This document shows, piece by piece, positions 1 to 64,000 of a stretch of 64,000 nucleotides of DNA. Made by a program: the position numbers and the translations under genes. Each line of letters begins with the position of its first letter. The stretch's first letter is position 1. The notes under the pieces are model-generated. The model was not told the origin of the DNA and searched no databases. It saw nothing but the letters and a program-made list of their open reading frames with translations. The DNA comes from Bacteroidetes bacterium SW_9_63_38 (GTDB lineage Bacteria > Bacteroidota > Rhodothermia > Rhodothermales > Salinibacteraceae): assembly GCA_003022435.1 (NCBI GenBank), contig PXUA01000001.1, forward strand, positions 124,001 to 188,000. Direction: 5' to 3'.

Positions 1-812
1 CCGAGCAACAGGCGTCGGGCTCCCGCCTCGCGCGCCACGTCCGCCGCCTCGCGGGCCGTGCTGTGGCCCGTCTCCACCGCCCGGTCGTGGAGCGCGTCGG
101 CAAACGTCGCGTCGTGGTAGAGCAGATCAACGTCCTCGGCCGACGCCCGCCCGCCATCGCAGGGGCGCGTGTCGGTGGCGTACGCGAACGAGATGCACGG
201 TCGCGGCGGCCCCAGCACCTGCTCGGGCCGCACTGTGGTGCCGTCGTCGGTTGTCACAGACTCGCCGTCCTGCAAGCGCCCAAACGCCGGCCCCTCCGGC
301 ACCCCCAACTCGCGTGCCCGCTCCGGATGAAACCGTCCGGGTCGGGTTCGCTCCTCCAGCCGAAACCCCATCGCAAAGCGCCGATGGGCCAATGGACGCG
401 CCGTCACCGTGAGCTCGTCGGTCTCGTACACATCCACCGCCGTAAGATCGCCTCCGATCTCGCGAATCTCCACCGGAAAGGGCAGCTCCTCCGGATGGGC
501 GCCCGGAATGGCCGCCAGCATGGCCCGAGCCCCGTCGGGCACCACCAGAGTCACCGGATCCCGGCGCTGCTGCAACGCCATCGTCGACAGCAACCCCGGC
601 AGCCCGTAGCAGTGATCTCCGTGCAGGTGGCTCACAAAAATTGCGTCGATCCGCGCTCGGCTCAGGTCCGCGTGCATCAGCCGATACTGCGTCCCCTCCC
701 CGCAGTCGAACAGCAGAACCCGCCCCTTCCGCTCCACCGCCAGGGCCGACAGGTGCCGGGTCCCCGTCGGCATCGCCGAGGCCGTGCCGAGTGGAATCAC
801 GTTCGTCGTCAT
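1..812 (-). CDS. rnz: Ribonuclease Z (tRNA 3' endonuclease), C-terminus cut by window edge
   Basis: This is a metallo-beta-lactamase-fold endonuclease that removes the 3' trailer from precursor tRNAs. About 270 residues are visible, beginning MTTNVIPLGTASAMPTG; family members are usually near 300, so only the C-terminal tail lies outside the window. The zinc-binding motif SHLHGDHCYG is at about residue 61, and a second metal-ligand stretch, YATDTRPC, follows near residue 215. The ATG at 812 is used because it gives the usual short N-terminus just before the first beta strand. The gene is transcribed towards the window start, and its upstream neighbour is a toxin-antitoxin pair on the same strand. 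The call rests on the motif order and the overall length. Confidence 0.93.
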   Translation of the reverse strand, partial: MTTNVIPLGTASAMPTGTRHLSALAVERKGRVLLFDCGEGTQYRLMHADLSRARIDAIFVSHLHGDHCYGLPGLLSTMALQQRRDPVTLVVPDGARAMLAAIPGAHPEELPFPVEIREIGGDLTAVDVYETDELTVTARPLAHRRFAMGFRLEERTRPGRFHPERARELGVPEGPAFGRLQDGESVTTDDGTTVRPEQVLGPPRPCISFAYATDTRPCDGGRASAEDVDLLYHDATFADALHDRAVETGHSTAREAADVAREAGARRLLL

Positions 813-902
813 GAACACTGCGTGGGCTATCCCCTGTACACTATGGTTTGCCAATGACTCCGGACCGACCTGTACCGGGAAGGGGAGCGTCGGTCGTTGG
901 GA

Positions 903-1320
903 TTACGACTGGAGTGTACGTCGCAGTTCTTCGACGGACCACACCCGAACTGTGAGAAAGTCACGGGCAGAGAGCGCTTCGAAATGCGTATCGTGCGTCA
1001 CAATGGCGTGGGCACCTCCAGCGAGTGCGGTATCGACGAACACATTGTCGTCCGGATCCTCTTCGATCAAGTGCCATCGGTACGAGACGCGCACACGACG
1101 AACGTCCGGCCACAACAGAAATGCTCGAAGGATATTCTCGGCAATCTCCGGTTTCGTCTTTCGTGCGATCACCGCTTCGTATTCTTGCAGGAGAAGAGTC
1201 GACACACAGAGCCCGAGTTCCCCATCTAGAATTGCATCGAACACCCACCGGTATGGGCTCCGTCCCAATGCTAGCCGGCAGAACGTTCGTGTCCAGAACG
1301 ATGTGAAGCGGCTCGGTCAT
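903..1320 (-). pseudogene. PIN-domain toxin (COG1569-like), frameshifted
   Basis: PIN-domain proteins are Mg-dependent RNases that act as toxins of type II toxin-antitoxin systems. The reading frame starts at the ATG at 1320 as MTEPLHIVLDTNVLPAS, with the first catalytic Asp in VLDTNV. It then runs into a wrong frame near 1269. The remaining 121 residues continue in the next frame, starting LGRSPYRWVFDAILDGEL. They carry the other PIN acidic residues in LLLQEYEAV, DDNVFVDTAL and VTHDTHF. Removing one base (A on the minus strand at about 1269) joins the two parts as ASLGRSPYRW, which is what the family normally shows. The 5' end overlaps the antitoxin-like gene by about 50 bases. The toxin is probably inactive unless the shift is a sequencing error or is recoded. 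Confidence 0.8.
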
Positions 1321-1513
1321 GATCGTGAGCCCACTTGCGGATTTGATCGGCGTCGATGTCGTGCTTCTCGACCCACTGATCGAAATCAGAGGTGGCCTTC
1401 TCGGCAAAGTACCGAGCAAGATGCCGCTTCACATTTTTCAGCTCGGCGTCCGTCAACTCCATTGAGAAAAGGTCCAGAAGCTCTCGGTGGAGATTTGTAA
1501 GGGGCGACTTCAT
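1271..1513 (-). CDS. Putative antitoxin partner of the PIN toxin
   Basis: This 80-residue protein begins MKSPLTNLHRELLDLF and includes the stretch LARYFAEKATSDFDQW. Short proteins with this Leu-rich helix followed by RxFAEKA(x)4Dxx(W) are commonly encoded just upstream of COG1569-type PIN toxins in Bacteroidota and other bacteria, where they are presumed antitoxins. Its 3' end overlaps the start of the toxin gene in another frame, as is typical for translationally coupled toxin-antitoxin pairs. No DNA-binding fold (AbrB, RHH, Phd) is obvious to me. The assignment therefore rests on context and the sequence pattern. Because the partner toxin is frameshifted, this antitoxin may now be an orphan. 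Confidence 0.68.
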   Translation of the reverse strand: MKSPLTNLHRELLDLFSMELTDAELKNVKRHLARYFAEKATSDFDQWVEKHDIDADQIRKWAHDHDRAASHRSGHERSAG

Positions 1514-1663
1514 GAGACCCGTTGTTCAATTTTCCCAGATGTGATGCCTTCTTTTCACCTAGAACGCACCACCGTTGAATGTGGTCTCTCCCCGAAGCCC
1601 AACCGGTCCAGCATACAGCAAATGCATGGAGGCTCCGGACGCCCGGACGCAATTTGGTTCCCC

Positions 1664-1830
1664 ATGTCCAGGCCTCCATACGTCCAAAACATCCATGCCT
1701 CCATACGTCCAAAACATCCATGCCTCCATACGTCCAAAACATCCATGCCTCCATGCGTCCAAAGCATCCATGCCTCCACGCGTCCAAAGCATCTATGCCT
1801 CCACGCGTCCAAAGCATCTATGCCTCCACG
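1664..1830. repeat. 25-bp direct tandem repeat, about 6.7 copies
   Basis: The unit ATCCATGCCTCCATACGTCC plus AAAAC is repeated head to tail without spacers. The first copies are identical, and later copies drift (ATGCGTCCAAAGC, then ACGCGTCCAAAGC with ATCT). The region lies between the antitoxin gene and the 3' end of the ABC transporter gene. Because 25 is not a multiple of three, the repeat is open in several frames and yields long spurious reading frames. There are no unique spacers, so it is a minisatellite-like array, not a CRISPR. Confidence 0.92.
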
Positions 1831-1883
1831 CCCCCCCAGAGACGAGCGGACGAGCCATCCCTGTTGGGCGAGAGGCACCGCCG

Positions 1884-3716
1884 TCAGAGCGCCTGGATCT
1901 CCTCCTGCAGCAACTGCTTCTCGTAGAGATCGGCGTAGAGCCCCGGCTCCTCCACCAGCGTCTCGTGCGTGCCCCGCTGCACGATTTCTCCGCGCTCCAT
2001 CACGAGAATGAGGTCCGCGTCCTGCACGGCACTGAGGCGATGACTCACGAGGACGAGCGTGTGATTGCCCTGCCGCTCGCGCAGCGACTGCAGGATGTTG
2101 CGCTCCGTAGCCGTGTCCACCGCCGACAACGCGTCGTCGAAAATGAGAATCCGCGGGTCCCGGATGAGCGCCCGGGCAATGGACGTGCGCTGCTTCTGGC
2201 CCCCCGAGAGCGTAATGCCCCGCTCGCCCACGTACGTGTCGAACCCGTCGGGAAAGTCCTCCACATTCTCCAGCAGAGCCGCCTCGTCCGCCGCCGCCCG
2301 GACCGCTTCCCGCTCGCCCTCCAGGTCGCCGAAGGCAATGTTATTGGCCACCGTGTCGCTGAACAAGAACACGTCCTGCGGCACGTAGCCGATGTGCTGT
2401 CGGAGCGTATCAAGTGGAAGGGTGCGGGCGTCGTGCCCATCGATCATAACACGGCCCTCGTCCGGATCCAGCAGGCGCGGAATCATGCGCACGAGCGTAC
2501 TCTTGCCCGCCCCGGTGCGCCCCACAATGGCCAGCGTTTCGTCCGCCCCCAGTTCGAAGTGGACGCCGCGCAACGCCGGCTCATCCTCCCCCGCGTACTG
2601 GTACCACACGTCCTCAAACACAATCCGCCCCTCAATCGACTGAAGGCCAGGCACCGTCTGCGGCCCGTCGGCAATGTCCGGCTCCGTGTCCATAATCTTC
2701 TGCAGCCGGATCACCGACGCCGAGGCCCGCTGGATCATCGTAATCACGAACCCGAGCGACGCCACGGGCCACGTCATCATATTGATGTAGATGATGTACT
2801 CGGCGATGTTGCCAATCGTGATCACGCCCTCCGCCACGAGCCGTCCCCCCATCCACACCACAATAATCGTCGAGAGCCCTACCAGCAGCAGAAACGAGGG
2901 CCGCCACCCCGACTCGATGAGCGCCAGATCCAAATTGCGGGCCTTGTACTCTTCGCTCTCGTCCTCGAACGCCTCGGCCTCCGCCTCCTCCCGCGTGTAC
3001 GCCTTCAACACCCGAATCCCCGAGAGCGCCTCCTGCACCCGGCTCGTGAGCGTCGAGTACTGCTCCTGCAGCTTCTCGCTGCGGTGGTGCACCATCTGCG
3101 CCATGAAAAAGACCGAGATCGGCAGCAGCGGCATCGGCAGCAGCGCGTAGAGCGTGAGCCGCGGCGAGATGACAACCATCACCGACATCGCCACGAGCAC
3201 CATCACCAGCGAGCGCGTGACGTACATGATGGCCGGCCCGATGTACCGCCGCACCTTCTCGATGTCGTCGGTGGCCCGCGTAATCACATCTCCCGTCGAG
3301 TACTCGTGGTAAAACGTCGCCGATAGCTGCTGGAGATGATCGTACAGGGCGTTGCGCAGGTCGTACTCGATGTGGCGTGAGGCCACCACCACCGTCTGCC
3401 GCATCAAGAACATGAAGAGCCCGCTCGTGAGCGAGAGCCCCACGATGGCCGCCCCGAACAGCAGCAGGGCAACGAAAAAGAACGCGTAGAGATCGGCCTG
3501 CACGGCGGTTCCGTCGTACAACGTGTAGAGCCGCACGAACCGCGGAATGCTATCGACCGCCGTCCGCACGACCATGGGCACGGTGATCTGGAAGGCCGCC
3601 GAGATCATCGTAAACAGCAGCCCCGGAACAAAGAGGTACTTGTACCGCCAGAAAAAGTGGTTGAGGCGCGACAGGGGACCCATCAGTTGTACGATTGTGT
3701 GTGGTAGTACCGACAT
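1884..3716 (-). CDS. ABC exporter, fused permease and ATPase (MdlB/MsbA-like)
   Basis: This is a half-transporter that would dimerise in the inner membrane to export a lipid, peptide or drug; the substrate cannot be told. It has an N-terminal six-helix ABC exporter domain (about residues 20-320) followed by a nucleotide-binding domain. The Walker A motif GRTGAGKST is near residue 400, the signature LSGGQKQRTSIARAL near 503, Walker B ILIFDDALSAVD near 525, and the H-loop VLVSHR near 557. I chose the ATG at 3716 (MSVLPHTIVQ), which has a GGGGACGG stretch upstream and gives 610 residues. An upstream start at 3782 would add 22 unlikely residues, and a downstream one is at 3683 (MGPLSRLNHFF). It appears to be a single-gene unit. 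Confidence 0.93.
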   Translation of the reverse strand: MSVLPHTIVQLMGPLSRLNHFFWRYKYLFVPGLLFTMISAAFQITVPMVVRTAVDSIPRFVRLYTLYDGTAVQADLYAFFFVALLLFGAAIVGLSLTSGLFMFLMRQTVVVASRHIEYDLRNALYDHLQQLSATFYHEYSTGDVITRATDDIEKVRRYIGPAIMYVTRSLVMVLVAMSVMVVISPRLTLYALLPMPLLPISVFFMAQMVHHRSEKLQEQYSTLTSRVQEALSGIRVLKAYTREEAEAEAFEDESEEYKARNLDLALIESGWRPSFLLLVGLSTIIVVWMGGRLVAEGVITIGNIAEYIIYINMMTWPVASLGFVITMIQRASASVIRLQKIMDTEPDIADGPQTVPGLQSIEGRIVFEDVWYQYAGEDEPALRGVHFELGADETLAIVGRTGAGKSTLVRMIPRLLDPDEGRVMIDGHDARTLPLDTLRQHIGYVPQDVFLFSDTVANNIAFGDLEGEREAVRAAADEAALLENVEDFPDGFDTYVGERGITLSGGQKQRTSIARALIRDPRILIFDDALSAVDTATERNILQSLRERQGNHTLVLVSHRLSAVQDADLILVMERGEIVQRGTHETLVEEPGLYADLYEKQLLQEEIQAL

Positions 3717-3878
3717 CGAACGCGCCGTCCCCAGCGCTTCAGCAAGAGCGGATCCGGTCCGTACTCGATCGATCACACCCACAACGAAGCGTCTGGGACG
3801 GCTGATCCGCCCCCTCTACGGAAATGCGCGGCCCCGAACGCCCCCTGCTGTCCTTCCTTCGTCTCGGGGGGACGGGCA

Positions 3879-4511
3879 CTACTTCGATGCGTACTTGATG
3901 GTGCAGCCGTACGGCGCCGCAGTTTTGGGATCAACCTCGTTCCCGTTCATCGCCTGTGTGAGAGCCGTCTTCACGTAGTTGGTCGCCCCCTTCACGTCGG
4001 CCTCGTCGGTGGTGGGCTTATCGTCGATCCCGCCCTTATAGATCAGCGTCCCCTCCGGATTGATAACATACATGTGCGGCGTTACCGTCGCCCCGTAGGT
4101 GCGTCCCACCTCACCGGACGGGTCCATGAGAATGGCGGACATGTGGGCGTCGCGCTGTTCCTTCTGCGCCGTCATCTCCTGCGGCGGATAGTAGCCCTGC
4201 TTTCCCCTCGCGGACGACACGATGGAGAGCCACACTACCCCCTTCTCGGTAAAGGTTTTCTGGAGCCGCTGCATGTTGCCGGTGCCGTAGTGCTTACCGA
4301 CAAACGGGCACTCGAAATTCAGCCACTCCAACACCACGTACGTGCCCTTGAAGTCGGAAAGACTGTGGCTCTCCCCATCCGTATCGGGAAGCGTGAAAGA
4401 CGGCGCGGGCTCGCCGACAGTCGCCTGGGACTGCGCCGTTCGGGGACCTCCGAGGCCCCACAGCAGAAGGCCGGCAACAAGTGCGAGGATGGACGAGACG
4501 CGAATGCGCAT
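3879..4511 (-). CDS. Secreted thioredoxin-like (AhpC/TSA-type) redoxin
   Basis: This 210-residue protein has a Sec signal peptide (MRIRVSSILALVAGLLLWGL, cleavage likely after TAQSQA). A peroxiredoxin/TlpA-like domain follows, beginning VGEPAPSFTLPDTDG. The expected active-site position reads NFECPFVGKHYG. Only one Cys is in the active-site loop, and the other Cys is near the C-terminus (YGCTIKY), unlike the CxxC of thioredoxins. Proteins of this kind are usually annotated as redoxin-domain or thioredoxin-family proteins and act outside the cytoplasm. It lies 41 bases downstream of dsbD on the same strand, so DsbD is a plausible electron donor. That link is inferred from the gene order. Confidence 0.85.
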   Translation of the reverse strand: MRIRVSSILALVAGLLLWGLGGPRTAQSQATVGEPAPSFTLPDTDGESHSLSDFKGTYVVLEWLNFECPFVGKHYGTGNMQRLQKTFTEKGVVWLSIVSSARGKQGYYPPQEMTAQKEQRDAHMSAILMDPSGEVGRTYGATVTPHMYVINPEGTLIYKGGIDDKPTTDEADVKGATNYVKTALTQAMNGNEVDPKTAAPYGCTIKYASK

Positions 4512-4552
4512 AGCAGTTCGAGTGTGGATTGTCGGAAGCGTGAACGAGGCAA

Positions 4553-6745
4553 CTACGAAGACGACGGAAGGTCGTCGAGGGCATTCAGGACGATGTCCTG
4601 CGTGAGCACTTCGGGGAGGAGGGTGGGACCGGAGCCGTCGCCCGGATACAGGACGTAGAGAGGCACCCCGCTCCGCCCGTGCGAGCGAAGCGCCTTCGTG
4701 ATCTGCGGATCACGATTCGTCCAGTCGGCCCGCACGAGCGCCACGTCCCTCTTGGCAAAAGCCTTCTGCACGGCGTCGGTACCGAGCACGGTCTGCTTGT
4801 TCACCTGACACGTGAGACACCAGGCCGCCGTGAAGTCGACGAAGACGGGCCGCCCCTGTTCGCGAAGCTTCTCCACCGTGCTCGTCGAAAAGGAGGTCCA
4901 GGACGAAGACGACGAGGAAGACGTTGCCTCGCTCCCCGCCGACGCGGAACGATCATAGCGCGCGCCGATCACCCCGGCGGCCACGGCCCCGACCACCATA
5001 AGGGTCACCACCACACGCGTTCCCCACGCGACGGCGCCGGACACCATCGGGTCCGACCAACGATGGGCTACCCATCCGGCTATGCCCAGCAGGAGCCCCC
5101 CCGCGAGCAGCAGGGCGACGCCGCCGTTGCCCACCTGCTGGCCGAACACCCACACCAGCCAGATGGCCGTCGCGAACATGGGAAAGGCAAACAACTGCTT
5201 CAGCGTCTCCATCCACGCCCCCGGCTCCGGAAGGCGCTCCAGCCACCCCGGCACCATCGACAGCGCCACATACGGCGTCGCCATGCCGACACCGAGCGCG
5301 GTAAAGATCAGCACGGCCCCGGGCGTCGAGAGGGTGAGCGCCACCCCCAGCGCAGCCCCCATGAACGGCGCCGTGCAGGGCGTCGCGACCACTGTGGCGA
5401 GCCCCCCCGTGAGGAACGCGCCGACATCGCCGCCGCCCTCCGCCCGGCTCTGCAGGCGCCCCCCGAGCGCCATCAGCCGCGACCCGACCTCAAACACCCC
5501 CAGCAGATTCAGCCCGATGCTAAAGAACAGCAGCGCCATCAGCGCCACGAACGTCGGCGACTGCAGTTGAAATCCCCATCCCACCTGACTCCCGGCGGCC
5601 CGCACGGCCAGTAGCACCCCCGCCAGCCCCCACATCGACGCCAACACCCCGGCCCCAAAGAGCGCGCCGTGCCGCCGCATGCCGGCATCCGTGCCCCCCG
5701 CCTCCTCCGCAAAGCCGAGGATTTTGACGGAGAGCACCGGAAAGACGCAGGGCATCAGGTTCAGCAGAAGCCCGCCTGCGAAGGCAAAGAGCAAGGCCCA
5801 CGGCAGGGTGAGCCCCCCATCGCCGGACGACGCGGCGGCAGTCACCGACGCCATGTCCACGCCCGCCAAGGTCGAATCCACCGGCGCAGACATCCGCAGC
5901 GCTCGTACCGTCCCCTCCGCGTCCCAGTGGGTGCCTTCCGGCGCTACGACCACGCCCGTCAGCGTGTCGGCCGGCGCATCCGCGTAGTCCGACTGCTGAA
6001 GCGTAAGCAGGTACGTGTCCCCAGCGCGCGTCACCGGCTGCGGCGCAGCGTGATCGAGCACCTCTTTCTCGGCGGGAAAGAAGTATGCTCCTTCCAGCGA
6101 CGGCGCACGGCCCGACGGGGGCGTCAGGGCAAGCGTATAGCTGCCACTGCTCCGTGCCGCCTGCACCGTCCACCCCTCTACGTTCTCAGGCTGTTTGTCC
6201 AACGCCCCCGAAATCGAGGCGGCACCGGGGCCCTCCCCCGCGGCGGACGCAACCGGAACCGAGCGGTTGAGCGACGCCTCGGCGGGTAGGCAAATGTCGG
6301 CACAGATGAGCCAGCTGGCGTCGCCCTTCAGCGTGACCGTTGTTCCGGGCGTGAGCGTCTCGGGCGGCGTGATTGTGACAGGGAGGACGACCTCGTCGGA
6401 GTAGCCGTAGCTCGTCATCGGCCCGAACGGGATGCGGTGCGGATACGGCCACTGGATCGTCTCCGTCGAGAACGCCTCCGGCAGGCTCCAGTCGATCGAC
6501 GCGGGCTCGCCGGAATCTCCCGGATTTTTCCAATAGCTATGCCAGCCGTCTTCCATCCGGATCCGCAGGCCCACCGTAAACGGCTCCCCCGGCGCGATGG
6601 GCTCAGCGGCTGTCAGCAAGGTGGCCTCGCTGTGCGGGCTCGGATCATCGGTAGTCTGTGCCGGCACCGTCGATGGCACCCCCAGCAGAAGCATCGCCAC
6701 CAGCACCGCTACGCCGGAGCACGCTGCCGAGCGGAACGCGATCAT
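4553..6745 (-). CDS. dsbD: Thiol:disulfide interchange protein DsbD (ScsB-like)
   Basis: DsbD carries electrons from cytoplasmic thioredoxin across the inner membrane to periplasmic thiol proteins. The 730-residue protein starts at MIAFRSAACSG with a signal peptide ending near VPAQ. It then has a periplasmic alpha-type domain and a multi-helix membrane domain with the paired redox cysteines in NLMPCVFPVLS (about residue 329) and ATPCTAPFMG (about 457). A C-terminal thioredoxin domain has the active site AAWCLTCQVN (about 644). The frame stays open upstream to 7180, but that stretch is low-complexity and the ATG at 6745 leads straight into a signal peptide. It is followed by the redoxin gene and probably forms a two-gene operon with it. 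Confidence 0.93.
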   Translation of the reverse strand: MIAFRSAACSGVAVLVAMLLLGVPSTVPAQTTDDPSPHSEATLLTAAEPIAPGEPFTVGLRIRMEDGWHSYWKNPGDSGEPASIDWSLPEAFSTETIQWPYPHRIPFGPMTSYGYSDEVVLPVTITPPETLTPGTTVTLKGDASWLICADICLPAEASLNRSVPVASAAGEGPGAASISGALDKQPENVEGWTVQAARSSGSYTLALTPPSGRAPSLEGAYFFPAEKEVLDHAAPQPVTRAGDTYLLTLQQSDYADAPADTLTGVVVAPEGTHWDAEGTVRALRMSAPVDSTLAGVDMASVTAAASSGDGGLTLPWALLFAFAGGLLLNLMPCVFPVLSVKILGFAEEAGGTDAGMRRHGALFGAGVLASMWGLAGVLLAVRAAGSQVGWGFQLQSPTFVALMALLFFSIGLNLLGVFEVGSRLMALGGRLQSRAEGGGDVGAFLTGGLATVVATPCTAPFMGAALGVALTLSTPGAVLIFTALGVGMATPYVALSMVPGWLERLPEPGAWMETLKQLFAFPMFATAIWLVWVFGQQVGNGGVALLLAGGLLLGIAGWVAHRWSDPMVSGAVAWGTRVVVTLMVVGAVAAGVIGARYDRSASAGSEATSSSSSSSWTSFSTSTVEKLREQGRPVFVDFTAAWCLTCQVNKQTVLGTDAVQKAFAKRDVALVRADWTNRDPQITKALRSHGRSGVPLYVLYPGDGSGPTLLPEVLTQDIVLNALDDLPSSS

Positions 6746-7278
6746 GGCTGACACCGATTCGTGAAAAAGGATTCGTGGGAACGTGCCTACACGCCTCGCC
6801 CCGAGGAGCCAGTTGTCGTCGCAGGGGAGAACAGGCCTCCGTCGTCTGATCAGGTGGTCCGGACCCAACAATCCGCGGACAAGCATTACTACGTTGACGT
6901 TTCGGCGATTGTTGTTACTCGAGAGCGTTGGACGCTCATGCGGTTTTTCCATCCCGTGGAGCAGTGGCAGGTCACCCTCGTCTGTGACGCCGTCGCGGAG
7001 AAACAGGTGCAAGATCCGTCGCTGCGGCGTTCGACCCGCACGGAAACGGTGACGCGATGTCCCGCGAAGGTGTTCTCCCAGCTTCGGCCATCGGGGGCCC
7101 TTCCGGAGCGAGGCTAACTCAATCTCGGTTGAGAACACGGCCTCTACTCCCCTGGTCCCGAACGACTGACAAAAACCCAAAATGTGGGACTTTCCGTGCC
7201 GAATCGGTTGCGTCTATCGGCTTTCCTTTCTTCTTTTAGAGTGCAGTCTTATTCGCATGTTCAAAGTTCCCCCACTCC
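6746..7278. other. Intergenic, no supported gene
   Basis: This 533-base gap is an upstream region for the dsbD operon (leftward) and the small membrane protein at 7279 (rightward). I see no RNA gene, strong hairpin or protein-like reading frame in it. The 5' extension of the dsbD frame through here has no recognisable domain. Confidence 0.6.
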
Positions 7279-7677
7279 TTGATTACTCAAGATACACCCT
7301 ACCTGCAACGAATTCTCAACACCCTCCTCGCGGGCGGCCTGCTTGCCACGGTGGCCTCATGCGGCTCGTGGATGCTGCAGCCCAATCCGGAGGCGACACC
7401 GTTGTACCTCCTTCATCTTCCGCACTGCCTCCTGCTGCCTCTCATTCTGCTGGGCCTCCCCATCCGGTATCTCTCCGCCCCGCTGTCGTCCGTGCGTCGA
7501 TACGGTTGGGGAGCCGCGGTTCTCGGTGCGAGCCTGGCGGGGGCCTGGAGCGTGGCCGCGCTCGTTGACCCCACGGCTGCCTCCGCCGTCACTCAGTGGG
7601 GACTCGTCGTGGGCTGGGGAGCCGGAGGAACGATCTACGAAGGACTGTTGCTGTGGCTGCTGTCGCGCGCGCAGTAG
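7279..7677 (+). CDS. Small hypothetical membrane protein
   Basis: This is a 132-residue protein of unknown function, with a TTG start at 7279 (MITQDTPYLQRILNTLL). Four hydrophobic segments are visible: about residues 11-30, 43-62, 75-94 and 104-128. These suggest a small integral membrane protein. I do not recognise a family, and there are no conserved polar motifs to suggest a catalytic role. It stands alone, preceded by 533 bases without a gene and followed by about 590 more. The non-ATG start makes the exact N-terminus uncertain. Confidence 0.55.
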   Translation: MITQDTPYLQRILNTLLAGGLLATVASCGSWMLQPNPEATPLYLLHLPHCLLLPLILLGLPIRYLSAPLSSVRRYGWGAAVLGASLAGAWSVAALVDPTAASAVTQWGLVVGWGAGGTIYEGLLLWLLSRAQ

Positions 7678-8264
7678 CGCTGGTCTCTGCGGAAGATCCG
7701 CCGGAGACGAAATTGGAGCTGGAAGAGGGGGGTGACGAATGCGTCCGGTTCGTCGCTGCCGCCCGAGGCGCTTCTGTTCCCGCTACGCTCACCTCTGCTT
7801 GCTGGCGTGATGCACAATCATGAGCCCCAACGTCACAATCACACTCGCGAGCAGACTCTATATCAGACTGGCGGTCCCAAACTCAGCATTCCCGGTGTCG
7901 GTCATCACCCCGACGACGCTGCGACCAACCCAGCTCCCGTTGGATGCACTACACCCGAGAATAATCTGGCGGATCATTTTCATGGCGGCGACGAACATGG
8001 TAGATGATTTCGGGAGTGCGTCCCGTTCGGTCGGCCTCTCAGTCCGGCCGGAGGAGAGTGACGCCGCCGGAACTATGCTTCCGAAGGTGGGCGGCCCCGA
8101 TCCGGTCGACATGCGTTCTCGTCTCGTTCGACTGTAGGCCCCCGGCCCGGCGCAGCTCCCTGTCGGTACGTACGCTGTGTTCTGTACGCCCGAACGACCG
8201 ATTCCTCCGCAACGACCGGCCATTCCCCCAACTCGTATCTCTCCGTATCTCTCTTTGCACTCCG
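7678..8264. other. Intergenic; possible remnant of a membrane protein on the minus strand
   Basis: No intact gene is convincing here. On the minus strand between about 8000 and 7800, one frame reads MKMIRQIILGCSASNGSWVG and later GTASLI, then a TAG stop (near 7858), then SLLASVIVTLGLMIVHHAS in the same frame. The part after the stop looks like a transmembrane helix, so this could be a decayed small membrane-protein gene. It could also be chance. Confidence 0.3.
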
Positions 8265-8900
8265 ATGCGCTACTTCGTTCTCGGTTTTGTGTGTATCGTT
8301 GGGAGCCTGCTGCCCACTGCGTCCGTCCTCGGCCAATCCCCCCCCGCCCCCGCCGTAAAAGGCCGTTCGCCGGACGCCGCCGCAGAGGCCCTGCACACGG
8401 CGCAGCAGAGTCATCTCTGGCGGGTGGGGATATGGGGCGGCGCCAATGCCGTCGGGGGACTGGCCCTCGTGTGGGCCTCGTCTCGCTCCGGCCGTCCCGG
8501 ACGCTGGAATTTCGGGGCGATGACAGCCGGGTGGGGAATTGTAAACGTTGGCATCGCGGCGTCCGGAGTCATCACCGCAACGCCGCCGCCGGCAGAGGCC
8601 GCGGCAGTCCTCGACGCCGAGCGCCAGTTTCACAACATTCTCCTCTTCAACCTGGGCCTCAACGTGGCGTATTCGGCGGTCGGAGGCACAATGTTGGCCG
8701 CCGGATACCGGGACGTGTCGAAGGCCGCCCGCTGGCGAGGCTTCGGCAGTGCGCTGGTACTCCAGGGCGCGGGTCTGCTGGTGCTCGACGGCATTGCGTT
8801 CTTTGCCTCCCGCACGCGTCTCGACACCCTTCTCGACCCGGCAACCGCCGTCACCCTCCAGCCGCTTCCCACCGGCGTCGCGCTCACGGCTCATTTCTAA
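8265..8900 (+). CDS. Hypothetical membrane protein with N-terminal signal segment
   Basis: This 211-residue protein starts MRYFVLGFVCIVGSLLPTAS, a signal peptide or first helix with possible cleavage after SVLGQS. The body contains about four further hydrophobic stretches (around residues 50-70, 80-105, 125-150 and 165-185) separated by short polar loops such as SSRSGRPGRWNF. Similar small proteins of four helices after a signal sequence occur in Bacteroidota as uncharacterised families (DUF6992-like is my best guess). No catalytic motif is visible. The gene ends 17 bases before kptA on the same strand, so the two may be co-transcribed. Confidence 0.7.
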   Translation: MRYFVLGFVCIVGSLLPTASVLGQSPPAPAVKGRSPDAAAEALHTAQQSHLWRVGIWGGANAVGGLALVWASSRSGRPGRWNFGAMTAGWGIVNVGIAASGVITATPPPAEAAAVLDAERQFHNILLFNLGLNVAYSAVGGTMLAAGYRDVSKAARWRGFGSALVLQGAGLLVLDGIAFFASRTRLDTLLDPATAVTLQPLPTGVALTAHF

Positions 8901-8917
8901 CGACCCGTACTCCTCCG

Positions 8918-9490
8918 ATGGACGACCGCCTCACACAAACGAGCAAGTTCCTGAGCTACGTGCTGCGTCACAATCCCGACGCCCTCAACCTGGAACTGGA
9001 GCCCGGCGGCTGGGCCGACGTGGAGACGCTTATCGGACACGCTCGCGCCGACGGGCGCACGCTCAGCCGGTCCCGCCTCCGGCACGTCCTCGACGCCGGC
9101 GAAAAAAGGCGCTTCACCCTCAGTGAGGATGCGACCAAAATCCGGGCAAACTACGGCCATTCGATCGACGTGAATCTCGATCTAACCCCGATGTCGCCCG
9201 ACGGCCCCTTGCACCACGGCACCGCCGAACAGGCCCTCTCGTCGATCCGAAAAGAGGGCCTGCGTCCGCAATCCCGACAGTACGTCCACCTGTCGCCCAC
9301 CTGGGACGAAGCAACCTCTGTGGGCGCCCGTCACGGCATCCCCGTCGTGCTCCCGATCGACGCCCCGGCCCTGCACGAAGCCGGGCACACCCTCTACCGC
9401 TCCACCGATACCGTGTGGCTCACCCGGCACGTGCCCCCATCGTTCCTCACGTTTCCGGACGTCGAGTCCGAGGGTCAGGAGGACGACTGA
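8918..9490 (+). CDS. kptA: RNA 2'-phosphotransferase (Tpt1/KptA family)
   Basis: KptA/Tpt1 transfers a 2'-phosphate from RNA to NAD+, giving ADP-ribose 1'',2''-cyclic phosphate. Bacterial copies have uncertain natural substrates. The 190-residue protein shows the family order: SKFLSYVLRHNP near the N-terminus with the conserved RH, an HTH-like N-lobe (GGWADVETLIGHAR), then ANYGHSI, LHHGTA and HLSPTWDEA in the ADP-ribosyltransferase lobe. Length is normal for the family. The start ATG at 8918 begins MDDRLTQTSKFLSYVL, close to the first conserved block. Its 3' end overlaps the convergent DUF2237 gene by 16 bases. Confidence 0.94.
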   Translation: MDDRLTQTSKFLSYVLRHNPDALNLELEPGGWADVETLIGHARADGRTLSRSRLRHVLDAGEKRRFTLSEDATKIRANYGHSIDVNLDLTPMSPDGPLHHGTAEQALSSIRKEGLRPQSRQYVHLSPTWDEATSVGARHGIPVVLPIDAPALHEAGHTLYRSTDTVWLTRHVPPSFLTFPDVESEGQEDD

Positions 9491-9870
9491 TCCTGTGCAT
9501 GGGCCTTGAGATCATCAAGCGACAGCACCTCCAGGGCCTTCTCGTGGGTGGCCGCCAATACCACGGGCGGCGCGCAGCCCGCCTCCAGCGCCTCCTGCCA
9601 CCGCGCCGCACAGAGGCACCAGCAGTCGCCCGGCTCCAGACCGGGAAAGTCCCACTCCGGCCGCGGCGTGCTCAGATCATTCCCCTGGGCCTTCGTATAG
9701 CGGAGGAAGTCCTCGGTCATCTGCGCGCAGACGACGTGCTGCCCCCGGTCGCGCGGTCCGGTGTCGCACCGCCCAGTGCGGAAAAAGCCCGTCACCGGAT
9801 CCTGCGAACAGGGCTGCAGTTCGGTGCCGAGCACATTTTTCGAGGCCTCAACTTGCATGAGAACAATCAT
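9475..9870 (-). CDS. DUF2237 family protein
   Basis: This 131-residue protein contains the features of the DUF2237 family: KNVLGTELQPCSQDPVTGFF near the N-terminus, HVVCAQMTEDFL in the middle, and a cysteine-rich PGDCWCLCAARWQEAL towards the end, followed by PPVVLAATHEKALE. Function is unknown; the conserved cysteines suggest metal binding or redox chemistry, but that is inference. The start at 9870 gives MIVLMQVEASKN; the inner ATG at 9858 is equally possible. It converges with kptA, overlapping it by 16 bases. Confidence 0.88.
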   Translation of the reverse strand: MIVLMQVEASKNVLGTELQPCSQDPVTGFFRTGRCDTGPRDRGQHVVCAQMTEDFLRYTKAQGNDLSTPRPEWDFPGLEPGDCWCLCAARWQEALEAGCAPPVVLAATHEKALEVLSLDDLKAHAQDQSSS

Positions 9871-9982
9871 TGGACGACAAGAAGCAATGGAGAGGCCTGA
9901 ACGGGAAGGGCTCTCCTGCGTTCGCTCCACCTTCCAATGATCGCGTCGCGGTAAAACGCGAACGGCAGAACCACAGTGTCCA

Positions 9983-11392
9983 TTAATTGAACGCCAGTGC
10001 CCCCTGCCGCTCCCGAGCAACCTCCGTTGGCACTGGAAGCTTACGCAGGACCCGGCTCTGGAGCCGCAAAAATCCATTGGCGGCTCGCTGGCAATGGGCC
10101 TCCATCCACTCCGTCGCCACCGAGCCGTTGAGGTAGTCCAGGAGCCGGTCGAAGGAGATGCCCTCTTCCGGCACAAGGTAGTATACGGTGTGCCGGGGAA
10201 TGATCTCGCCGGTGCGCTCGGCCCAGAATGTCGGTTCCTTCGCGATGTCCTTGAACACAATCTTCGGCCGGAGGAGGTCCTGCATCGGCGGCGTCTCGTG
10301 CCAGGCATACCACGGCTTCCCCGCCTTCTGCACGCAGGACCGGTTCTCCAACCGCTCGCGGTGCTGCCGAGCCCATTCCCCAAAGGCCCCGAGTTCGCGT
10401 TCCTTCGGAAGCGTCCCGTCGCTACGGTAGGGACACGCAAACACGCTTTCTGGATTGGACGCCCCGCCATGCGTAAGTTCTTTCCCCGATACCGTCGGGC
10501 GGGTCCACGTCGGCGCAAGCCCCTCGGGCACCTCATCATTCTCAAAGACAAAGACCGCATCGGCCCCGGTCGCCATTCCGGGCGACACCCGGACGGTCAC
10601 GTCCCCAAGCGTCAATCCGGTATCCACTCCCGAAAGGTCTTTGCCCCGTACCGCCGCCGCCCAGCTCTTGCCGCCCGACGGCAGTTCTACCTGATGCGTC
10701 GTCCCGTCTCGCGTTTGGATGCGGGTGTCGCTGCCAGCAGGCGCACTCCCCTCCTCGCTCTTACGAACGGTCGTCACCGACGGGTAGGCCGTCAGTTGTG
10801 GAAAGGCGTCCTCGTCGATGTGGTTGATCTCCTCCACATGGTAGGACGCGTTCCCGCGCCCGCCGCCGGTCACCATCGTTCGCAGCGGCCCGGCGGTCTC
10901 GACGTACTCCCACTTCTCCGGCGTCACGAACACCAAGCGCCCCTCCGGCGCAAGAAGCGACAGCGCTCGCTCGAAGAACAGGAGATACAGGTCAAAGCGG
11001 CCCCTAGCGACCCGGAAGTGAGAGCGATAGCGCGTCTTCTCGTCTTCTGATAGGCCCTCGATCGGAACGTACGGCGGATTGCCCAACACGTAGTCGAACG
11101 GCCCTTCCTCGGCCATTTCCGAACCGAGAAAATCTGCATTCCGCACACGTATGTGATTCACCCTCAACCCTTCAGCCTGCTCAGCAAGCCCCGGATCCTT
11201 CTCAACTGCGAGGCCGCTCGGTACCGGCGTGCCCCCTTCCTGACAGATCGTCTCCACGGCTTTAGCAAACGGCGCCTCCGCTCCGCACCCCGGATAGAGG
11301 ATCCGGTCGCCCTCCGACGGCGGGTTGGCCGCAAACAGCCGGCGAGCCGTTCGTGTAGCCAAGGCGGGAGGCGTGGGATGATGACCGTTCAT
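9983..11392 (-). CDS. N6-adenine DNA methyltransferase, PaeR7I/XhoI-like
   Basis: This SAM-dependent DNA methyltransferase of 469 residues would methylate adenine in a restriction site. The SAM-binding motif is RILYPGCGAEAPFAKA (about residues 29-44), and the catalytic motif IV is VLGNPPYVPIEGL (about residue 100). RFDLYLLFFERAL and LVFVTPEKWEYVET follow, and the C-terminal half has the target-recognition region. The order resembles M.PaeR7I, whose site is CTCGAG; specificity here is inferred from the adjacent PaeR7I-like endonuclease remnant. The start at 11392 lies two bases after the endonuclease stop, so the pair is co-transcribed. Sites with the sequence CTCGAG do occur in this window (for example at 16448 and 39130). 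Confidence 0.86.
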   Translation of the reverse strand: MNGHHPTPPALATRTARRLFAANPPSEGDRILYPGCGAEAPFAKAVETICQEGGTPVPSGLAVEKDPGLAEQAEGLRVNHIRVRNADFLGSEMAEEGPFDYVLGNPPYVPIEGLSEDEKTRYRSHFRVARGRFDLYLLFFERALSLLAPEGRLVFVTPEKWEYVETAGPLRTMVTGGGRGNASYHVEEINHIDEDAFPQLTAYPSVTTVRKSEEGSAPAGSDTRIQTRDGTTHQVELPSGGKSWAAAVRGKDLSGVDTGLTLGDVTVRVSPGMATGADAVFVFENDEVPEGLAPTWTRPTVSGKELTHGGASNPESVFACPYRSDGTLPKERELGAFGEWARQHRERLENRSCVQKAGKPWYAWHETPPMQDLLRPKIVFKDIAKEPTFWAERTGEIIPRHTVYYLVPEEGISFDRLLDYLNGSVATEWMEAHCQRAANGFLRLQSRVLRKLPVPTEVARERQGALAFN

Positions 11393-11394
11393 GA

Positions 11395-11901
11395 TCACCG
11401 GGGGGTTTGTGGAAAAGAGAGACACCCCGCAAACGGCTGCGGCGAAGGGGCAAACACGCCCTCTTCGTACGCCTCCAGCAAATCGGTGCTGCTCCCGATC
11501 GCCTCCTCGGCACGGTTGTTCAGATTGTTGCCGAAAGAGCTTCCTTGCGATTTGTACTCGACCGCAGCGAGAAGCTTTCCGTCGTGAACAACGGCCGTAT
11601 CCCATTCTTTCTCGTGGCGAAAGAAACCGGGCAGTGTCGCATGGTAGTCGTGCTTGACCGACGTGCGAGGCGTACCTGCCGCGACGAGCAGGTCCTCGAC
11701 GAGGCTTGCAAATCCATCCATCTGTCCGCCGCCCAGCACCTCTGCCCGGCGCCCACGGGCAGTGTTGCTTGATGAGCGCTGCTCCTCGGCCTGCCCGGAG
11801 CGGGTTTCCCAGTAAAATTGGGCCGCACTGGCGATCTCGGGCGGGAGGTTATCAAGGGACGGACGGTCCTTTTCACTCCCAGAATCTGAGGAAGCAGCCA
11901 T
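11395..11901 (-). pseudogene. PaeR7I/XhoI-type restriction endonuclease, C-terminally truncated
   Basis: The 168-residue product starts MAASSDSGSEKDRPSL and matches the N-terminal two thirds of the PaeR7I/XhoI endonuclease family. It has FYWETRS near the start, GGQMDGFASLVEDLL, and the PD-(D/E)xK-like core KEWDTAVV then LAAVEYKSQGSSFGNNLNNR, then EEAIGSSTDLLEAYEEG. The family usually continues for about 75 more residues after a PFVGWL-type segment. Here the frame reads PFAGCLSFPQTPR and stops, two bases before the methyltransferase ATG. No frame downstream carries the missing part. The catalytic acidic residues and Lys remain, but the protein is probably inactive. This suggests deletion of the 3' end, leaving a functional methyltransferase. 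Confidence 0.8.
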
Positions 11902-12128
11902 GCTTATCAAGTCGGCGTCGCGCGGCAAAAACGTACACGTTGCAAAGGTAATGCTCATCCGACGGACACGCATACGGGCGACCGTCCCAAGCGCCTCGAC
12001 GTCCCTTCCTACATTTCGGTCGATGGACGCGCCTTCTGAACTCCCAAAACTGCTTGCGAAACGACCGGCCAGCCCCGGCCGCTCCGTCGCTCTGACATGC
12101 TGAACGCGGAAGATCGACCGCGCCGTTC

Positions 12129-12299
12129 CTACTCCTCGACGACGCTAATCGACTCCACCTCCTCCTCTGAAAACTGGGCGGTGTCCCCGTCCGCCGCTTC
12201 GATCTCGTACCCCTGCCGGGTCTTCCGGATGTCGTCTCGGGACTCGACCTGATATCTGATTTTCTGCAAATCCGTGGTAGTCACTTCGGCAACGAGCAT
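12129..12299 (-). CDS. Small acidic hypothetical protein (56 aa)
   Basis: The product, starting MLVAEVTTTDLQKIRYQVES, is short and strongly acidic at the C-terminus (DTAQFSEEEVESISVVEE). The pattern of a charged beta-strand-like segment followed by an acidic tail looks protein-like rather than random, and the codon bias fits its neighbours. I do not recognise a family. A longer in-frame extension to 12422 is unlikely because it reads through the edge of a repeat element. Confidence 0.5.
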   Translation of the reverse strand: MLVAEVTTTDLQKIRYQVESRDDIRKTRQGYEIEAADGDTAQFSEEEVESISVVEE

Positions 12300-12457
12300 T
12301 GTGCTGGACTGCTTGTTCTGGAAGGCCGTCGATAAAAGAGGGAAAAGGCAACACGACAAGCTGCAGGTGAGGTTCAGAAGATCGAAGACCGGTCGGCGAG
12401 GAGAACGGCCCCGTCCAGGCATTCGTGCGTGCCGGACAGGTCCGGCTGATCTCCTTC

Positions 12458-12503
12458 CTTACACGAAGAATATTGTTTATCTACCCGTGCACGGATCAGT
12501 AAG
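12458..12503 (-). mobile_element. Partial copy of the TA-flanked MITE family (one end)
   Basis: Read on the minus strand from 12503, this starts CTTACTGATCCGTGCACGGG and continues GTAGATAAACAATATTCTTC. It matches the left end of the element at 51419 at about 42 of 46 positions. The terminal TA is at 12500-12501. No matching opposite end is found about 110 bases further in (around 12390), so this copy is truncated or degraded. The surrounding gene-free stretch 12300-12740 shows nothing else I can name. Confidence 0.65.
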
Positions 12504-12740
12504 GTTGACTGTCTACCCCCCGCTCACTGCAGGCGGGAAGCCTTCTCTTCCGCTCTCCCTTTCCCCCGCTCTCACGTTCCTTTCCGGCAGAATCGGAAGA
12601 TGGAGGGCAAATAATCTTCCGCAGTCCGATCAGCGCTCCAGCACGCAATTGCCCTCCCCCCAGCCTCCGGAACTCCACGCGTCCTCTGAGTTCAGCTACT
12701 CCTCTGGTGTTGCTCTTTCTCCGATGTCCCTTCCCCTCTC

Positions 12741-13658
12741 ATGCGCGTCTTTCTGACCGGCGCCACCGGCTACGTCGGCTCCTACGTCCTGCGAACCCTT
12801 CTCGACCAGGGACACCGGCCCCGCTGCCTCGTCCGCGGCTCCGGGGACGACCTCGTGCGTCACGACGACCCCGTCGACGTGGTGTCCGGCGACGTTACGG
12901 ATCCGACCTCCCTCAACGGCCTGCTCGACGACTGCGACGCCGTGATCCACCTCGTCGGCATTATCGAGGAGCATCCGCGACAGGGCGTGACCTTCGAGCG
13001 CATCCACGTCGATGGCACGCGGCACGTCGTGGAAGCTGCCCGTGCGGCTGGGGTCGACCGCTTCATCCACATGAGCGCCAACGGCGCCCAGCCCAACGAC
13101 GCCACTGGCTACCAGCGCACGAAGTGGGAGGCGGAACAGATCGTGAACGAGGCCGGCTTCGACCACTGGACGATCTTCCGTCCGGCCCTGCTCTTCGGGG
13201 CGCCGGACCCCGGGCGTCCGGAGTTCTCTTCACGTCTTCTGAAGAAGCTCGTGCGGCCCTTCCCCCTTCTTCCCGTGTTCGGCGACGGGCAGTACGATTT
13301 GCAGCCGGTACACGTGACCGAGGTGGCCGACGCGTTCGTCCAGGCCCTCACCACCGAGGCGGCCCGTGAGCAGACGTACGTGGCCGCCGGGCCGGACCGG
13401 ATCCCGTACGTCGAGGTACTGGACCGCATCGCCCGCGGCGCCGGTTTCTCTCCCAAGCCGACTACGCCGGTCCCGCTCGCCCTGGCCCGGCTGGGCGTCT
13501 ACACGGCGGGCCGCCTGGGCCTGCTGCCCATCTCGCCGTCGCAGTTTGAGATGCTGGTCGAGGGCAACACCGGCGACGAAACGGCCTTCTACCGCGACTT
13601 CGCCCTCTCGGCGACGCCCTACACCCCGGAGACCCTGCAGTACTTGCAGTCGACGTAA
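12741..13658 (+). CDS. NAD(P)-binding Rossmann protein, complex I NDUFA9-like / SDR
   Basis: This 305-residue atypical short-chain dehydrogenase begins MRVFLTGATGYVGSYVLRTL, containing the dinucleotide motif TGATGYVG. DAVIHLVGIIEEHP and GVDRFIHMSANGAQPNDATG follow, which match the NmrA/NDUFA9-like group of NAD(P)H-binding proteins. A YxxxK-like segment is present as YQRTKWEAEQIV. In bacteria these proteins are poorly characterised; some relate to quinone or nucleotide-sugar metabolism. The enzyme activity cannot be assigned. The next gene (Nif3-like) starts 39 bases downstream on the same strand, so the two likely share a transcript. Confidence 0.87.
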   Translation: MRVFLTGATGYVGSYVLRTLLDQGHRPRCLVRGSGDDLVRHDDPVDVVSGDVTDPTSLNGLLDDCDAVIHLVGIIEEHPRQGVTFERIHVDGTRHVVEAARAAGVDRFIHMSANGAQPNDATGYQRTKWEAEQIVNEAGFDHWTIFRPALLFGAPDPGRPEFSSRLLKKLVRPFPLLPVFGDGQYDLQPVHVTEVADAFVQALTTEAAREQTYVAAGPDRIPYVEVLDRIARGAGFSPKPTTPVPLALARLGVYTAGRLGLLPISPSQFEMLVEGNTGDETAFYRDFALSATPYTPETLQYLQST

Positions 13659-13697
13659 CCTCTCGTTTCTGCCTGCACAACGGAACGGATTCCCTTC

Positions 13698-14834
13698 ATG
13701 GACACGACGCCAACCATTGCCAACATCACCGACGCCCTCGAAGCGTGGGCTCCACCCGGCTCCGCACAGGACTACGACAACGTGGGCCTGCAGGTGGGCG
13801 ACGCCGAGCGCACGGTGGACACGGCCCTCCTGGCGCTCGACGCTACGCCGCAGGTGCTGGCGGAGGCCCAAGAGATCGACGCCGACCTCATCGTTACGCA
13901 CCACCCCCTCCTCTTCCGTCCCCTCGACGGCGTCACGGCCGACAGCTACGTGTCGAACCTCGCGCTGCGGCTGGCCGAGTCGGAGACGGCCCTCTACAGC
14001 ATCCACACCAACCTCGACGCGGCCCCCGGCGGCGTCTCGTTCGCCCTGGCGGACCGCCTCGGCCTCACCGAGGTCGGCTTCCTCGACGGCTTCGACGAGA
14101 CCCTCTACAAGCTGGCGGTCTTCGTCCCGGAGGGGGCATTCGACGCCGTGCGCACGGCGCTGGCCGACGCCGGGGCCGGTCGCATCGGCGACTACGAGGC
14201 CTGCGCCTTTGCCGTGGAGGGCACCGGCTTTTTCAAGCCCGGCGCCGACACCGATCCGTACATCGGAGAGGCCGGGGGGGATGTCGAATCAGCGCGGGAG
14301 CGGAAGCTGGAGGTCGAGGTCGCCCGCTGGAACCTCGGAGGAATCCTCAACGCCCTACACGACGCCCACCCGTATGAGGAGGTCGCCTACGACCTCTACC
14401 CCATTCGTCAGAAAAACTCGCAGGCGGGCCTGGGGGCCCTCGGCGTGCTGCCCGAGCCGGTCCCGATGCCCGACTTCCTGGCCCGCGTGGCCGACCGCCT
14501 GGACGCCGGAAGCCTCCGCTACGCAGGCGACGACAGCCTCGTCGAGCGCGTGGCCGTCTGCGGCGGCGCCGGCAGCGACTTTATCGGTACCGCTCTGGGG
14601 GCCGGGGCCGACGCCTACGTGACCGCCGACGTCACGTACCACGAGTTCTTCAGCGTGTTGGACACGGACGGAACACCCGAGATGGCCCTCGTCGACCCCG
14701 GCCACTACGAGTCCGAAGCCCTTACGGAAGCCCTGCTCCGCAACTGGCTCGCCCAGCGGTTCCCGGCCGTCGACTGGACGCGTACCACACTCCGGACGAG
14801 CCCGATGAAGACATTCGTGCCATCAGCGGATTGA
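13698..14834 (+). CDS. Nif3-like dinuclear metal-centre protein (YbgI/YqfO family)
   Basis: This 378-residue member of the NIF3/DUF34 family has the long form, with an insert domain (PII/CutA1-like) between the two halves of the metal site. The N-terminal half has QDYDNVGLQVGD and LIVTHHPLLFRPL (metal-binding His pair), then YSIHTNLDAAPGGVS. The insert runs from about residue 130 to 245 and includes NALHDAHPYEEVAYDLYP. The C-terminal half has VAVCGGAGSDFI, YVTADVTYHEFF and DPGHYESEA. Members form hexameric rings with dinuclear metal sites, and their role is unresolved. It is followed by the coiled-coil zinc-ribbon homologue, a common pairing in bacteria. Confidence 0.93.
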   Translation: MDTTPTIANITDALEAWAPPGSAQDYDNVGLQVGDAERTVDTALLALDATPQVLAEAQEIDADLIVTHHPLLFRPLDGVTADSYVSNLALRLAESETALYSIHTNLDAAPGGVSFALADRLGLTEVGFLDGFDETLYKLAVFVPEGAFDAVRTALADAGAGRIGDYEACAFAVEGTGFFKPGADTDPYIGEAGGDVESARERKLEVEVARWNLGGILNALHDAHPYEEVAYDLYPIRQKNSQAGLGALGVLPEPVPMPDFLARVADRLDAGSLRYAGDDSLVERVAVCGGAGSDFIGTALGAGADAYVTADVTYHEFFSVLDTDGTPEMALVDPGHYESEALTEALLRNWLAQRFPAVDWTRTTLRTSPMKTFVPSAD

Positions 14835-14961
14835 GACTACCCGGGTCCCGGAGCGCCGAGCGTGAGCAATGAGAAGGACCGGCTCCTCGTTCGCCCTCCT
14901 TCCGCTCTATATATCCACCTCACACCTCCCGTTTGCCCCCGGCCTCACCACTCTTCCGGCA

Positions 14962-14969
14962 TATCTTTG
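14962..14969 (+). promoter_or_regulatory. Possible Bacteroidota-type -7 element
   Basis: TATCTTTG matches the TAnnTTTG consensus of Bacteroidota sigma-A promoters and lies 108 bases before the coiled-coil gene. A TTTG is present upstream, but the gap of 26 bases is longer than the usual 17-23. This is a candidate only. Confidence 0.35.
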
Positions 14970-15076
14970 CACGAAATGGAAGAAGGCCGAAATGGAGATA
15001 CGAACTTTCGTGCGCCCCCAAAGTAAACTTTTAGTGGCGTTCATTCGTGTTCGAACGATCCTAAAAATCATTCTAT

Positions 15077-15853
15077 ATGCCGACGGCCAAAGCAGAAAAG
15101 ACCTCAGTGGAGGACCAGTTGCGAGCCCTCGTCCGGCTGCAACACATCGACAACAGGATCGACCAGATTCACAAGCTTCGGGGGGACCTGCCGGAGGAAA
15201 TCCAGGATCTTGAGGATGAGAGGGCCGGCCTGGAAACGCGCCTCGAAAATTACGAGGAGGAGATGCAGGAGCAGGAAGTGGCCAAGCGTCAGGCCAAGAC
15301 CGACATCAAGGAGGCGGAAGGCCTGATCGAGAAGTACGAGGAGCAGCAGCTCGAAGTCCGCAACAACCGGGAGTTCGACGCCCTCACGAAGGAGATTGAG
15401 GGCCAGAAGGAGCGCATCTCGGAGGCGGAGGATACGATCGAGGAGGCGGGGGAAACGATCGAGTCCCACGAGTCGGCCATCGAGGAAACCGAGCAGCGCC
15501 TGGAGGACCTCGACGAGGTGCTCGACGAGAAGCGCGAACAGCTGTCCGAGGTGGAGGAGGACACCGAGGAAGAGGAGAACAAGCTCGAAGAGATTCGCGA
15601 GGAAGCCGAAGAGCAGGTGGGCTCCCGCTACCTCAAGGCCTACTCGAAGCTTCGGGACCGCCTTCGCGACGGTCGAGCCGTGGTGCCGCTCAAGCGGGGT
15701 GCTGCTGCCGGTTTCGCTGTGCCGCCGCAACGACAGGTCGAGATCCGACAGCGCAAGAACATCGTCGCCTGCGAGCACACCGGCCGCATTATCGTCGACG
15801 AAGACCTCTACGACGAGACGATCGACGAGATGGAGGAAGAGGTCGATCTCTGA
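15077..15853 (+). CDS. Coiled-coil protein of the zinc-ribbon (zf-RING_7) family lacking most zinc cysteines
   Basis: This 258-residue, highly acidic protein is a long helical hairpin from about residue 10 to 185 (for example LVRLQHIDNRIDQIHKLR), followed by the conserved C-terminal block. The family (COG1579) normally ends in a C4 zinc ribbon with CxGC and CxxCGR motifs. Here the equivalent region reads KRGAAAGFAVPPQRQVEIRQ then IVACEHTGRIIVDEDLYDE. Only one of the four expected cysteines is left, while the surrounding PPQRQ, EIRQ and GRII residues are kept. The start ATG at 15077 opens the helical region. It follows the Nif3-like gene and ends just before a terminator and rnpB. Confidence 0.86.
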   Translation: MPTAKAEKTSVEDQLRALVRLQHIDNRIDQIHKLRGDLPEEIQDLEDERAGLETRLENYEEEMQEQEVAKRQAKTDIKEAEGLIEKYEEQQLEVRNNREFDALTKEIEGQKERISEAEDTIEEAGETIESHESAIEETEQRLEDLDEVLDEKREQLSEVEEDTEEEENKLEEIREEAEEQVGSRYLKAYSKLRDRLRDGRAVVPLKRGAAAGFAVPPQRQVEIRQRKNIVACEHTGRIIVDEDLYDETIDEMEEEVDL

Positions 15854-15858
15854 TGTTC

Positions 15859-15892
15859 GCGCAGCAGGCTGTTTCCGCCGCTGCGCTTTTTT
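15859..15892 (+). terminator. Rho-independent terminator
   Basis: GCGCAGC at 15859-15865 pairs with GCTGCGC at 15880-15886, with extra GGC/GCC pairing in the loop. Six T residues follow. It lies six bases after the coiled-coil gene and separates it from rnpB. Confidence 0.75.
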
Positions 15893-15914
15893 ACTGGGCG
15901 GATCTCGCTGCACG

Positions 15915-15939
15915 ATACCCCGAACTTTGATCGGGGTAT
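15915..15939. other. Perfect 9-bp inverted repeat before rnpB
   Basis: ATACCCCGA (15915-15923) and TCGGGGTAT (15931-15939) are separated by ACTTTGA. No T run follows. It could be a back-up terminator for the upstream gene or part of the rnpB promoter region. Confidence 0.5.
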
Positions 15940-15954
15940 GAGTGTTCACTGTAT

Positions 15955-16490
15955 GACGTGCGGATCGGGTTGTCGCTCCGCCGGGGGCGAGGTGCGCGAC
16001 GCCCCTCGCGATCGGCGGTGAGGAAAGTCCGAATACCACAGGGTCCGTGCTTCCTAACGGGAAGGCTGCGTCGCGTCCGACAGGGCAGAACCGGGTTCTG
16101 CACAGAACCGGGTTCTGCACTGGCGTGGTGTAGACGACACGTGCAACAGAGAACAGTCCCGCACCGATGCCGGAACGCCGTTTCGGCTCCGTCGGTGTAA
16201 GGGGTGCAAAGGTGCGGTAAGAGCGCACCGGCGGCCTCGGTGACGAGGTCGGCCAGGCAAACCCCACGGGGTGCAAGGCCAAGTAGCGCCGTGTGCCGCC
16301 CCTGGCGGCGCGGAGGTGACCCGCCAACGTTCCCACGGCCGCACCGTTGTGCCGGCCTGTTCGGGGCGCGGCGCAGGTGGGCCGCTTGAGGCGGTCGGCG
16401 ACGACCGTCCCAGATAGATGACAACCTCCCCGGCTCGGCTCCGCGGACTCGAGCCGGGCAGACCAAATTCGGCTTACAGACCCGTACGTC
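15955..16490 (+). ncRNA. rnpB: RNase P RNA (class A), enlarged
   Basis: This is the catalytic RNA of RNase P, which makes tRNA 5' ends. The conserved blocks occur in order: GAGGAAAGTCCGAA (CR-I, P4 5' strand), CAACAGAGAACAGTCCC, GGTAAGAGCGCACCG, AGGCAAACCCC, CAAGGCCAAGTAG, CCGCTTGAGGC, CCCAGATAGATGACAACC (CR-V, P4 3' strand region) and TTCGGCTTACAGACC near the end. P1 can be drawn by pairing GACGTGCGG (15955-15963) with CCGTACGTC (16482-16490). The total of about 536 nt is long for a class A RNA (usually 350-420). Part of the excess is a duplicated palindrome in the P8/P9 area. A strong terminator follows. Confidence 0.95.
16086..16117 (+). repeat. Duplicated 15-nt palindrome inside rnpB
   Basis: CAGAACCGGGTTCTG occurs at 16086-16100 and again at 16103-16117, so each copy can fold on itself. 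It sits between CR-I and the CAACAGAGAAC block, where E. coli has short helices P8/P9. It looks like a small insertion that duplicated. Confidence 0.85.
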
Positions 16491-16504
16491 CCGCCGTCTG
16501 CACG

Positions 16505-16541
16505 AACGGCAGCCACCCACCGGGGGCTGCCGTTCTTTTTT
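16505..16541 (+). terminator. Rho-independent terminator of rnpB
   Basis: AACGGCAGCC (16505-16514) pairs with GGCTGCCGTT (16525-16534), with a ten-base loop and a T run to 16541. It lies 15 bases after the rnpB P1 3' strand. Confidence 0.88.
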
Positions 16542-16806
16542 CGCAGAACTTTCCCCGAACCGTTCAACATTGAACTGTATACGGAAGCATCGTGTGGTGG
16601 GAGCCGTCCCCCTGCTCAGTTCTCTGATCGGAGCCTCCCTGCCATCCCGAATTCAATTGGAAAGATTCGGGGAGTAGGTGGAAAACCTACGTGTCTCTCA
16701 CACACTTGCTTACATGCCTCCGTACCCAGACGGAGTTTTCGCACTGGGTATCAGATGAACCGACGGGCTCCCATCCACGACGGCGGTCCCCCCTTCGCTC
16801 CGAAAA

Positions 16807-17190
16807 TCAGTTGCCGCCCTGCTGGGGTGCCCCGCCCTGCTGTGCGCCCCCGCCTTGTCCAGGAAGCGGAGCCGCGTCCTGTCCTGCCCCAGACGGAGAC
16901 GGAGCCTGCTGCTGTTGGCTCTCCTGGGCACGTTTCTGGATGACGCTCTCTTGCTTCTCTTCCCCACCAATGAAGAAATTGCTGAGCACGCAGAGCGTGA
17001 TGAAGATTGCCCCGAGTGTCCAGGTGGCTTTCTCCAGCACGTCGGGCGCCTGTCGCGTCCCGAGCACCTGCCGGGTCGTCCCACTCTGGGCAATGCCGGA
17101 CAGCCCGCCCCCCTGCCCGCTCTGGAGAAGAACCACCAGAATGAGTACGGCAGCAATAAGGGCAATGAATATGACCATCATCGAAAACAT
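16807..17190 (-). CDS. secG: Preprotein translocase subunit SecG
   Basis: SecG is the small two-helix subunit of the SecYEG translocon and assists protein export. The 127-residue protein has the SecG core: a first helix (MVIFIALIAAVLILVVLLQS), the conserved QSGQGGGLSG and GTRQAPDVLEKATW, and a second helix (LGAIFITLCVLSNFF). The C-terminal tail of about 45 residues is rich in Gln, Gly and Pro, an extension seen in Bacteroidota SecG. The ATG at 17190 gives MFSMMVIFIAL; the inner Met codons are also possible. It is preceded by the Nudix gene on the same strand, about 140 bases away. Confidence 0.93.
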   Translation of the reverse strand: MFSMMVIFIALIAAVLILVVLLQSGQGGGLSGIAQSGTTRQVLGTRQAPDVLEKATWTLGAIFITLCVLSNFFIGGEEKQESVIQKRAQESQQQQAPSPSGAGQDAAPLPGQGGGAQQGGAPQQGGN

Positions 17191-17333
17191 AGTGCGACCG
17201 TCCGCTTGTGAAATTCACAACGTAAAACAACTTCGGAGATGCCTCCTCCCCAAGTCAAATCTGTACCAGCATGGCCTACGAGACTGATGCCGTTTCGTTC
17301 GTGTAGGGGGGGTCATGCAGGGGAATGTCCCAC

Positions 17334-17885
17334 TCATGTGGATGTCCCATCCCCTCGTGCCGCCGCGTAGACCAGCGCCGTGATCGACTTCATGTCCTTG
17401 ATGCCCCCGGTCCGGGCCTTCGTCACGGCCTCCTCCAGTTCCATCGGCACCACCTCCACGAACTCTCCCTCCGCCAGGTCCTGCTCGGTGCGCGTGAGCC
17501 CGTAGGCCGCAAAGACGTGAATCTGCTCGTTGCTGTACCCGATGCACGGATACGCCATCCCGAGCGACTCAAACCGATCGGCCTGAAACCCGGTCTCTTC
17601 CTCCAGCTCCCGCTCCGCCACCTCCACCGGCGGCTCATCGGGCGCATCGAGCTTGCCGGCTGGCACCTCCCAGAAGGTGCGGCGGGGGGGGAACCGAAAC
17701 TGGCGAATGAGCAACGTGCGCCCATCCTCAAAAATCGGCACGATGGCCGACGCCCCCGGATGGTCGATCCACTCCCGCACCGACGTGTCCCCGTCCGGAA
17801 GACGCACCTCATCGCGAAACGCCTTCAGCAACACCCCGTCGACCAGTTGCTCAGACGACAGCGAAGTCTCGGAGAGATCATCCAT
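17334..17885 (-). CDS. Nudix hydrolase, ADP-ribose pyrophosphatase-like
   Basis: This 183-residue Nudix enzyme probably hydrolyses ADP-ribose or a similar nucleoside diphosphate. The Nudix box starts at VPAGKLDAPDEPP and continues AERELEEETGF. It has one residue more than the usual spacing between the G and the first E, but the REx(2)EExG core is complete. Upstream, ASAIVPIFEDGRTLLIRQFR is the typical strand pair of ADPRase-type members, and SNEQIHVFAAYGL after the box also fits. I chose the ATG at 17885 (MDDLSETSLSS); a start at 17903 would add six residues. Confidence 0.9.
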   Translation of the reverse strand: MDDLSETSLSSEQLVDGVLLKAFRDEVRLPDGDTSVREWIDHPGASAIVPIFEDGRTLLIRQFRFPPRRTFWEVPAGKLDAPDEPPVEVAERELEEETGFQADRFESLGMAYPCIGYSNEQIHVFAAYGLTRTEQDLAEGEFVEVVPMELEEAVTKARTGGIKDMKSITALVYAAARGDGTST

Positions 17886-17992
17886 GTCACGCGGTGAGAA
17901 CAATCAAAACTGAGGGGTCTCAACGAAGGGGACTCCGGCATGCTCCCCCTCTGCCCGTTTTTCACACGTCGAGAACGGACCCGTACGGCGCG

Positions 17993-18697
17993 CTATAAGA
18001 GGACGCGCGTCAGGGCCGCAATGCCTGCCGTTTCGGCCCGAAGCCGCCGCGCACCCAAGTGCACCGGTATACAGCCCGCCGCCTGGGCCCGCTCCACCTC
18101 CACAGGCGCAAATCCTCCCTCCGGTCCTACAAGCAGAAGCACCTCCTCCCCGTCTATATCCTCTAACGCCGGGCCCAGAGGAACCGCATCCGACTCTCCA
18201 TGACAGATGAACCGGCGCTCCGCCGTCGTCCCCGCCAGCAGCTCATCCAACGACTTCGGCCCCGCCAGCGCAGGCACTCGGCTCCGCCGACACTGCTTCA
18301 CCGCCGCAATCATAATGCGCCGCAGCCGATCGGCACGCACCGAGGCCTGCTCAGTGTGCCGCGTTGACAGCGGGGCGATCCGGGCGACGCCCAACTCCAC
18401 CGCCTTCTCCACAAATGTCTCAAACCGGTCGCGCTTGGTGAGCATGCCCATCCCGACCGTCACGGATACATCCGGCTCGCCCACGTCCGTGCGCCGCTCC
18501 TTGACCGTGCCCACCACCTGCTCGGGCGCGGCGTGATCGATGCGAACCCGGGACCACACTCCCTCCCCGTCGACGACCATGATCTCGTCGCCGGCCTCGG
18601 CCCGAAGCACCGAACATACGTGCCGCGCCTCGTCGTCCGGTAACACGACGCGCTGGCCGCGAAACGCCGAGGGGGGCGCGTAGAAGTTCGTCGTCAT
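17993..18697 (-). CDS. rsmE: 16S rRNA m3U1498 methyltransferase RsmE
   Basis: RsmE is a SPOUT-class enzyme that methylates U1498 of 16S rRNA. The 234-residue protein starts MTTNFYAPPSAFRGQ and has the N-terminal PUA-like domain with DDEARHVCSVLRAEAGDEI. The SPOUT part includes KRDRFETFVEKAVELGVARI, LSTRHTEQA and the knot motif LLLVGPEGGFAPVEVERAQA, followed by HLGARRLRAETAGIAAL at the C-terminus. Length and motif order are standard. It faces the small secreted-protein gene divergently. Confidence 0.96.
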   Translation of the reverse strand: MTTNFYAPPSAFRGQRVVLPDDEARHVCSVLRAEAGDEIMVVDGEGVWSRVRIDHAAPEQVVGTVKERRTDVGEPDVSVTVGMGMLTKRDRFETFVEKAVELGVARIAPLSTRHTEQASVRADRLRRIMIAAVKQCRRSRVPALAGPKSLDELLAGTTAERRFICHGESDAVPLGPALEDIDGEEVLLLVGPEGGFAPVEVERAQAAGCIPVHLGARRLRAETAGIAALTRVLL

Positions 18698-18842
18698 TTC
18701 AGGGGGGATAAATCAATTCGAGGGGAAGTAGCTCCATCACGCCCGAACACCAAATGCGTTTCCGAGAGCACCGAGCAACACCGGCGTCCGCCTCAGGTAT
18801 AGCTCTCGTGCTCGCTGTCCTTCGCGTGTTTCCAGTCGTCCT

Positions 18843-19196
18843 ATGCCTTCATTCCTCGTACGCGTCGGTCCCGCCCTGCTGCTGTGCGTGCTCCTGCTCG
18901 GCACCGCCCCTGCGTCGGATCCTCTTTTCTCCTCCTCCGTCCCCCCGGATACCGTCACCTCCACCGTTGCGGCCGGGACCCCACTCGTTCGGCCCCTCCC
19001 CACCAGTCTGAAGGACGCCCCCATCGCCCGGTACATGGTTCTCAACGGACCGGCCCTCAGCGGCGCCGCCGGCTACTCGTTCACGTGGATCACGCGCGAC
19101 ACCGCCCCCGGAACCTACACAATTTCCCTCCGGGCCGACCACCCCGACGTCGCCCCCGACACCCTGATCATCCAGATCACCGTTGAGCCCGAGTAA
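18843..19196 (+). CDS. Small secreted protein of unknown function
   Basis: This 117-residue protein has a signal peptide (MPSFLVRVGPALLLCVLLLG, cleavage after TAPASD or nearby). The mature domain looks all-beta: YMVLNGPALSGAAGYSFTWI, then DTAPGTYTISLRADHPDVAP and DTLIIQITVEPE. The TAPGTYTISLRA pattern is typical of Ig-like/cadherin-like repeat domains of the kind found singly or in tandem in secreted Bacteroidota proteins. No known name fits. It is transcribed divergently from rsmE. Confidence 0.7.
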   Translation: MPSFLVRVGPALLLCVLLLGTAPASDPLFSSSVPPDTVTSTVAAGTPLVRPLPTSLKDAPIARYMVLNGPALSGAAGYSFTWITRDTAPGTYTISLRADHPDVAPDTLIIQITVEPE

Positions 19197-19473
19197 CTGC
19201 TGTTCGCCGCCCCACACGGCAATCGTATGTCGCCCTCGGAGAAGTGCAGGAAGATTCGAGGACAGCCTCACCACCGCCACGCCCCTGCTCACCCCGGGAA
19301 AACGAGTCAATCACGGGCAGAAGCACCGCCCGCGTCTCCGGACGCATTTCCCCTACAGTTCTTCTGCGTACGCCCCTCGTAGAATTGTAGCTTCGTTACG
19401 TACTCATCTGTCAACCGTCCCTCCACATCCGTACTGTATTGCTGGTTCTCTTGTCCCTCGATCCCCAACTCAC

Positions 19474-19492
19474 CAACTCATCAACTCATAAC
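19474..19492. repeat. 19-bp sequence also present at 41125-41143
   Basis: CAACTCATCAACTCATAAC lies just upstream of mutY within a run of CAACTCAT-type short repeats, and is repeated exactly upstream of the 3' end of the moxR gene. Both copies are intergenic. Confidence 0.8.
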
Positions 19493-19512
19493 TCATCAAC
19501 CCACAACCCCCC

Positions 19513-20652
19513 GTGCCCCTCGACACCACCACGCCCACGGACGCCCAGAAACGGGCCTTTCGCACTGACCTACTCGACTGGTATGATGAAAACAAGCGCT
19601 CGATGCCCTGGCGCGACACCGACGACCCGTATCGCATCTGGGTGTCGGAAATCATGCTCCAGCAGACCCGCGTCGACACGGTCCGTGACTACTATCCTCG
19701 GTTTCTGGAGGCTTTTCCCACCGTCGAGGCCCTGGCCAACGCCGACCGAGACGAGGTGCTGAAATACTGGGAGGGACTTGGCTTCTACGCCCGGGCCCGG
19801 CACCTGCACGAGGCCGCCCGGACGGTTGTCGAGGAGCACGGCGGCACCGTGCCCGATACGAGGGACGCCATTCGCGACCTTAAAGGCATCGGGCCCTACA
19901 CCGCCGCCGCCGTGCTCTCCATCGCCCACGACGAGCCCCACGCCGTCCTCGACGGCAACGTGACGCGCGTCCTCAGCCGCGTCTTCGCCGTCAAAGAAGA
20001 CGCCACCACGTCTACGGCCCAGCGGGAACTGCGCCGCCTCGCCAACGACCTTCTTCTCCCCGACCGGCCCGGAGACTTCAATCAGGCCCTGATGGAACTC
20101 GGGGCCCTCGTGTGCACCCCCAGTACGCCCCTCTGCGACCGCTGCTCCCTCCAGACCGTGTGCCGCGCCCACGAGGCCGGCACCGAGGAGGACTACCCCA
20201 TCACCCCCGAATCCGAACCGGTCCCCCACCACGACATTGCCGTCGGCCTCGTGTTCGACGACGACCAGCTGCTCATCCAGCGGCGTCCAGACGACGGCCT
20301 GCTGGGCGGCCTCTGGGAATTCCCCGGCGGAAAGCAGGAAGACGGTGAATCGATGGAAGCGGCCTGCCGCCGCGAGCTCGAGGAAGAACTCGGCATCAAG
20401 GTAGCCGTCGACGACCTCTTCTACACACTGTCGCACGCCTACTCCCACTTCAAGATCACCCTCCGCGCCTTCCGGTGTCACATCGAGAGCGGCACGCCCG
20501 AGGCCCGTGAGGATCAGCCCTTCACGTGGGTAGGGCTCGACGAACTCGACGACTACGCCTTCCCCCGCGCCAACCGGCGCCTCATCGAAGAACTGGAGCG
20601 GCGTCAATCCGAACCGTCCCTCTTTGACGCTCCGCCCCCCGACGCCTCCTGA
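19513..20652 (+). CDS. mutY: A/G-specific adenine DNA glycosylase MutY
   Basis: MutY removes adenine mispaired with 8-oxoguanine. The 379-residue protein has the HhH-GPD fold with catalytic Glu in VSEIMLQQTRVDTV (about residue 45), the helix-hairpin-helix LKGIGPYTAAAVLS (about 120), and catalytic Asp in AVLDGNVTRVLSR (about 145). The 4Fe-4S site is Cys-x6-Cys-x2-Cys-x5-Cys in CTPSTPLCDRCSLQTVCRA (about 201-219). The C-terminal Nudix-like domain that reads 8-oxoG carries PGGKQEDGESMEAACRREL. The start is GTG at 19513; no ATG in this frame lies closer to the conserved N-terminus. Its 3' end overlaps the convergent gene by 49 bases. Confidence 0.96.
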   Translation: MPLDTTTPTDAQKRAFRTDLLDWYDENKRSMPWRDTDDPYRIWVSEIMLQQTRVDTVRDYYPRFLEAFPTVEALANADRDEVLKYWEGLGFYARARHLHEAARTVVEEHGGTVPDTRDAIRDLKGIGPYTAAAVLSIAHDEPHAVLDGNVTRVLSRVFAVKEDATTSTAQRELRRLANDLLLPDRPGDFNQALMELGALVCTPSTPLCDRCSLQTVCRAHEAGTEEDYPITPESEPVPHHDIAVGLVFDDDQLLIQRRPDDGLLGGLWEFPGGKQEDGESMEAACRRELEEELGIKVAVDDLFYTLSHAYSHFKITLRAFRCHIESGTPEAREDQPFTWVGLDELDDYAFPRANRRLIEELERRQSEPSLFDAPPPDAS

Positions 20653-21170
20653 TGCCCGCTTACGGGAGGCTCGGTGCTAAATAACACCGCCCCAACTGCT
20701 CCGCCGACAGCCCCGAAAATACCGAAGAGAATCCCCTCCGCTCCCACTTTTATAATCATCCACAGGACCTCCCACCCCTCGTGTCCGCGTACGATCGGCG
20801 TCCAGTCGTGAAACGCCCCCGGCGCCACTCGGGCGGCCTGCTCCAGCGCACCCCGCACGCCCATCCCCAGCACGCGCATCCCCGTCTCGACGGCGGTCGC
20901 GAGCACCGCTCCTCCTCCCCCCGACACAGCCCCCAGCACCGCTCCGTCACCGGCCCGCACGGGCGAGGTCGTGTGCTCAGCATAATAGTACACGGCCACC
21001 AGGGCCCCGAGGATGACCCCCAGACAGCAGCAGGCGTTCACTGCGCCCATGTACGACGAACTCAGCCCCCCCGTGACCGCGCTCCCGATGAGGGCCGACT
21101 GCTCCCAGACCGACCGCCGCTGCCACCAGTTCATGACTTCGTAACCGTCCCGGTCCTTGTTCGGTCGCAT
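20604..21170 (-). CDS. Membrane protein, paralogue of the next gene
   Basis: This 188-residue integral membrane protein starts MRPNKDRDGYEVMNWWQRRS (alternative start at 21134, MNWWQ). It has hydrophobic segments with small residues and a cysteine cluster: SYMGAVNACCCLGVILGALV, then GDGAVLGAVSGGGGAVLATAV, and a last glycine-rich helix GILFGIFGAVGGAVGAVLF. The same order of segments occurs in the adjacent gene (ICCLGVMLGG, GDGAIMGALAGAAGAVFAS, IFGAIGGAIGTSLF), so the two are tandem duplicates that have diverged. Function is unknown. The 3' end overlaps mutY on the other strand. Confidence 0.78.
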   Translation of the reverse strand: MRPNKDRDGYEVMNWWQRRSVWEQSALIGSAVTGGLSSSYMGAVNACCCLGVILGALVAVYYYAEHTTSPVRAGDGAVLGAVSGGGGAVLATAVETGMRVLGMGVRGALEQAARVAPGAFHDWTPIVRGHEGWEVLWMIIKVGAEGILFGIFGAVGGAVGAVLFSTEPPVSGHQEASGGGASKRDGSD

Positions 21171-21319
21171 TCGCCTTCCTCCCACGCTGGCTTCCACGCA
21201 GCGCGTGTTAACAAGCCTCTGTCGTGGGACAACGCCGAACGCAAAACCAGTTGGAGGAACGGCGACGCCGCCCGAAATAGACAATCCCGCACCATGAAAG
21301 CAGCCCAGGTTACTCCCCA

Positions 21320-21802
21320 CTACCCCTCATCCGGCCCGAAGAGAGACGTGCCAATCGCCCCGCCGATGGCGCCGAAGATCGCGTAGATGACCATCGTCAC
21401 CGCCGTTCCAAGAAGGATGAAGACAATGCCCATATCTCCGCTCTGCATTTGCTCCATCATCTCCGGGGACATCCCCGGCTGTCCCTCCATGCCTTCCATG
21501 CCCCGCATCCACTCGTCCATCATATTCTGCGAGATCGTTTGGGAATCGAGCCCGACCGGACGGAGAATCGCCTCGAAAATCGATGCGAACACGGCCCCCG
21601 CTGCTCCTGCCAGTGCCCCCATAATCGCGCCGTCTCCCGACTCCACAGCCGTCCCGCTCTGACTCGTATACTGCTGAACCGCCGCGGCCCCACCGAGCAT
21701 GACCCCGAGGCAACATATCGTGTTGACGAAATTGAAGTAGGACGTGCTCAGAATGCCGGTAATGAGCGCCCCGGCGAGAATGGATTTTTGGCGCGTCGTC
21801 AT
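21320..21802 (-). CDS. Membrane protein, paralogue of the previous gene
   Basis: This 160-residue membrane protein starts MTTRQKSILAGALITGILST. After the first helix it has YFNFVNTICCLGVMLGGAAA with a conserved Cys pair, a second Gly/Ala-rich pair of helices (GDGAIMGALAGAAGAVFAS), a Met-rich loop (MMDEWMRGMEGMEGQPGMS and MMEQMQSGDMG), and a last helix IFGAIGGAIGTSLFGPDEG. The Met-rich loop could bind soft metals such as copper, but this is speculation from composition only. It lies 149 bases upstream of its paralogue on the same strand. I do not recognise a named family. Confidence 0.8.
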   Translation of the reverse strand: MTTRQKSILAGALITGILSTSYFNFVNTICCLGVMLGGAAAVQQYTSQSGTAVESGDGAIMGALAGAAGAVFASIFEAILRPVGLDSQTISQNMMDEWMRGMEGMEGQPGMSPEMMEQMQSGDMGIVFILLGTAVTMVIYAIFGAIGGAIGTSLFGPDEG

Positions 21803-21941
21803 GTCGTAGTGTCGTTGAACATCGGTCGTGGGCAGAGAGGCGATCGGACAGAACACCGCCGCACTCTGTCGAGAACGTAGGGAACGACGCCGGGAACCGA
21901 AAGGAGCGCCCCTCCGGAGGCCGTTCAGCGAGAGAACGCAC

Positions 21942-22424
21942 TCATCCGTCGCTGCTTCCCGCTTGCTCCGCTGCGCGCAGTAACTGATCCCCAGTAAAAC
22001 TGGCGACGACCGTCCCGAACACCATTCCCGTCAGCGCCCGACTTTCCGGGATATTCGTCCATAATCCGAGCATGGGGCCGATCCAGTCCACGCCCAGGGG
22101 AACGAGGCTTCCGAGCATCACATATCGGACATGGTGATTCAGTTTTTTCCACACTCGCTGCCCCCACCCTGCCGACGCAATTCCGAGCACGATTCCGACG
22201 TAGATCCCGACGCACCGGTCGCACACTGCCACCTGCACACCCCCCAGAAGCGGCGACCGGACTGGGATCTGGTGACACACCGGATCAAACACCGTCATCA
22301 CGGCGGCCCGCCACGTCGGGGACAGAAGTGGCGGCGACAGCGCAAGCGCGAGCAGTCCGCTTGTCAGCACAAGCATCCCACTCCACATCTGCCGGCGCCG
22401 AGGATTTGAGCGATCTCGCGTCAT
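21942..22424 (-). CDS. DUF2085 family membrane protein
   Basis: This 160-residue protein has the DUF2085 signature: VFDPVCHQIPVRSPLLGGVQ followed by VAVCDRCVGIYVGIVLG, that is Cys-His then CxxCxGIY. Four hydrophobic segments are visible (about residues 12-32, 60-85, 95-120 and 130-150). Members are small membrane proteins of unknown function that may bind metal through the conserved Cys and His residues. The gene is divergent from groESL, with about 240 bases between them that hold the CIRCE operator. Confidence 0.88.
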   Translation of the reverse strand: MTRDRSNPRRRQMWSGMLVLTSGLLALALSPPLLSPTWRAAVMTVFDPVCHQIPVRSPLLGGVQVAVCDRCVGIYVGIVLGIASAGWGQRVWKKLNHHVRYVMLGSLVPLGVDWIGPMLGLWTNIPESRALTGMVFGTVVASFTGDQLLRAAEQAGSSDG

Positions 22425-22582
22425 GGGGATGTCGGACGCACAGTGATACGGGAAGAAAACACCAGAGTCCTCTACATCTCTGAGCGGCCTGAGAGTTCAC
22501 GCCCGCCCCTAAGCGATCTTCATTCCCAATCTGCAGGCCATCGGGAAACACAGAACGAGATCGTCTTGTTTGTACGAGCGAA

Positions 22583-22617
22583 GTTATTATCACTCACCAC
22601 TGGCGAGTGATAATAAC
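22583..22617. promoter_or_regulatory. CIRCE operator (HrcA-binding site) upstream of groESL
   Basis: TTATCACTC, nine bases, then GAGTGATAA forms the core of the CIRCE element (consensus TTAGCACTC-N9-GAGTGCTAA). The symmetry extends to 13-bp arms: GTTATTATCACTC (22583-22595) and GAGTGATAATAAC (22605-22617). It is 48 bases before the groES start. The change from G to T in one arm is matched in the other, so the palindrome is perfect. It implies heat-shock control by HrcA, whose gene is not in this window. Confidence 0.93.
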
Positions 22618-22665
22618 AACAGATTATCCGACCGCACATCACTCACAAGGCAGTCTAACCTGATC

Positions 22666-22956
22666 ATGACGAGCATCAAACCCCTCGGCGACCGCGTTGT
22701 CGTCCAGCCGAAGCCGGCCGACGACAAGACCGAAAGTGGTCTCTACATTCCGGATTCGGCGAAGGAGAAGCCGCAGGAAGGCACGGTCGTCGCTATTGGT
22801 CCGGGCCGCGTCGAAGACGGCAACCGGATTGAGATGACCGTTGAGGAGGGCGACGAAGTCCTCTACGGCAAGTACGCCGGCACCGAGGTGACTCTCGACG
22901 GCGATGAGTACCTCATTATGCGTGAGAGTGACATCTTCGGTGTCGTCGAAGGATAG
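22666..22956 (+). CDS. groES: Co-chaperonin GroES
   Basis: GroES caps the GroEL cage as a heptamer. The 96-residue protein is standard in length and begins [20 protein letters not shown]. The mobile loop region is [17 protein letters not shown], followed by [35 protein letters not shown] and [12 protein letters not shown]. The ATG at 22666 is the first one next to the conserved start; the open frame upstream runs through the operator and is not coding. It is the first gene of the groESL operon, regulated by the CIRCE element, with groEL 91 bases downstream. Confidence 0.97.
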
Positions 22957-23011
22957 CTCCTTCCCTCCGCGGTTGGACGTGTCACCGCGGTCGCACCCGA
23001 CTGCACGATGA

Positions 23012-24742
<1,731 letters not shown>

Positions 24743-24808
24743 ACCCATCCGCTCCGTGCGACGCGCTTCCGACTCCGGGAGCGCGCCCACGAGCGTCCCG
24801 CACGACAC

Positions 24809-24848
24809 AAGCTGCCCCTTCCGAAGACTCGGGAGGGGCAGCTTTTTT
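24809..24848 (+). terminator. Rho-independent terminator of groESL
   Basis: AAGCTGCCCC (24809-24818) pairs with GGGGCAGCTT (24835-24844), and the T run continues to 24847. It also marks the 3' end of the convergent nucleoside hydrolase gene, whose stop is within the T run. Confidence 0.9.
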
Positions 24849-25818
24849 ATTTGCCTTCTCGATTTCGAAAGCGCTGGTCTGGATCTCGATCTCGTAGCAT
24901 GCCGAGCACAACGTCGCAGAACGCCGCTCGGTCGGCCGACTCGACAACGCGGGTCTGCGCCGAGGTGCCAGATCCACCGTTCACGTCAACGCTCAGGTAG
25001 CCCCGCGTAAGGCCCGACCGCTCGTCTACCTCCACCGCATACGTCGTTGTCTCCCGACGCAGCTCCGGATAGGCCAGCAAAGCCGCGGTGAGAGAATCGG
25101 GCTGTGGCACACCGTCTACGTCCTGCTCCGTACGGGTAAACTCGTACACCGGCGCGATAATGCCGCCGATAACGTCTGCAAGCTTCCCCTCCAGGTTCTG
25201 CACCGCATCGACGCCGTCCGGCCGGAGCAGTGAATCGCGCAGGGACAGTCCCCAGTCCACGAGCGTGACCTCAAAGGCCTCGAACACGCGCTTGGCGGCG
25301 TCCGGATCCACCCACACGTTGTACTCGGCGGCCGGCGTCACATTGCCTTCGCAGTGAACGGCCCCGCCCATCATCCACACCTCATCGACCAGCTCAGGCA
25401 GGGCAGGCTCCTGACTCAAAGCGAGTGCTAGGTTCGTCAGCGGACCAATACACAGCAGCGTGTACTCCCCCGGGGCAGCACGGCAGCGGCGGACAATCTC
25501 CGCGGGAGCGAACTCCTCGGCCGAGGGAATGCCGGTCTTCGGGTGCAGATTGCCGCCCAGTCCCCCTGCCCCGTGGATGTGTTCGACGTGGTGAAAGTCC
25601 TTGAGAAGGGGCCCACGGGCCCCCTCGTACACCGGAGTATCGTCCGCCCCGACGAGCGATAGCGTGTATTTCGCGTTCTCTACTTGCCGATCGAACGGCA
25701 CATTTCCGGCCACAATCGTGACGGCTTCCAGCCGTAACCGATCCGTGAGACATGCGAGCAGGAGGGCCTGCACGTCGTCTCCCGCCGTATCGGTGTCTAC
25801 AATAATCCGTCGGCTCAT
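24847..25818 (-). CDS. Inosine-uridine preferring nucleoside hydrolase family protein
   Basis: This 323-residue enzyme of the IUNH family cleaves the N-glycosidic bond of ribonucleosides, releasing base and ribose. The N-terminus MSRRIIVDTDTAGDDVQALL contains the calcium-binding Asp cluster (family DxDPGxDD; here Thr-Ala replaces the usual Pro). Later motifs are VTIVAGNVPFDRQVENA, LLCIGPLTNLALAL, MMGGAVHCEGNVTPAAEYN and WVDPDAA, all in family order. The ATG at 25818 is next to the first strand. The 27 extra upstream residues in the open frame are not conserved-looking. It is the last gene of a leftward group with the acetolactate decarboxylase. Substrate is not predictable. Confidence 0.93.
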   Translation of the reverse strand: MSRRIIVDTDTAGDDVQALLLACLTDRLRLEAVTIVAGNVPFDRQVENAKYTLSLVGADDTPVYEGARGPLLKDFHHVEHIHGAGGLGGNLHPKTGIPSAEEFAPAEIVRRCRAAPGEYTLLCIGPLTNLALALSQEPALPELVDEVWMMGGAVHCEGNVTPAAEYNVWVDPDAAKRVFEAFEVTLVDWGLSLRDSLLRPDGVDAVQNLEGKLADVIGGIIAPVYEFTRTEQDVDGVPQPDSLTAALLAYPELRRETTTYAVEVDERSGLTRGYLSVDVNGGSGTSAQTRVVESADRAAFCDVVLGMLRDRDPDQRFRNREGK

Positions 25819-25873
25819 CTCACGACTCTTCTGTGAAGAGATTCTTGCACGGGCATGTCCTTTTGGGATCCCC

Positions 25874-26641
25874 TCAGGGCTCTCGGCCCGGAAGGTCAAT
25901 CCGCACCGCGGGGGTCCGATCCACCTCTACCGTCATCGTGTCCGTTCTGATGTCCAGGACGTGCCCCCCGCCGTCGCGATCGGACGTGACGAAATGCGTG
26001 TGGATCCCGGGCGCATTGACGCCTCCAAAGGACTCGGGCAGCCGGACCCCAACCACGGTCCCCTCCACGTTCCGAAACTCAAACGTCGACTGGTCGGCGA
26101 CCACGCTTTCGAGGGGGGGATAGGGTGGTTCTTGCCGGTCTACGCTTCGGGTTTTCAGAAAATCGAAGGCCCCGTCGATTCTGAAGGCGTACCCCTGCTC
26201 CGCGACCGGAAGCCTGTCGTTCAGACGTGCCCGGAACGCTGCATAATCGTCAACGCGGCCAAGGTGATGGGTCGTGTCGGGCTCAAAGTGGGTGACCATT
26301 CCGAACGGGATCTGCGTCGACCCATCGAGTTGACGGGTGGTCCCGTCTCCGCGCACGACGTACGCCCTGCCTTCTATAATCACCATCTCGCCGTCGAGCC
26401 CATTGACCGTGCCGAGCCCAAACCCCCCGTGCCGAAGCATCTTACGAAGGGGTGTGGACCCGTCGAACGCCCCCTGTGCCAAATAATCGAGGGTGGAGAC
26501 CTGATAGAGAACATCGCGGTCGGTTGGGGCCGCTTCGTCGTTCCTTTCGTCGGTACAGCCCACAATGCCTGCATACATGAGCAGAACGCCGAGGATCACA
26601 GCGGCCCGTCCTCCCAACCTCCCTTTGTTCTTGTAGTCCAT
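25874..26641 (-). CDS. budA: Alpha-acetolactate decarboxylase, predicted lipoprotein
   Basis: The enzyme converts 2-acetolactate to acetoin and CO2. The 255-residue protein has a lipoprotein signal peptide: basic start, hydrophobic core, and a lipobox around YAGIVGC followed by TDERNDE. The catalytic domain includes YQVSTLDYLAQGAFDGS, FGLGTVNGLDGEMVII, TQIPFGMVTHFEPD, GIHTHFVTSDRDGGGHVLD with the zinc-binding HxH and later His, all characteristic of the family. Location outside the cytoplasm is unusual, because most bacterial copies are cytoplasmic. No acetolactate synthase or butanediol dehydrogenase is nearby. It is 18 bases downstream of the broken NTF2-like gene and 55 bases before the nucleoside hydrolase. 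Confidence 0.92.
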   Translation of the reverse strand: MDYKNKGRLGGRAAVILGVLLMYAGIVGCTDERNDEAAPTDRDVLYQVSTLDYLAQGAFDGSTPLRKMLRHGGFGLGTVNGLDGEMVIIEGRAYVVRGDGTTRQLDGSTQIPFGMVTHFEPDTTHHLGRVDDYAAFRARLNDRLPVAEQGYAFRIDGAFDFLKTRSVDRQEPPYPPLESVVADQSTFEFRNVEGTVVGVRLPESFGGVNAPGIHTHFVTSDRDGGGHVLDIRTDTMTVEVDRTPAVRIDLPGREP

Positions 26642-26658
26642 CAGATTCGAACGTCACG

Positions 26659-27182
26659 TCAGCGGATAGAGACGATGCGTGCGTGCCGGGCAACGAGTTG
26701 CCATCAGTCGGACGGCTTGCGCCAGACATGGGTGTACCGGCGATTCACTGTGCTGCCTGCATGCGGCGCGTCGCCGACCGGCTCCACGGTCTCGCGTCCC
26801 ATGACGACCGCCATGCCGTCTCGGATACGAATCGCTTCGATGTGTGGATCGAATGCGGAGTAATCCGGAATTCCCTTGCGGAAAACGTCCAGCACGGCGC
26901 TCCGGTTGGGCACCACCACGTTTCGGGGGCATTGACCATGAAGCCTCGGGCCCAGAGGCGACGAAGGGTCGAAAGATCCTGCCGCAGCGCACCCTCTGCC
27001 ACCTCCGCCTCCAGGACCCGGATCGCTGCTTTGCCGGACAGGATGTCCGCAATGACCGCGCCTTGAGATTCTTCCGCCGGTGCCTGCTGCCCGAACGCGG
27101 GCCTCGCCGCCGACCCGCCAAGAAGGATGAGCAGCAACGACGCAGCGACGACAAAACCCGGTCGATCCATGGAAGCTTTCAT
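26659..27182 (-). pseudogene. Secreted NTF2-like (SnoaL/DUF4440) protein, frameshifted and with a stop codon
   Basis: The start MKASMDRPGFVVAASLLLIL is a signal peptide ending near AFGQQA. The frame then reads LWARGFMVNAP and leaves the correct frame in a run of five C residues near 26930. The next frame continues RNVVVPNRSAVLDVFRKGI, IEAIRIRDGMAVVMGRETV and NRRYTHVWRKPSD. It meets an in-frame TGA at 26704-26706, after which WQLVARHARIVSIR and a final stop at 26659 complete the normal family ending. One added C restores VNAPRNVVV. Two independent lesions argue against a sequencing error. Members of this family are small cone-shaped proteins of varied function. The gene lies just upstream of budA. 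Confidence 0.82.
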
Positions 27183-27518
27183 ATAGGCGCCCGATATCCA
27201 ATAAAAACGAGGCGAGAACTACTCAACTCGATCCCTACATGCGCCACGTCCAGAGATCCTCGCCTCCTTCCTTCGAAGAGCAGGAACGATTCGGCCAGGA
27301 CCTCTGCACGGAGAAGGGTGCCCTCAGGCCCCCTCTTCCTTCGGCAATGCGCCCAGCAATCCTCCTCTCCGTCGCCCTCGCGCCCTGTTTGCCCCGTCAC
27401 GCTCATAAAAGTCCCTACGAGTTCGCTCCCCTGCAGCCGTCACTGCCCTTAATGTCGGTACTCGCCATTCACCGGCTCCCGAGGCCCACGGAAAATGTCG
27501 TGGATCGTCGAAGCGGAA
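27183..27518. other. Intergenic, nothing recognised
   Basis: This 336-base stretch lies between the start of the NTF2-like gene and the 3' end of the next leftward gene. I see no conserved reading frame, RNA or repeat. Confidence 0.5.
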
Positions 27519-27950
27519 TCAAGCCGAAGCTGTCGAATGGGAGTTTTCGGGGGACTCACTCGGTGGATGCAACACCTCTTTCCCGTGGTGCGGCACGTTC
27601 GCGGTGCGCCGGAGATAATGACGGACGAGACCAATCTCCTCCGGATCCATGCCCGAAAAGTCCGGCTCTGCCCCGTTGACGGCTCTGATTTTGTACGTGA
27701 AGTAGCGCGTGGACTCGTCGGTTCCGAAAGGGAAGCTAGAAAATACATCTCCGGCGCTGGGGTCGTCCGTAGAAACGCGGAGACGCTCCAGCTGGTAGTC
27801 CCCTTCATCAAACGCTTCCGCGCAGGCCCGACGTACGCGACGCTGCTTCCGCCACGCCGGATGCAAATACCACTCGTAAAGGAGCCCCCCTCCGAAGACA
27901 ACGAGAAAGGCCCCAACGACAGTGGTCAAAAATGAGACCGAGCCCAGCAT
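27519..27950 (-). CDS. Hypothetical membrane-anchored protein
   Basis: This 143-residue protein starts MLGSVSFLTTVVGAFLVVFG with one N-terminal helix to about residue 28. A positively charged stretch follows (WRKQRRVRRACAEAF), then a soluble domain containing YQLERLRVSTDDPSAGDVF and ESTRYFTYKIRAVNGAEPD. The C-terminus is low complexity (PPSESPENSHSTASA). The layout suggests an inner-membrane anchor with a cytoplasmic domain. I do not recognise a family, and it has no obvious operon partner. The gap downstream of it holds an unusually AT-rich patch near 28020-28075. Confidence 0.6.
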   Translation of the reverse strand: MLGSVSFLTTVVGAFLVVFGGGLLYEWYLHPAWRKQRRVRRACAEAFDEGDYQLERLRVSTDDPSAGDVFSSFPFGTDESTRYFTYKIRAVNGAEPDFSGMDPEEIGLVRHYLRRTANVPHHGKEVLHPPSESPENSHSTASA

Positions 27951-28197
27951 GGGGGAAGAGAGGGAACTCAGGAAGGGTTAGACTTGCTGGTCCCAAAATA
28001 CTTCACAAATTCGGGATGTTAGTCTCGACCGAACAATGTTTTTAAGTAAATAATCATTGCAATAATATCAAGGAGAGCAGTCTCCCGACGTTTAGAATGC
28101 CCAATCAAATGTCGTCTCCCCCTTGCAGCTGGGTTCGGAGCTTTTTGGGTTGGGGAGCCAAACCGGAAATGCGAGCTTCCCCGAAAGCTGCACGCTC

Positions 28198-30376
28198 TTA
28201 CGCGGATTGCGTTCCATTGGCGAGCGGCTTCACCGCCCTCACCATGTCGTGTCCCTCTCCCCGCACGAGGTCGAAGCCGAGCTTCTCGCACACGCGCTGC
28301 ATGGCCCGATTCTGATCCAGGATGTCGGCCGTGATGGGGTCGAGTCCCTCATTTCCCCCAACCTGCACGAGGCGCCGTAACAGCTCGGTACCGATGCCTT
28401 CCTCCTGAAACTCATCAACCACAATCATCCCGAACTCAGCCTCCCGGCCGCCCGGCTGCTGGGTGAGGCGGGCGGCTCCAATAATTTCCTTCTCGCCTTC
28501 CTCCGTCGTCCGCTCGGCCACCAGGGTCATCTCGCGGTCGTAGTCGATGAAGCAAATACGGGCCAGGCGCTCGTGGGCCACGCGCTGCTCCAGCTGCATG
28601 AGGCTGGCGTAGCGCAGGTAGACGCTCCGCTCCGACAACCGCTTGTGGAGGGTCACCAGCTTCGGCTCGTCCTCGAGACGAATAGGCCGAATCGTCACCT
28701 CCTCCCCGCTCCGCATGGTGTGCGCCCCCACGTACTGCCGCGGATACGGACGAATGGCCGGCGTCGGAAGGTCTTCCTCGTCCTTCTCGTAGGGATGGAG
28801 CACGACACGTGCATCGAGGGCTAGGAGTCCATCGTCCCCCGGCCGCGCCAGCAGCGGATTCACGTCGATCTCCTTCACCCGCGGCTGCTTCCACCACCAG
28901 CTGACTAAACCGCACCAGCAGCGTCTCCAGCGCCGCCAGGTCGACCGGCGTGCGGCCCCGCACGCCCTTCAGCGCCTCGTAGATCTTGGTCTGCTCCATC
29001 ATCCGGCGGGCCAGTGTCGTGTTAAGCGGCGGCAGACCGAGCGCCCGGTCCTCGTACACCTCCACGAGTTGCCCTCCGGATCCAAAGAGCAGCACCGGCC
29101 CGAACTGGGCGTCCATGCTGCTGCCGATGATAAGCTCGTAGCCGTCGCTCCGATCAATCATCGGCTGCACGGTCACCCCGTCGAAGCCGTCCGCGGCGGC
29201 CACCTCCAGCGTCTCCGCATACCGCTCCGGGTCGGCGTCGCCCAGAATGTCAACGGGATTGCTGTGACTCCAGGCCCCCGGCAAAATCTTGTCGAAGTCG
29301 TCGAGGGCGTCGGACGAGAGGGGCGTCAGCCCCCCCCCGCCGTCGATCAGCGCGTCGGTGGCGAGCACACCCGGCCCGCCCGCATTCGTGAGAATCGTGA
29401 GCCGCGGTCCTTCCGGACGCGGCTGCTTCCCCAGCACCTCGGCCATGTAGAAGAGGTCGTTAATGTCGTCCACGCGCAATACCCCCGATCGGCGGAAGGC
29501 CGCGTTCAGCACCGCATCGCTGCCGGTGAGAGTGCCGGTGTGAGACGCCGCCGCCTCGGCGGCCGCGTCCGTCCGCCCGGCCCTGATGACGATGATGGGC
29601 TTGCTTTGCGCCACGTCCCGCGCCGCCGACAAAAATGAGCGCGCGTTGCTGATCGACTCCATGTAGAGCACAATGCTCTCGGTCTTGGGATCATCGCCCA
29701 AGTAGGTGATCATGTCTCCCCAGTCCACGTCCGGCATCGACCCGATGGAGACAAATGCACTGAAGCCTACGTTCTCGCGAAAGCTCCAGTCCAGAATCGA
29801 CGTGAGCAGCGCGCCGCTCTGGCTCACGAACGCGACGTTTCCTTCCTGCACCATCGAGCCCGCAAACGTAGCGTTGAGTCCGTTCGGGGGGCGCATCACG
29901 CCGAGGCAGTTGGGGGCCACGATCCGAATGTCGTACTTCTCCGCCCGTGCTCTGACCTCCCGCTCCAGTTCGGCCCCCTCCTCCCCAACTTCTCGAAAGC
30001 CGGCCGACACGATAATGAGGCCGTCCACGCCCGCCTCGCCGCACTCCTCCACGAGGCCGGGCACGGTGGCTGCCGGGGTGGCAATAACGGCCAGGTCCAC
30101 GTCGTCGTCCACCTCGTCGATGCTGCTGTAGGCCTCGATGCCGAGGACGCTCTCCCGCTTCGGATTGATCGGAAAGATGGTGCCGCCGAACGGATTGCTC
30201 ACCAGGTTCCAGAGCAGCGTGCGGCCTACACTCCCGGGCTCCTCACTGGCCCCGATCACCGCTACACTGTCGGGGTTGAAGATGGCGTCGAGGGGCTGCC
30301 GGCGGGGCGCGACGAGGTCGTAGGACGGATCGCCCGATGGAGGTGCATCGGCAGGAGCATCGGAGGTGTTGGGCAT
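28198..30376 (-). pseudogene. ADP-forming acyl-CoA synthetase fused to GNAT acetyltransferase (PatZ-like), internally deleted and frameshifted
   Basis: The protein starts [15 protein letters not shown] and has a CoA-binding domain ([20 protein letters not shown], from about residue 30) and a succinyl-CoA-ligase-like domain with [17 protein letters not shown] and the phospho-His region [14 protein letters not shown]. At about residue 399, [10 protein letters not shown] runs straight into [17 protein letters not shown], the C-terminal part of the ATP-grasp domain. About 160-170 residues are missing compared with PatZ-type proteins near 890. A second lesion, one extra base near 28889, breaks the frame within [17 protein letters not shown]. 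The last 226 residues hold the rest of the ATP-grasp tail and a GNAT domain ([34 protein letters not shown]). A separate GNAT polypeptide could still be made. Confidence 0.85.
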
Positions 30377-30881
30377 CGTCGGCTGCTGCTATTGAGGGAC
30401 AGGCAAGGTAGCCACGGATCGGGCAGGGTACTGGGCGCGGGCTGTCATTTCAACGTCCCGGCATCTCTCCCAAGCAGTTCACGTCCCTTGCAAGCCCTCC
30501 TGAGACGCTCGTCATTTCGATCCTCCCACACGGCAGGCAACCCCTCCGATAGATGAAGGCGCCCCGTCCGCAGCGCACCCCCTTCGATGACGTCCCCGGC
30601 AAAAAGAGACGATCTGTCCCCCGCCGGGGATCGTTCGGTAACAGTTCACCGAGCAGAAAACCCAGTTCTGCACCCACATCCGGACGACGACCAAGACCGA
30701 GATCAGCCGCATCGCCAACCAGATTCGAGAGACAGTTCAGCAAACGCCGGTATGCCTAAACGTCCAACGAGCAGATGCATCCCGGTCCCTAACCGGCTAC
30801 GCCTTCCAGAAAATATGCGTGCTCGGAGATCCGACGACGGTAGCGCATTAGACGAAGCCTCTCCCCCCGACTCCCTCACGC
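30377..30881. other. Intergenic, small palindrome only
   Basis: The 505-base gap between the acyl-CoA synthetase start and the HerA-like gene's 3' end has no convincing gene. CAGAAAACCCAGTTCTG at 30654-30670 resembles the palindromes in rnpB and before hprK. Confidence 0.5.
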
Positions 30882-32570
30882 TCAGTAGAACAAATCCTCC
30901 ATCTCCTCGTCGGGATCGGCCTCGGCGTCAGCGTCGCCCATCGTCGCCGGATGACTCCGTAGAGCGTCGTAGAAGTCCTGGTCGTACGTGCGGGTCTTGA
31001 CCACAATGGGCATGGGCACCGCGTGGCCCAGCAGGAGGGCCTGCTGCTGCGCGTCGAGGGAGGCGAGGATTTCGCGGAGCGAGGACGCGTCGCTCGTGCC
31101 CACGAGGGCGGCGCCGATGTCCTTGTCGTCGCTCAGCTTGGCCACCATCTTGGTCCCGATCTGGCTGAGCACCTCCTCGTCGATGGCGCTCGGGCGCTGG
31201 TCCACCACCAGCAGGCTCACGAAGAACTTCCGCATCTCGCGCGCAATCTTGCCGAACGGGGTCTCGTGCGCAATGTCCGGCGACAGGAATTTGTGCGCCT
31301 CCTCGATCGTAATCATGAGGGGCTGCGGCTTGTCGGCCGCGTTCTGGGTCTGCCGGTAGCGGTTCGTCTTCTCCTCGTAGGCCCGCCGGATGCGGCGCGT
31401 GAGGGCGTTGGCCACCAGCAGGTACACCCGCAGGTCGTCGTGCCGCCCGAACTCCAGCACCACGGACTTTCCGCCGTCCAGGGTTTCGAGGAGAGCGTCC
31501 AGCACATCGTAGTCGTCCGGCGACGGCTGGGTGGTAAAGAAGTCGTACTCCTGGAACGGCGCCAGCTTGCGGCGAAGCGCCTCGATCGAGTTCTTGTGGG
31601 CGCCCGTCTCGTCGGCGAGGTGCTCGAAGTCGTCGGTGGTCTGCGCCTCCAGGAGCGTGGTGAGCCACTGGTCCCCGTACTGGTTCTTGAGCAGGTAGCT
31701 GCTCTCGGCGGCCGTCGCGTTGAGGTTGAGCGTGTCCCGGAGCGGCAGGATGTCGGCCGGCTGGATCTGGTCGGCGTGGAGGTGCACCTCGTGGTCGGGG
31801 TTGTGGCCGCGGTCGCGGGTGGTCGACGGATCGAGGGAGAAGAGGCTGACCTTGCTCGGAAACAGGTCGCGCAATCCCTTCACGAACGTCGCCTGCCCGT
31901 CGTCCCCCTCCGCCTGGCTCCCGTAGCCGTACTCGGAGTGCATGTCGAACACGAGGTTCACCGCGCGCCCCGTGACGATCGTCCCCGCCAGCAGCAGGCG
32001 CGTGAGAAACGTTTTTCCGGTCCCCGTCTTGCCGAAAATCGCGTTCGACCGCTCCGAAAACTTCGAGAGGTCAATGCAAACGGGACTCTCCTCCATGCCG
32101 ATGGGATGCCCCACGTGGAAATAGGTGCGGCCGTCCTCCCACGTCTCATCGCCGAACACGCGCGCCACGTCGTCGGCCTCCGCCTGCGCCACCGGCGAGA
32201 AGTGCGCCGGGATGGTCTTCACCGATTTGGGCTCCTCGTCCGATAGCTCCGGATGCTCCTCGTTCGGCATCATGAGCATCGGCTTGAGCTGCACGGTGAC
32301 GTAGGTGCCGGACCCCTGCATCACCTCGCGCAGCAGGTCGTCGGACGGGTCGGGCGGGTTGAGCAGAATCTGCTCGTTGGCCGCCTCCAACTCCACGTCC
32401 GTAATCATGCAGAAGAAGTCGTGCTGCTCCCCCTGAATGACGACGAACGTGCCCGCCACCACATCCTCCACCGACTCGCGCGGGTCGAGCTTCATCTCGA
32501 TGCCTTCGTTCAGCGAGCCGTGCGTGATGACGCCGATGTGCTCGCTCCGAAGGGCGGATTCTTCAAACAT
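30882..32570 (-). CDS. HerA-like ATPase (DUF87, FtsK/HerA superfamily)
   Basis: This 562-residue hexameric-type ATPase has an N-terminal beta-barrel (HAS-barrel-like; GTFVVIQGEQHDFFCMITDV) and a motor domain. Walker A is NAIFGKTGTGKTFLTRLLL at about residue 182, followed by NLVFDMHSEYGYGSQ. Walker B is LMITIEEAHKFLSP near 420, and LLVVDQRPSAIDEEVLSQIG carries the sensor and arginine-finger region. HerA proteins work with the nuclease NurA in DNA end resection, or with other nucleases in defence systems. No NurA or other nuclease is adjacent here, so the role is open. It appears to be a single-gene unit on the minus strand. Confidence 0.9.
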   Translation of the reverse strand: MFEESALRSEHIGVITHGSLNEGIEMKLDPRESVEDVVAGTFVVIQGEQHDFFCMITDVELEAANEQILLNPPDPSDDLLREVMQGSGTYVTVQLKPMLMMPNEEHPELSDEEPKSVKTIPAHFSPVAQAEADDVARVFGDETWEDGRTYFHVGHPIGMEESPVCIDLSKFSERSNAIFGKTGTGKTFLTRLLLAGTIVTGRAVNLVFDMHSEYGYGSQAEGDDGQATFVKGLRDLFPSKVSLFSLDPSTTRDRGHNPDHEVHLHADQIQPADILPLRDTLNLNATAAESSYLLKNQYGDQWLTTLLEAQTTDDFEHLADETGAHKNSIEALRRKLAPFQEYDFFTTQPSPDDYDVLDALLETLDGGKSVVLEFGRHDDLRVYLLVANALTRRIRRAYEEKTNRYRQTQNAADKPQPLMITIEEAHKFLSPDIAHETPFGKIAREMRKFFVSLLVVDQRPSAIDEEVLSQIGTKMVAKLSDDKDIGAALVGTSDASSLREILASLDAQQQALLLGHAVPMPIVVKTRTYDQDFYDALRSHPATMGDADAEADPDEEMEDLFY

Positions 32571-32740
32571 AACGGCTCCGTGCGTGAAGCGAGAGACAGT
32601 GAACGACCCGTGGGGGTGATCTCGAAAGGCGGAAGCGTATGAGTGAAGACGGATACTGGGGCGAACCCGGCCTCCCGGACGCTACTTTTTGTTGTCCCGG
32701 CCCGACGCCCAATCTCATCTGGTCGTTGTGAGATAATTTC

Positions 32741-32998
32741 TTACCCCGTGCGCGATGCCTGCTGCTCACCGTTGGTGGACTCGGACGGGGGCGACGGTTC
32801 CTCGGCCGCCCGGCGCGTCAGAAAGAGGCCGAGGGCCACCAGCAAAATTTCGCCGACAAGGCCGAACAGAAACCGGCGCGTCATGCTCTTCAGCACGCGC
32901 GGGAGGAGCCGAATGGCAGCGTAGAAGCCGAGCATCCCAAGCAGCCCCTGCACCAGACGCGTGAACCAGCCGGATGTCGTAGACGAGAACTGGAACAT
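32741..32998 (-). CDS. Small hypothetical membrane protein (85 aa)
   Basis: The ATG at 32998 gives MFQFSSTTSGWFTRLVQGLL; a TTG at 33010 would add four residues. There are two hydrophobic segments (about residues 13-32 and 46-62) joined by a basic loop (RVLKSMTRRF). An acidic/polar tail follows (RRAAEEPSPPSESTNGEQQ). No family is recognised. The bias of the tail towards acidic and polar residues fits a halophile protein. Confidence 0.55.
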   Translation of the reverse strand: MFQFSSTTSGWFTRLVQGLLGMLGFYAAIRLLPRVLKSMTRRFLFGLVGEILLVALGLFLTRRAAEEPSPPSESTNGEQQASRTG

Positions 32999-33335
32999 GA
33001 TGGCAACCAATCTGATGGGGATGACGACGGCAGCGTCCCTCCTGAACCCCAGCCCCGTTGTTTAGATCGACTCGACCGCTCTGAGGATCCCTGCTCCACA
33101 CGAACAAGCGGTTTTCCCCTGCTGCCTTGTATTCTTTGAACGGATTCCCGGGCGGCAGACAATCCGGCCCCGTTCTTGCTCCACCGTTGTATCCTCTGAG
33201 AACCATCAGTTTCCCAACTTCTAACGCGAGCTCGTTACAATACTTCCTCCCTGTTTCCAACCATTGTCCGTCACCTCTCAGGGGGCTTCTCGTGAGTTGG
33301 GGCCGTCATGAGAAGTCGCCTCGACGCCCAGTCCC
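32999..33335. other. Intergenic, nothing recognised
   Basis: About 337 bases between two divergent genes. No repeats, hairpins with T runs or RNA motifs were seen. Confidence 0.5.
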
Positions 33336-34043
33336 ATGTACACTCGTTCCCGCAGGCGATCCCTTCACTCCGTACTTCTGCTGAGCTGTCTTGCCCTGGG
33401 GCTCCTTCTCGCGCTTCCTGTACAGGCCCGGGCCGTCCAGCCCGACGTGGGGCCTCCGCGGACGGTCGCGGGCGTGCACGTCGATGAGGACGCCGGCATT
33501 CTCTCAGCACCGGAGGAGCTGTTGCTTCGCCACCTCGCAGCTACGATGATTCCTCTCCCCGATACGGTGCGCATCCGGGTCGACTCGGTGCACTACGGCA
33601 TCTACTCTCCGATCAAAGGACAGATCGTGCTTCTGAGCAACGACCGGTTCCGCGCCCCAAATGACCTGGACCGGACCGATCCGTACCTATACGGACGAGC
33701 CCCCGCCACCCGAACGGAGGTTGGGGTTCCGAACCCGAAATACACGCACACACTCGCCCATGAGGTTGCTCACTACCTGGGTCCGCAACTGGAGACATCG
33801 GCCCCGCGGCCTGCCTGGGGCACAGCTCGCTCGATACGGGAGCGCCGGCGCGCCCAGGAGATCGAAGCGGAACTGATCGCGGCGGTGCTCGAAGAGATGG
33901 CCTTCGGGATGCGCCCGTCCGACCTGGGCTACCCCGACTCGGTCCGTGTAACGGGCGTCGGTCCTCGCAGCACTCGCCGCCTTTTCGAGGAGTATCAGGG
34001 CCTCATAGCCGACAACTGGCGCCTGACGACGGTCGGGCTGTAA
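33336..34043 (+). CDS. Secreted protein with HExxH metallopeptidase motif
   Basis: This 235-residue protein has a signal peptide (MYTRSRRRSLHSVLLLSCLA, cleavage near VQARA). The central part has IVLLSNDRFRAPNDLDRTDP. The motif HTLAHEVAHYLG at about residue 145 fits the zinc-binding HExxH helix, and a downstream EIEAELIAAVLEE could supply the third (Glu) ligand as in gluzincins. Short secreted zincins of this kind are not assigned to a family I can name. A peptidase role is an inference from the motif. The gene stands alone, with the cNMP-binding gene converging from the right. Confidence 0.68.
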   Translation: MYTRSRRRSLHSVLLLSCLALGLLLALPVQARAVQPDVGPPRTVAGVHVDEDAGILSAPEELLLRHLAATMIPLPDTVRIRVDSVHYGIYSPIKGQIVLLSNDRFRAPNDLDRTDPYLYGRAPATRTEVGVPNPKYTHTLAHEVAHYLGPQLETSAPRPAWGTARSIRERRRAQEIEAELIAAVLEEMAFGMRPSDLGYPDSVRVTGVGPRSTRRLFEEYQGLIADNWRLTTVGL

Positions 34044-34105
34044 TCTGAAGACCCGTACGGCCGTCTCGCGTCTTCATTTCTGCTCGTGATGCCCCGTACT
34101 CTCCC

Positions 34106-34705
34106 TCAGGACAGCGGGGGGGCGTCCTCCTCCATCCGTCCCGCCGCCTCCGCGTACACGTCCAGCGCCGCGTCGCGTCCCGCCCGCTCCTTCAGAAGCC
34201 GAACGGCCTCCACGTGCTGAACGGTCACCCGACGGGCCAGCGCCATCACGATCTCCGTTCCGGCCTTCGGGTAGCGGCGCATGACGTTCTTGAGGTCCGG
34301 CCGGAAAAACCCAAGCACGCGTGCCTCCGTTACCGTTTCGGCTGTTTCGAGGCGCCGAAAGTCGCCGAGAATCGAGAGCTCTCCGAACATGTCGTTGGGG
34401 GCCAACTCCCGAAGCTCACGATTCCGCCCGGACTCCGGGTCGCTGACCAGACGCACCTGTCCCGACTCCACCACATAGAGACCGAGGCCGGGGTCCCCCT
34501 CGTAGTAGAGCGACTCCCCACGCCGGTAGGTCCGCCGGTGCGTCGCCGCCGCCATCGCATGCAGCGCCCTCGACGAAAGGTGCCCCAGAGCGGGCACCGC
34601 CTGCAGGATGTCCGCCACCTCTCGGATTTGCGGATCGAGACGGCGCTGAAACAACCGCCGATACAACCGCCCCCCCGCCCGCAAAAAGCTCCGAAACGTC
34701 GACAT
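34106..34705 (-). CDS. Cyclic nucleotide-binding domain protein
   Basis: This 199-residue protein has an N-terminal helix (MSTFRSFLRAGGRLYRRLFQ) and a cNMP-binding domain from about residue 35 to 150. The domain begins VPALGHLSSRALHAMAAATH, then RRGESLYYEGDPGLGLYVVE and SGQVRLVSDPESGRNRELRE. The phosphate-binding-cassette region is NDMFGELSILGDFRRLETAE. No C-terminal HTH is visible, only a helix (RRVTVQHVEAVRLLKERAGR). It is therefore unlikely to be a Crp-type DNA-binding regulator, and more likely senses a nucleotide or membrane signal for a partner. The ATG at 34705 is preferred over 34789, whose extension reaches into short repeats. Confidence 0.85.
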   Translation of the reverse strand: MSTFRSFLRAGGRLYRRLFQRRLDPQIREVADILQAVPALGHLSSRALHAMAAATHRRTYRRGESLYYEGDPGLGLYVVESGQVRLVSDPESGRNRELRELAPNDMFGELSILGDFRRLETAETVTEARVLGFFRPDLKNVMRRYPKAGTEIVMALARRVTVQHVEAVRLLKERAGRDAALDVYAEAAGRMEEDAPPLS

Positions 34706-34781
34706 AACGATCAGACCACCAAACCGGAAAGAACCAATACGTCCGCAAAGGTAACCAACACCGCTCCAAACCCGAAAGCCC

Positions 34782-34820
34782 ACGCTCAACGCAAAACGCT
34801 CAACGCAAAACGCTCAACGC
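34782..34820. repeat. 14-bp tandem repeat, 2.8 copies
   Basis: ACGCTCAACGCAAA is repeated head to tail just upstream of the cNMP-binding gene, next to the 3' end of the D15-like gene. The motif CAACGC is also the core of the array at 55763. Confidence 0.85.
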
Positions 34821-34828
34821 GAAGCCCT

Positions 34829-37330
34829 TCAGAACGACTGCCCGATGCCGAAGTGCAGGAGCGGTCCCCCGAACTGATCGGCGAACACATCGTCGTTGGT
34901 CGGGGCTGGATCGTTGAGGCGATACGCGAGGTCGAACCGCACGATGATGTACGGCCACTCAATGCGCAGGCCGAGCCCCGACCCGACGCCCACCTCCGCG
35001 AGATCTCCAAGTCCCTGAATTTTCCCGTTCTCGTCCGCCTCGAAGGACTGCCCCCTCTCCACGAGGCTCTCGTTTCGCGGGCCAAACCACACGTTGCCCG
35101 CATCCAGGAAGGTCGCGCCCACCCAATCGGCCGCGAGGACGTTCCGTAGCAGCATGGTGCGAAGCTCTACGCTGGACTCCAGCTTGATGTCGCCCCCCAG
35201 AAAATCGATGCGTTGCCCCGCCCCTCCCGGCCCCAATTCGCGGAGGCGCCAGCCCCGCACACTGCTCGCCCCGCCGCTGAAGAACCGCCGGTCGAACGGC
35301 ACCAGCGTCGGTCCGCCCGTGGGATGGGCCATCCCCCCGAAGAGCTTCATCGCCAGGGTCGTCCCCTCGCTGAGCCGCACGTACCGGCGCAGGTCCACCG
35401 TGCCACGCACATAGGGTCGATACACGAGCCGCCCCCCCAACCCCCTCTCGGAACTTCCCGTCAGGCCCGGCACTGAGTACTCCAGCCGGTCGGGCGAAAA
35501 GATAAACCGGTCAAAAAGCAGCGGCAACGAGTTCCCCACCTCGGCGGAGGCCTCGTAGATGTGCCCGCTGCGCCGCCGAAGCGGATTGGCCGTGGTCGCC
35601 CGGAAGGTGTACCGAAGTGCCGTATTGATCTGCGGCTGCGTGTAGTCCTCCAGGATCTGTGCCCGTTGTACCGGGTCCTGAATCCGCCGGAAGAGATTGT
35701 CCAGAAATCGATTCTGAAACCCGGACAGCGTATCCGGATTGCTGATGCTCACGTCCAGCACGTCCACCAGGGAGGTCCGCGTGGGGGTGTGGTCCATTTC
35801 GAGCCGGAGCCGTGCACTGCTGCGACTTCGGATGCGAAGGCGCAGATCGTTGCGACGCGCCGTGAGGGCCGATAGCGAGATCCGGGTCCGGGCATTCGTT
35901 AGATTGAACAGCGACTCAAACCCCCCGAAGGGACGAATAAGATAGGGCAGCGTGAGCGACGCCGTGCCCTCCAGCTGGCGGGACGTAATCAGGGTGGAGT
36001 CCAGACTCGTGGCCACCGACCCGGACGCGCGAAGCTCAAACGTCTCTCCCCCGCCCAGCGCATTCACGTTTTTGTATCCCCCCCCAAGCCCAATCCCAAA
36101 CTCACTCGACCCAAAATTGGTGTTGGCCCGCTGCAGGCCGAACGTCTCCGTGCGAAGGCGATGGCGCCGCCGCGTCTGGCCCTTAATCAGCAACGGCAGG
36201 AACCGCACCGAGTCCACGACGGTCGCCTTGTCGAACTGCGGACTCAGGCTGGTCAACGTAAACACCCCGGTCCCTTCCAGTCGTCGCTTCGTATTTTGCA
36301 CTTCCGACTGCCGATACGTCGTCCCAGGCTCAAATTGGAGCGACCGGCGCAGCAGGCCCGCACCGAGCTGCGTCTCGTCCGTAATGGTGCTGGTCACGAG
36401 CGGCGTCCGGCCGGCGGTTGCGGATTGAGCAACCGCGATGGTATCGCGGCGGGGCGGCGCCGTCTCCGGCCCGTTCACCTGAAAGCGGACCGGCCCGAAC
36501 CGATACTGAGGCCCCGGCCGAATCCGAATTGACACGTCCAGTGACCCGGGCGGCGTCCGGTGCTGATAGACAACCGCTCGGACCGAGTCGCGGCTAACGG
36601 CCGCGTAGCCGCGGTCCTGGAGAAACGATAGAATGCGCCGCCGCTCTTCCAGCAGGCGAGACTTCTGGAACCGCTGATCGTCAACCCGGAAGGACAACGG
36701 CGTCTCCGTCTCATAGCGTTTCACGTTCAGGACCGTTTCGCGGACCAGGGCCCGCTTCTGCTCGATGGGAAGTCCCTCAACGCCCTCATACGTCACGCGC
36801 CGAAGGTATGTGGGCGGCCCCGGCGTGACCCGGAACGTCACGTCGGCGCGCGTGCTGTCCTCACTCAACCGAATGGACGACGCCACCGACGCCTCCCGAA
36901 AGCCTTCCTGCTCATAGAATGGGAGCAGACGCTCCTCGTCGTCCGCCACCGTTGTCGAGTCGAGGTAGGCCGGCGGCTCCCCCCCCGATCGCAGCGCCTC
37001 CCCCACCCGGTCCCACATCCAGTCGGCCTTCCCGAGCTGGTAGATCCATCGCCACCACGTCAGACCCGGAATGCCCAACACCCGACGATTGCGAGAGGTG
37101 CGTATTCGTTCCCTCAGGGTCCCCCCGGAAAAATGCTCGTTGCCCCGGATCTCTACACTTCGGACCACCGGACGAGACGACGCTGCCGCCGTCGAGTCGG
37201 TCGGCACGTCCGAGGTCGCCTGTCCCAATGCCGCCTGCACACCTGCCAGCAGGCTTACGGCAAACATCCATCCGCAGCACAACCACCGCCCGACCGCGCC
37301 GTGGCTCCCAAATACGTCCAAACGGTGCAT
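34829..37330 (-). CDS. BamA/TamA (D15/Omp85)-family outer membrane protein
   Basis: This 833-residue outer membrane protein starts MHRLDVFGSHGAVGRWLCCG and has a signal peptide ending near ALGQA. POTRA-like domains occupy about residues 50-330, with VVRSVEIRGNEHFSGGTLRE as the first and TYLRRVTYEGVEGLPIEQKR as another. A C-terminal beta-barrel follows, with the family RGW signature in GGASSVRGWRLRELGPGGAG. The last residues are LLHFGIGQSF, ending in Phe as expected for BAM recognition. The protein is shorter in POTRA repeats than true BamA, so TamA-like or another Omp85 member is equally likely. It is transcribed alone. Confidence 0.9.
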   Translation of the reverse strand: MHRLDVFGSHGAVGRWLCCGWMFAVSLLAGVQAALGQATSDVPTDSTAAASSRPVVRSVEIRGNEHFSGGTLRERIRTSRNRRVLGIPGLTWWRWIYQLGKADWMWDRVGEALRSGGEPPAYLDSTTVADDEERLLPFYEQEGFREASVASSIRLSEDSTRADVTFRVTPGPPTYLRRVTYEGVEGLPIEQKRALVRETVLNVKRYETETPLSFRVDDQRFQKSRLLEERRRILSFLQDRGYAAVSRDSVRAVVYQHRTPPGSLDVSIRIRPGPQYRFGPVRFQVNGPETAPPRRDTIAVAQSATAGRTPLVTSTITDETQLGAGLLRRSLQFEPGTTYRQSEVQNTKRRLEGTGVFTLTSLSPQFDKATVVDSVRFLPLLIKGQTRRRHRLRTETFGLQRANTNFGSSEFGIGLGGGYKNVNALGGGETFELRASGSVATSLDSTLITSRQLEGTASLTLPYLIRPFGGFESLFNLTNARTRISLSALTARRNDLRLRIRSRSSARLRLEMDHTPTRTSLVDVLDVSISNPDTLSGFQNRFLDNLFRRIQDPVQRAQILEDYTQPQINTALRYTFRATTANPLRRRSGHIYEASAEVGNSLPLLFDRFIFSPDRLEYSVPGLTGSSERGLGGRLVYRPYVRGTVDLRRYVRLSEGTTLAMKLFGGMAHPTGGPTLVPFDRRFFSGGASSVRGWRLRELGPGGAGQRIDFLGGDIKLESSVELRTMLLRNVLAADWVGATFLDAGNVWFGPRNESLVERGQSFEADENGKIQGLGDLAEVGVGSGLGLRIEWPYIIVRFDLAYRLNDPAPTNDDVFADQFGGPLLHFGIGQSF

Positions 37331-37729
37331 CCCTGCCACGACACGGTACCGAAACTGGAATGCGCACCTCTCTTCCGGTGCGCCACGAACGACTCAACAT
37401 CCGCCCCCCGATCAACGAAGCGGTCTCCACACCGCCTACATCTCCTCACCGAGACTCCCGCAGCGACGCCGCGGACGATAGATCAGGGACGTGACGGCGA
37501 ACCGGAGCCGCGCCATACGACGCGCGCAACGGTAGCTGGAGTGAACAGTGCCCATCAGGATGCACTCAAAGACACGGGCGACGTTCCAACCAGGCATCGG
37601 CTGGCCCCCGCGAGCACATCCATAACCACAAGGCCCGGGAGCTGTGCACGACCCGGTGCACGCGACACGAGAAAGTGTCCGAATCACCGGATCATAACTT
37701 CCGGTCCCGCCCCCGATGGGACGCCACAG
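37331..37729. other. Intergenic, nothing recognised
   Basis: About 400 bases upstream of the D15-like gene and downstream of the M23 peptidase gene. No supported gene, repeat or terminator. Confidence 0.5.
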
Positions 37730-38746
37730 CTACCGAGCGGCGCGACCGCCGCTTTCCGACTGCGGCTCATCGGAACGGGAGTAATACTCCTGAGTCCGTT
37801 TTTCAAGCTCGTGGTACTGCTCAGGGGACATGTCCGGCACAAAGAAGCGCATTGGATCCAGCGTCTCCCCGGACTGATTGTGCACCTCGTAGTGCAGGTG
37901 CGGTCCCGTGGATCGGCCCGTGTTTCCGCTAAAGCCGATCGTGTCGCCCCGCTGCACCTCAACGCCGCGTGCAATGCCGTCCGGGATTTCCGAGAGGTGT
38001 GCATATCGCGTAGAATATCCTGCTTCGGGATGCCGAACCTCTACAAAGTTTCCGTACGCTGGACTGTACGTAGCCCGTCGGATCTCTCCATTCCCCGTCG
38101 CCATCACCGGGGTTCCGGGTCGAACCAGAAAGTCGACGCCGGCGTGCATCTTTCGCACCTTCAAGATTGGGTGCTTCCGCATCCCATAGCCGGACACGAT
38201 GGGTCCGTTCGTGGGCTGGATAGCGGGAAGCTGCGTAAGACGATTGCTCCGCTTCTTCGCCATCTCCGACAACTCTTGATAGCTGGTCCCCTGCAGGCTG
38301 ACTTGGCGCTCCAGCTTGTCGAGCTTCTGGGCCGTCTTCTTGAGCAGGGACGACGCATCCTCTCCCATCTCGTCGAACTCCTTGTACGGATCGGATCCGC
38401 CGACGCCAACCTGTCGGACATCTTCCGAGATCGGCTTCATCTGAAAAAGCCGCCGATACAACTTCTTGTCCCTCTTCGCCAAGGTGTCAATCTGGGTCGA
38501 CAACGTACTCATCTGCCCATTCACCCGATCCAGTTGGCGCTCCAGGGCCTTATTCTCGACCTTCAGCGACTGCTCCTCCGGCGTGGTTACCCAGTACACG
38601 TCGAGCGCCCACACGGCCAGCCCGGCGAGGATGAGAGCAAGCCCTACAATCCGACCGACCTGCGCGGCGTAATCCTTCCATGTGCACTTGACCTCCTCAA
38701 AAGAGCAGCTTTCCGGATCGTAGTAGTACTTCTGATCCTGGTTCAT
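37730..38746 (-). CDS. M23 (LytM-type) peptidase, membrane-anchored
   Basis: This 338-residue protein has one N-terminal transmembrane helix (VGRIVGLALILAGLAVWAL, about residues 31-49) and a coiled-coil (about 62-100; LKVENKALERQLDRVNGQMS). The peptidase domain starts around residue 190: YGMRKHPILKVRKMHAGVDF with the HxxxD motif and TGPHLHYEVHNQ with the HxH motif, both zinc ligands. These proteins cleave peptidoglycan cross-bridges or act as activators or scaffolds for amidases. All metal ligands are present, so it may be active. The arrangement (TM, coil, LytM) matches the common Bacteroidota murein hydrolase layout. Confidence 0.93.
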   Translation of the reverse strand: MNQDQKYYYDPESCSFEEVKCTWKDYAAQVGRIVGLALILAGLAVWALDVYWVTTPEEQSLKVENKALERQLDRVNGQMSTLSTQIDTLAKRDKKLYRRLFQMKPISEDVRQVGVGGSDPYKEFDEMGEDASSLLKKTAQKLDKLERQVSLQGTSYQELSEMAKKRSNRLTQLPAIQPTNGPIVSGYGMRKHPILKVRKMHAGVDFLVRPGTPVMATGNGEIRRATYSPAYGNFVEVRHPEAGYSTRYAHLSEIPDGIARGVEVQRGDTIGFSGNTGRSTGPHLHYEVHNQSGETLDPMRFFVPDMSPEQYHELEKRTQEYYSRSDEPQSESGGRAAR

Positions 38747-39329
38747 GAAGTCAGGCGTTCAATTCCGGTGGAGAAAACGGAAACACATCGTCTCGAGCAA
38801 TCGAATAGGTGTGCAAGACACGGGAAACGAAACCCGTCAGGCCTTCCCAGTATCCCTTTCACCGCCTTGCGCGTAGCTACTGGCCAGGGGTCTCGTGTCT
38901 ATCTTCACGAGAAACACACGTCCTGGGACCGCTTTCAGCCCGAGTTTCCGTCAAAACGAATGCGTGGCTGGAGGGTGGAGTGGCTGTGAGCTCTGCAGTC
39001 GTACAATTTGAGCACGAATCTCCTACAGCCCCACAGCCGACATCTAACATAGACCCGAGAGGAGGGTATTTCAACCGCATTGCGTTCCGCTTCTAAGGAT
39101 CCGTTACGTTTTTCCGCCTCCCTTGGAGACTCGAGCTCTCTGACGGGGGATTCGTTCTCCCTGCATTTCGCAACACGCGTACCAGCCCATGCGCGGAGGC
39201 CCCTGCGCCCACCATCGAGAAGGATGTAACTGTCTGTCGGACACAACGCTCCGCTAACGACCTCAGCGATCACCCCGGCGCGCCCTTCGACCGACCGGCG
39301 CCGGGCGGTCTGCGTAACGGTGGAAGCAT
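38747..39329. other. Intergenic, nothing recognised
   Basis: This 583-base gap separates the M23 peptidase start from the hprK stop. I found no RNA motif, tandem repeat or convincing reading frame. Confidence 0.5.
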
Positions 39330-40346
39330 TTACTCATAATCCTGCTCAAAATACTCAATGTTGCGCCGCGGCGCGGAGGCCCCTTCCTGCTGAATCCGCT
39401 GCCGAAGCCGCTCGGTAAAGACCTCGGCGGGGTCGTAACCGTAGTGCCGGAGCAGATAATTCATCGCAATCACCTCGCAGATCACGGTGATGTTTTTTCC
39501 GGGCGTAATCGGCACCTGCACCATCGGCAGATCGACCCCGAGAATCTCGTGCGTGTCTTCCACCATGTTGATGCGGGTGTATTCCTCGTCCGCATCCCAG
39601 AGCTGCATGTTGACCACCACCTCGATGCGCTTCTGAAACCGGATGGCGCGGATGCCAAACATCGACCGGACGTCGACGAGGCCGAGGCCGCGCACTTCCA
39701 TGAAGTGCTGTACGAGCTCCGTTCCGGCCCCCATCAGAATGGCCTCCTCCCGCTTCGTGGCAATCACCACGTCGTCGGCCACGAGCCGGTGCCCGCGCTC
39801 CACCAGGTCGAGGGCCACCTCGCTTTTGCCGATGCCGGACTTGCCGATGAGGAGTAGTCCGATGCCGTACACGTCCACCATGGAGCCGTGCACGGCCCGC
39901 TGCGGAGCAAACTGATCGGCCAGGAAGTTGCGCAACAGCGACATGAACCGGACGGTGGGCAGGGGCGTGCGGTACACGGGAATGCCCGCGTCGGTCGCCA
40001 TTGCCGCCAGCGTGTCATCGAGCGCGTTGCCCGCCGTGATAACGATGCACGGCACCGGAAACTGCGTGAGATGCCCGAACGCCTCTCGCCGCCCCGACGC
40101 GTCGAGGTGGTCGAGGTATTGGTTCTCCGTATTGCCCAGAATCTGGATGCGCTGGTGGGTGAAGAGGTCCACATACCCGGCCAGGGCAAGTCCCGGCCGG
40201 TGCAGGTTGCTCTCCGTCACCTCCCGCTCCTCCGTCGTGCCCGGTGCGTTCACGGCCTCCACGTCCACGCCCACCGTTTCGCGCAGCTGGCGCACCATGA
40301 ACTCGACGGTAATTGCATCCTTCTGGAACGTCTTCGACCGTCGCAT
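39330..40346 (-). CDS. hprK: HPr kinase/phosphorylase
   Basis: HprK phosphorylates the seryl residue of HPr and links carbon status to transcription in Gram-positives; in other phyla its target is often unclear. The 338-residue protein has the N-terminal domain (about residues 1-125, with LALAGYVDLFTHQRIQILGN) and the catalytic domain with Walker A GIGLLLIGKSGIGKSEVALD at about 165. The family signature follows in ERGHRLVADDVVIATKREEA, with MEVRGLGLVDVRSMFGIRAI and RINMVEDTHEILGVDLPMVQ. The ATG at 40346 (MRRSKTFQKDA) opens the conserved part. No HPr or PTS gene is near, and it has a long gene-free upstream region. Confidence 0.94.
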   Translation of the reverse strand: MRRSKTFQKDAITVEFMVRQLRETVGVDVEAVNAPGTTEEREVTESNLHRPGLALAGYVDLFTHQRIQILGNTENQYLDHLDASGRREAFGHLTQFPVPCIVITAGNALDDTLAAMATDAGIPVYRTPLPTVRFMSLLRNFLADQFAPQRAVHGSMVDVYGIGLLLIGKSGIGKSEVALDLVERGHRLVADDVVIATKREEAILMGAGTELVQHFMEVRGLGLVDVRSMFGIRAIRFQKRIEVVVNMQLWDADEEYTRINMVEDTHEILGVDLPMVQVPITPGKNITVICEVIAMNYLLRHYGYDPAEVFTERLRQRIQQEGASAPRRNIEYFEQDYE

Positions 40347-41151
40347 GCGCACGGGCCTCTGTGTGCTGACTGGTTGCGGGTTATGGGGTAAGGCGTTGTG
40401 GGTTGGGACTTCTCGTACGTGAGGAACGAGACAGAACCGTTCTGCAATGCTGATCGATGAACGGTTCGTATTGCACCCCGAGGGCACTTCTTCGTTTGCA
40501 CTCAGGGCGCGTAATTCGTATTCCGTGAGGGTGCCCAGTATCCGTGGTCACGAGCCCCCTCACGGAATATGATGGAGTATCAGGGGACTGGACCATAACC
40601 TAAGTTGCGACCTACGTGCTCCGCTTCGAACCGACGGCGGGCAACAGACTGGACCACGGGTATGACTTCGCTTCGTTCAGCCCCAGACCGCCGAATACAG
40701 CGCTTGAGGCAGTCCGCCGTCTGCACGTAAAGGATGATCTCGTTGACTCGGCGCCGGTCGGCCGTCTGTTCGGCATAACGGTCTGGACCTCGCAACGTGC
40801 GGGACAATATGGACGGTTGACGCTGCATTAGGCGTTCGCGCTCCTTCATCACCCTTCAGCTCCCCGGCCCACAACTCATCAGAACCTGTTTTGCGAGCGG
40901 GTGCGTCGCCGAGACACAGTGGGCGAAGGGCCATGGAGTGCCCAAATGAGCCAGGCACACTAGTGTGCCGGAGTGGGACTACCAGGGAGGAGATCTCAGA
41001 TCTCCAACGCAGAAGCTCTATGGCGCGAGATCCACGAAGTCGCAGCGCTGGGAGCAGGGCCATCTAAATGGCCGCGACCGAGTACTTGCCGGAGTGGCCG
41101 TAAACGTCTCGCCAAACAGGTTTTCAACTCATCAACTCATAACCAGGCGCT
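40347..41151. other. Intergenic region upstream of hprK, with palindromes and a 19-bp repeat
   Basis: This 805-base stretch has no supported gene. It contains a 13-bp palindrome CAGAACCGTTCTG (40432-40444) inside a wider inverted repeat (GAACCGTT at 40434 and AACGGTTC at 40460), the long hairpin at 40519-40569, and the 19-bp CAACTCATCAACTCATAAC repeat at 41125-41143 shared with the mutY upstream region. A minus-strand frame at 40580-40852 has a protein-like stretch (QTADCLKRCIRRSGAERS) that I cannot assign. It may be a remnant. Confidence 0.5.
40519..40569. other. Perfect 13-bp inverted repeat (long hairpin)
   Basis: TATTCCGTGAGGG (40519-40531) and CCCTCACGGAATA (40557-40569) are exact inverted copies separated by 25 bases. 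No T run follows on either side. It lies about 175 bases upstream of hprK and may be a regulatory hairpin or the trace of a mobile element. Confidence 0.65.
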
Positions 41152-42147
41152 CTACGGCACCTCGACAGCATTGAGAATGCGGTCGACAATGTCGACGGAC
41201 GTAACCTGCTCGGCCTCCGCCTCATATGTGAGGACGATGCGATGGCGCAGCACGTCCAGGGCCACGGCCCGGACGTCCTCCGGCGTCACGTAGGCCCGGT
41301 GCTTGAGAAAGGCGTGCGCCCGGGCCGCCAGGTTCAGATTGATGCTGGCCCGCGGCGACGCCCCGCACTCGACCAGCGGCGTCAGGGCGTCGAGCTCATG
41401 CTCCGCCGGATCCCGCGACGCGAGCACGAGGTCGACGATGTACTGCTCGACGCGCTCGTCCACGTACAGGTCGTTGAGCACGTCCCGCGCCCGCAAAATC
41501 TGCTCCGGCGTAGCCACCGACTGCACGTCGGCCTGCTCGTCGGTCCGCGCCATCCGCCGCATGATCTCCAGTTCCTCGTCGCGCGTGGGGTAGTCCACCC
41601 CAATCTTGATCATGAAGCGGTCCACCTGCGCCTCCGGCAGCGGGTAGGTGCCCTCCTGTTCGATCGGGTTCTGCGTGGCAAGCACCAGAAACGGATCGTC
41701 GAGCGGGAAGGTGCGCTCTCCGATCGTCACCTGCCGCTCCTGCATGCTTTCCAGCAGGGCGCTCTGCACCTTCGCCGGCGAGCGGTTGATCTCGTCGGCG
41801 AGGATGATGTTGGTGAAAATCGGCCCTTTCTTGATCGAGAAGGTGCCCTGCTTCTGGTTGTAGACAAGCGTCCCCAGCAGGTCGGCGGGCAACAGGTCCG
41901 GCGTGAACTGGATGCGCTGAAAGTCGGTGCCGATGGCATCGGACAGCACGCTCACGGTGAGGGTCTTGGCGAGGCCGGGCACGCCCTCCAGCAGCACGTG
42001 ACCGTCGGCGAGCAGACCGATCAGCAGGCGCTCGATCATGTAGCGCTGCCCCACGACGACCTTCCCGATCTCGTCCATCAGGTCGTCGACGAACGCACTT
42101 TCCGTAGCAATGCGATCCTTGACGTCCGAGAGGTCCTGGTCGGGCAT
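41152..42147 (-). CDS. MoxR-family AAA+ ATPase
   Basis: This 331-residue chaperone-like ATPase starts MPDQDLSDVKDRIATESAFV. Walker A is LLEGVPGLAKTLTV at about residue 55, with the GxPGxAKT form typical of MoxR proteins. The Walker B area is IILADEINRSPAKVQSALLE, followed by MQERQVTIGERTFPL and FLVLATQNPIEQEGTYPLPE with sensor residues. MoxR ATPases usually act with a von Willebrand A-domain protein and a DUF58 protein in metal insertion or stress responses. No such partner is next to it in this window on the visible side; the downstream side is a gene-free stretch. It is preceded by the GHMP-like gene on the same strand. Confidence 0.94.
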   Translation of the reverse strand: MPDQDLSDVKDRIATESAFVDDLMDEIGKVVVGQRYMIERLLIGLLADGHVLLEGVPGLAKTLTVSVLSDAIGTDFQRIQFTPDLLPADLLGTLVYNQKQGTFSIKKGPIFTNIILADEINRSPAKVQSALLESMQERQVTIGERTFPLDDPFLVLATQNPIEQEGTYPLPEAQVDRFMIKIGVDYPTRDEELEIMRRMARTDEQADVQSVATPEQILRARDVLNDLYVDERVEQYIVDLVLASRDPAEHELDALTPLVECGASPRASINLNLAARAHAFLKHRAYVTPEDVRAVALDVLRHRIVLTYEAEAEQVTSVDIVDRILNAVEVP

Positions 42148-42305
42148 AAACGTTGGGAAAACCGAAACGAAGAAGGGGACGGAACGGAACCGCCCCGCAT
42201 GGCGAGAAACAATGCGCCCTTTCCTAACGGATCAGGCCCGGCGTGGTTGATCGAGCCATTCGGGGCGGCCCTCTGTGCGATGAACCGCGATGTCCCTCGG
42301 CCGGC

Positions 42306-43547
42306 TCAGGGGGCCAGTACGCGAAGGCTGCAGCCGTGATGGGCCTCCACCGCGTCGGCGAGGCGGCGCAGTTCCTCGTCGAACGCCCGGGTACGTCCAA
42401 CGACGAGGACGGCCCCAGTACGTCCCGTCATACAGGCGCCGTAGAGGCCGTCGTGGGTGCGCGTCTCTGCCTCCGCCACCACGGCGTCGGCGGCATCGGT
42501 GGTGCCGTCCCAGTGGTCGCGCTGCGAGGCGTGCGACATCAGCAGGAGCGCCCCGATCATCTGCCAGTCGGACCGTCGCATGGCCGCCACGTGCTTCTGG
42601 ACGCGCTGATTTTCGGTAACGAGGTGGCGCGCCACGGACTGCAACGCTTCGGGCAGGGCATCCGTCGCACGCTCTAGATCCCGGTGCTCGAGGTCCCGAA
42701 ACGCGTCGAGCTCATCGAATCCGTGGGTCCGCAATACGCGCAGGGCCTCCTGGGCCTCGGCCTGGCGCCGGCGGTGGAACTCCGCCGAGCGGGGCGCGGT
42801 CCCGTTCGGGTCCACCACGGCCCATCGCAGTGCCGTCCGGGCCTCCGTTTCCACCGGCAAATGCTCATGCGTCGTGGTGTCGACGAGCGTGAACGCCGGG
42901 TCGTGCCCCGCAAACGTGGCGAGCAGGTAGCCCGTGCTGTAGGGGTGGTCGAAGGCAGCCCCGATCTCGCCCGCAAGAACCGGCACGAGGTCATCACGCA
43001 GGCGCTCTACGCTGTCGAGATCGACGGCGGCCGTCACATCAAGCGCCTGGACGACGCGGGTCACGGCAACGGCGAGGGCGGCCAGGTATCCGTCCCGGCA
43101 CACTCCGGGCACGGTGCTCAGCACGGCCACCTCCACCGGCTGGTCGGCGATCAGCTCCTGCAGGATGCGCCGGACCGCTACGACCCACGGGGGCGGCGAG
43201 GCGGCCTCGTCCGTCCACGTATCCGACGTGCCGGCAAACGTAATGCGCGACGTGTCGGCCGGCCGGGCCGCGACCGCGATGCCGTGCCGCAGGGGCATGA
43301 AAAGCCCAAAGCCCTCCGAGTAGTGGGTCTGGTCGGCCTGCACGCCGACCGTGCCGCAGGCATAGGCCGTGGCGGCCGCAGAGCCACTCGGGCCGAGACG
43401 GTCGTGCAGAAGGGCCCGGGCCTCTTGCTTCAGCGTGTCCGGATCGGGCGGAGCGGCTTCATCGAGCGCCTCGGGGGCCGCTGCGTAGGCGGTCTCTTCC
43501 CGGGCGGGCGGCAACAACGACGTGACAGACGGCGCATCGGACGACAT
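42306..43547 (-). CDS. Galactokinase-like GHMP-family protein with degenerate active site
   Basis: The 413-residue protein shows weak but ordered similarity to galactokinase. ACGTVGVQADQTHYSEGFGL replaces the family APGRVNLIGEHTDYxxGxVL, then MPLRHGIAVAARP. Where the GHMP ATP-binding PxxxGLGSSA should be, STVPGVCRDGYLAALAVAVT is found. A C-terminal LLLMSHASQRDHWDGTTDAA corresponds to galactokinase MxxSHxSLRDxYxVSxxELD, and YGACMTGRTGAVLVVGR to the GGRMTGxGFGG region. The His-Asp of the first motif and the SHxSxRD block persist, but glycine-rich ATP and sugar contacts are altered. It may be a catalytically dead homologue with a regulatory role, or a new GHMP subfamily. Confidence 0.7.
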   Translation of the reverse strand: MSSDAPSVTSLLPPAREETAYAAAPEALDEAAPPDPDTLKQEARALLHDRLGPSGSAAATAYACGTVGVQADQTHYSEGFGLFMPLRHGIAVAARPADTSRITFAGTSDTWTDEAASPPPWVVAVRRILQELIADQPVEVAVLSTVPGVCRDGYLAALAVAVTRVVQALDVTAAVDLDSVERLRDDLVPVLAGEIGAAFDHPYSTGYLLATFAGHDPAFTLVDTTTHEHLPVETEARTALRWAVVDPNGTAPRSAEFHRRRQAEAQEALRVLRTHGFDELDAFRDLEHRDLERATDALPEALQSVARHLVTENQRVQKHVAAMRRSDWQMIGALLLMSHASQRDHWDGTTDAADAVVAEAETRTHDGLYGACMTGRTGAVLVVGRTRAFDEELRRLADAVEAHHGCSLRVLAP

Positions 43548-43628
43548 GGGATCACAAACACAAGTTGGGCGAAAACGAGGAGGAACGGACCGTGACCGTG
43601 CCGCGTCCGGCCCGACGTCGGGACGGGA

Positions 43629-44555
43629 TTATGCCGGATCGAGCCGGTCGCCCTCCGCGAGGTCGTACCCGTTCAGGAAGTCCGTTGCGTCGAGCTTCTG
43701 ATGCCCGGGCTGTTGAATCGTACGCACCTCGACGGCCTCCTCCCCGCAGGCAACAAGGAGACGACTGTTTGCCTCAAGAATCGTGCCCGGCGGCCCTTCC
43801 CCCTCCGCCCGGCGCGTCTCGTAGATCTTGAGGCGCGTGTCGTCGTGCATGGTCCAGGCCCCCGGGTACGGCGACAGGCCCCGGACGTGGTTGTGCACGT
43901 CCTCTCCCGGCGCGGCCCACGGGATTTCACAGTCGTCGTCGTGAATCTTGGGCGCAGGCGTGGCGCGGCGGTCGTCCTGCGGCTGCGGGTCGGCGGTGCC
44001 TGCCTCGATCTGCCGGACCGTCTCCACCACCACCTCTCCCCCAAGCTCCTTCATGCGGTCGTGCGCCGACCCGGCGGTCTCGTTGGGCCCAATCGACATG
44101 CGTTTCTGCAGGATGATGTCGCCGGTGTCCACCGACGGCTTCAGGAAAAAGGTCGTCACACCGGTCTCACGCTCGCCCTGCATAATGGCGTGGTTGATGG
44201 GCGCCGCGCCCCGGTACTTCGGCAGCAGCGAGCCGTGCAGATTGAAGGCCCCCTCGGTGGCCGCCGTGAAGACTTCGGGCGGCAGAATTTTGTAGGCCAC
44301 CACCGCGATCACATCCGGGGCCAGGTTGGCCACCGCCTCGGCAAAGCCCGGATCGGTCACGTCCTCGGGCTGAAGAATGCGATCGATCCCCGCCTCCTGC
44401 GCGGCCTTCTTGACGGGCGTCGGCGACACTTTCTGGCCGCGGCCCCGCGGACGATCGGGCCCCGTGGCCACCGCCACCGGCGCGTAGTCGGCCTCCACGA
44501 GCTTCGTAAGCGAGGGCACGGCAAACGCCGGCGTGCCCATAAACACCACTCTCAT
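43629..44555 (-). CDS. fmt: Methionyl-tRNA formyltransferase
   Basis: Fmt adds the formyl group to initiator Met-tRNA. The 308-residue protein starts MRVVFMGTPAFAVPSLTKLV. The catalytic Asn and His are in FNLHGSLLPKYRGAAPINHA at about residue 108, with the conserved Asp in LKPSVDTGDIILQKR. The C-terminal OB-like domain has PWAAPGEDVHNHVRGLSPYP and WTMHDDTRLKIYETRRA. The ATG at 44555 is followed at once by the conserved strand. It lies downstream of ftsY on the same strand, with 117 bases between. Confidence 0.96.
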   Translation of the reverse strand: MRVVFMGTPAFAVPSLTKLVEADYAPVAVATGPDRPRGRGQKVSPTPVKKAAQEAGIDRILQPEDVTDPGFAEAVANLAPDVIAVVAYKILPPEVFTAATEGAFNLHGSLLPKYRGAAPINHAIMQGERETGVTTFFLKPSVDTGDIILQKRMSIGPNETAGSAHDRMKELGGEVVVETVRQIEAGTADPQPQDDRRATPAPKIHDDDCEIPWAAPGEDVHNHVRGLSPYPGAWTMHDDTRLKIYETRRAEGEGPPGTILEANSRLLVACGEEAVEVRTIQQPGHQKLDATDFLNGYDLAEGDRLDPA

Positions 44556-44672
44556 AAACAATGTCGATTTTCGAGTGTCGAATGGCGAATGTTCGTCTCT
44601 CCCCGTTGCGGTCGGTCCGTAATCGCGAGGCGCCGCCTCGCGACTCTCCAACGACGACCCCATCCATCGTTC

Positions 44673-45647
44673 CTACGCGCCTACGCCCTTAAATAGACCT
44701 TCCACAAACCCCTTGCTGTCGAAGACCTGCAGGTCGTCGACCTCTTCCCCCACGCCGATGTACTTGACCGGCACCTGAAACTGATGCGACACGCCGATGA
44801 CGATGCCGCCCTTGGCCGTGCCGTCGAGCTTGGTGAGGGCCAATCCCGTCACGTCCACGCTTTCGATGAACTCCTCCGCCTGCCGGAGCGCGTTCTGCCC
44901 GGTCGAGGCGTCGAGGACCAGCAGCACCTCGTGCGGCGCGCTGTCGGTGCGCTTCTGCATCACACGCTTCATCTTGGCGAGCTCGTCCATAAGCCCCCCC
45001 TTCGTGTGCAGGCGCCCCGCGGTATCGATGAGCACCACGTCCGCGTCGCGGGCCTGCGCCGCCTCAATGGTGTCGTAGGCCACCGCCGCGGGGTCGGAGC
45101 CGTGCTGCTGCTTGATGATGGGCACGTCGGCACGGTCGGCCCAGATTTCGAGCTGCTCGATCGCCGCGGCCCGGAAGGTGTCCGCCGCCCCCAAGACCAC
45201 CTTCTTCCCCGCCTGCTCGTATCGGTGCGCCATCTTGCCGATCGTGGTCGTCTTGCCGACGCCGTTGACGCCAACCACCATGATCACGTGCGGCTTGTTC
45301 GGGAGCTCAGCGTCGAAGTCCGCCGGGCGTTCGTCCTCCTCCTCCAGCATCAGCTTCGCAATCTCGTCGCGGATGAGAAGGTTCAGCTCCTCCGTCGACA
45401 CGTACTGATCCTCCGAGACGCGCGCCTCGACGTGGTCGATGATGTCGAGGGTCGTGTCGACCCCCACGTCGCTGGTCACGAGAATCTCTTCCAGCTTATC
45501 GAGCACCTCCGCATCGACGGTGTCTTTGCCCCGCACCATGCGGTCGAGCTTGCCGAAGAAGCTGGTTCGGGTCTTTTCGAGGCCTTCCTCCAGCTTCTCC
45601 TGCTCCTCCTCGTCGTTCGTATTGGTAAAGCGGTCGAGAAACCCCAT
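44673..45647 (-). CDS. ftsY: Signal recognition particle receptor FtsY
   Basis: FtsY is the SRP receptor GTPase that brings ribosome-nascent chains to the Sec translocon. The 324-residue protein is the short form, starting MGFLDRFTNTNDEEEQEKLE with no long acidic A domain. The N domain is followed by the G domain: P-loop VVGVNGVGKTTTIGKMAHRY (about residue 127), GADTFRAAAIEQLEIW, VVLIDTAGRLHTKGGLMDEL (about 205) and LALTKLDGTAKGGIVIGVSH (about 275). The C-terminus, YIGVGEEVDDLQVFDSKGFV, is standard. Confidence 0.97.
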   Translation of the reverse strand: MGFLDRFTNTNDEEEQEKLEEGLEKTRTSFFGKLDRMVRGKDTVDAEVLDKLEEILVTSDVGVDTTLDIIDHVEARVSEDQYVSTEELNLLIRDEIAKLMLEEEDERPADFDAELPNKPHVIMVVGVNGVGKTTTIGKMAHRYEQAGKKVVLGAADTFRAAAIEQLEIWADRADVPIIKQQHGSDPAAVAYDTIEAAQARDADVVLIDTAGRLHTKGGLMDELAKMKRVMQKRTDSAPHEVLLVLDASTGQNALRQAEEFIESVDVTGLALTKLDGTAKGGIVIGVSHQFQVPVKYIGVGEEVDDLQVFDSKGFVEGLFKGVGA

Positions 45648-45692
45648 GATGATGTCGTCCAGAAAAAAGAGTGTGATGAGGACGGTCGGTGT

Positions 45693-46388
45693 CTACCGGG
45701 CGGCTCGGCCCACGTCCGCAAAAGTTGCCCGGACCGACGGATCGGGAGGGGCGGACGCGCCCGACGCCGCGTCGCCGGACGCGGACCCGTTGTTCGCGGG
45801 AGGTTGGGCATCCGGGGGCGGCGACCGGCGCACGGCGTTCAGATAGCGCACCAGGTATACCCCGAATGAGAAGACGAACAATCCCGTCGCCATCCAGAGG
45901 CAGACGTTGAGCACGGGCGGATCGGCCTTCAAAATAATACTGACGACGGTGAGGGCAAGCCAGAGGCTGGCCGCCTTGCCCGCCCAGGCGCTCATGAGCA
46001 CCGTCCCGGATCGCCGCGCAATCCACGCCCCGCCGGCCAGAATGAGCACGTCGCGCCCAAGAATGACGCCAAGGAACCAGAGTGGCAGCTGCGGCTCCAC
46101 GGGCCGAAACGTGAGCACCGACACGGTCAGAATGGCCGCAAACTTGTCGGACACCGGATCAATCACCTTTCCCCACTCTGAGACCGTGCGCGTCCACCGC
46201 GCCACGCGCCCGTCGAACCAGTCGGTCAGGATGACCGCAATCGTGAGGCCGAGGAGCCACCCGAGCGACCCATCCTGCCAAAGCAGCACGGCGATGGGCA
46301 GGACCAGTACGAATCGTGACAGGCTGAGTACATTCGCAATCGTCCAGAATCGTCCCAGATTCGGCAGGGCCGAGGTGAGGGAGGGCAT
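45693..46388 (-). CDS. CDP-alcohol phosphatidyltransferase (PgsA-like)
   Basis: This 231-residue membrane enzyme transfers a phosphatidyl group from CDP-diacylglycerol to an alcohol, making for example phosphatidylglycerol phosphate. The signature DGx2ARx8Gx3Dx3D is complete in DWFDGRVARW followed by EWGKVIDPVSDKF at about residues 55-83. Hydrophobic helices flank it, and the N-terminal segment ALPNLGRFWTIANVLSLSRF is typical. The C-terminal 45 residues are a low-complexity, acidic, Pro/Ala-rich tail (PPPDAQPPANNGSASGDAAS) not common in the family. The ATG at 46388 fits the usual start. Substrate is predicted only by family. Confidence 0.9.
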   Translation of the reverse strand: MPSLTSALPNLGRFWTIANVLSLSRFVLVLPIAVLLWQDGSLGWLLGLTIAVILTDWFDGRVARWTRTVSEWGKVIDPVSDKFAAILTVSVLTFRPVEPQLPLWFLGVILGRDVLILAGGAWIARRSGTVLMSAWAGKAASLWLALTVVSIILKADPPVLNVCLWMATGLFVFSFGVYLVRYLNAVRRSPPPDAQPPANNGSASGDAASGASAPPDPSVRATFADVGRAAR

Positions 46389-46667
46389 ACTGAGTCGAGC
46401 AGTGCAACGGATCGTGAACAGCGCCGCGAACGGGCCGACCCGCGCCTCTGAGGGGTGACTCTCACGGAGCCGGAAGGGCCGTTGACGACACGCGCTCATA
46501 CAACATAGTAGAGATTTCGTTTGGCCTCCACTATCCTTTCGACGGACGGCCGGAAATCCAAGCGAATTTTTTCCTGTCCGTTTCGCGGCTGTTCCGTCGC
46601 CACAACGGCGCGGATTCTCCGGACGATCTGCTCGCCCGCCTCTCGTTTTTGCCATCGTCCTCCCCCA

Positions 46668-47750
46668 ATGCTGTTTCTTTTCGGCGGAGCGCTCGCCGTG
46701 CTCGTGCTGTACTCGACCCTGCTCGGCTGGGGCTGGCGCCGGGCCCGACCGGAAGACCATCCGGCAATCTCCGACGACGAGGAGCCGCCCCTCTCCGTCA
46801 TTGTGGCCGTCCGAAACGAGGACGATACACTGCCCCGCCTCCTTGACGCCCTGGACCAGCAAACCCACCCGGCCCACGAGGTCGTGATTGTGGACGACGC
46901 CTCCACCGACGACACCGGCGCGATTGCCGCCCGCTGGGCCGAGGCGCACGACCACGCCCAGGTGGTGCGCGTGACCGATCCGCAGCCGCCGCGCAAGAAG
47001 CACGCTCTCACCCAGGGCATCGAGGCCGCCACGCACGACCTGCTCGCCATCACGGACGCCGACTGCGAGCCCCCACCGGGCTGGCTGTCGGGACTGGCCG
47101 CCGCCCATGCAGCCACCGAGGACGCCTGCGTGCTCGTGGGCTACAGCCCGCTCCGCGGGTCCGGCCTGCTGGGCTCCTTCGCCCGCTACGAGACGCTGGT
47201 GGAACTGCTCTACGCCGTCGCCGCGATTGAAGGAAACCGCCCGTACATGGCCGTGGGTCGCAACCTGAGCTATCCGCGATCGGTGTTCGAGGCTGTCGGC
47301 GGATTCTCCCACTCCGAGCAGTCCATGAGCGGCGACGACGACCTGTTCGTGCAGGCGGTGCATCGTCACACCGACGCCGCGGTCCGGCCGGTGCTGAATT
47401 CCCGCACATTCGTGCCGTCCGCCCCCCCCGACTCCTGGCGCGAGTGGGTCCAACAACGACGGCGCCACGTTTCCGCCGGGCGCCACTACCCCGCCGACGT
47501 GGGCCTGCACCTCACCCTCCTCCACGCGAGCCTCGTCCTGGTCTGGCTTGCTCCCCTGGTGCTGGGGAAACTGGGCCTGGGCCTGCTCGCGACCGGCCTG
47601 CTGGCGCGCCATTCGGCCCTCGGCCCCGCTGCCGATGCCCTCGACGAACCCTCGCTCCTGGCCGTTTTTCCGCTCTGGGAACTCGGCCTCGCCCTCTACC
47701 ACGTCACCATCGTCCCCGTCGGCCTCCTCTCTCCGCCCGAAGACTGGTAA
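46668..47750 (+). CDS. Glycosyltransferase family 2, membrane-associated
   Basis: This 360-residue protein has an N-terminal helix (MLFLFGGALAVLVLYSTLLG), a GT2 domain and a C-terminal membrane region of about two helices (LLHASLVLVWLAPLVLG and LLAVFPLWELGLALYHV). The GT-A features are PLSVIVAVRNEDDTLPRLLD, EVVIVDDASTDDTG, LAITDADCEPPPGWLS and the later SMSGDDDLFVQAVHRHTDA. The order matches the type that extends sugars on membrane carriers or glycolipids. The donor and acceptor are not predictable. The ATG at 46668 is followed by the transmembrane start. The upstream extension overlaps a leftward gene region and has no signal. Confidence 0.9.
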   Translation: MLFLFGGALAVLVLYSTLLGWGWRRARPEDHPAISDDEEPPLSVIVAVRNEDDTLPRLLDALDQQTHPAHEVVIVDDASTDDTGAIAARWAEAHDHAQVVRVTDPQPPRKKHALTQGIEAATHDLLAITDADCEPPPGWLSGLAAAHAATEDACVLVGYSPLRGSGLLGSFARYETLVELLYAVAAIEGNRPYMAVGRNLSYPRSVFEAVGGFSHSEQSMSGDDDLFVQAVHRHTDAAVRPVLNSRTFVPSAPPDSWREWVQQRRRHVSAGRHYPADVGLHLTLLHASLVLVWLAPLVLGKLGLGLLATGLLARHSALGPAADALDEPSLLAVFPLWELGLALYHVTIVPVGLLSPPEDW

Positions 47751-48197
47751 CTCCGCTCTCCCGCCTCTCATCATTCGCCTTTCTCCCCCTCACCTCTCGC
47801 CTATTCCCCCTCGCCTCTTCGCGCACTTCGATCACGGTCGCCCGTCACGGCACGCTCACCGACCGGTGGGACGGCTCGTTTTTGTCAAACCTGTGCCCGG
47901 AGCGGGCGCCCATTGTGTTCGCGTGCGGATGCCCCGGGCGCGAAAACGGCCGTTCGTGGTTATATGCAGATTGCTTCGGCATAAGACTCACTCGGGACGT
48001 CAGAACTCCCTGAAATGGAGCGTTTTACCTAAACTGCTCATTCATCATATCCCGATCAGGTCCGTGATACGACACGGACTCGATCACTGTAACTATAAGT
48101 TATGGTACGCTGTGCAACTGCTTCTGGTCGTCTCAGTTGATATAACATCGGTTCTGAGCAGAACCAGTACACTCGAACGGCCAACAAGTCTCTCGAT
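47751..48197. other. Intergenic; small palindrome
   Basis: This gap has only a GGTTCTGAGCAGAACC palindrome (48150-48165), similar to those in rnpB and upstream of hprK, and C/T-rich simple sequence near 47755-47830. No gene was recognised. The last part is the upstream frame of the DUF433 protein, without a start codon. Confidence 0.5.
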
Positions 48198-48263
48198 GAT
48201 AGGATCCTCCGAACGCCCGACATCTGTGGCGGGAAGCCCCGTATTGGGGGTCATCGGATCACC

Positions 48264-48485
48264 GTGCAAAACATTGCCATCTGGCACGATCGCCTCGGCT
48301 GGGACGCTGACGAAATCGCGTCTGAGTACGATTTGAAGCTGGCCGACATCTACGCAGCTCTTGCCTACTACTTTGCCCACCGCGAAGAGATTGACCAGTC
48401 GATTCGTGAGGGCAAAGCCTTCGTCGAAGAGATGAAGCGCCAGACGCCGTCGAAGCTTGAGGAGAAGCTCCAGGGGAAGACGTAG
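48264..48485 (+). CDS. DUF433 antitoxin, probably N-terminally shortened by start loss
   Basis: This is the antitoxin of a DUF433/DUF5615 pair. The 73-residue product from the GTG at 48264 starts in the middle of the domain (VQNIAIWHDRLGWDADEIAS, then YDLKLADIYAALAYYFAHRE). The same frame upstream from about 48198 encodes DRILRTPDICGGKPRIGGHR without a stop, which is exactly the expected N-terminal half of the family. However, no ATG, GTG or TTG is in frame there. An ATG at 48196 is out of frame by one base, so loss of one base probably destroyed the original start. The shortened protein overlaps the toxin start by one base. Confidence 0.72.
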   Translation: MQNIAIWHDRLGWDADEIASEYDLKLADIYAALAYYFAHREEIDQSIREGKAFVEEMKRQTPSKLEEKLQGKT

Positions 48486-48814
48486 TGGCCGCTGTTCGGT
48501 ACTATCTTGACGAACACATTGCGGAGGCCGTCGCGACGGGGCTTCGGAATCGTGGGATCGACGTTCGTACGCTGAGTGAAGCTGGGATGCTCGGGGCCGG
48601 CGACGAAGATCACCTCGCGTATGCCTACGAGGAAGGGAGAGTGCTGGTAACCTACGATGACGATTTCCTCCGGTTGGCGGCCCAAATCGAAGAGCACGGG
48701 GGCGTTGCTCTTGCTCCGCAAGAACAGTCGATCAGAGAGCTGGTTCGCGGGCCGACGTTGATCGCGGAGGAAATGGAACGAGAAGAAATGGAGGGACACG
48801 TCGAATTCTTGTAG
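48485..48814 (+). CDS. DUF5615 (PIN-like) toxin
   Basis: This 109-residue PIN-like protein has a GTG start overlapping the stop of the DUF433 gene by one base (translational coupling). The N-terminus AAVRYYLDEHIAEAVATGLR has the family Asp-Glu-His motif, followed by GIDVRTLSEAGMLGAGDEDH, LAYAYEEGRVLVTYDDDFLR with the second acidic cluster, and IEEHGGVALAP. The C-terminus is longer and acidic. These proteins are presumed RNases neutralised by DUF433 partners. Activity is not shown for this protein. The frame is intact, so the toxin could still be made even though its antitoxin has lost its normal start. Confidence 0.82.
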   Translation: MAAVRYYLDEHIAEAVATGLRNRGIDVRTLSEAGMLGAGDEDHLAYAYEEGRVLVTYDDDFLRLAAQIEEHGGVALAPQEQSIRELVRGPTLIAEEMEREEMEGHVEFL

Positions 48815-48861
48815 CCTGCGCGACCGATCTGCACTCTATAACACGTCTGCTACAGCTGAAA

Positions 48862-49158
48862 ATGGGGCTGGTGCCGCTGTCCGACAGCTCTGTCCTGGCA
48901 ACGGACTACGACCCCCTCTCAGCTCTGATGGACAAACATCGCGAGTTGGAGCGATGGTCGTGGCGACTACTTGCCTCTGCGCTGAGAGGCCGGTCGAAAC
49001 GGGAACGAGATCACATGATCCTGACAGCAAAGGAACGGCACGAGCGATTGCTGGCGGAAAGTCCCCAACTGGTACAGCGGGTCCCTCTGAAGCACATTGC
49101 CTCATACTTGGGCATGTCGCCGGAAACCTTGAGCCGCATTCGGGGCTCCATTTCTTGA
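48862..49158 (+). pseudogene. Crp/Fnr-type regulator, C-terminal fragment
   Basis: The 98-residue frame ends in the HTH part of a Crp/Fnr regulator of the Bacteroidota type: KERHERLLAESPQLVQRVPL, KHIASYLGMSPETLSRIRGS. The helix before it, MDKHRELERWSWRLLASALR, corresponds to the dimerisation helix. The cNMP-binding domain of about 100 residues that should lie upstream is missing, and the region before 48862 has stops in this frame. The gene is therefore a 5'-truncated remnant. It still encodes a recognisable DNA-binding domain, but without the sensor domain it is unlikely to act normally. Confidence 0.75.
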
Positions 49159-49285
49159 CATGGCCCAATGCACGTCGAGTCCGGAACCGTTAGTGTGGAG
49201 GCGCACAATCCTCTGCCATTCAAACGTTTGACGGTTCATAGACGTCATCGAGCAGTTTCGTCCGTACCAACCTCTCTTATGGGAA

Positions 49286-49675
49286 GTGAGTGTGGGGGGC
49301 TTCTTCGGGATAAACGGCGCGTTTCTCTACTGCGCTCTGCTTCATCCAGCCACCATGGGGGGCGCTCTCCAAAACCCGATCAGTGCGGCATTCATCGTTG
49401 AGGCCCTTCTCATAACAGCCGTACTCGCCTGGATCGTATGGGTAACCGGCGCGGAGAAGCCGGGGTATGTGACATTTATTGGTTTATCTATTGTGGGCAG
49501 TCCTGCCTTCAGCGTACCGGCCTTTCTCCTGCTTCATCTACACAAAAACGACAGCGAAGAAGGCCCCCCGGTTCCTAGCGCGTTGTTCATCCCTCGTGCA
49601 GTAGCCCCGCTACAGCCGATAAGGGGCGGGTGCCGGTATCGGTCGAGGAGTGTCAGGGGGAATCGATGTCCGTGA
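49286..49675 (+). CDS. Hypothetical small membrane protein
   Basis: This 129-residue reading frame starts with GTG at 49286, giving MSVGGFFGINGAFLYCALLH. Two clear transmembrane helices follow (ISAAFIVEALLITAVLAWIV and YVTFIGLSIVGSPAFSVPAF). The C-terminal 40 residues (PSALFIPRAVAPLQPIRGG) are not protein-like and could be read-through after a frameshift. A run of six G near the start allows slippage, and an ATG seven bases upstream of the GTG is in another frame. The hydrophobic middle looks real. Family unknown. Confidence 0.42.
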   Translation: MSVGGFFGINGAFLYCALLHPATMGGALQNPISAAFIVEALLITAVLAWIVWVTGAEKPGYVTFIGLSIVGSPAFSVPAFLLLHLHKNDSEEGPPVPSALFIPRAVAPLQPIRGGCRYRSRSVRGNRCP

Positions 49676-50043
49676 TTGAGAGTGCTTACGCGAACAGATG
49701 GGTACTTCGACGGGCAGGATCGCTTCGTTGAGTAGCCTCGGCTCAACGAAGAAGGTCTCCCTGCAGCTGAGCTTCTCGTCGTAACGCCTCAGGCCGTCGT
49801 AGTGGTGTGATGGGTCTCTTTCGCGCCTACTCGACTCGCCTCTAGGCTTCTGTCCATCGGCGACTCTGCGTCATGCGGTAGGAGTGGTTGTTGTGGATAG
49901 CGACTTGAGCTATTCAGCAGGACCGACGTCAACAGGGCACGTGATCGTCCCGAGTCGTCCATCTTCGATATGCAACTTCTCCCCGTGGCCGCTATGTTGC
50001 AGTCGCACGCATTGCTTTCTTCCACGACCTTGCTCGCTACAGC
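49676..50043. other. Intergenic, upstream of manC
   Basis: This 368-base region upstream of manC has no gene or repeat that I recognise. It presumably contains the manC promoter. Confidence 0.5.
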
Positions 50044-51114
50044 ATGGACTACGCCGTCATTATGGCCGGGGGCATCGGCACCCGGTTCTGGCCCGCCAGC
50101 CGCAAAGAAAAGCCGAAGCAGTTCCTCGACGTCTTCGGCGACGGCACCCTCATCCAAAACACCGTCGCCCGCCTTCAGGGCATAATTCCTCCCGAGCGGT
50201 GCCTCATCGTCACCCATGATCGCTACGTGGAGCAGACCCAGAAGCAGCTTCCGGCCGTCCCGGAGGAAAACATCCTGGCTGAGCCCATCAGCCGCAATAC
50301 GGCTCCCTGCATCGCCTACGCTGCCGCGGTGCTGGCCGACCGCGACCCCGACGCCACGATGGTGGTGCTCCCGGCCGACCACGTGATCGGAAACGTCCAG
50401 GCGTTCCACGACACCCTGGAGGTCGCACTCGACACCGCCCAGAAGCCCGACGCCCTCGTCACGATCGGCATCGAGCCCACCTATCCCGCAACCGGCTACG
50501 GCTACATCCAATACGACGGCGACGAGAACGACAACGGATCCCTGCAGGCCCATCCCGTGCGCACCTTCGCCGAAAAGCCGGACGAGTCGACCGCCGAACG
50601 CTTCATCGACTCCGGCGATTTCCTCTGGAACAGCGGCATGTTCATCTGGCGGGCCGACACTATCCTCAACCAGGTCGAAACGCACCTCCCCGACGCCCAC
50701 AAGGCCTTCGCTCCCGTCCGCGAGGCCGGCGACGACGTAGCGCCCGACACCCTGGAGGAGGCCTTCAAGACGAGCCCGCGCATCTCCATCGACTACGGCG
50801 TCATGGAGCAGGCCGAAGCTGTCTTCGTCGTGCCCGGCTCGTTCGACTGGAACGATGTCGGCGACTGGCGCGCCGTCTACGACCTCAGTGAGAAGAACGA
50901 TCACGGAAATGTCATTGAGGGCGACGTCATTATGCAGGACTCCAGCCGCTGCTACGTCCAGTCCGACGATCGCCTCATCGTCCTCGTCGGCATGCATGAC
51001 TCGGTGGTGGTCGACACCGACGACGCCGTCCTCGTCTGCAACCGCGAAAGCGCCCAGCAGGTCAAACAGGTCGTCGAGTACCTCCACGCCCACCAGTTCG
51101 ACGAGTACGTGTAG
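50044..51114 (+). CDS. manC: Mannose-1-phosphate guanylyltransferase
   Basis: The enzyme makes GDP-mannose from mannose-1-phosphate and GTP for polysaccharide or compatible-solute synthesis. The 356-residue protein is the single-domain type without the C-terminal isomerase. The nucleotide-binding signature GGIGTRFWPASRKEKPKQFL is at residues 9-28. ENILAEPISRNTAPCIAYAA, VVLPADHVIGN, FAEKPDESTAERFIDSGDFL and WNSGMFIWRADTIL follow in order. The C-terminal part has DYGVMEQAEAVFVVPGSFDW and NDVGDWRAVYDL. Length and order are normal. No other sugar-nucleotide gene is beside it. Confidence 0.95.
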   Translation: MDYAVIMAGGIGTRFWPASRKEKPKQFLDVFGDGTLIQNTVARLQGIIPPERCLIVTHDRYVEQTQKQLPAVPEENILAEPISRNTAPCIAYAAAVLADRDPDATMVVLPADHVIGNVQAFHDTLEVALDTAQKPDALVTIGIEPTYPATGYGYIQYDGDENDNGSLQAHPVRTFAEKPDESTAERFIDSGDFLWNSGMFIWRADTILNQVETHLPDAHKAFAPVREAGDDVAPDTLEEAFKTSPRISIDYGVMEQAEAVFVVPGSFDWNDVGDWRAVYDLSEKNDHGNVIEGDVIMQDSSRCYVQSDDRLIVLVGMHDSVVVDTDDAVLVCNRESAQQVKQVVEYLHAHQFDEYV

Positions 51115-51245
51115 GCCTCTGCACGGCGAACGGGGCCGCGAACGACGGCTTGTCGCTCGATGTCTCCAACGGATCTGAGCCAAGCGTAGAGGGGCTCTGC
51201 GCCGAACGTAGAGAGGCAACGTCCAATCCCGTCCGTTTGCTGTCG

Positions 51246-51373
51246 CTAGTGCAGCTTCAAACGATCTTTTGGGGAAAGCAGTTTGCTATTGCTCCACGCT
51301 CCAGCTTGAGGTATGGACGGACGAGGTCCGTCCAAAGCTCGATTGCACAACGGACCAGTTGAAGCTGCACTAG
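51246..51373. mobile_element. MITE-like element with 15-bp perfect terminal inverted repeats
   Basis: CTAGTGCAGCTTCAA (51246-51260) and TTGAAGCTGCACTAG (51359-51373) are exact inverted copies around 98 bases with no coding capacity. CTAG at both ends could be a four-base target duplication, leaving 11-bp ends TGCAGCTTCAA. A further small inverted repeat lies inside (GGACGGAC, GAG, GTCCGTCC). It is a candidate non-autonomous transposable element; no transposase is in the window. Confidence 0.65.
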
Positions 51374-51418
51374 AGTCTCGAAGCAGTTGCCTCGTACCGT
51401 CCCCTCGGTCAACGGATT

Positions 51419-51529
51419 TACTGATCCGTGCACGGGTAGGTAAACAATACTCTCCGTGTGAAGAGATCTCCAGAGCCGTGTTGCGTTATCAGCGGAGGTC
51501 GTCTTTGGGAATCCATTCACGTATCAGTA
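51419..51529. mobile_element. TA-flanked MITE, second copy
   Basis: The left end TACTGATCCGTGCACGGG starts at 51419 and the right end TTCACGTATCAGTA ends at 51529. The ends are inverted copies with one mismatch (TACTGATCCGTG against TACTGATACGTG). The flanking TA at both ends fits a TA target duplication as made by IS630/Tc1-type transposases. The left end also contains GTAGGTAAACAATA, close to the element at 61443 (GTACGCAAACAAT) and the partial copy at 12458. No protein is encoded. Confidence 0.75.
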
Positions 51530-51635
51530 AGGGCGGTATCCTCTTTTCTCTCTAACGCTTCTCCCCGATACAGGCATCTCTGGCTGTTGAACGCAGGTGC
51601 CGAGCACGCCCTGTTTCCCCGAACGCCCCGACTCG

Positions 51636-51677
51636 ATCCCCACCGTTCTCTCATCGTAGAACGGTGGGGATTTTCAA
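51636..51677 (+). terminator. Strong Rho-independent terminator without an obvious gene
   Basis: ATCCCCACCGTTCT (51636-51649) and AGAACGGTGGGGAT (51658-51671) form a perfect 14-bp stem with an eight-base loop. TTTTCAATTT follows. The nearest upstream gene is manC, 520 bases away and separated by two MITE-like elements, so this may end an unrecognised small RNA starting after about 51530. Confidence 0.7.
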
Positions 51678-52047
51678 TTTCTAGTCGATCCCATCATCTC
51701 CTACGTCTCCGGACATGTCTCAACCTGCGATCGCCCCGTGTCCACGGGAGGGCAGTCGACGACCCGCCGCTCCCCACCGGCTTCCGCGTGAGTAGAAAAA
51801 GGGTCTCGTAGTGCCTCCCAGATGCGTAGCGCCGTTGGCGTCCAACGGCGCTACAAAGCCAGTGCGCAAACCAGAATGACTGCGCCAAATTTGGTATCCC
51901 CGTTCGCCTCTCGCCCATCGCCTCTCGCCCATTCGCCCCTTGCCCTTCACCGAGTCTTCGCCGCAGGGTGTGAACGGTGCGTCAGATCGTGACGTTGGAG
52001 TCAGTCCGTGAATGGTCAGTCACCCTCCTCACGTCCTCGCACTCCTC

Positions 52048-52755
52048 ATGCCGATCTCGTCCGATTCCTCCCTCTCCCGGCGCGAGCGGGAACGTCGCAT
52101 GCGCCGCCAGGCCATGCTCGACGCCGCCTCCGCCGTCTTCGCCGAGAAGGGATACACCCAGGCAACGCTCGACGAGATTGCCGACCGGGCCGAGTTCGGG
52201 AAGGGCACGCTCTACAACTATTTCGAAGACGGCAAGGAAGGGCTGCTATTTGCCATCTTCGACCAGGTGTACGACGACCTCGAAGACATGATACGGACCA
52301 CCGTCGGGAGCGACGGACGGGACGACCATGCATTTCGGGCAGCATTCCACGACCTCGTCGTGCGTTCATTCGGATACTACGAGAACCGGGAGGATCTCTT
52401 CCTCATCCTGATCAAGGAGGCCCACCGGCTCTGCTTCAGCGACGACGCAGAGAAGGCGGCCTACTTCCAGGCGCAGCAACAGCGCATGGTCGACGCCTTC
52501 GTGCCGGCCGTCGAGGCGGCCATGGGGACAAACCGGATCGCGACGCTGCCCTCGACTCCTGTAGCGTACATGCTTCTGGAGGTCATACACGACCTTATCG
52601 TCCACCGCTGCCTCACGGAGCGCAATGAAGATCCCGACGAGGCGTGCCTGCCGGACGCGGATCTTATGAACGATCCGGACGCGGCCGCCGATTTTCTGAC
52701 CAGTCTCCTGTTCGACGGCCTCCACGCAACCGGCTCCCCCAACTCTTCCGAGTAA
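52048..52755 (+). CDS. TetR-family transcriptional regulator of the efflux operon
   Basis: The 235-residue protein starts MPISSDSSLSRRERERRMRR. The TetR HTH runs from about residue 20 to 65: QAMLDAASAVFAEKGYTQAT, then LDEIADRAEFGKGTLYNYFE. The remainder is the helical ligand-binding domain. Its stop codon overlaps the tolC start (TAATG), so it is the first gene of the tolC-mfp-RND operon and likely represses its own operon in response to an efflux substrate. The ATG at 52048 is preferred; a start at 52012 is possible but gives a non-conserved extension. No operator palindrome was clearly seen upstream. Confidence 0.92.
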   Translation: MPISSDSSLSRRERERRMRRQAMLDAASAVFAEKGYTQATLDEIADRAEFGKGTLYNYFEDGKEGLLFAIFDQVYDDLEDMIRTTVGSDGRDDHAFRAAFHDLVVRSFGYYENREDLFLILIKEAHRLCFSDDAEKAAYFQAQQQRMVDAFVPAVEAAMGTNRIATLPSTPVAYMLLEVIHDLIVHRCLTERNEDPDEACLPDADLMNDPDAAADFLTSLLFDGLHATGSPNSSE

Positions 52756-54455
52756 TGCTCCCCGACTCGACGCCCTCGTCCATGCGTGCGTCTCTGCTGT
52801 CCCTATCGGTCGTGTCCCTGGCCCTCCTGCTCGGCGTGTGCCTGGGGCCGGTGCGCCCGGCCCACGCCCAGACGACCGCACCGCCTCTCTCTTCGGAGCG
52901 CGCCCCCACGTCGCCACCTCAAGATTCTCTGGTCCTCACCCTCGACACCGCCGTCCAGGCCGCCCTGGCGGACAACCACGACCTGCAGCTCGCCCAGTAC
53001 GACGTACGGGAGGCCAACGCCCAGGTCCGGGAAGCATGGGGCAACCTGTACCCCTCGCTCGACCTCACGGGGAGCTATACCCGGAATCTGGAAGCCGCCA
53101 ATCCCTTCGCCGGTAGTGGGGCGGCCGACCTCACCGGCGGGAATAATCAGACCGACTGGCTCGCCCTCAACGAGCGGCGGCGCCAGGACGAAAACCCGAG
53201 TACCAGTCCCATATCCTTTCAGGAATTCCGCGAGCAGCAGCGTCAAAGCATCGAAGAAGCAGGGGTCTCATTCGGGAGAGGGGGCAACCCCTTCAGTGTG
53301 GCCAACGAACTCCGGACGGGCCTCCAGCTCACGCAGACGCTTTACAGCAAGCAGGCCTTCGCGTCGGTCCGCGGCTCCCAGCAGTTCAAGGACGTCAGCC
53401 GCTTTGCCCGCAACCGCCAGGTGCAGACGACCACCAACGAGGTGGTGACGGCGTTTTACCGGGCGCTGCTGGCCCAGGAGCGTGCCCAGGTGCGTCGCCA
53501 ACGCGTGAGCCGGGCTCAGACCGCCCTGCAGGAAATGACCCAGCAGGTGAAGAGCGGCGTGCTCCCCAAGGCTCAACGGCTGAGTGCACAGGTCGAGCGT
53601 TCGAACGCCCGCACTCAGATGACCGAGGCCCGCAACGCTGCCGCCCTCGCCCGAGACAACCTGAAACGCGTGATCGGCCTTTCTCCGAGCCGTCCCGTCA
53701 CGCTGAAGGGCGATCTCGAGAAAAAGCCGAACGACGGCCTGCAGCACATTTCGATGGAGACGCTTTCGATGTCGCGCGCCGTCGACCAGGCACTCGAAAA
53801 CCGGCCCGACCTGCAGCGCGCTCGCCTCAACGTGGAACTCCGCACCATCCGGAAGGAGGCCTCGCGGGCCGAGTTCTTCCCGCGCGTCGAGGCGGTCGCC
53901 AATCTCAACTACACCGGTCGCGTCCCCGACGACCGCACCCGCGTGCAGACCGACAACCCCAACAGCCAGGCCCCGGATCCCTTCTTCTTTCGGGAGCAGC
54001 AGCGCGGATTTTTCGACGGCGACTTCTGGAACCCCTCCCTCAGCGTGGGCCTGCAGTTCACCTGGAAGATCTTTAACGGCTTCCAGAGCTCCTCGCGCCT
54101 CCAGCAGGCCGAAATTCAGCGCCAGCGCGCCCAGACACAACTCGACCAGTTGCGCCAGGCCGTGACGGTGGAGGTACGGCGCGCGGTCCGCGACCTCGAA
54201 ACGGCCCGTGAGCGCATCCAGACGCAGGAGACCACCGTACGCCGCGCAAAGCAGAACTACCAGCACGTGTCGGAGCGCGTCGCGGAAGGCGTTGCCCGCC
54301 CCCTTGAACTCCGCGAGGCCTCCGACCAGCTTGACCAGAGCCGCCTCAACTACCTGCAGGCCATTTACGACTATCTGGTGGCGCGGGGCGACCTCGAAAC
54401 GGCCCTGGGCCAGCCGCTCACCTCCACCTCCGCGTCCTCCCTCATGACCCGCTGA
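52755..54455 (+). CDS. TolC-like outer membrane efflux protein
   Basis: This 566-residue outer membrane factor starts MLPDSTPSSMRASLLSLSVV with a signal peptide (cleavage near AHAQT); an inner ATG at 52782 is possible. The two OEP repeats are visible: LTLDTAVQAALADNHDLQLA and AYDVRE-like helices first, then LSMSRAVDQALENRPDLQRA in the second. Long helical stretches rich in Gln and Arg follow (QTLYSKQAFASVRGSQQFK and LQQAEIQRQRAQTQLDQLRQ). It forms the trimeric channel through the outer membrane for the RND pump encoded downstream. Start overlaps the tetR stop. Confidence 0.94.
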   Translation: MLPDSTPSSMRASLLSLSVVSLALLLGVCLGPVRPAHAQTTAPPLSSERAPTSPPQDSLVLTLDTAVQAALADNHDLQLAQYDVREANAQVREAWGNLYPSLDLTGSYTRNLEAANPFAGSGAADLTGGNNQTDWLALNERRRQDENPSTSPISFQEFREQQRQSIEEAGVSFGRGGNPFSVANELRTGLQLTQTLYSKQAFASVRGSQQFKDVSRFARNRQVQTTTNEVVTAFYRALLAQERAQVRRQRVSRAQTALQEMTQQVKSGVLPKAQRLSAQVERSNARTQMTEARNAAALARDNLKRVIGLSPSRPVTLKGDLEKKPNDGLQHISMETLSMSRAVDQALENRPDLQRARLNVELRTIRKEASRAEFFPRVEAVANLNYTGRVPDDRTRVQTDNPNSQAPDPFFFREQQRGFFDGDFWNPSLSVGLQFTWKIFNGFQSSSRLQQAEIQRQRAQTQLDQLRQAVTVEVRRAVRDLETARERIQTQETTVRRAKQNYQHVSERVAEGVARPLELREASDQLDQSRLNYLQAIYDYLVARGDLETALGQPLTSTSASSLMTR

Positions 54456-54505
54456 CACCGCCTCCGCGTTCCCGTTTCCTTCCGTTGAGACGCTTGCCCG
54501 CCCCC

Positions 54506-55696
54506 ATGCTCCCTTCCATGTTTTTCCCTGTCCCCTCCCTTCTCGCTCGGCTTACGCGTCTGGCCGATGCCGCCCGCCTCGTCGGCCTCGCCGTTCTGAT
54601 TGGACTGCTCGTGACCACCAGTGGATGCGACGACGGCCAGGCTGCCGGCGACGCCGAGGCCCGTCCGGAGCCTAAAACGCGGGTCGAGACGCTCGTGCTG
54701 GCCCCGACCTCGTTCACCGACGTGGTGAAGGGAACCGGCACGGTTGAGGCCCTCGACGACGCCACGCTCGCCGCCCAGACCAGCGGCCCGGTGACGATGC
54801 TCCTGGACCTCGGGGCACGGGTGCAGCGGGGCGAACCGGTCGCGAAGATTGATGCCGAGGAGGCCGAGGCTGCCGTCGAGCAGGCGAAGGCACGCTACGA
54901 ACTCGCCACGAACCGCTATAAACGCCAGAAGCCGCTCTATCGGGATTCGATTATAAGCGCCCTCGAGTTCGCACAGGTGCGGTCGGAACGGGCGCAGGCG
55001 AAAGCCTCCCTTCAGCAGGCCCAGGTCCGCCTGAACAATACGATTTTGGATGCGCCCTTTGCGGGAACGGTGGAAGAGCGCTTCCTGGAGGTCGGCGAGC
55101 AGGCCGCCCCGGGCGAGCGGGTGGCCCGTCTCGTGAACACCCGCCGCGTGAAGGTAACGGCGGGCATCCCCGAACGCTACGCCAACGACATCCAGGTCGG
55201 AACCCCGGTGCAAATCGACGCTCGGCGGTACGATGCCGGGGTGCGCACCGCCGAGATCACGTTCGTCGGCAACACCATCGACCCCGAGAGCCGCACCTTT
55301 ACCGTCGAGGCCACACTCTCGAACGAGGACCGCACACTGAAGCCGGAAATGGGGGTCAATCTGCGCGTGACGCGGGCCGTGCTCGACAGCGCCCTCGTGC
55401 TGCCCCGCACGGCGATCCTGCGCGATGAGACCGGCACGCACGTCTACGTCGTGGACCGGTCGGACACGACCGCCGTGGCCCGGAACCGCGACCTCGAGCT
55501 CGGCCCCGAAACGGGCGGCGAGGTCGTGGTGCAGTCGGGACTGTCGGCGGGCGACGAGGTCGTGATCGTGGGCCAGAACAACGTCTCGCCCGGCACCCCG
55601 CTGGAGGTCGCCGACCGGTACGACCGCACTTCCGCCGCGGGCACGCCCCACGAGAGCAGCGAGCAGTCGTCCCTCCCCACCCCTCCGGCAAAGTGA
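54506..55696 (+). CDS. RND efflux periplasmic adaptor (membrane fusion protein), lipoprotein
   Basis: This 396-residue adaptor starts MLPSMFFPVPSLLARLTRLA. A lipobox lies in LVTTSGCDDGQ, so it is probably a lipoprotein. The biotinyl-lipoyl-like domain has GTVEALDDATLAAQTSGPVT and LDLGARVQRGEPVAKIDAEE, the hairpin is AEAAVEQAKARYELATNRYK, and the second half of the lipoyl domain is TILDAPFAGTVEERFLEVGE. Beta-barrel and membrane-proximal regions follow (IPERYANDIQVGTPVQIDAR). A TTG at 54485 could extend the N-terminus by seven residues. It links the TolC-like channel to the RND pump. It sits between them, 50 bases after tolC. Confidence 0.94.
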   Translation: MLPSMFFPVPSLLARLTRLADAARLVGLAVLIGLLVTTSGCDDGQAAGDAEARPEPKTRVETLVLAPTSFTDVVKGTGTVEALDDATLAAQTSGPVTMLLDLGARVQRGEPVAKIDAEEAEAAVEQAKARYELATNRYKRQKPLYRDSIISALEFAQVRSERAQAKASLQQAQVRLNNTILDAPFAGTVEERFLEVGEQAAPGERVARLVNTRRVKVTAGIPERYANDIQVGTPVQIDARRYDAGVRTAEITFVGNTIDPESRTFTVEATLSNEDRTLKPEMGVNLRVTRAVLDSALVLPRTAILRDETGTHVYVVDRSDTTAVARNRDLELGPETGGEVVVQSGLSAGDEVVIVGQNNVSPGTPLEVADRYDRTSAAGTPHESSEQSSLPTPPAK

Positions 55697-55762
55697 CCCC
55701 CCTCGTGATGCGTATTTCGTATTGCGTATTTCCTATTGCGTAGCACGCATGCCACGTTCAAC

Positions 55763-55837
55763 GCGCAACGCAACAACGCGCACCGCAACAACGCGCACCG
55801 CAACAACGCGCAACGCAACAACGCGCACCGCATAACG
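55763..55837. repeat. 15-bp tandem repeat, 5 copies
   Basis: GCGCAMCGCAACAAC is repeated head to tail (M is A or C) in the gap between the adaptor and RND genes. It is preceded at 55707-55745 by another short repeat of GCGTATTTC-type units. The core CAACGC also occurs in the array at 34782. Confidence 0.9.
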
Positions 55838-55872
55838 CCGAACCCTCAACGCGCCAACGCCCAACGCTGCCG

Positions 55873-58800
55873 ATGAAGATCACGGATCTGTCCATCGACT
55901 ACCGCACGGCCATCGCGGTACTGACGCTGATTCTCGCCGTGGGCGGCCTGGCCAGCTACCTCACGATTCCGAAGGAGTCGCAGCCGTCCATCGAGTTTCC
56001 GCAGATCGTGGTCACCTCGGTGTATCCGGGGGCCAGCCCGAGCGACGTAGAGTCGACCGTCACGCAGGTCATCGAGCAGGAGATCAGCTCGATCAACGAC
56101 ATCGACGAACTGCGCTCCATCTCATCGGAGGGCGTCTCGACCACAGTCATCGAGTTTACGCCCGACGTGGACACCGACAAGGCGTACCAGGAGGTGAACC
56201 GGGCCGTCGACCGCGCGCAGCCCGACCTCCCGAAAGCCGTCGAGGACCCGCTGGTCAATGAGATCAACACCGACGAGTTTCCGATCATGACCGTCAACCT
56301 GGCCGGGTCGTACTCCCTGGCCCGGCTTAAGACGGTGGCCGAAGACCTGCAGGATGATCTCGAAGGCATCTCCAGCGTCCTGGAGGCCAACCTGATCGGC
56401 GGCCTCACGCGCGAGGTGCAACTCAACGCCGACCTGAGCGCCCTCAAGACGCACAACGTGTCGCTCAACGACCTCGTGCGCACCGTCCAACAGGAGAACA
56501 CCAACATTCCGGGCGGCTCCATCGACATCGACCGCCTCAATTACCTGGTGCGCGTGGACGGCCAGTTCGACAAGCCCGCCGAACAGATTGAGGAACTGGT
56601 GGTCAAGACGACCCCCAACGGCCGCAACGTCTACGTGCGCGACGTGGCCGACGTCGTGTTCGGGTTCAAGGACCGCTCCTCGTACTCGCGCCTCCGCGTG
56701 TTGAAGCGCGAAAACGCCGACGGCGACCCGGTGGCCGTCCCGGCGGCCGAGCGCTCCACCAATCAGGTAATTTCCCTGAACGTGACGAAGCGGCCCGGCG
56801 CCAACATTCTGGAAACCGCCGACCAGGTGAAGTCCACCCTCAATAAGTTCGACGTTCCCAGCGGGACCGAGGTCTTGATCACCGGCGACCAGAGTGAGAA
56901 CGTGCAGACGCTGGTGACGGACCTGGAGAACAACATCATCAGCGGCCTGATCTTCGTGATCGCAGTGCTGCTCTTCTTCCTGGGCGTGCGCAACGCCACG
57001 CTCGTCGGCATCGCGATTCCGCTGTCGATGTTCACGAGCCTCCTGGTCTTCCAGGCGCTCGGCTACACGCTGAACTTCATCATCCTCTTCTCGCTCATCA
57101 TCGCGCTGGGGATGCTAGTCGACAACGCGGTGGTGGTCATCGAGAACATCTACCGCTTTAAGGAAGAGGGCTACTCGCGCTGGGAGGCCGCCCGCCTGGG
57201 CACCGCCGAGGTGGGCGGCCCCGTCGTGGCCGCGACCGCGACGACGCTGTCGGCCTTCGCGCCGATGCTGCTGTGGCCCGGCATCATCGGGGAGTTTATG
57301 AGCTACATGCCGCTCACGCTCATCATTACGCTCGCGAGTTCGCTGTTCGTGGCGCTTGTGATCAATCCGGTGGTCACCGGCTTCTTCGTGCAGGTCAAGG
57401 GTGAGACCAACGACGGCGGGATGAGCGAGTGGCCCACCGCGGCCCGGTACGCCGGCGTTGCTACCATCCTCCTGCTGGGCATCACCCTCGGCGTGGCGAA
57501 CTGGAAAACGCTCGTCGTCGTGAGCACGGCGGTTCCGGTGCTCTACCTCCTTCACGTCTACGGGATGAAGCCCATCGGCGACCACTTTGCCGACCGGCAG
57601 CTGCCCCGCCTCATCGCGTGGTACCGGGGCCACCTCCGGAATATGCTCCGGCGCGACTACAGCGGGTCGCACGCTGTGCTCCGCAACACCGGGGCGCTCA
57701 CGGCCCTGGTCGGCGGCCTGCTGGCCCTCGCGCTAGCGGAGGGCATTGCCGTCGCGGCGGGCGGCGGGAGCGGCACGATTTCGTCGATGCTCGGGCCGGA
57801 AGCTGAGGGATTTCTGGCCGCCGCGCAGGCCTATCCCGCGGGCGTGCTGGTGTACGTGCCCAGTGCCCTCCTCCTCGCTACCGGTGTGCTCGGGGTCGTT
57901 GTGCACACCCTGGAGAGCATCTACCTGGGCGGGTGGGCAAGCGTGAAGGGGGGCGGCGGCCTACTGATCGTCATGCTCGGCATCCTCGGCCTCAACTACG
58001 CCGGCGGCGACCTTAATGTCGGCACGGCCCTCCGCCTGGGTTCGGCCCCGGTTCTCGTTCTTCTCGTCGGCCTCGCGGGGGCGCTGTTCAACACTCGCGA
58101 GCGGCTTCTGCTCACCGATACGCGCGCCCTGTTGCTGAATGCCTCGCTCGGGGGCTTCATCGTCATCGGGAGCCTCTTCGCCATTGCCCCCACCGGCCAG
58201 GCCTTCTTCCCGGATACCGATCCCAGCCGCGTCCAGATCAACGCCGAGGCACCGCTGGGCACCAACATCGAAACCTCCAACCGCATCGCCCAGACTGTCG
58301 AGGATCGCATTCTGCAGCTGCTGGAGCAGAACCCCAACTCGGAGACCAACATCGAGAACCTGCTCGTGAACGTGGGTGTGGGCGGCGACGCTCAGTTCGG
58401 CGGCGGGGCCGATCAGCCTGAGCAGTCGCGCGTCTCGCTCAACGTGGTCGACTACGCCGACCGGCCCGAATCGTCGACGCGTACCCTCGAGAAGCTGCGC
58501 GCTCAACTGCAGGGCATTCCCGGCACCGAGGTCGAGTTTACGAAGGACGAGCAGGGACCGCCCACCGGCCCGCCGGTCAATATCGAAATCTCCGGCCCCG
58601 AATTTGATCAGATCGTCCAGATCTCCGAGGAGCTGAAGCGTCGGCTCACCGATGCGGCTCAGAGTGGAGCGCTGTCCGGCCTCGTCGACATCTCCGACAA
58701 CCTCAACACGGGCCGCCCCGAGGTGCAGGTCGACGTGGACCGTGAGCAGGCTGCCAAGTACGGCCTGTCGACCAACCAGATCGCGCAGACTGTCCGCGCG

Positions 58801-59868
58801 GCCATCCAGGGCACCGAAGCCGATACCTACCGCAGCGGCGAGGACGAGTACGACATCACCGTGCGCCTGCAGCAATCAGACCGTCAAAGCATTGAGAGCC
58901 TGGAAACCCTGACGGTCACCAACGCCCGCGGGCAGCAGATTCCGCTCACGTCGGTGGCGGACATCCGGGAGGGCACCGGCTTCGGCTCCATCACGCGCAT
59001 CGACCAGAACCGAGTGGTCACCGTCTCCGGCGACGCCGCGCCCGGCTTCAACGGCCCCGACGTGCTCAGCCGCGTGCAGGGTCGGCTCAAGGAGTACCGA
59101 CAGTCTCTGCCGCCCGGCTACACGATGACGTACACCGGCGGCAACGAGGAGCAGCAGGAGTCCTTCGGCTTTCTGGGGACGGCCCTGGCCGTCGGCGCCG
59201 CGCTGATCCTGCTCATCCTGATTGTTGAGTTCAACTCGATCATAGCTCCGTTCATCATCATGCTGGCCGTGGGCCTCAGCATGATCGGCGTGCTGCTGGG
59301 CCTCATTCTGACGCGCACGCCCTTCAACCTCTTCACGTTTATCGGCATTATCGCGCTGGCGGGCATCGTGGTGAACAACAACATCGTGCTGGTCGACTAC
59401 ATCATGCAGCTCCGCGGGCGCGGCATGGGCAAACAGGACGCCATCGTCGAAGGCGGCGCCACCCGCCTGCGCCCGGTGCTGCTGACGGCCCTGACCACCG
59501 TCCTCGGCCTCGTGCCGCTCACGTTCGGCATCAACGTCGACTTCGTGGGCCTGCTGACAGACTTTGCCCCCAACTTCCAGATCGGCAGCGAGAACACGCA
59601 GTTCTGGGGCCCGATGGGCACGGCCATCATCTCCGGCCTCACCTTCGCCACGTTCCTGACGCTCGTCATCGTGCCGGTGATGTATTCGGTCTTTGACTCT
59701 ATCAGCCGCCGCGTCACGCCGGCGTTCGGGGGCGATGCGGCGGACGCGGCCATCATGAGCGACACCGTGACCACCGAGCGCCTGCTGGACGAGGACGGGC
59801 CCGGCAACGGCGAGTCGGCCCCGACCGAACGCCCGGCTGACGACGAGCCTCGCTCTCCCGAGGCGTAA
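55873..59868 (+). CDS. RND efflux permease (AcrB/HAE-like) with a large extra membrane insert
   Basis: This proton-driven inner-membrane pump has 1331 residues, about 280 more than usual. The first half is normal: TM1 near residues 12-30, porter domain with VVTSVYPGASPSDVESTVTQ and EFTPDVDTDKAYQEVNRAVD, and TM4 with ALGMLVDNAVVVIENIYRFK. A segment from about residue 510 to 760 carries around six extra hydrophobic helices in the TM6-TM7 linker. The second half resumes with GQAFFPDTDPSRVQINAEAP (about 775) and has IGIIALAGIVVNNNIVLVDY. TM4 carries Asp-Asn rather than Asp-Asp, and TM10 lacks the usual Lys, so proton relay residues differ from AcrB. The C-terminus is acidic, as in halophiles. Confidence 0.93.
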   Translation: MKITDLSIDYRTAIAVLTLILAVGGLASYLTIPKESQPSIEFPQIVVTSVYPGASPSDVESTVTQVIEQEISSINDIDELRSISSEGVSTTVIEFTPDVDTDKAYQEVNRAVDRAQPDLPKAVEDPLVNEINTDEFPIMTVNLAGSYSLARLKTVAEDLQDDLEGISSVLEANLIGGLTREVQLNADLSALKTHNVSLNDLVRTVQQENTNIPGGSIDIDRLNYLVRVDGQFDKPAEQIEELVVKTTPNGRNVYVRDVADVVFGFKDRSSYSRLRVLKRENADGDPVAVPAAERSTNQVISLNVTKRPGANILETADQVKSTLNKFDVPSGTEVLITGDQSENVQTLVTDLENNIISGLIFVIAVLLFFLGVRNATLVGIAIPLSMFTSLLVFQALGYTLNFIILFSLIIALGMLVDNAVVVIENIYRFKEEGYSRWEAARLGTAEVGGPVVAATATTLSAFAPMLLWPGIIGEFMSYMPLTLIITLASSLFVALVINPVVTGFFVQVKGETNDGGMSEWPTAARYAGVATILLLGITLGVANWKTLVVVSTAVPVLYLLHVYGMKPIGDHFADRQLPRLIAWYRGHLRNMLRRDYSGSHAVLRNTGALTALVGGLLALALAEGIAVAAGGGSGTISSMLGPEAEGFLAAAQAYPAGVLVYVPSALLLATGVLGVVVHTLESIYLGGWASVKGGGGLLIVMLGILGLNYAGGDLNVGTALRLGSAPVLVLLVGLAGALFNTRERLLLTDTRALLLNASLGGFIVIGSLFAIAPTGQAFFPDTDPSRVQINAEAPLGTNIETSNRIAQTVEDRILQLLEQNPNSETNIENLLVNVGVGGDAQFGGGADQPEQSRVSLNVVDYADRPESSTRTLEKLRAQLQGIPGTEVEFTKDEQGPPTGPPVNIEISGPEFDQIVQISEELKRRLTDAAQSGALSGLVDISDNLNTGRPEVQVDVDREQAAKYGLSTNQIAQTVRAAIQGTEADTYRSGEDEYDITVRLQQSDRQSIESLETLTVTNARGQQIPLTSVADIREGTGFGSITRIDQNRVVTVSGDAAPGFNGPDVLSRVQGRLKEYRQSLPPGYTMTYTGGNEEQQESFGFLGTALAVGAALILLILIVEFNSIIAPFIIMLAVGLSMIGVLLGLILTRTPFNLFTFIGIIALAGIVVNNNIVLVDYIMQLRGRGMGKQDAIVEGGATRLRPVLLTALTTVLGLVPLTFGINVDFVGLLTDFAPNFQIGSENTQFWGPMGTAIISGLTFATFLTLVIVPVMYSVFDSISRRVTPAFGGDAADAAIMSDTVTTERLLDEDGPGNGESAPTERPADDEPRSPEA

Positions 59869-59954
59869 CCGTCGAGTGGCCGTCGGAATCGTTCTTCGGT
59901 CGCCGTCGTACACCCGACGCATTCATCGATTCACATCGGGGCATCCTGCTGCTC

Positions 59955-60737
59955 ATGGTCGCACGCTCGTTTACTCTCGCCGTTCTCTGCACGCTGCTGT
60001 TCGCGGGATGCGGAGGTCGTCCGGAGTCCGAGTCCACCGCGGACGTCGACTCGACCGCCTGGCTTGCCCCCGACCCGGACGGCCCACCCGCTGCCTGGAG
60101 CTACGAGGGCAAGACCGGCCCGGCTGCGTGGGCCGACCTCGACACGGCCTACGCCGCGTGCGACGGCGACCAGCAATCCCCGGTCGCCCTCTCCGATACG
60201 GCCTCCACCACTGATCAGCACTTCAATGCCAAATACATCATGGAAATCGGGGAGGTGGTCAACACCGGCTACGCGGTCCAGGTCAACACCTCGGGGGGCA
60301 TGATGATATACGACGGCATGATGTACGGCCTCCAGCAGTTCCACGTCCATACCCCGGCGGAGCACACCGTCGACGGCACGAGGTATCCCGCGGAGGTGCA
60401 CCTGGTCCACCGGGCCGAAAACGGCGGCCTCGTTATCCTCGCCGTCTTCCTGGAAGAGGGAGCGACCGACAATCCCGCCCTTGAGACCTGGATCACCGGC
60501 GCCGATACGAGCATGACCTTCCGGCCGAGCCGTCTTTTCCCCGCGCAGCAAAGCCATTACACCTACGACGGCTCCCTGACGACGCCCCCCTGCAGCGAAA
60601 CCGTGCGCTGGATCGTCATGGACACCCCCATCTCGACCTCCGCCGCCCAGCTCGACACCCTGCGCGCGCAGTACAAGCACAATGCGCGCCCCGTACAGCC
60701 GCTCGGCGACCGACAACTCACGTACGTGACCCCGTAA
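59955..60737 (+). CDS. Alpha-carbonic anhydrase, predicted lipoprotein
   Basis: The enzyme hydrates CO2 to bicarbonate outside the cytoplasm. The 260-residue protein has a lipoprotein signal peptide (MVARSFTLAVLCTLLFAGCG with Cys at the end). The catalytic domain begins WSYEGKTGPAAWADLDTAYA and continues ACDGDQQSPVALSDT. The zinc ligands are the two His of QFHVHTPAEHTVDG (first block) and the His of YPAEVHLVHRAENG. The active-site GSLTTPPCSETVRWIVMDTP follows, then QLDTLRAQYKHNARPVQPLG. All catalytic residues are present. It follows the RND gene by 86 bases on the same strand, but its function is unrelated to efflux, so it may have its own promoter. Confidence 0.95.
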   Translation: MVARSFTLAVLCTLLFAGCGGRPESESTADVDSTAWLAPDPDGPPAAWSYEGKTGPAAWADLDTAYAACDGDQQSPVALSDTASTTDQHFNAKYIMEIGEVVNTGYAVQVNTSGGMMIYDGMMYGLQQFHVHTPAEHTVDGTRYPAEVHLVHRAENGGLVILAVFLEEGATDNPALETWITGADTSMTFRPSRLFPAQQSHYTYDGSLTTPPCSETVRWIVMDTPISTSAAQLDTLRAQYKHNARPVQPLGDRQLTYVTP

Positions 60738-60777
60738 CGCCCCTCCACGACAGCGCGTCCGTCACTCCCGACTCCGC

Positions 60778-61745
60778 ATGTCCGTTCAGGCCCTCTCCAC
60801 GCCGTGTCTGCTTCTCGACTGCGCCCGTCTGTCGAGAAATATAGAGCGGATGCAGCAGACAGCCGGTGCAAACGAGGTGGCACTGCGCCCCTACGTCAAA
60901 ACCCACAAGTCCGTGGAAGTGGCCCGACGGCAACTCGACGCCGGGGCGTCGGGCCTTACGGTCGCGACGGTCGCGGAGGCCGAAACCGTTCTGGAGGCCG
61001 GGGCCGACGATGTCCGCGTGGCCTATCCCGTCACGGGCCGCGACAAACGCGAGCGGCTGGCGGCCCGACAGGATCGGGCGCGACTCTCGTGTACCGTCGA
61101 CACCGCGACGGGCATCGACCGGGCCTCGGCGGTCCATGCGGCCCGCGAGCAGCCCCTGGAGGTGCTTCTGGAGGTCGGCGTGGGTCACGGGCGCTGCGGC
61201 GTCCCCTGGGACGATCCCGACGCCGCCGTCCGGCTGGCGCGTCGCATCGTCGACCGGCCCGGCCTTCAGCTCGTCGGTCTCCTCACGCACGCCGGACAGG
61301 CCTACGACGCCCCCCGGGACGACGAATCTCCCTCGGCGGCCCTCCGGCGCGTGGCCCGGCACGAACGCGACCGGATGCTGTCGGTCGCCGCGCATCTGGC
61401 AGAAGCCGACGTGCCCGGCGTCGTCCCCAACGACTTCGAGATTACCGATCCGTGAGAAAGTACGCAAACAATTTTCTTTGGCCCGGTGTGAACCGTGCTC
61501 AGTTATGAGCGAAACCGAACGTGCCAATCTCAGATTGGCGGAAACTTATTCACGGATCGGTAGCATCGGCTCGACGCCGACGATGGCCGCCTTCGAAAAC
61601 GCCGAGCGCGACGGCTTTCGGATTACCGAGATCCGGCCCGGCAACTACGTGATGCACGATGCCATGCAGGTGGCCCCTTGGGGCCGCCACGCTCGACGAC
61701 TGCGCCCTCACCGTTCGCACGACCGTCGTGAGCACCCGAGAACGT
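60778..61745 (+). pseudogene. D-threonine aldolase/alanine racemase-like protein, interrupted by a MITE
   Basis: This was a PLP enzyme of the DSD1/D-threonine aldolase family. MSVQALSTPCLLLDCARLSR, RPYVKTHKSVEVARRQLDAG with the PLP-binding Lys, and GLLTHAGQAYDA are present, and the frame ends at a stop in VPNDFEITDP. The stop lies in a 118-bp insertion at 61443-61562. After it the family continues GSTPTMAAFENAERDGFRIT and EIRPGNYVMHDAMQVA. One extra C in a CCCC run near 61675 shifts to LGAATLDDCALTVRTTVVST. The last 140 or so residues are missing after RERPDG. The gene therefore has three lesions (insertion, frameshift, 3' loss). The adjacent carbonic anhydrase gene is intact. Confidence 0.88.
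61443..61562. mobile_element. TA-flanked MITE inserted in a D-threonine-aldolase-like gene
   Basis: The ends are TACCGATCCGTGA (61443-61455) and TCACGGATCGGTA (61550-61562), a perfect 13-bp inverted repeat. TA stands at both edges, as expected from a duplicated TA target. Removing the 116-bp element and one TA gives GAG ATT AGC ATC GGC TCG, which restores the reading frame (DFEISIGSTPT) and the expected protein motif. The inner part GTACGCAAACAAT matches the copies at 51419 and 12458. No coding capacity: it needs a transposase in trans. Confidence 0.92.
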
Positions 61746-61864
61746 CCCGACGGGTTCCGGTCCGCAAATTGCGGGCAAAATCAACGGCGTCCTCTGAACG
61801 AACGGCCCGTCCCCGGCGTCTGTACCAACTGTGCGTCGATGATTTTGACCCGACTCCTGATGGA

Positions 61865-63565
61865 ATGACGGAGACCCGTTCCTACGTGGACATCGACAAC
61901 CTGACCGACCGGCTCCGCTCGGTGCCGTACACCCCCATTCTGCGTACGATTGGGCGGGTGGCCGAACGCGAGGCCATCGAGGCGTACGCCGTGGGCGGCA
62001 TGGTCCGCGACGTGCTCCTGGGCCGCTCCACGACCGACCTCGACTTCGTCACCGTCGGGGCCGATACGGGCATCGCCCTGGCCGAGGCGGTGGCCGAGGA
62101 ACTGGGCGGTCGCAAAGCGCACGTCTATCCCAAATTCGGAACGGCTGCCATCCGAATCCCCGACAGTGGTCGGGACCGAGGTCCCGCGGAGGAGGCCCTG
62201 CCCGCCGACACGCTCGTGCTGGAGTTTGTCACGGCCCGCAAGGAGAGCTACCGGTCCGATTCGCGCAGGCCCATCGTGGAGACCGGGACACTGGAGGAGG
62301 ATCAGTACCGCCGCGACTTCACGATCAACGCGATGGCGATCCACCTGGCGCCGGATCGCTTCGGCGAGCTCCTGGACCCGTTCGACGGATGTCGCGACCT
62401 CGCCCGCGAGACCATCGACACGCCGCCCCGAAAGCCTTCGGGGGAGACGTTCGAAGACGATCCCCTGCGCATGATCCGGGCCGCCCGCTTTGCCACCCAG
62501 CTGGAGTTCCGGGTATCGGATCGCGTCTTCGAGGCCATGCAGGAGAAGGCCGAGCGGGTCGGGATCCTGACGCAAGAACGGATTACGGAGGAGCTGCACA
62601 AGATTCTGGAGACCGACACGCCCTCCATCGGGTTCAAGATGCTGGAGGCGGCGGGGGTGCTGCCGCACTTCATGCCCGAGATTCAGCGGCTGAAGGGGGT
62701 CGACGTGGTCAACGGTCGCGACCACAAGGACAACTTCTACCACACCCTGGAAGTGCTGGACAACGTGGCCGAGCGGACGGCGGACCGCCCGGGCGAGGAA
62801 ACGCGCTGGCTCCGCTGGGCGGCGCTCCTTCACGACATCGCGAAGCCGCACACCAAGCGCTTCGATCCGGACGACGGATGGACCTTCCACGGGCATGAGG
62901 ACAAGGGGGCCCGCATGATTCCGGACCTTTTCCGCAAGTGGCGTCTGCCGACCGACGAGCGCATGGACTACGTGCAAAAGCTCGTGCGCCTGCATCTGCG
63001 CCCCATTGCGCTGGCGGATGAGAACGTGACTGACTCCGCCGTGCGCCGCCTGCTGTACGAGGCCGGCGACGACATTGACGACCTCATGACACTGGTGCGC
63101 TCAGACGTAACGTCCGGCAATCCGCACCGGCGTCGTCGCTACCTCAACGCCTTTGACCGTGTGGAGGAAAAGATGCGGATTGTGGAGGAGAAGGACCGCC
63201 TCCGCAACTTTGAGCCGCCGGTGGACGGGTACGAGATCATGGAGACGCTGGGCATCGAGGAGGGCGTGGCCGTTGGCATCGCCAAAACCTGGATCCGCGA
63301 GGCCATCCTCGACGGCGAGATCGCCAACGAACATGACGCCGCGTACGACTACCTGATGACCATCAAGGACGAGGCCCTGCGTCGCGGCGCCCTGTTCGAT
63401 GCGATGCAAGACCGCCTGACGGGCCGCGAGAACCGGGCGATGCGCGCGATCAAGGAGGCCGTCTTTGAAGCCTCGGACCTGCCCGACGACCGTGCCGCGG
63501 CGCTGGACTACCTGGAGGACGTGAAGAACGAGGTACTGTCCGATGAAGAGAGCGCGGAGGAATAG
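61865..63565 (+). CDS. cca: CCA-adding tRNA nucleotidyltransferase with HD domain
   Basis: The enzyme adds or repairs the CCA tail of tRNAs. The 566-residue protein starts MTETRSYVDIDNLTDRLRSV. The class II nucleotidyltransferase signature is AYAVGGMVRDVLLGRSTTDL (GGxxRDxxxGR) at about residue 41, with the catalytic Asp pair in DLDFVTVG. EDQYRRDFTINAMAI and DPLRMIRAARFATQLEFRV follow. The HD domain has ALLHDIAKPHTKRFDPDDGW, FHGHEDKGARMIPDLFRKWR and LVRLHLRPIAL. The length is more than a simple CCA enzyme (about 400) but normal for the Bacteroidota type with HD. Poly(A) polymerase is the main alternative, but this architecture is typical for CCA enzymes in the group. Confidence 0.92.
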   Translation: MTETRSYVDIDNLTDRLRSVPYTPILRTIGRVAEREAIEAYAVGGMVRDVLLGRSTTDLDFVTVGADTGIALAEAVAEELGGRKAHVYPKFGTAAIRIPDSGRDRGPAEEALPADTLVLEFVTARKESYRSDSRRPIVETGTLEEDQYRRDFTINAMAIHLAPDRFGELLDPFDGCRDLARETIDTPPRKPSGETFEDDPLRMIRAARFATQLEFRVSDRVFEAMQEKAERVGILTQERITEELHKILETDTPSIGFKMLEAAGVLPHFMPEIQRLKGVDVVNGRDHKDNFYHTLEVLDNVAERTADRPGEETRWLRWAALLHDIAKPHTKRFDPDDGWTFHGHEDKGARMIPDLFRKWRLPTDERMDYVQKLVRLHLRPIALADENVTDSAVRRLLYEAGDDIDDLMTLVRSDVTSGNPHRRRRYLNAFDRVEEKMRIVEEKDRLRNFEPPVDGYEIMETLGIEEGVAVGIAKTWIREAILDGEIANEHDAAYDYLMTIKDEALRRGALFDAMQDRLTGRENRAMRAIKEAVFEASDLPDDRAAALDYLEDVKNEVLSDEESAEE

Positions 63566-63895
63566 CGCTTTGATGTAGACAATGCCGCGCTCTTGATCGG
63601 CCAACTCTTCAAGGGGGGTCCCAATCTTCCCCGGGATGCCCATCAGCGTGGTCGAGGCCATTGGTCACCAGACCGTAGGAGCGGATCGTTCTGATTTCCC
63701 AAGAGGAAATCGTCTGAGACGGAAATCCGCTCTCCCGCATGGATCTGTTCGTCTCGACTGTATTTCATTCCCGTTCGCTACTATATTGGCCTCCGTATTT
63801 TTCTGGAACTGGCCCCAGGACAACTGGGACGTGTCCATACGGGCCCTGTCTCGCGGGGTCTCGTGTCTCGTCACCACCGGCACAGGCTCAACACC
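63566..63895. other. Intergenic, possible gene fragment on the minus strand
   Basis: A minus-strand frame starting at 63661 reads MASTTLMGIPGKIGTPLEEL then ADQERGIVYIKA. It looks protein-like but then runs into the antisense of the cca gene. It may be the 5' remnant of a lost gene. The rest of the gap to the PlsC-like start shows nothing else. Confidence 0.3.
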
Positions 63896-64000
63896 ATGAA
63901 AGCACTGTTCTACGACCTGGTCGCCGCTCTCGTCCGCGTGACCAGTTGGGCCATGTTCAGCCGCGTCGAGGTGCGCGGGCGGGACCGGGTCGATTGGGAC
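63896..64000 (+). CDS. PlsC-like 1-acyl-sn-glycerol-3-phosphate acyltransferase, N-terminus only
   Basis: Thirty-five residues are visible (MKALFYDLVAALVRVTSWAM, then FSRVEVRGRDRVDWD) before the window ends. The hydrophobic helix followed by VEVRGRDRV is the usual start of PlsC-type acyltransferases of about 200-250 residues, which come before the HxxxxD motif. The motif itself lies outside the window, so the call is tentative. If correct, it takes part in phospholipid synthesis. Confidence 0.6.
   Translation, partial: MKALFYDLVAALVRVTSWAMFSRVEVRGRDRVDWD

What the first reader, a model, noticed from the sequence alone, without database searches (positions are those of the whole stretch)
9983..11901. 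PaeR7I/XhoI-like restriction-modification system with a decayed endonuclease
The methyltransferase is complete, but the endonuclease ends about 75 residues early, directly next to the methyltransferase start. The catalytic EYK and Asp residues are retained and the C-terminal part is gone. The host likely keeps CTCGAG methylation without restriction. This is a clear snapshot of a system turning into an orphan methyltransferase.
Basis: partly seen in the sequence, partly recalled or inferred. Interest (0 to 1): 0.6.

Follow-up and report, generated by a model that had tools for sequence, protein, structure and literature searches.

The report
XhoI-type restriction system, endonuclease truncated
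A salt-loving bacterium carries a DNA-methylating gene next to a partner DNA-cutting gene that has lost its last third, so the cell probably still marks its DNA but no longer cuts foreign DNA; this kind of decay is well known.

Summary
On the minus strand, a 168-aa PF04555 (XhoI/PaeR7I) endonuclease ORF (11395-11901) ends 2 nt before a complete 469-aa adenine-methyltransferase ORF (9983-11392). Salinivenus lutea, in the same GTDB genus, carries the intact pair (252 aa and 468 aa, 86-nt spacer). By comparison the window lacks about 335 nt: roughly the last 91 codons plus most of the spacer. About 40 sampled relatives have endonucleases of 234-271 aa. The lost part takes half of one core strand, a further strand, two long helices and the invariant Tyr192 and Arg195. 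The missing piece is nowhere else in the held assembly.

The surviving codons show normal constraint (dN/dS about 0.07; methyltransferase about 0.12), so the deletion looks recent. CTCGAG is the most avoided 6-bp palindrome by maximal-order Markov in the sampled genome (observed/expected 0.20), fitting past CTCGAG restriction, although relatives without the system avoid it too. Methylation, loss of cleavage and specificity were not measured, and reads could not be checked for misassembly.

Orphan methyltransferases beside degraded endonuclease genes are a described category. This is an ordinary, well-resolved new example. A side observation is a second broken system in Longimonas halophila.

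The parts
11395..11901 (-). XhoI/PaeR7I-family (PF04555) endonuclease ORF, 168 aa, C-terminally truncated; codons 1-161 homologous to intact relatives
11551..11601 (-). Retained catalytic segment D101 ... E115-Y116-K117 of the PD-(D/E)XK site
   Evidence: alignment; D101, E115 and K117 invariant in 38 sequences
11393..11418 (-). Deletion junction: 26 nt not alignable to the relative's endonuclease; holds the new stop codon (11395-11397) two bases before the methyltransferase ATG; about 335 nt are missing relative to S. lutea
9983..11392 (-). Complete Eco57I-class (N6-adenine type) DNA methyltransferase, 469 aa, NPPY motif and C-terminal target-recognition region present

Best explanation
This is a chromosomal Type II R-M pair of the XhoI/PaeR7I endonuclease family whose endonuclease gene was recently cut short by a deletion of about 335 nt, from codon ~162 into the spacer before the methyltransferase. 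Shown by sequence: the truncation, the intact sister system and the complete methyltransferase. Inferred: the fragment cannot fold into an active nuclease because half of one core strand, a later strand and two helices are gone; the methyltransferase still methylates, probably CTCGAG; and the cell therefore no longer restricts. The endonuclease stop now lies 2 nt before the methyltransferase ATG, so the leftover frame may serve as a translated leader (coupling, inferred).
For: Intact orthologous pair in S. lutea. Endonucleases of 234-271 aa in about 40 sampled loci, apart from the interrupted Longimonas and Cyanaurora copies. Missing C-terminus not found elsewhere in the held assembly. The lost part includes invariant Y192 and R195 and the strands and helices after residue 161 in a model of pLDDT 88.5. 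Methyltransferase full length and under purifying selection, dN/dS about 0.12. CTCGAG observed/expected 0.20, lowest of 64 six-base palindromes by maximal-order Markov.
Against: No methylome, cleavage or expression data. The assembly is 84% complete and no reads were available, so a misassembly is not excluded. The surviving endonuclease codons show no relaxed constraint (dN/dS about 0.07; relative-rate chi-square at most 1.33), which is expected for a recent deletion but also for a functional short protein. CTCGAG is also under-represented in the S. ruber-like genome G003, which lacks the system, and S. ruber M31 shows no CTCGAG methylation (PMC12613981).
Confidence: 0.85

Rival explanations
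1. Assembly artefact: the genome has an intact endonuclease and a misassembly dropped about 335 bp.
For: The genome is an 84%-complete draft in 19 contigs, and no reads or second strain could be examined.
Against: The locus lies inside a 195,831-base contig, the methyltransferase frame resumes intact at its start codon, and no second copy or leftover C-terminal piece exists in the held assembly.
Confidence: 0.07
2. The short protein is a working endonuclease or a DNA-binding regulator, kept by selection.
For: Low dN/dS (about 0.07) in the surviving codons and an intact catalytic motif.
Against: All intact relatives keep the lost region with two invariant residues. The deletion cuts a core strand. 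Low dN/dS is mostly ancestral and cannot date a recent deletion.
Confidence: 0.05
3. The pair was never a CTCGAG system: this halophile branch recognises another site.
For: The methyltransferase is only 27% identical to the pRSB105 PaeR7I-annotated methyltransferase, and no relative of this branch with measured specificity was found here.
Against: The endonuclease is about 41% identical to the PaeR7I-annotated one with the catalytic core conserved. CTCGAG is the most avoided 6-bp palindrome by maximal-order Markov here, and is nearly absent in the Longimonas relative.
Confidence: 0.12

Closest known systems
PaeR7I / XhoI Type II R-M systems (PF04555 endonuclease; CTCGAG, N6-adenine methylation)
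   Same: Endonuclease family and catalytic D...E-x-K core; adjacent adenine-class methyltransferase.
   Different: Endonuclease truncated by about 91 residues; gene order R-M instead of M-R; methyltransferase only 27% identical and shorter (469 aa against 574 aa in pRSB105, coordinates).
Salinivenus lutea DBO XhoI-family R-M pair (L002)
   Same: 86% identity over the retained endonuclease part and 81% over the methyltransferase; same gene order and relative orientation.
   Different: Endonuclease intact (252 aa), 86-nt spacer, different chromosomal neighbourhood.
Orphan methyltransferases beside degraded endonuclease genes (Seshasayee et al., cited in PMC6471742)
   Same: Complete methyltransferase next to a broken endonuclease gene.
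   Different: Nothing essential; here the intact sister system shows what was deleted.
Longimonas halophila XhoI-family locus (L037 / G014)
   Same: Same family, same R-M order, also decayed.
   Different: Broken by a 180-bp multicopy MITE-like insertion in the endonuclease and a frameshift in the methyltransferase, so both genes are damaged.

Membership tests
XhoI/PaeR7I endonuclease family (PF04555) | Profile match above the curated cut-off | tested here: met
   134.7 bits against cut-off 25, but only positions 2-123 of 191
XhoI/PaeR7I endonuclease family (PF04555) | PD-(D/E)XK catalytic Asp and ExK | tested here: met
   D101, E115, K117 present and invariant
XhoI/PaeR7I endonuclease family (PF04555) | Full-length domain including the C-terminal third | tested here: not met
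   About 91 residues missing, including invariant Y192 and R195
XhoI/PaeR7I endonuclease family (PF04555) | Cleaves CTCGAG | not testable with these tools
   Only indirect: CTCGAG avoidance
Type II R-M system | Complete adjacent endonuclease and methyltransferase genes | tested here: not met
   Endonuclease gene truncated; methyltransferase complete; activity not measured
Orphan methyltransferase derived from a decayed R-M system | Complete methyltransferase with its catalytic NPPY motif | tested here: met
   Full-length alignment with relatives; Eco57I domain
Orphan methyltransferase derived from a decayed R-M system | No intact cognate endonuclease in the genome | tested here: met
   Only one endonuclease match in the 84%-complete assembly and no C-terminal piece elsewhere
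Orphan methyltransferase derived from a decayed R-M system | Active methylation of the genome | not testable with these tools
   Needs SMRT or nanopore data

The most novel reading that the evidence does not exclude
The truncated endonuclease frame is kept as a translated leader that couples translation to the methyltransferase, and the methyltransferase is kept because it protects the genome against XhoI-type R-M systems circulating between Salinibacteraceae and haloarchaea (a 'vaccine' methyltransferase).
Probability: 0.1. Interest if true: 0.4.

Novelty: new member of a known kind. Interest (0 to 1): 0.17.

Why it matters
It is a clear example of the first step of R-M decay, with the intact sister system, the exact junction, normal constraint on the surviving codons, and strong avoidance of the presumed site in the genome. 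With the separately broken Longimonas copy it gives a small comparative series in one family. The principle is already established (Seshasayee et al., via PMC6471742; site avoidance as a trace of lost systems, PMC4687349).

Tried and rejected
A split endonuclease with the missing part elsewhere: rejected, best match E 0.33. A second endonuclease copy in the genome: none. Solved relatives of the endonuclease: no sequence match in the PDB, and Foldseek gave no significant match (best E 0.09; weak matches include EcoT38I, SgrAI and BstEII). Virus-borne copies of either gene in IMG/VR: none. sigma-70-type promoter scan: no sites. A precise empty site with insertion ends was not obtained: in one genus member (G002) the two outer neighbours lie about 256 nt apart with no R-M genes, but intergenic DNA is too diverged to place the ends, and the small 97-aa ORF lies elsewhere in other species. 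The NCBIfam BREX PglX matches of the methyltransferase are far below cut-off and were rejected.

Full report
Observation. The minus strand carries a 168-codon ORF (11395-11901) and, two bases after its stop, a 469-codon ORF (9983-11392). The first matches Pfam XhoI (PF04555, 4.7e-39) but only over profile positions 2-123 of 191; the second matches Eco57I-type N6-adenine methyltransferases, with a weak TaqI-type specificity domain. The window lies in a 2.84-Mb, 19-contig, 83.8%-complete draft assembly; the endonuclease has a single match there.

What was lost. Salinivenus lutea DBO, placed in the same genus group by the genome search, holds an intact pair: endonuclease 252 aa, 86-nt spacer, methyltransferase 468 aa. 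Over the shared parts identity is 86% (endonuclease residues 1-161) and 81% (methyltransferase). The DNA alignment shows that homology to the endonuclease stops after codon 161 and resumes at the methyltransferase start; 26 unrelated bases lie between, against about 360 in S. lutea, so about 335 nt are missing. The missing part was not found elsewhere in the assembly (best E 0.33). Among the loci fetched, endonucleases are 234-271 aa; exceptions are the window, Longimonas halophila (insertion) and a Cyanaurora draft with an internal stop. The lost part holds invariant Tyr192 and Arg195. In an AlphaFold model of the S. lutea protein (pLDDT 88.5, pTM 0.85) the cut falls inside strand 157-165 and removes helix 192-205, strand 211-217 and helix 236-248, while D101, E115 and K117 lie in the retained part. 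That the remnant is inactive is inference from this anatomy.

State of the survivor genes. The methyltransferase aligns end to end with relatives and keeps the GNPPY motif. Pairwise dN/dS against S. lutea is about 0.12 for the methyltransferase and about 0.07 for the surviving endonuclease codons, with no significant excess of changes in the window endonuclease lineage against six haloarchaeal outgroups. The deletion therefore looks recent; the test has little power on one branch and, since synonymous sites are near saturation (dS about 1), it mainly records ancestral constraint.

Specificity and past activity. The endonuclease is about 41% identical to a plasmid gene annotated paeR7IR; PaeR7I recognises CTCGAG and methylates the adenine (PMC3031569). 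In 464 kb of this genome CTCGAG occurs 49 times against 246 expected by a maximal-order Markov model (0.20; bootstrap 0.13-0.26), the lowest of 64 palindromes by that model (second lowest by a first-order model). S. lutea gives 0.32, S. ruber-like G003 0.34, G009 0.48, and Longimonas 0.06 (whole-genome counts). Avoidance can outlive a lost system (PMC4687349), and relatives without the system also avoid the site, so this is supporting, not decisive, evidence. S. ruber M31 showed two m6A motifs, neither CTCGAG (PMC12613981). The methyltransferase is only 27% identical to the pRSB105 PaeR7I-annotated one and the gene order is reversed, so the specificity is inferred.

Context. Only one of 12 genus members searched besides this genome has the pair, and the next closest endonucleases are haloarchaeal (up to 77% identity), ahead of other bacteria at 51% or less apart from Longimonas (55%), consistent with horizontal transfer among halophiles. 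In genus member G002 the genes that flank the region here (a DUF2237-like gene and an epimerase-like gene, named from sequence only) lie about 256 nt apart with no R-M genes between them.

Comparison. Orphan methyltransferases next to degraded endonuclease genes are a described category (Seshasayee et al., as reported in PMC6471742), and about a hundred truncated solitary endonuclease genes were found in a REBASE-based survey (PMC3488263). This locus is a clean new instance. Reads, methylation and enzyme activity could not be examined here.

Noticed in passing
L037:5250-5440 (Longimonas halophila; G014:C7:60824-61003): The XhoI-family endonuclease of L. halophila is interrupted by a 180-bp MITE-like element with imperfect terminal inverted repeats and an apparent 8-bp target duplication (AGAATGGG); the genome search gave 45 matches to it, about 25 near full length. 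The adjacent methyltransferase has a frameshift near codon 370.
   Followed up: partly
G014 (Longimonas halophila genome): CTCGAG is nearly absent: 68 sites in 3.7 Mb, observed/expected 0.06 in a 400-kb sample, although the XhoI-type system there is broken in both genes; a possible trace of lost restriction.
   Followed up: partly
L056:4001-4486 and hits H34-H40 (Enterobacterales plasmids): Many mobilizable plasmids carry only the C-terminal part of a PaeR7I-type endonuclease (query residues 89-249) with no listed gene there; in the one region read no methyltransferase gene is listed nearby.
   Followed up: no
L003-L021: The closest endonuclease relatives after S. lutea are haloarchaeal (56-77% identity); in two of them (L016, L019) the methyltransferase lies in the opposite orientation.
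   Followed up: no
window 12129-12422: Small ORF (97 aa by the longest start; the C-terminal ~70 aa conserved) found in 8 of 12 other genus members, but over 100 kb away from the DUF2237-like gene in G003 (S. ruber-like), so the region around the R-M pair has been rearranged.
   Followed up: partly

Follow-up and report, generated by a model that had tools for sequence, protein, structure and literature searches.

A TA-flanked MITE family in Salinivenus, with a modular interior and one copy in a PLP-enzyme gene that is broken in two further ways

The segment at 61443-61562 of the 64,000-nt stretch analysed here (the window) is a true MITE insertion whose scar can be read, and the gene around it has two further lesions. 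It belongs to a real family of TA-flanked, non-autonomous, multi-copy inverted-repeat elements comparable in kind to RUP, Correia and ERIC; the family is an ordinary one, with a modular and unusual interior. The data as a whole are best explained by a MITE that moved in trans and inserted with duplication of a TA (probability about 0.9), and comprise a repeat family with inverted ends and TA borders, a reading frame that is restored once the element is taken out, and relatives in which the gene has no interruption. The family is found in Salinivenus and a few other members of its taxonomic family: two of the 13 genus genomes hold dozens of copies and the others few or none. No matching helper was found, and the family offers a usable case for burst spread followed by helper loss. 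It has apparently not been described before: the titles and opening lines of abstracts on MITEs in Salinibacter, Rhodothermus and Salinivenus describe no such family, and in passages of PMC3832224 the term MITE occurs in the reference list.

Insertion in a PLP-enzyme gene

The element and the gene that carries it have the following parts.

60778..61455, + strand: PLP-enzyme gene, 5' part (PF01168 domain), with its stop codon inside the element
61443..61562, + strand: family-A MITE copy, 120 bp including the TA at each end
61443..61461, + strand: left terminal inverted repeat, with 13 perfect bp counting the TA and 89% complementarity over 19 nt
61523..61539, no strand: 17-nt palindrome GCCAATCTCAGATTGGC, one of the blocks of about 16-17 bp seen in longer copies
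61544..61562, - strand: right terminal inverted repeat, pairing with 61443..61461
61563..61754, + strand: PLP-enzyme gene, 3' remnant

The left end, TACCGATCCGTGA, begins at 61443 and its exact reverse complement finishes at 61562, giving the ends TACCGATCCGTGA / TCACGGATCGGTA. A preliminary description of this DNA had reported a 116-bp segment with perfect 13-bp inverted ends (counting the TA) inside a D-threonine-aldolase-like gene, and the sequence is as claimed; the 116 bp are those between the two TAs. The element is short, non-coding and ended by inverted repeats, as MITEs generally are, and the family has no coding capacity. Allowing up to two mismatches, TACCGATCCGTGA matches the window eight times against 1.65 expected, a number reached in none of 100 shuffles.

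The host gene is D-threonine-aldolase/D-serine-dehydratase-like. Its frame is intact from 60778 up to the element, which it enters as ...NDFEITDP-stop. When the element and one TA are taken out the frame reads NDFEISIGSTPTMAAFENAERDGFRITEIRPGNYVMHDAMQVA and goes on as ...NDFEISIGSTPTMAAF..., and PF01168 spans residues 14-251 of this reading, which bears out the earlier claim that removal restores the sequence. Orthologues are present in all 13 genus genomes including its own; the 12 others are 59-69% identical over the query and all read straight through the insertion site with the same phrase (the G010 gene is divided between contigs, with the site visible on the second piece, L113). The segment is not an in-frame part of these related genes; its presence in frame in all of them is what the preliminary description had named as a refutation. 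It counts against the explanation that no pre-insertion TA is present in the orthologues compared, which have GAGATCAGC or a variant of it where the window has GAGATTAGC.

At about 61676 the gene's frame shifts by +1, and similarity to the orthologues stops after ...RERPDG at 61754, which accounts for the missing C-terminal domain (PF14031). Both relatives' proteins that were scanned with Pfam contain PF01168 and PF14031, and an NHACV stretch lost from the window's gene is kept in 12 of 12 relatives. Through the frameshift and the lost domain the gene is inactive regardless of the element, whose insertion is therefore not necessarily the cause. The statement that the MITE has disrupted the gene holds in that a TA-flanked insertion splits the frame; as the cause of inactivation it competes with the two further lesions, which may have come before or after it. 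Nor could the insertion be established as recent, since the nearest copy differs by 4% and the relatives' genes are only 59-69% identical, which leaves it without a date. The chance that the element landed in a gene already dead, and so cost no function, is put slightly short of even: the frameshift and the missing C-terminal domain favour it, but nothing places the three lesions in order and the 5' part is an intact frame as far as the element.

Copies and TA borders

Copy number is the decisive point against a chance origin. The element has 35 matches in its own genome (G000) at E<=0.001, the best other copy being 96% identical, and a sister consensus has 49; the copies are many and dispersed, as expected of a MITE. 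A sister family, B, is defined by TACTGATCCGTGC ends and has 43 matches in the own genome; two of its copies lie in the window.

51419..51530, + strand: family-B sister element, complete copy with ends TACTGATCCGTGC / CACGTATCAGTA
12489..12501, - strand: single end of another family-B copy, matching C1:136461-136501 of the own genome

A GGACAGGTCC palindrome lies shortly upstream of the family-B end at 12489-12501.

Matches to the element were found in three of the 13 genus genomes, with 35 in G000, 28 in G010 (another Salinivenus MAG) and two in G001. The end pattern at up to two mismatches matched seven of 27 family genomes, G000 with 39+39 matches, G010 with 37+33 and the other five with 1-5 in all; the backward control gave none in any of the 27. 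A scan of the genome collection returned 20 stretches, 19 from one Salinivenus MAG and one from QS_8_64_10, and there were no matches in plasmids, phages or viral contigs. Near-identical 103-bp copies in G010 (L063, L065-L071), many of them at contig ends, sit within a longer repeat, which seems to break that assembly.

The borders are predominantly TA. Of 57 distinct copies of family A and its sister in G000, 36 have TA on both sides, 16 on one side and five on neither, and the last two groups weigh against the explanation; the corresponding numbers for 35 copies in G010 are 23, 12 and none. Control positions shifted from the borders have TA in 0-4 copies per side, and in 0-3 for the G000 set. 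The many TA-flanked copies that the preliminary description proposed looking for are thus present. The two flanks agree in the base past the TA in 8/36 (G000) and 5/23 (G010) copies, as by chance, so there is no longer duplication. An independent tally that includes a few mis-paired or nested elements found T..A borders in 44 of 53.

A pirin gene provides a second interrupted frame. The copy there (L020 1501-1603; G000:C19:7002), when removed with one TA, leaves the frame open across the site, which falls within PF02678. The duplication of a TA is therefore indicated by the border counts together with the frames restored in two genes on removal of one TA; Pfam scanning covered only these two among 61 copies with joined flanks. 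In a third gene-interrupting candidate (G000 C3, L003) there is an open frame through the site.

Proposed mobilisation and the search for a helper transposase

The anatomy fits cut-and-paste by a DDE transposase acting in trans on the ends. The MITE would contribute transposase-binding ends only, and a transposase made elsewhere would cut it out and paste it into a TA dinucleotide, which would be duplicated. In the PLP-enzyme gene the insert adds 118 bp, shifts the frame and introduces a stop codon immediately.

The preliminary description assigned the insertion to an IS630/Tc1-type mechanism, which could not be established, and the search that it proposed for an IS630 transposase with matching ends found none. 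A PF13358 profile search of the own genome gave no match, and the IS630 model NF033545 gave five matches there, none above the cut-off and four with stop codons. No TACCGATCCGTGA-like ends were found around 15 genus loci (PF13358) or 30 family-wide loci (NF033545), which reach 1.5 kb to each side and in some cases stop short at a contig end; the family-wide search had 61 rows, of which 31 yielded no locus. Readable IS630 loci of relatives that have TA-flanked inverted ends show TACCAATTGCC-like ones. The family has the TA target of an IS630/Tc1-mobilised MITE but shares no ends with the IS630 loci examined; as these carry other ends, the assignment draws on the TA target, from which a helper of this type is judged somewhat probable. 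The own genome is assembled to 84% completeness, so the helper may have escaped the assembly, or may have been lost. Longer autonomous elements were sought at unpaired ends (L073, L126, L134, L008 and more), all of which turned out to belong to copies that were short, decayed or nested; no autonomous relative with these ends appeared in the loci examined, which counts against the explanation.

The same MITE might have been moved by a transposase of another TA-targeting family, which we consider unlikely. In its favour, the 84%-complete genome has no intact IS630 transposase, the genus IS630-type loci with TA-flanked inverted ends show the TACCAATTGCC-like sequence, and one family copy (C8:169525-169628) has a PF01609 piece nearby (G000:C8:168995-169405). 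Against it, the ends of the best inverted pair with TA flanks at this piece are different (TAGGTCGTACTGAC...), and an excerpt of PMC2229807 gives an IS630 helper for RUP, itself a TA-targeting MITE of 107 bp. A PF01609 search of the own genome found no locus with matching ends. A reading of the repeat as a conserved structured RNA, or as a regulatory element, rather than as a transposon is very improbable. A single copy folds well (DNA z -5.1, RNA z -5.2), but the consensus fold of 28 cores retains only terminal-stem pairs, copies interrupt genes, and Rfam has no family at gathering score in 61000-62000, its sole weak match there lying outside the element; the structured-RNA reading was rejected on the consensus fold and the Rfam result. 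Between 61300 and 62000 there were no promoter-like sites and one terminator-like site, outside the element, which is about the number in shuffles.

Comparison with known repeats

The comparisons with RUP, Correia/NEMIS, ERIC and BrickBuilt draw on excerpts of the papers cited. RUP is about 107 bp long, with a TA target, terminal inverted repeats, many copies and no ORF (PMC2229807), nests with other repeats (PMC10969869) and has as its proposed helper, with matching ends, IS630-Spn1 (PMC2229807). The new family resembles it in size, TA target, inverted ends, copy number, lack of an ORF and nesting; sequence and host differ, a helper has been proposed for RUP whereas none was found here, and 16-bp palindromic blocks, which the new family has, are not mentioned in the passages of PMC2229807 and PMC10969869 consulted. 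Correia/NEMIS elements have TA termini and size classes of about 107 and 155 bp, set apart by an internal 50-bp segment (PMC2229807); they differ from the new family in having 24-bp terminal repeats and another sequence, where the new family has palindromic size steps of about 17 bp. ERIC/RU-1, of 127 bp, has TA termini and is multi-copy like the new family (PMC2229807), but has 7-bp terminal repeats and enterobacterial hosts. These three are the nearest to the new family by form only, not by sequence comparison. The inner palindrome of ERIC is longer. BrickBuilt of Porphyromonas gingivalis is a MITE that holds a variable number of short units (PMC4596501); its units are a 23-nt head-to-tail minisatellite, whereas those of the new family are blocks of 16-17 nt, differing in sequence and each mostly palindromic.

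Palindromic blocks in the interior

Longer copies consist of a core of about 103 bp plus palindromic blocks of 16-17 bp, with clean indels at two internal sites. Among 84 two-ended copies from several genomes (58 A, 26 B), 44 measure 102-104 bp with their TAs, and the lengths between 110 and 180 bp form groups near 118-120, 136-138 and 152-154 bp, with a further group at >=166 bp. The best length period, in a test devised after the lengths were seen, is 17.25 bp (R 0.64; 23 lengths), which 4 of 5000 random sets reach over periods of 10-30. Hairpins (arms of at least 6, loop of at most 4) number 25 in the 22 long copies, with at least one in 17 of them, against a mean of 1.53 and a maximum of 6 in plain letter shuffles; 50 cores have one, against a shuffle mean of 1.44. 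L009, with its nested element, and L039, with its doubled end, are left out of the hairpin and length set. Because automatic pairwise placing divided many inserts at arbitrary points, it was set aside for lengths, hairpin counts and a small multiple alignment.

In that alignment, of six copies, clean 16-bp gaps fall at two inner sites. The window copy has the second-site block and G000 C3:222389 has both blocks, while two G010 copies that are alike elsewhere differ by GGGGATCTAGATCCCC at the first inner site. A related palindrome, GGAATCNNAGATTCC, occurs at up to one mismatch 33/36 times (on the two strands) in G000 and 13/15 times in G007, with 0-1 for controls and 0-4 per strand in the other 11 genomes. 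G007 has no match to the element itself, and eight of 13 fetched GGAATCNNAGATTCC places there have one other repeat in common. Sites that are alike in other respects thus differ in having or lacking a block, and blocks also lie scattered in other repeats, as SDR-like modules would.

We propose tentatively, as a possibility that is not the favoured one, that the blocks of 16-17 bp are mobile or templated units which would repeatedly enter the middles of MITEs, unrelated Salinivenus repeats and one another. The clean indels of about 16 bp could also be losses from a longer ancestor. Elhai is said to have described in 2008 the small dispersed repeats (SDR) of cyanobacteria as very short modules inserted precisely in other sequences. 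In a passage of PMC4390886 there is an SDR5 insertion inside HIP1. The 16-17-bp blocks resemble these repeats by general description, not by sequence or size comparison. If the blocks are mobile, they would be a bacterial parallel to the cyanobacterial SDRs, with MITEs as landing pads. The palindromic blocks, with their clean gain or loss in steps of about 16 bp, offer a place to test the multiplication of hairpin-sized DNA units.

Nesting was seen in several copies. At L009 1544-1647 a family-B element is nested in a family-A copy, and L012, L079, L005 and L008 contain a further nested element, with TGTR...GAGATTA-like inverted ends, within palindromic blocks.
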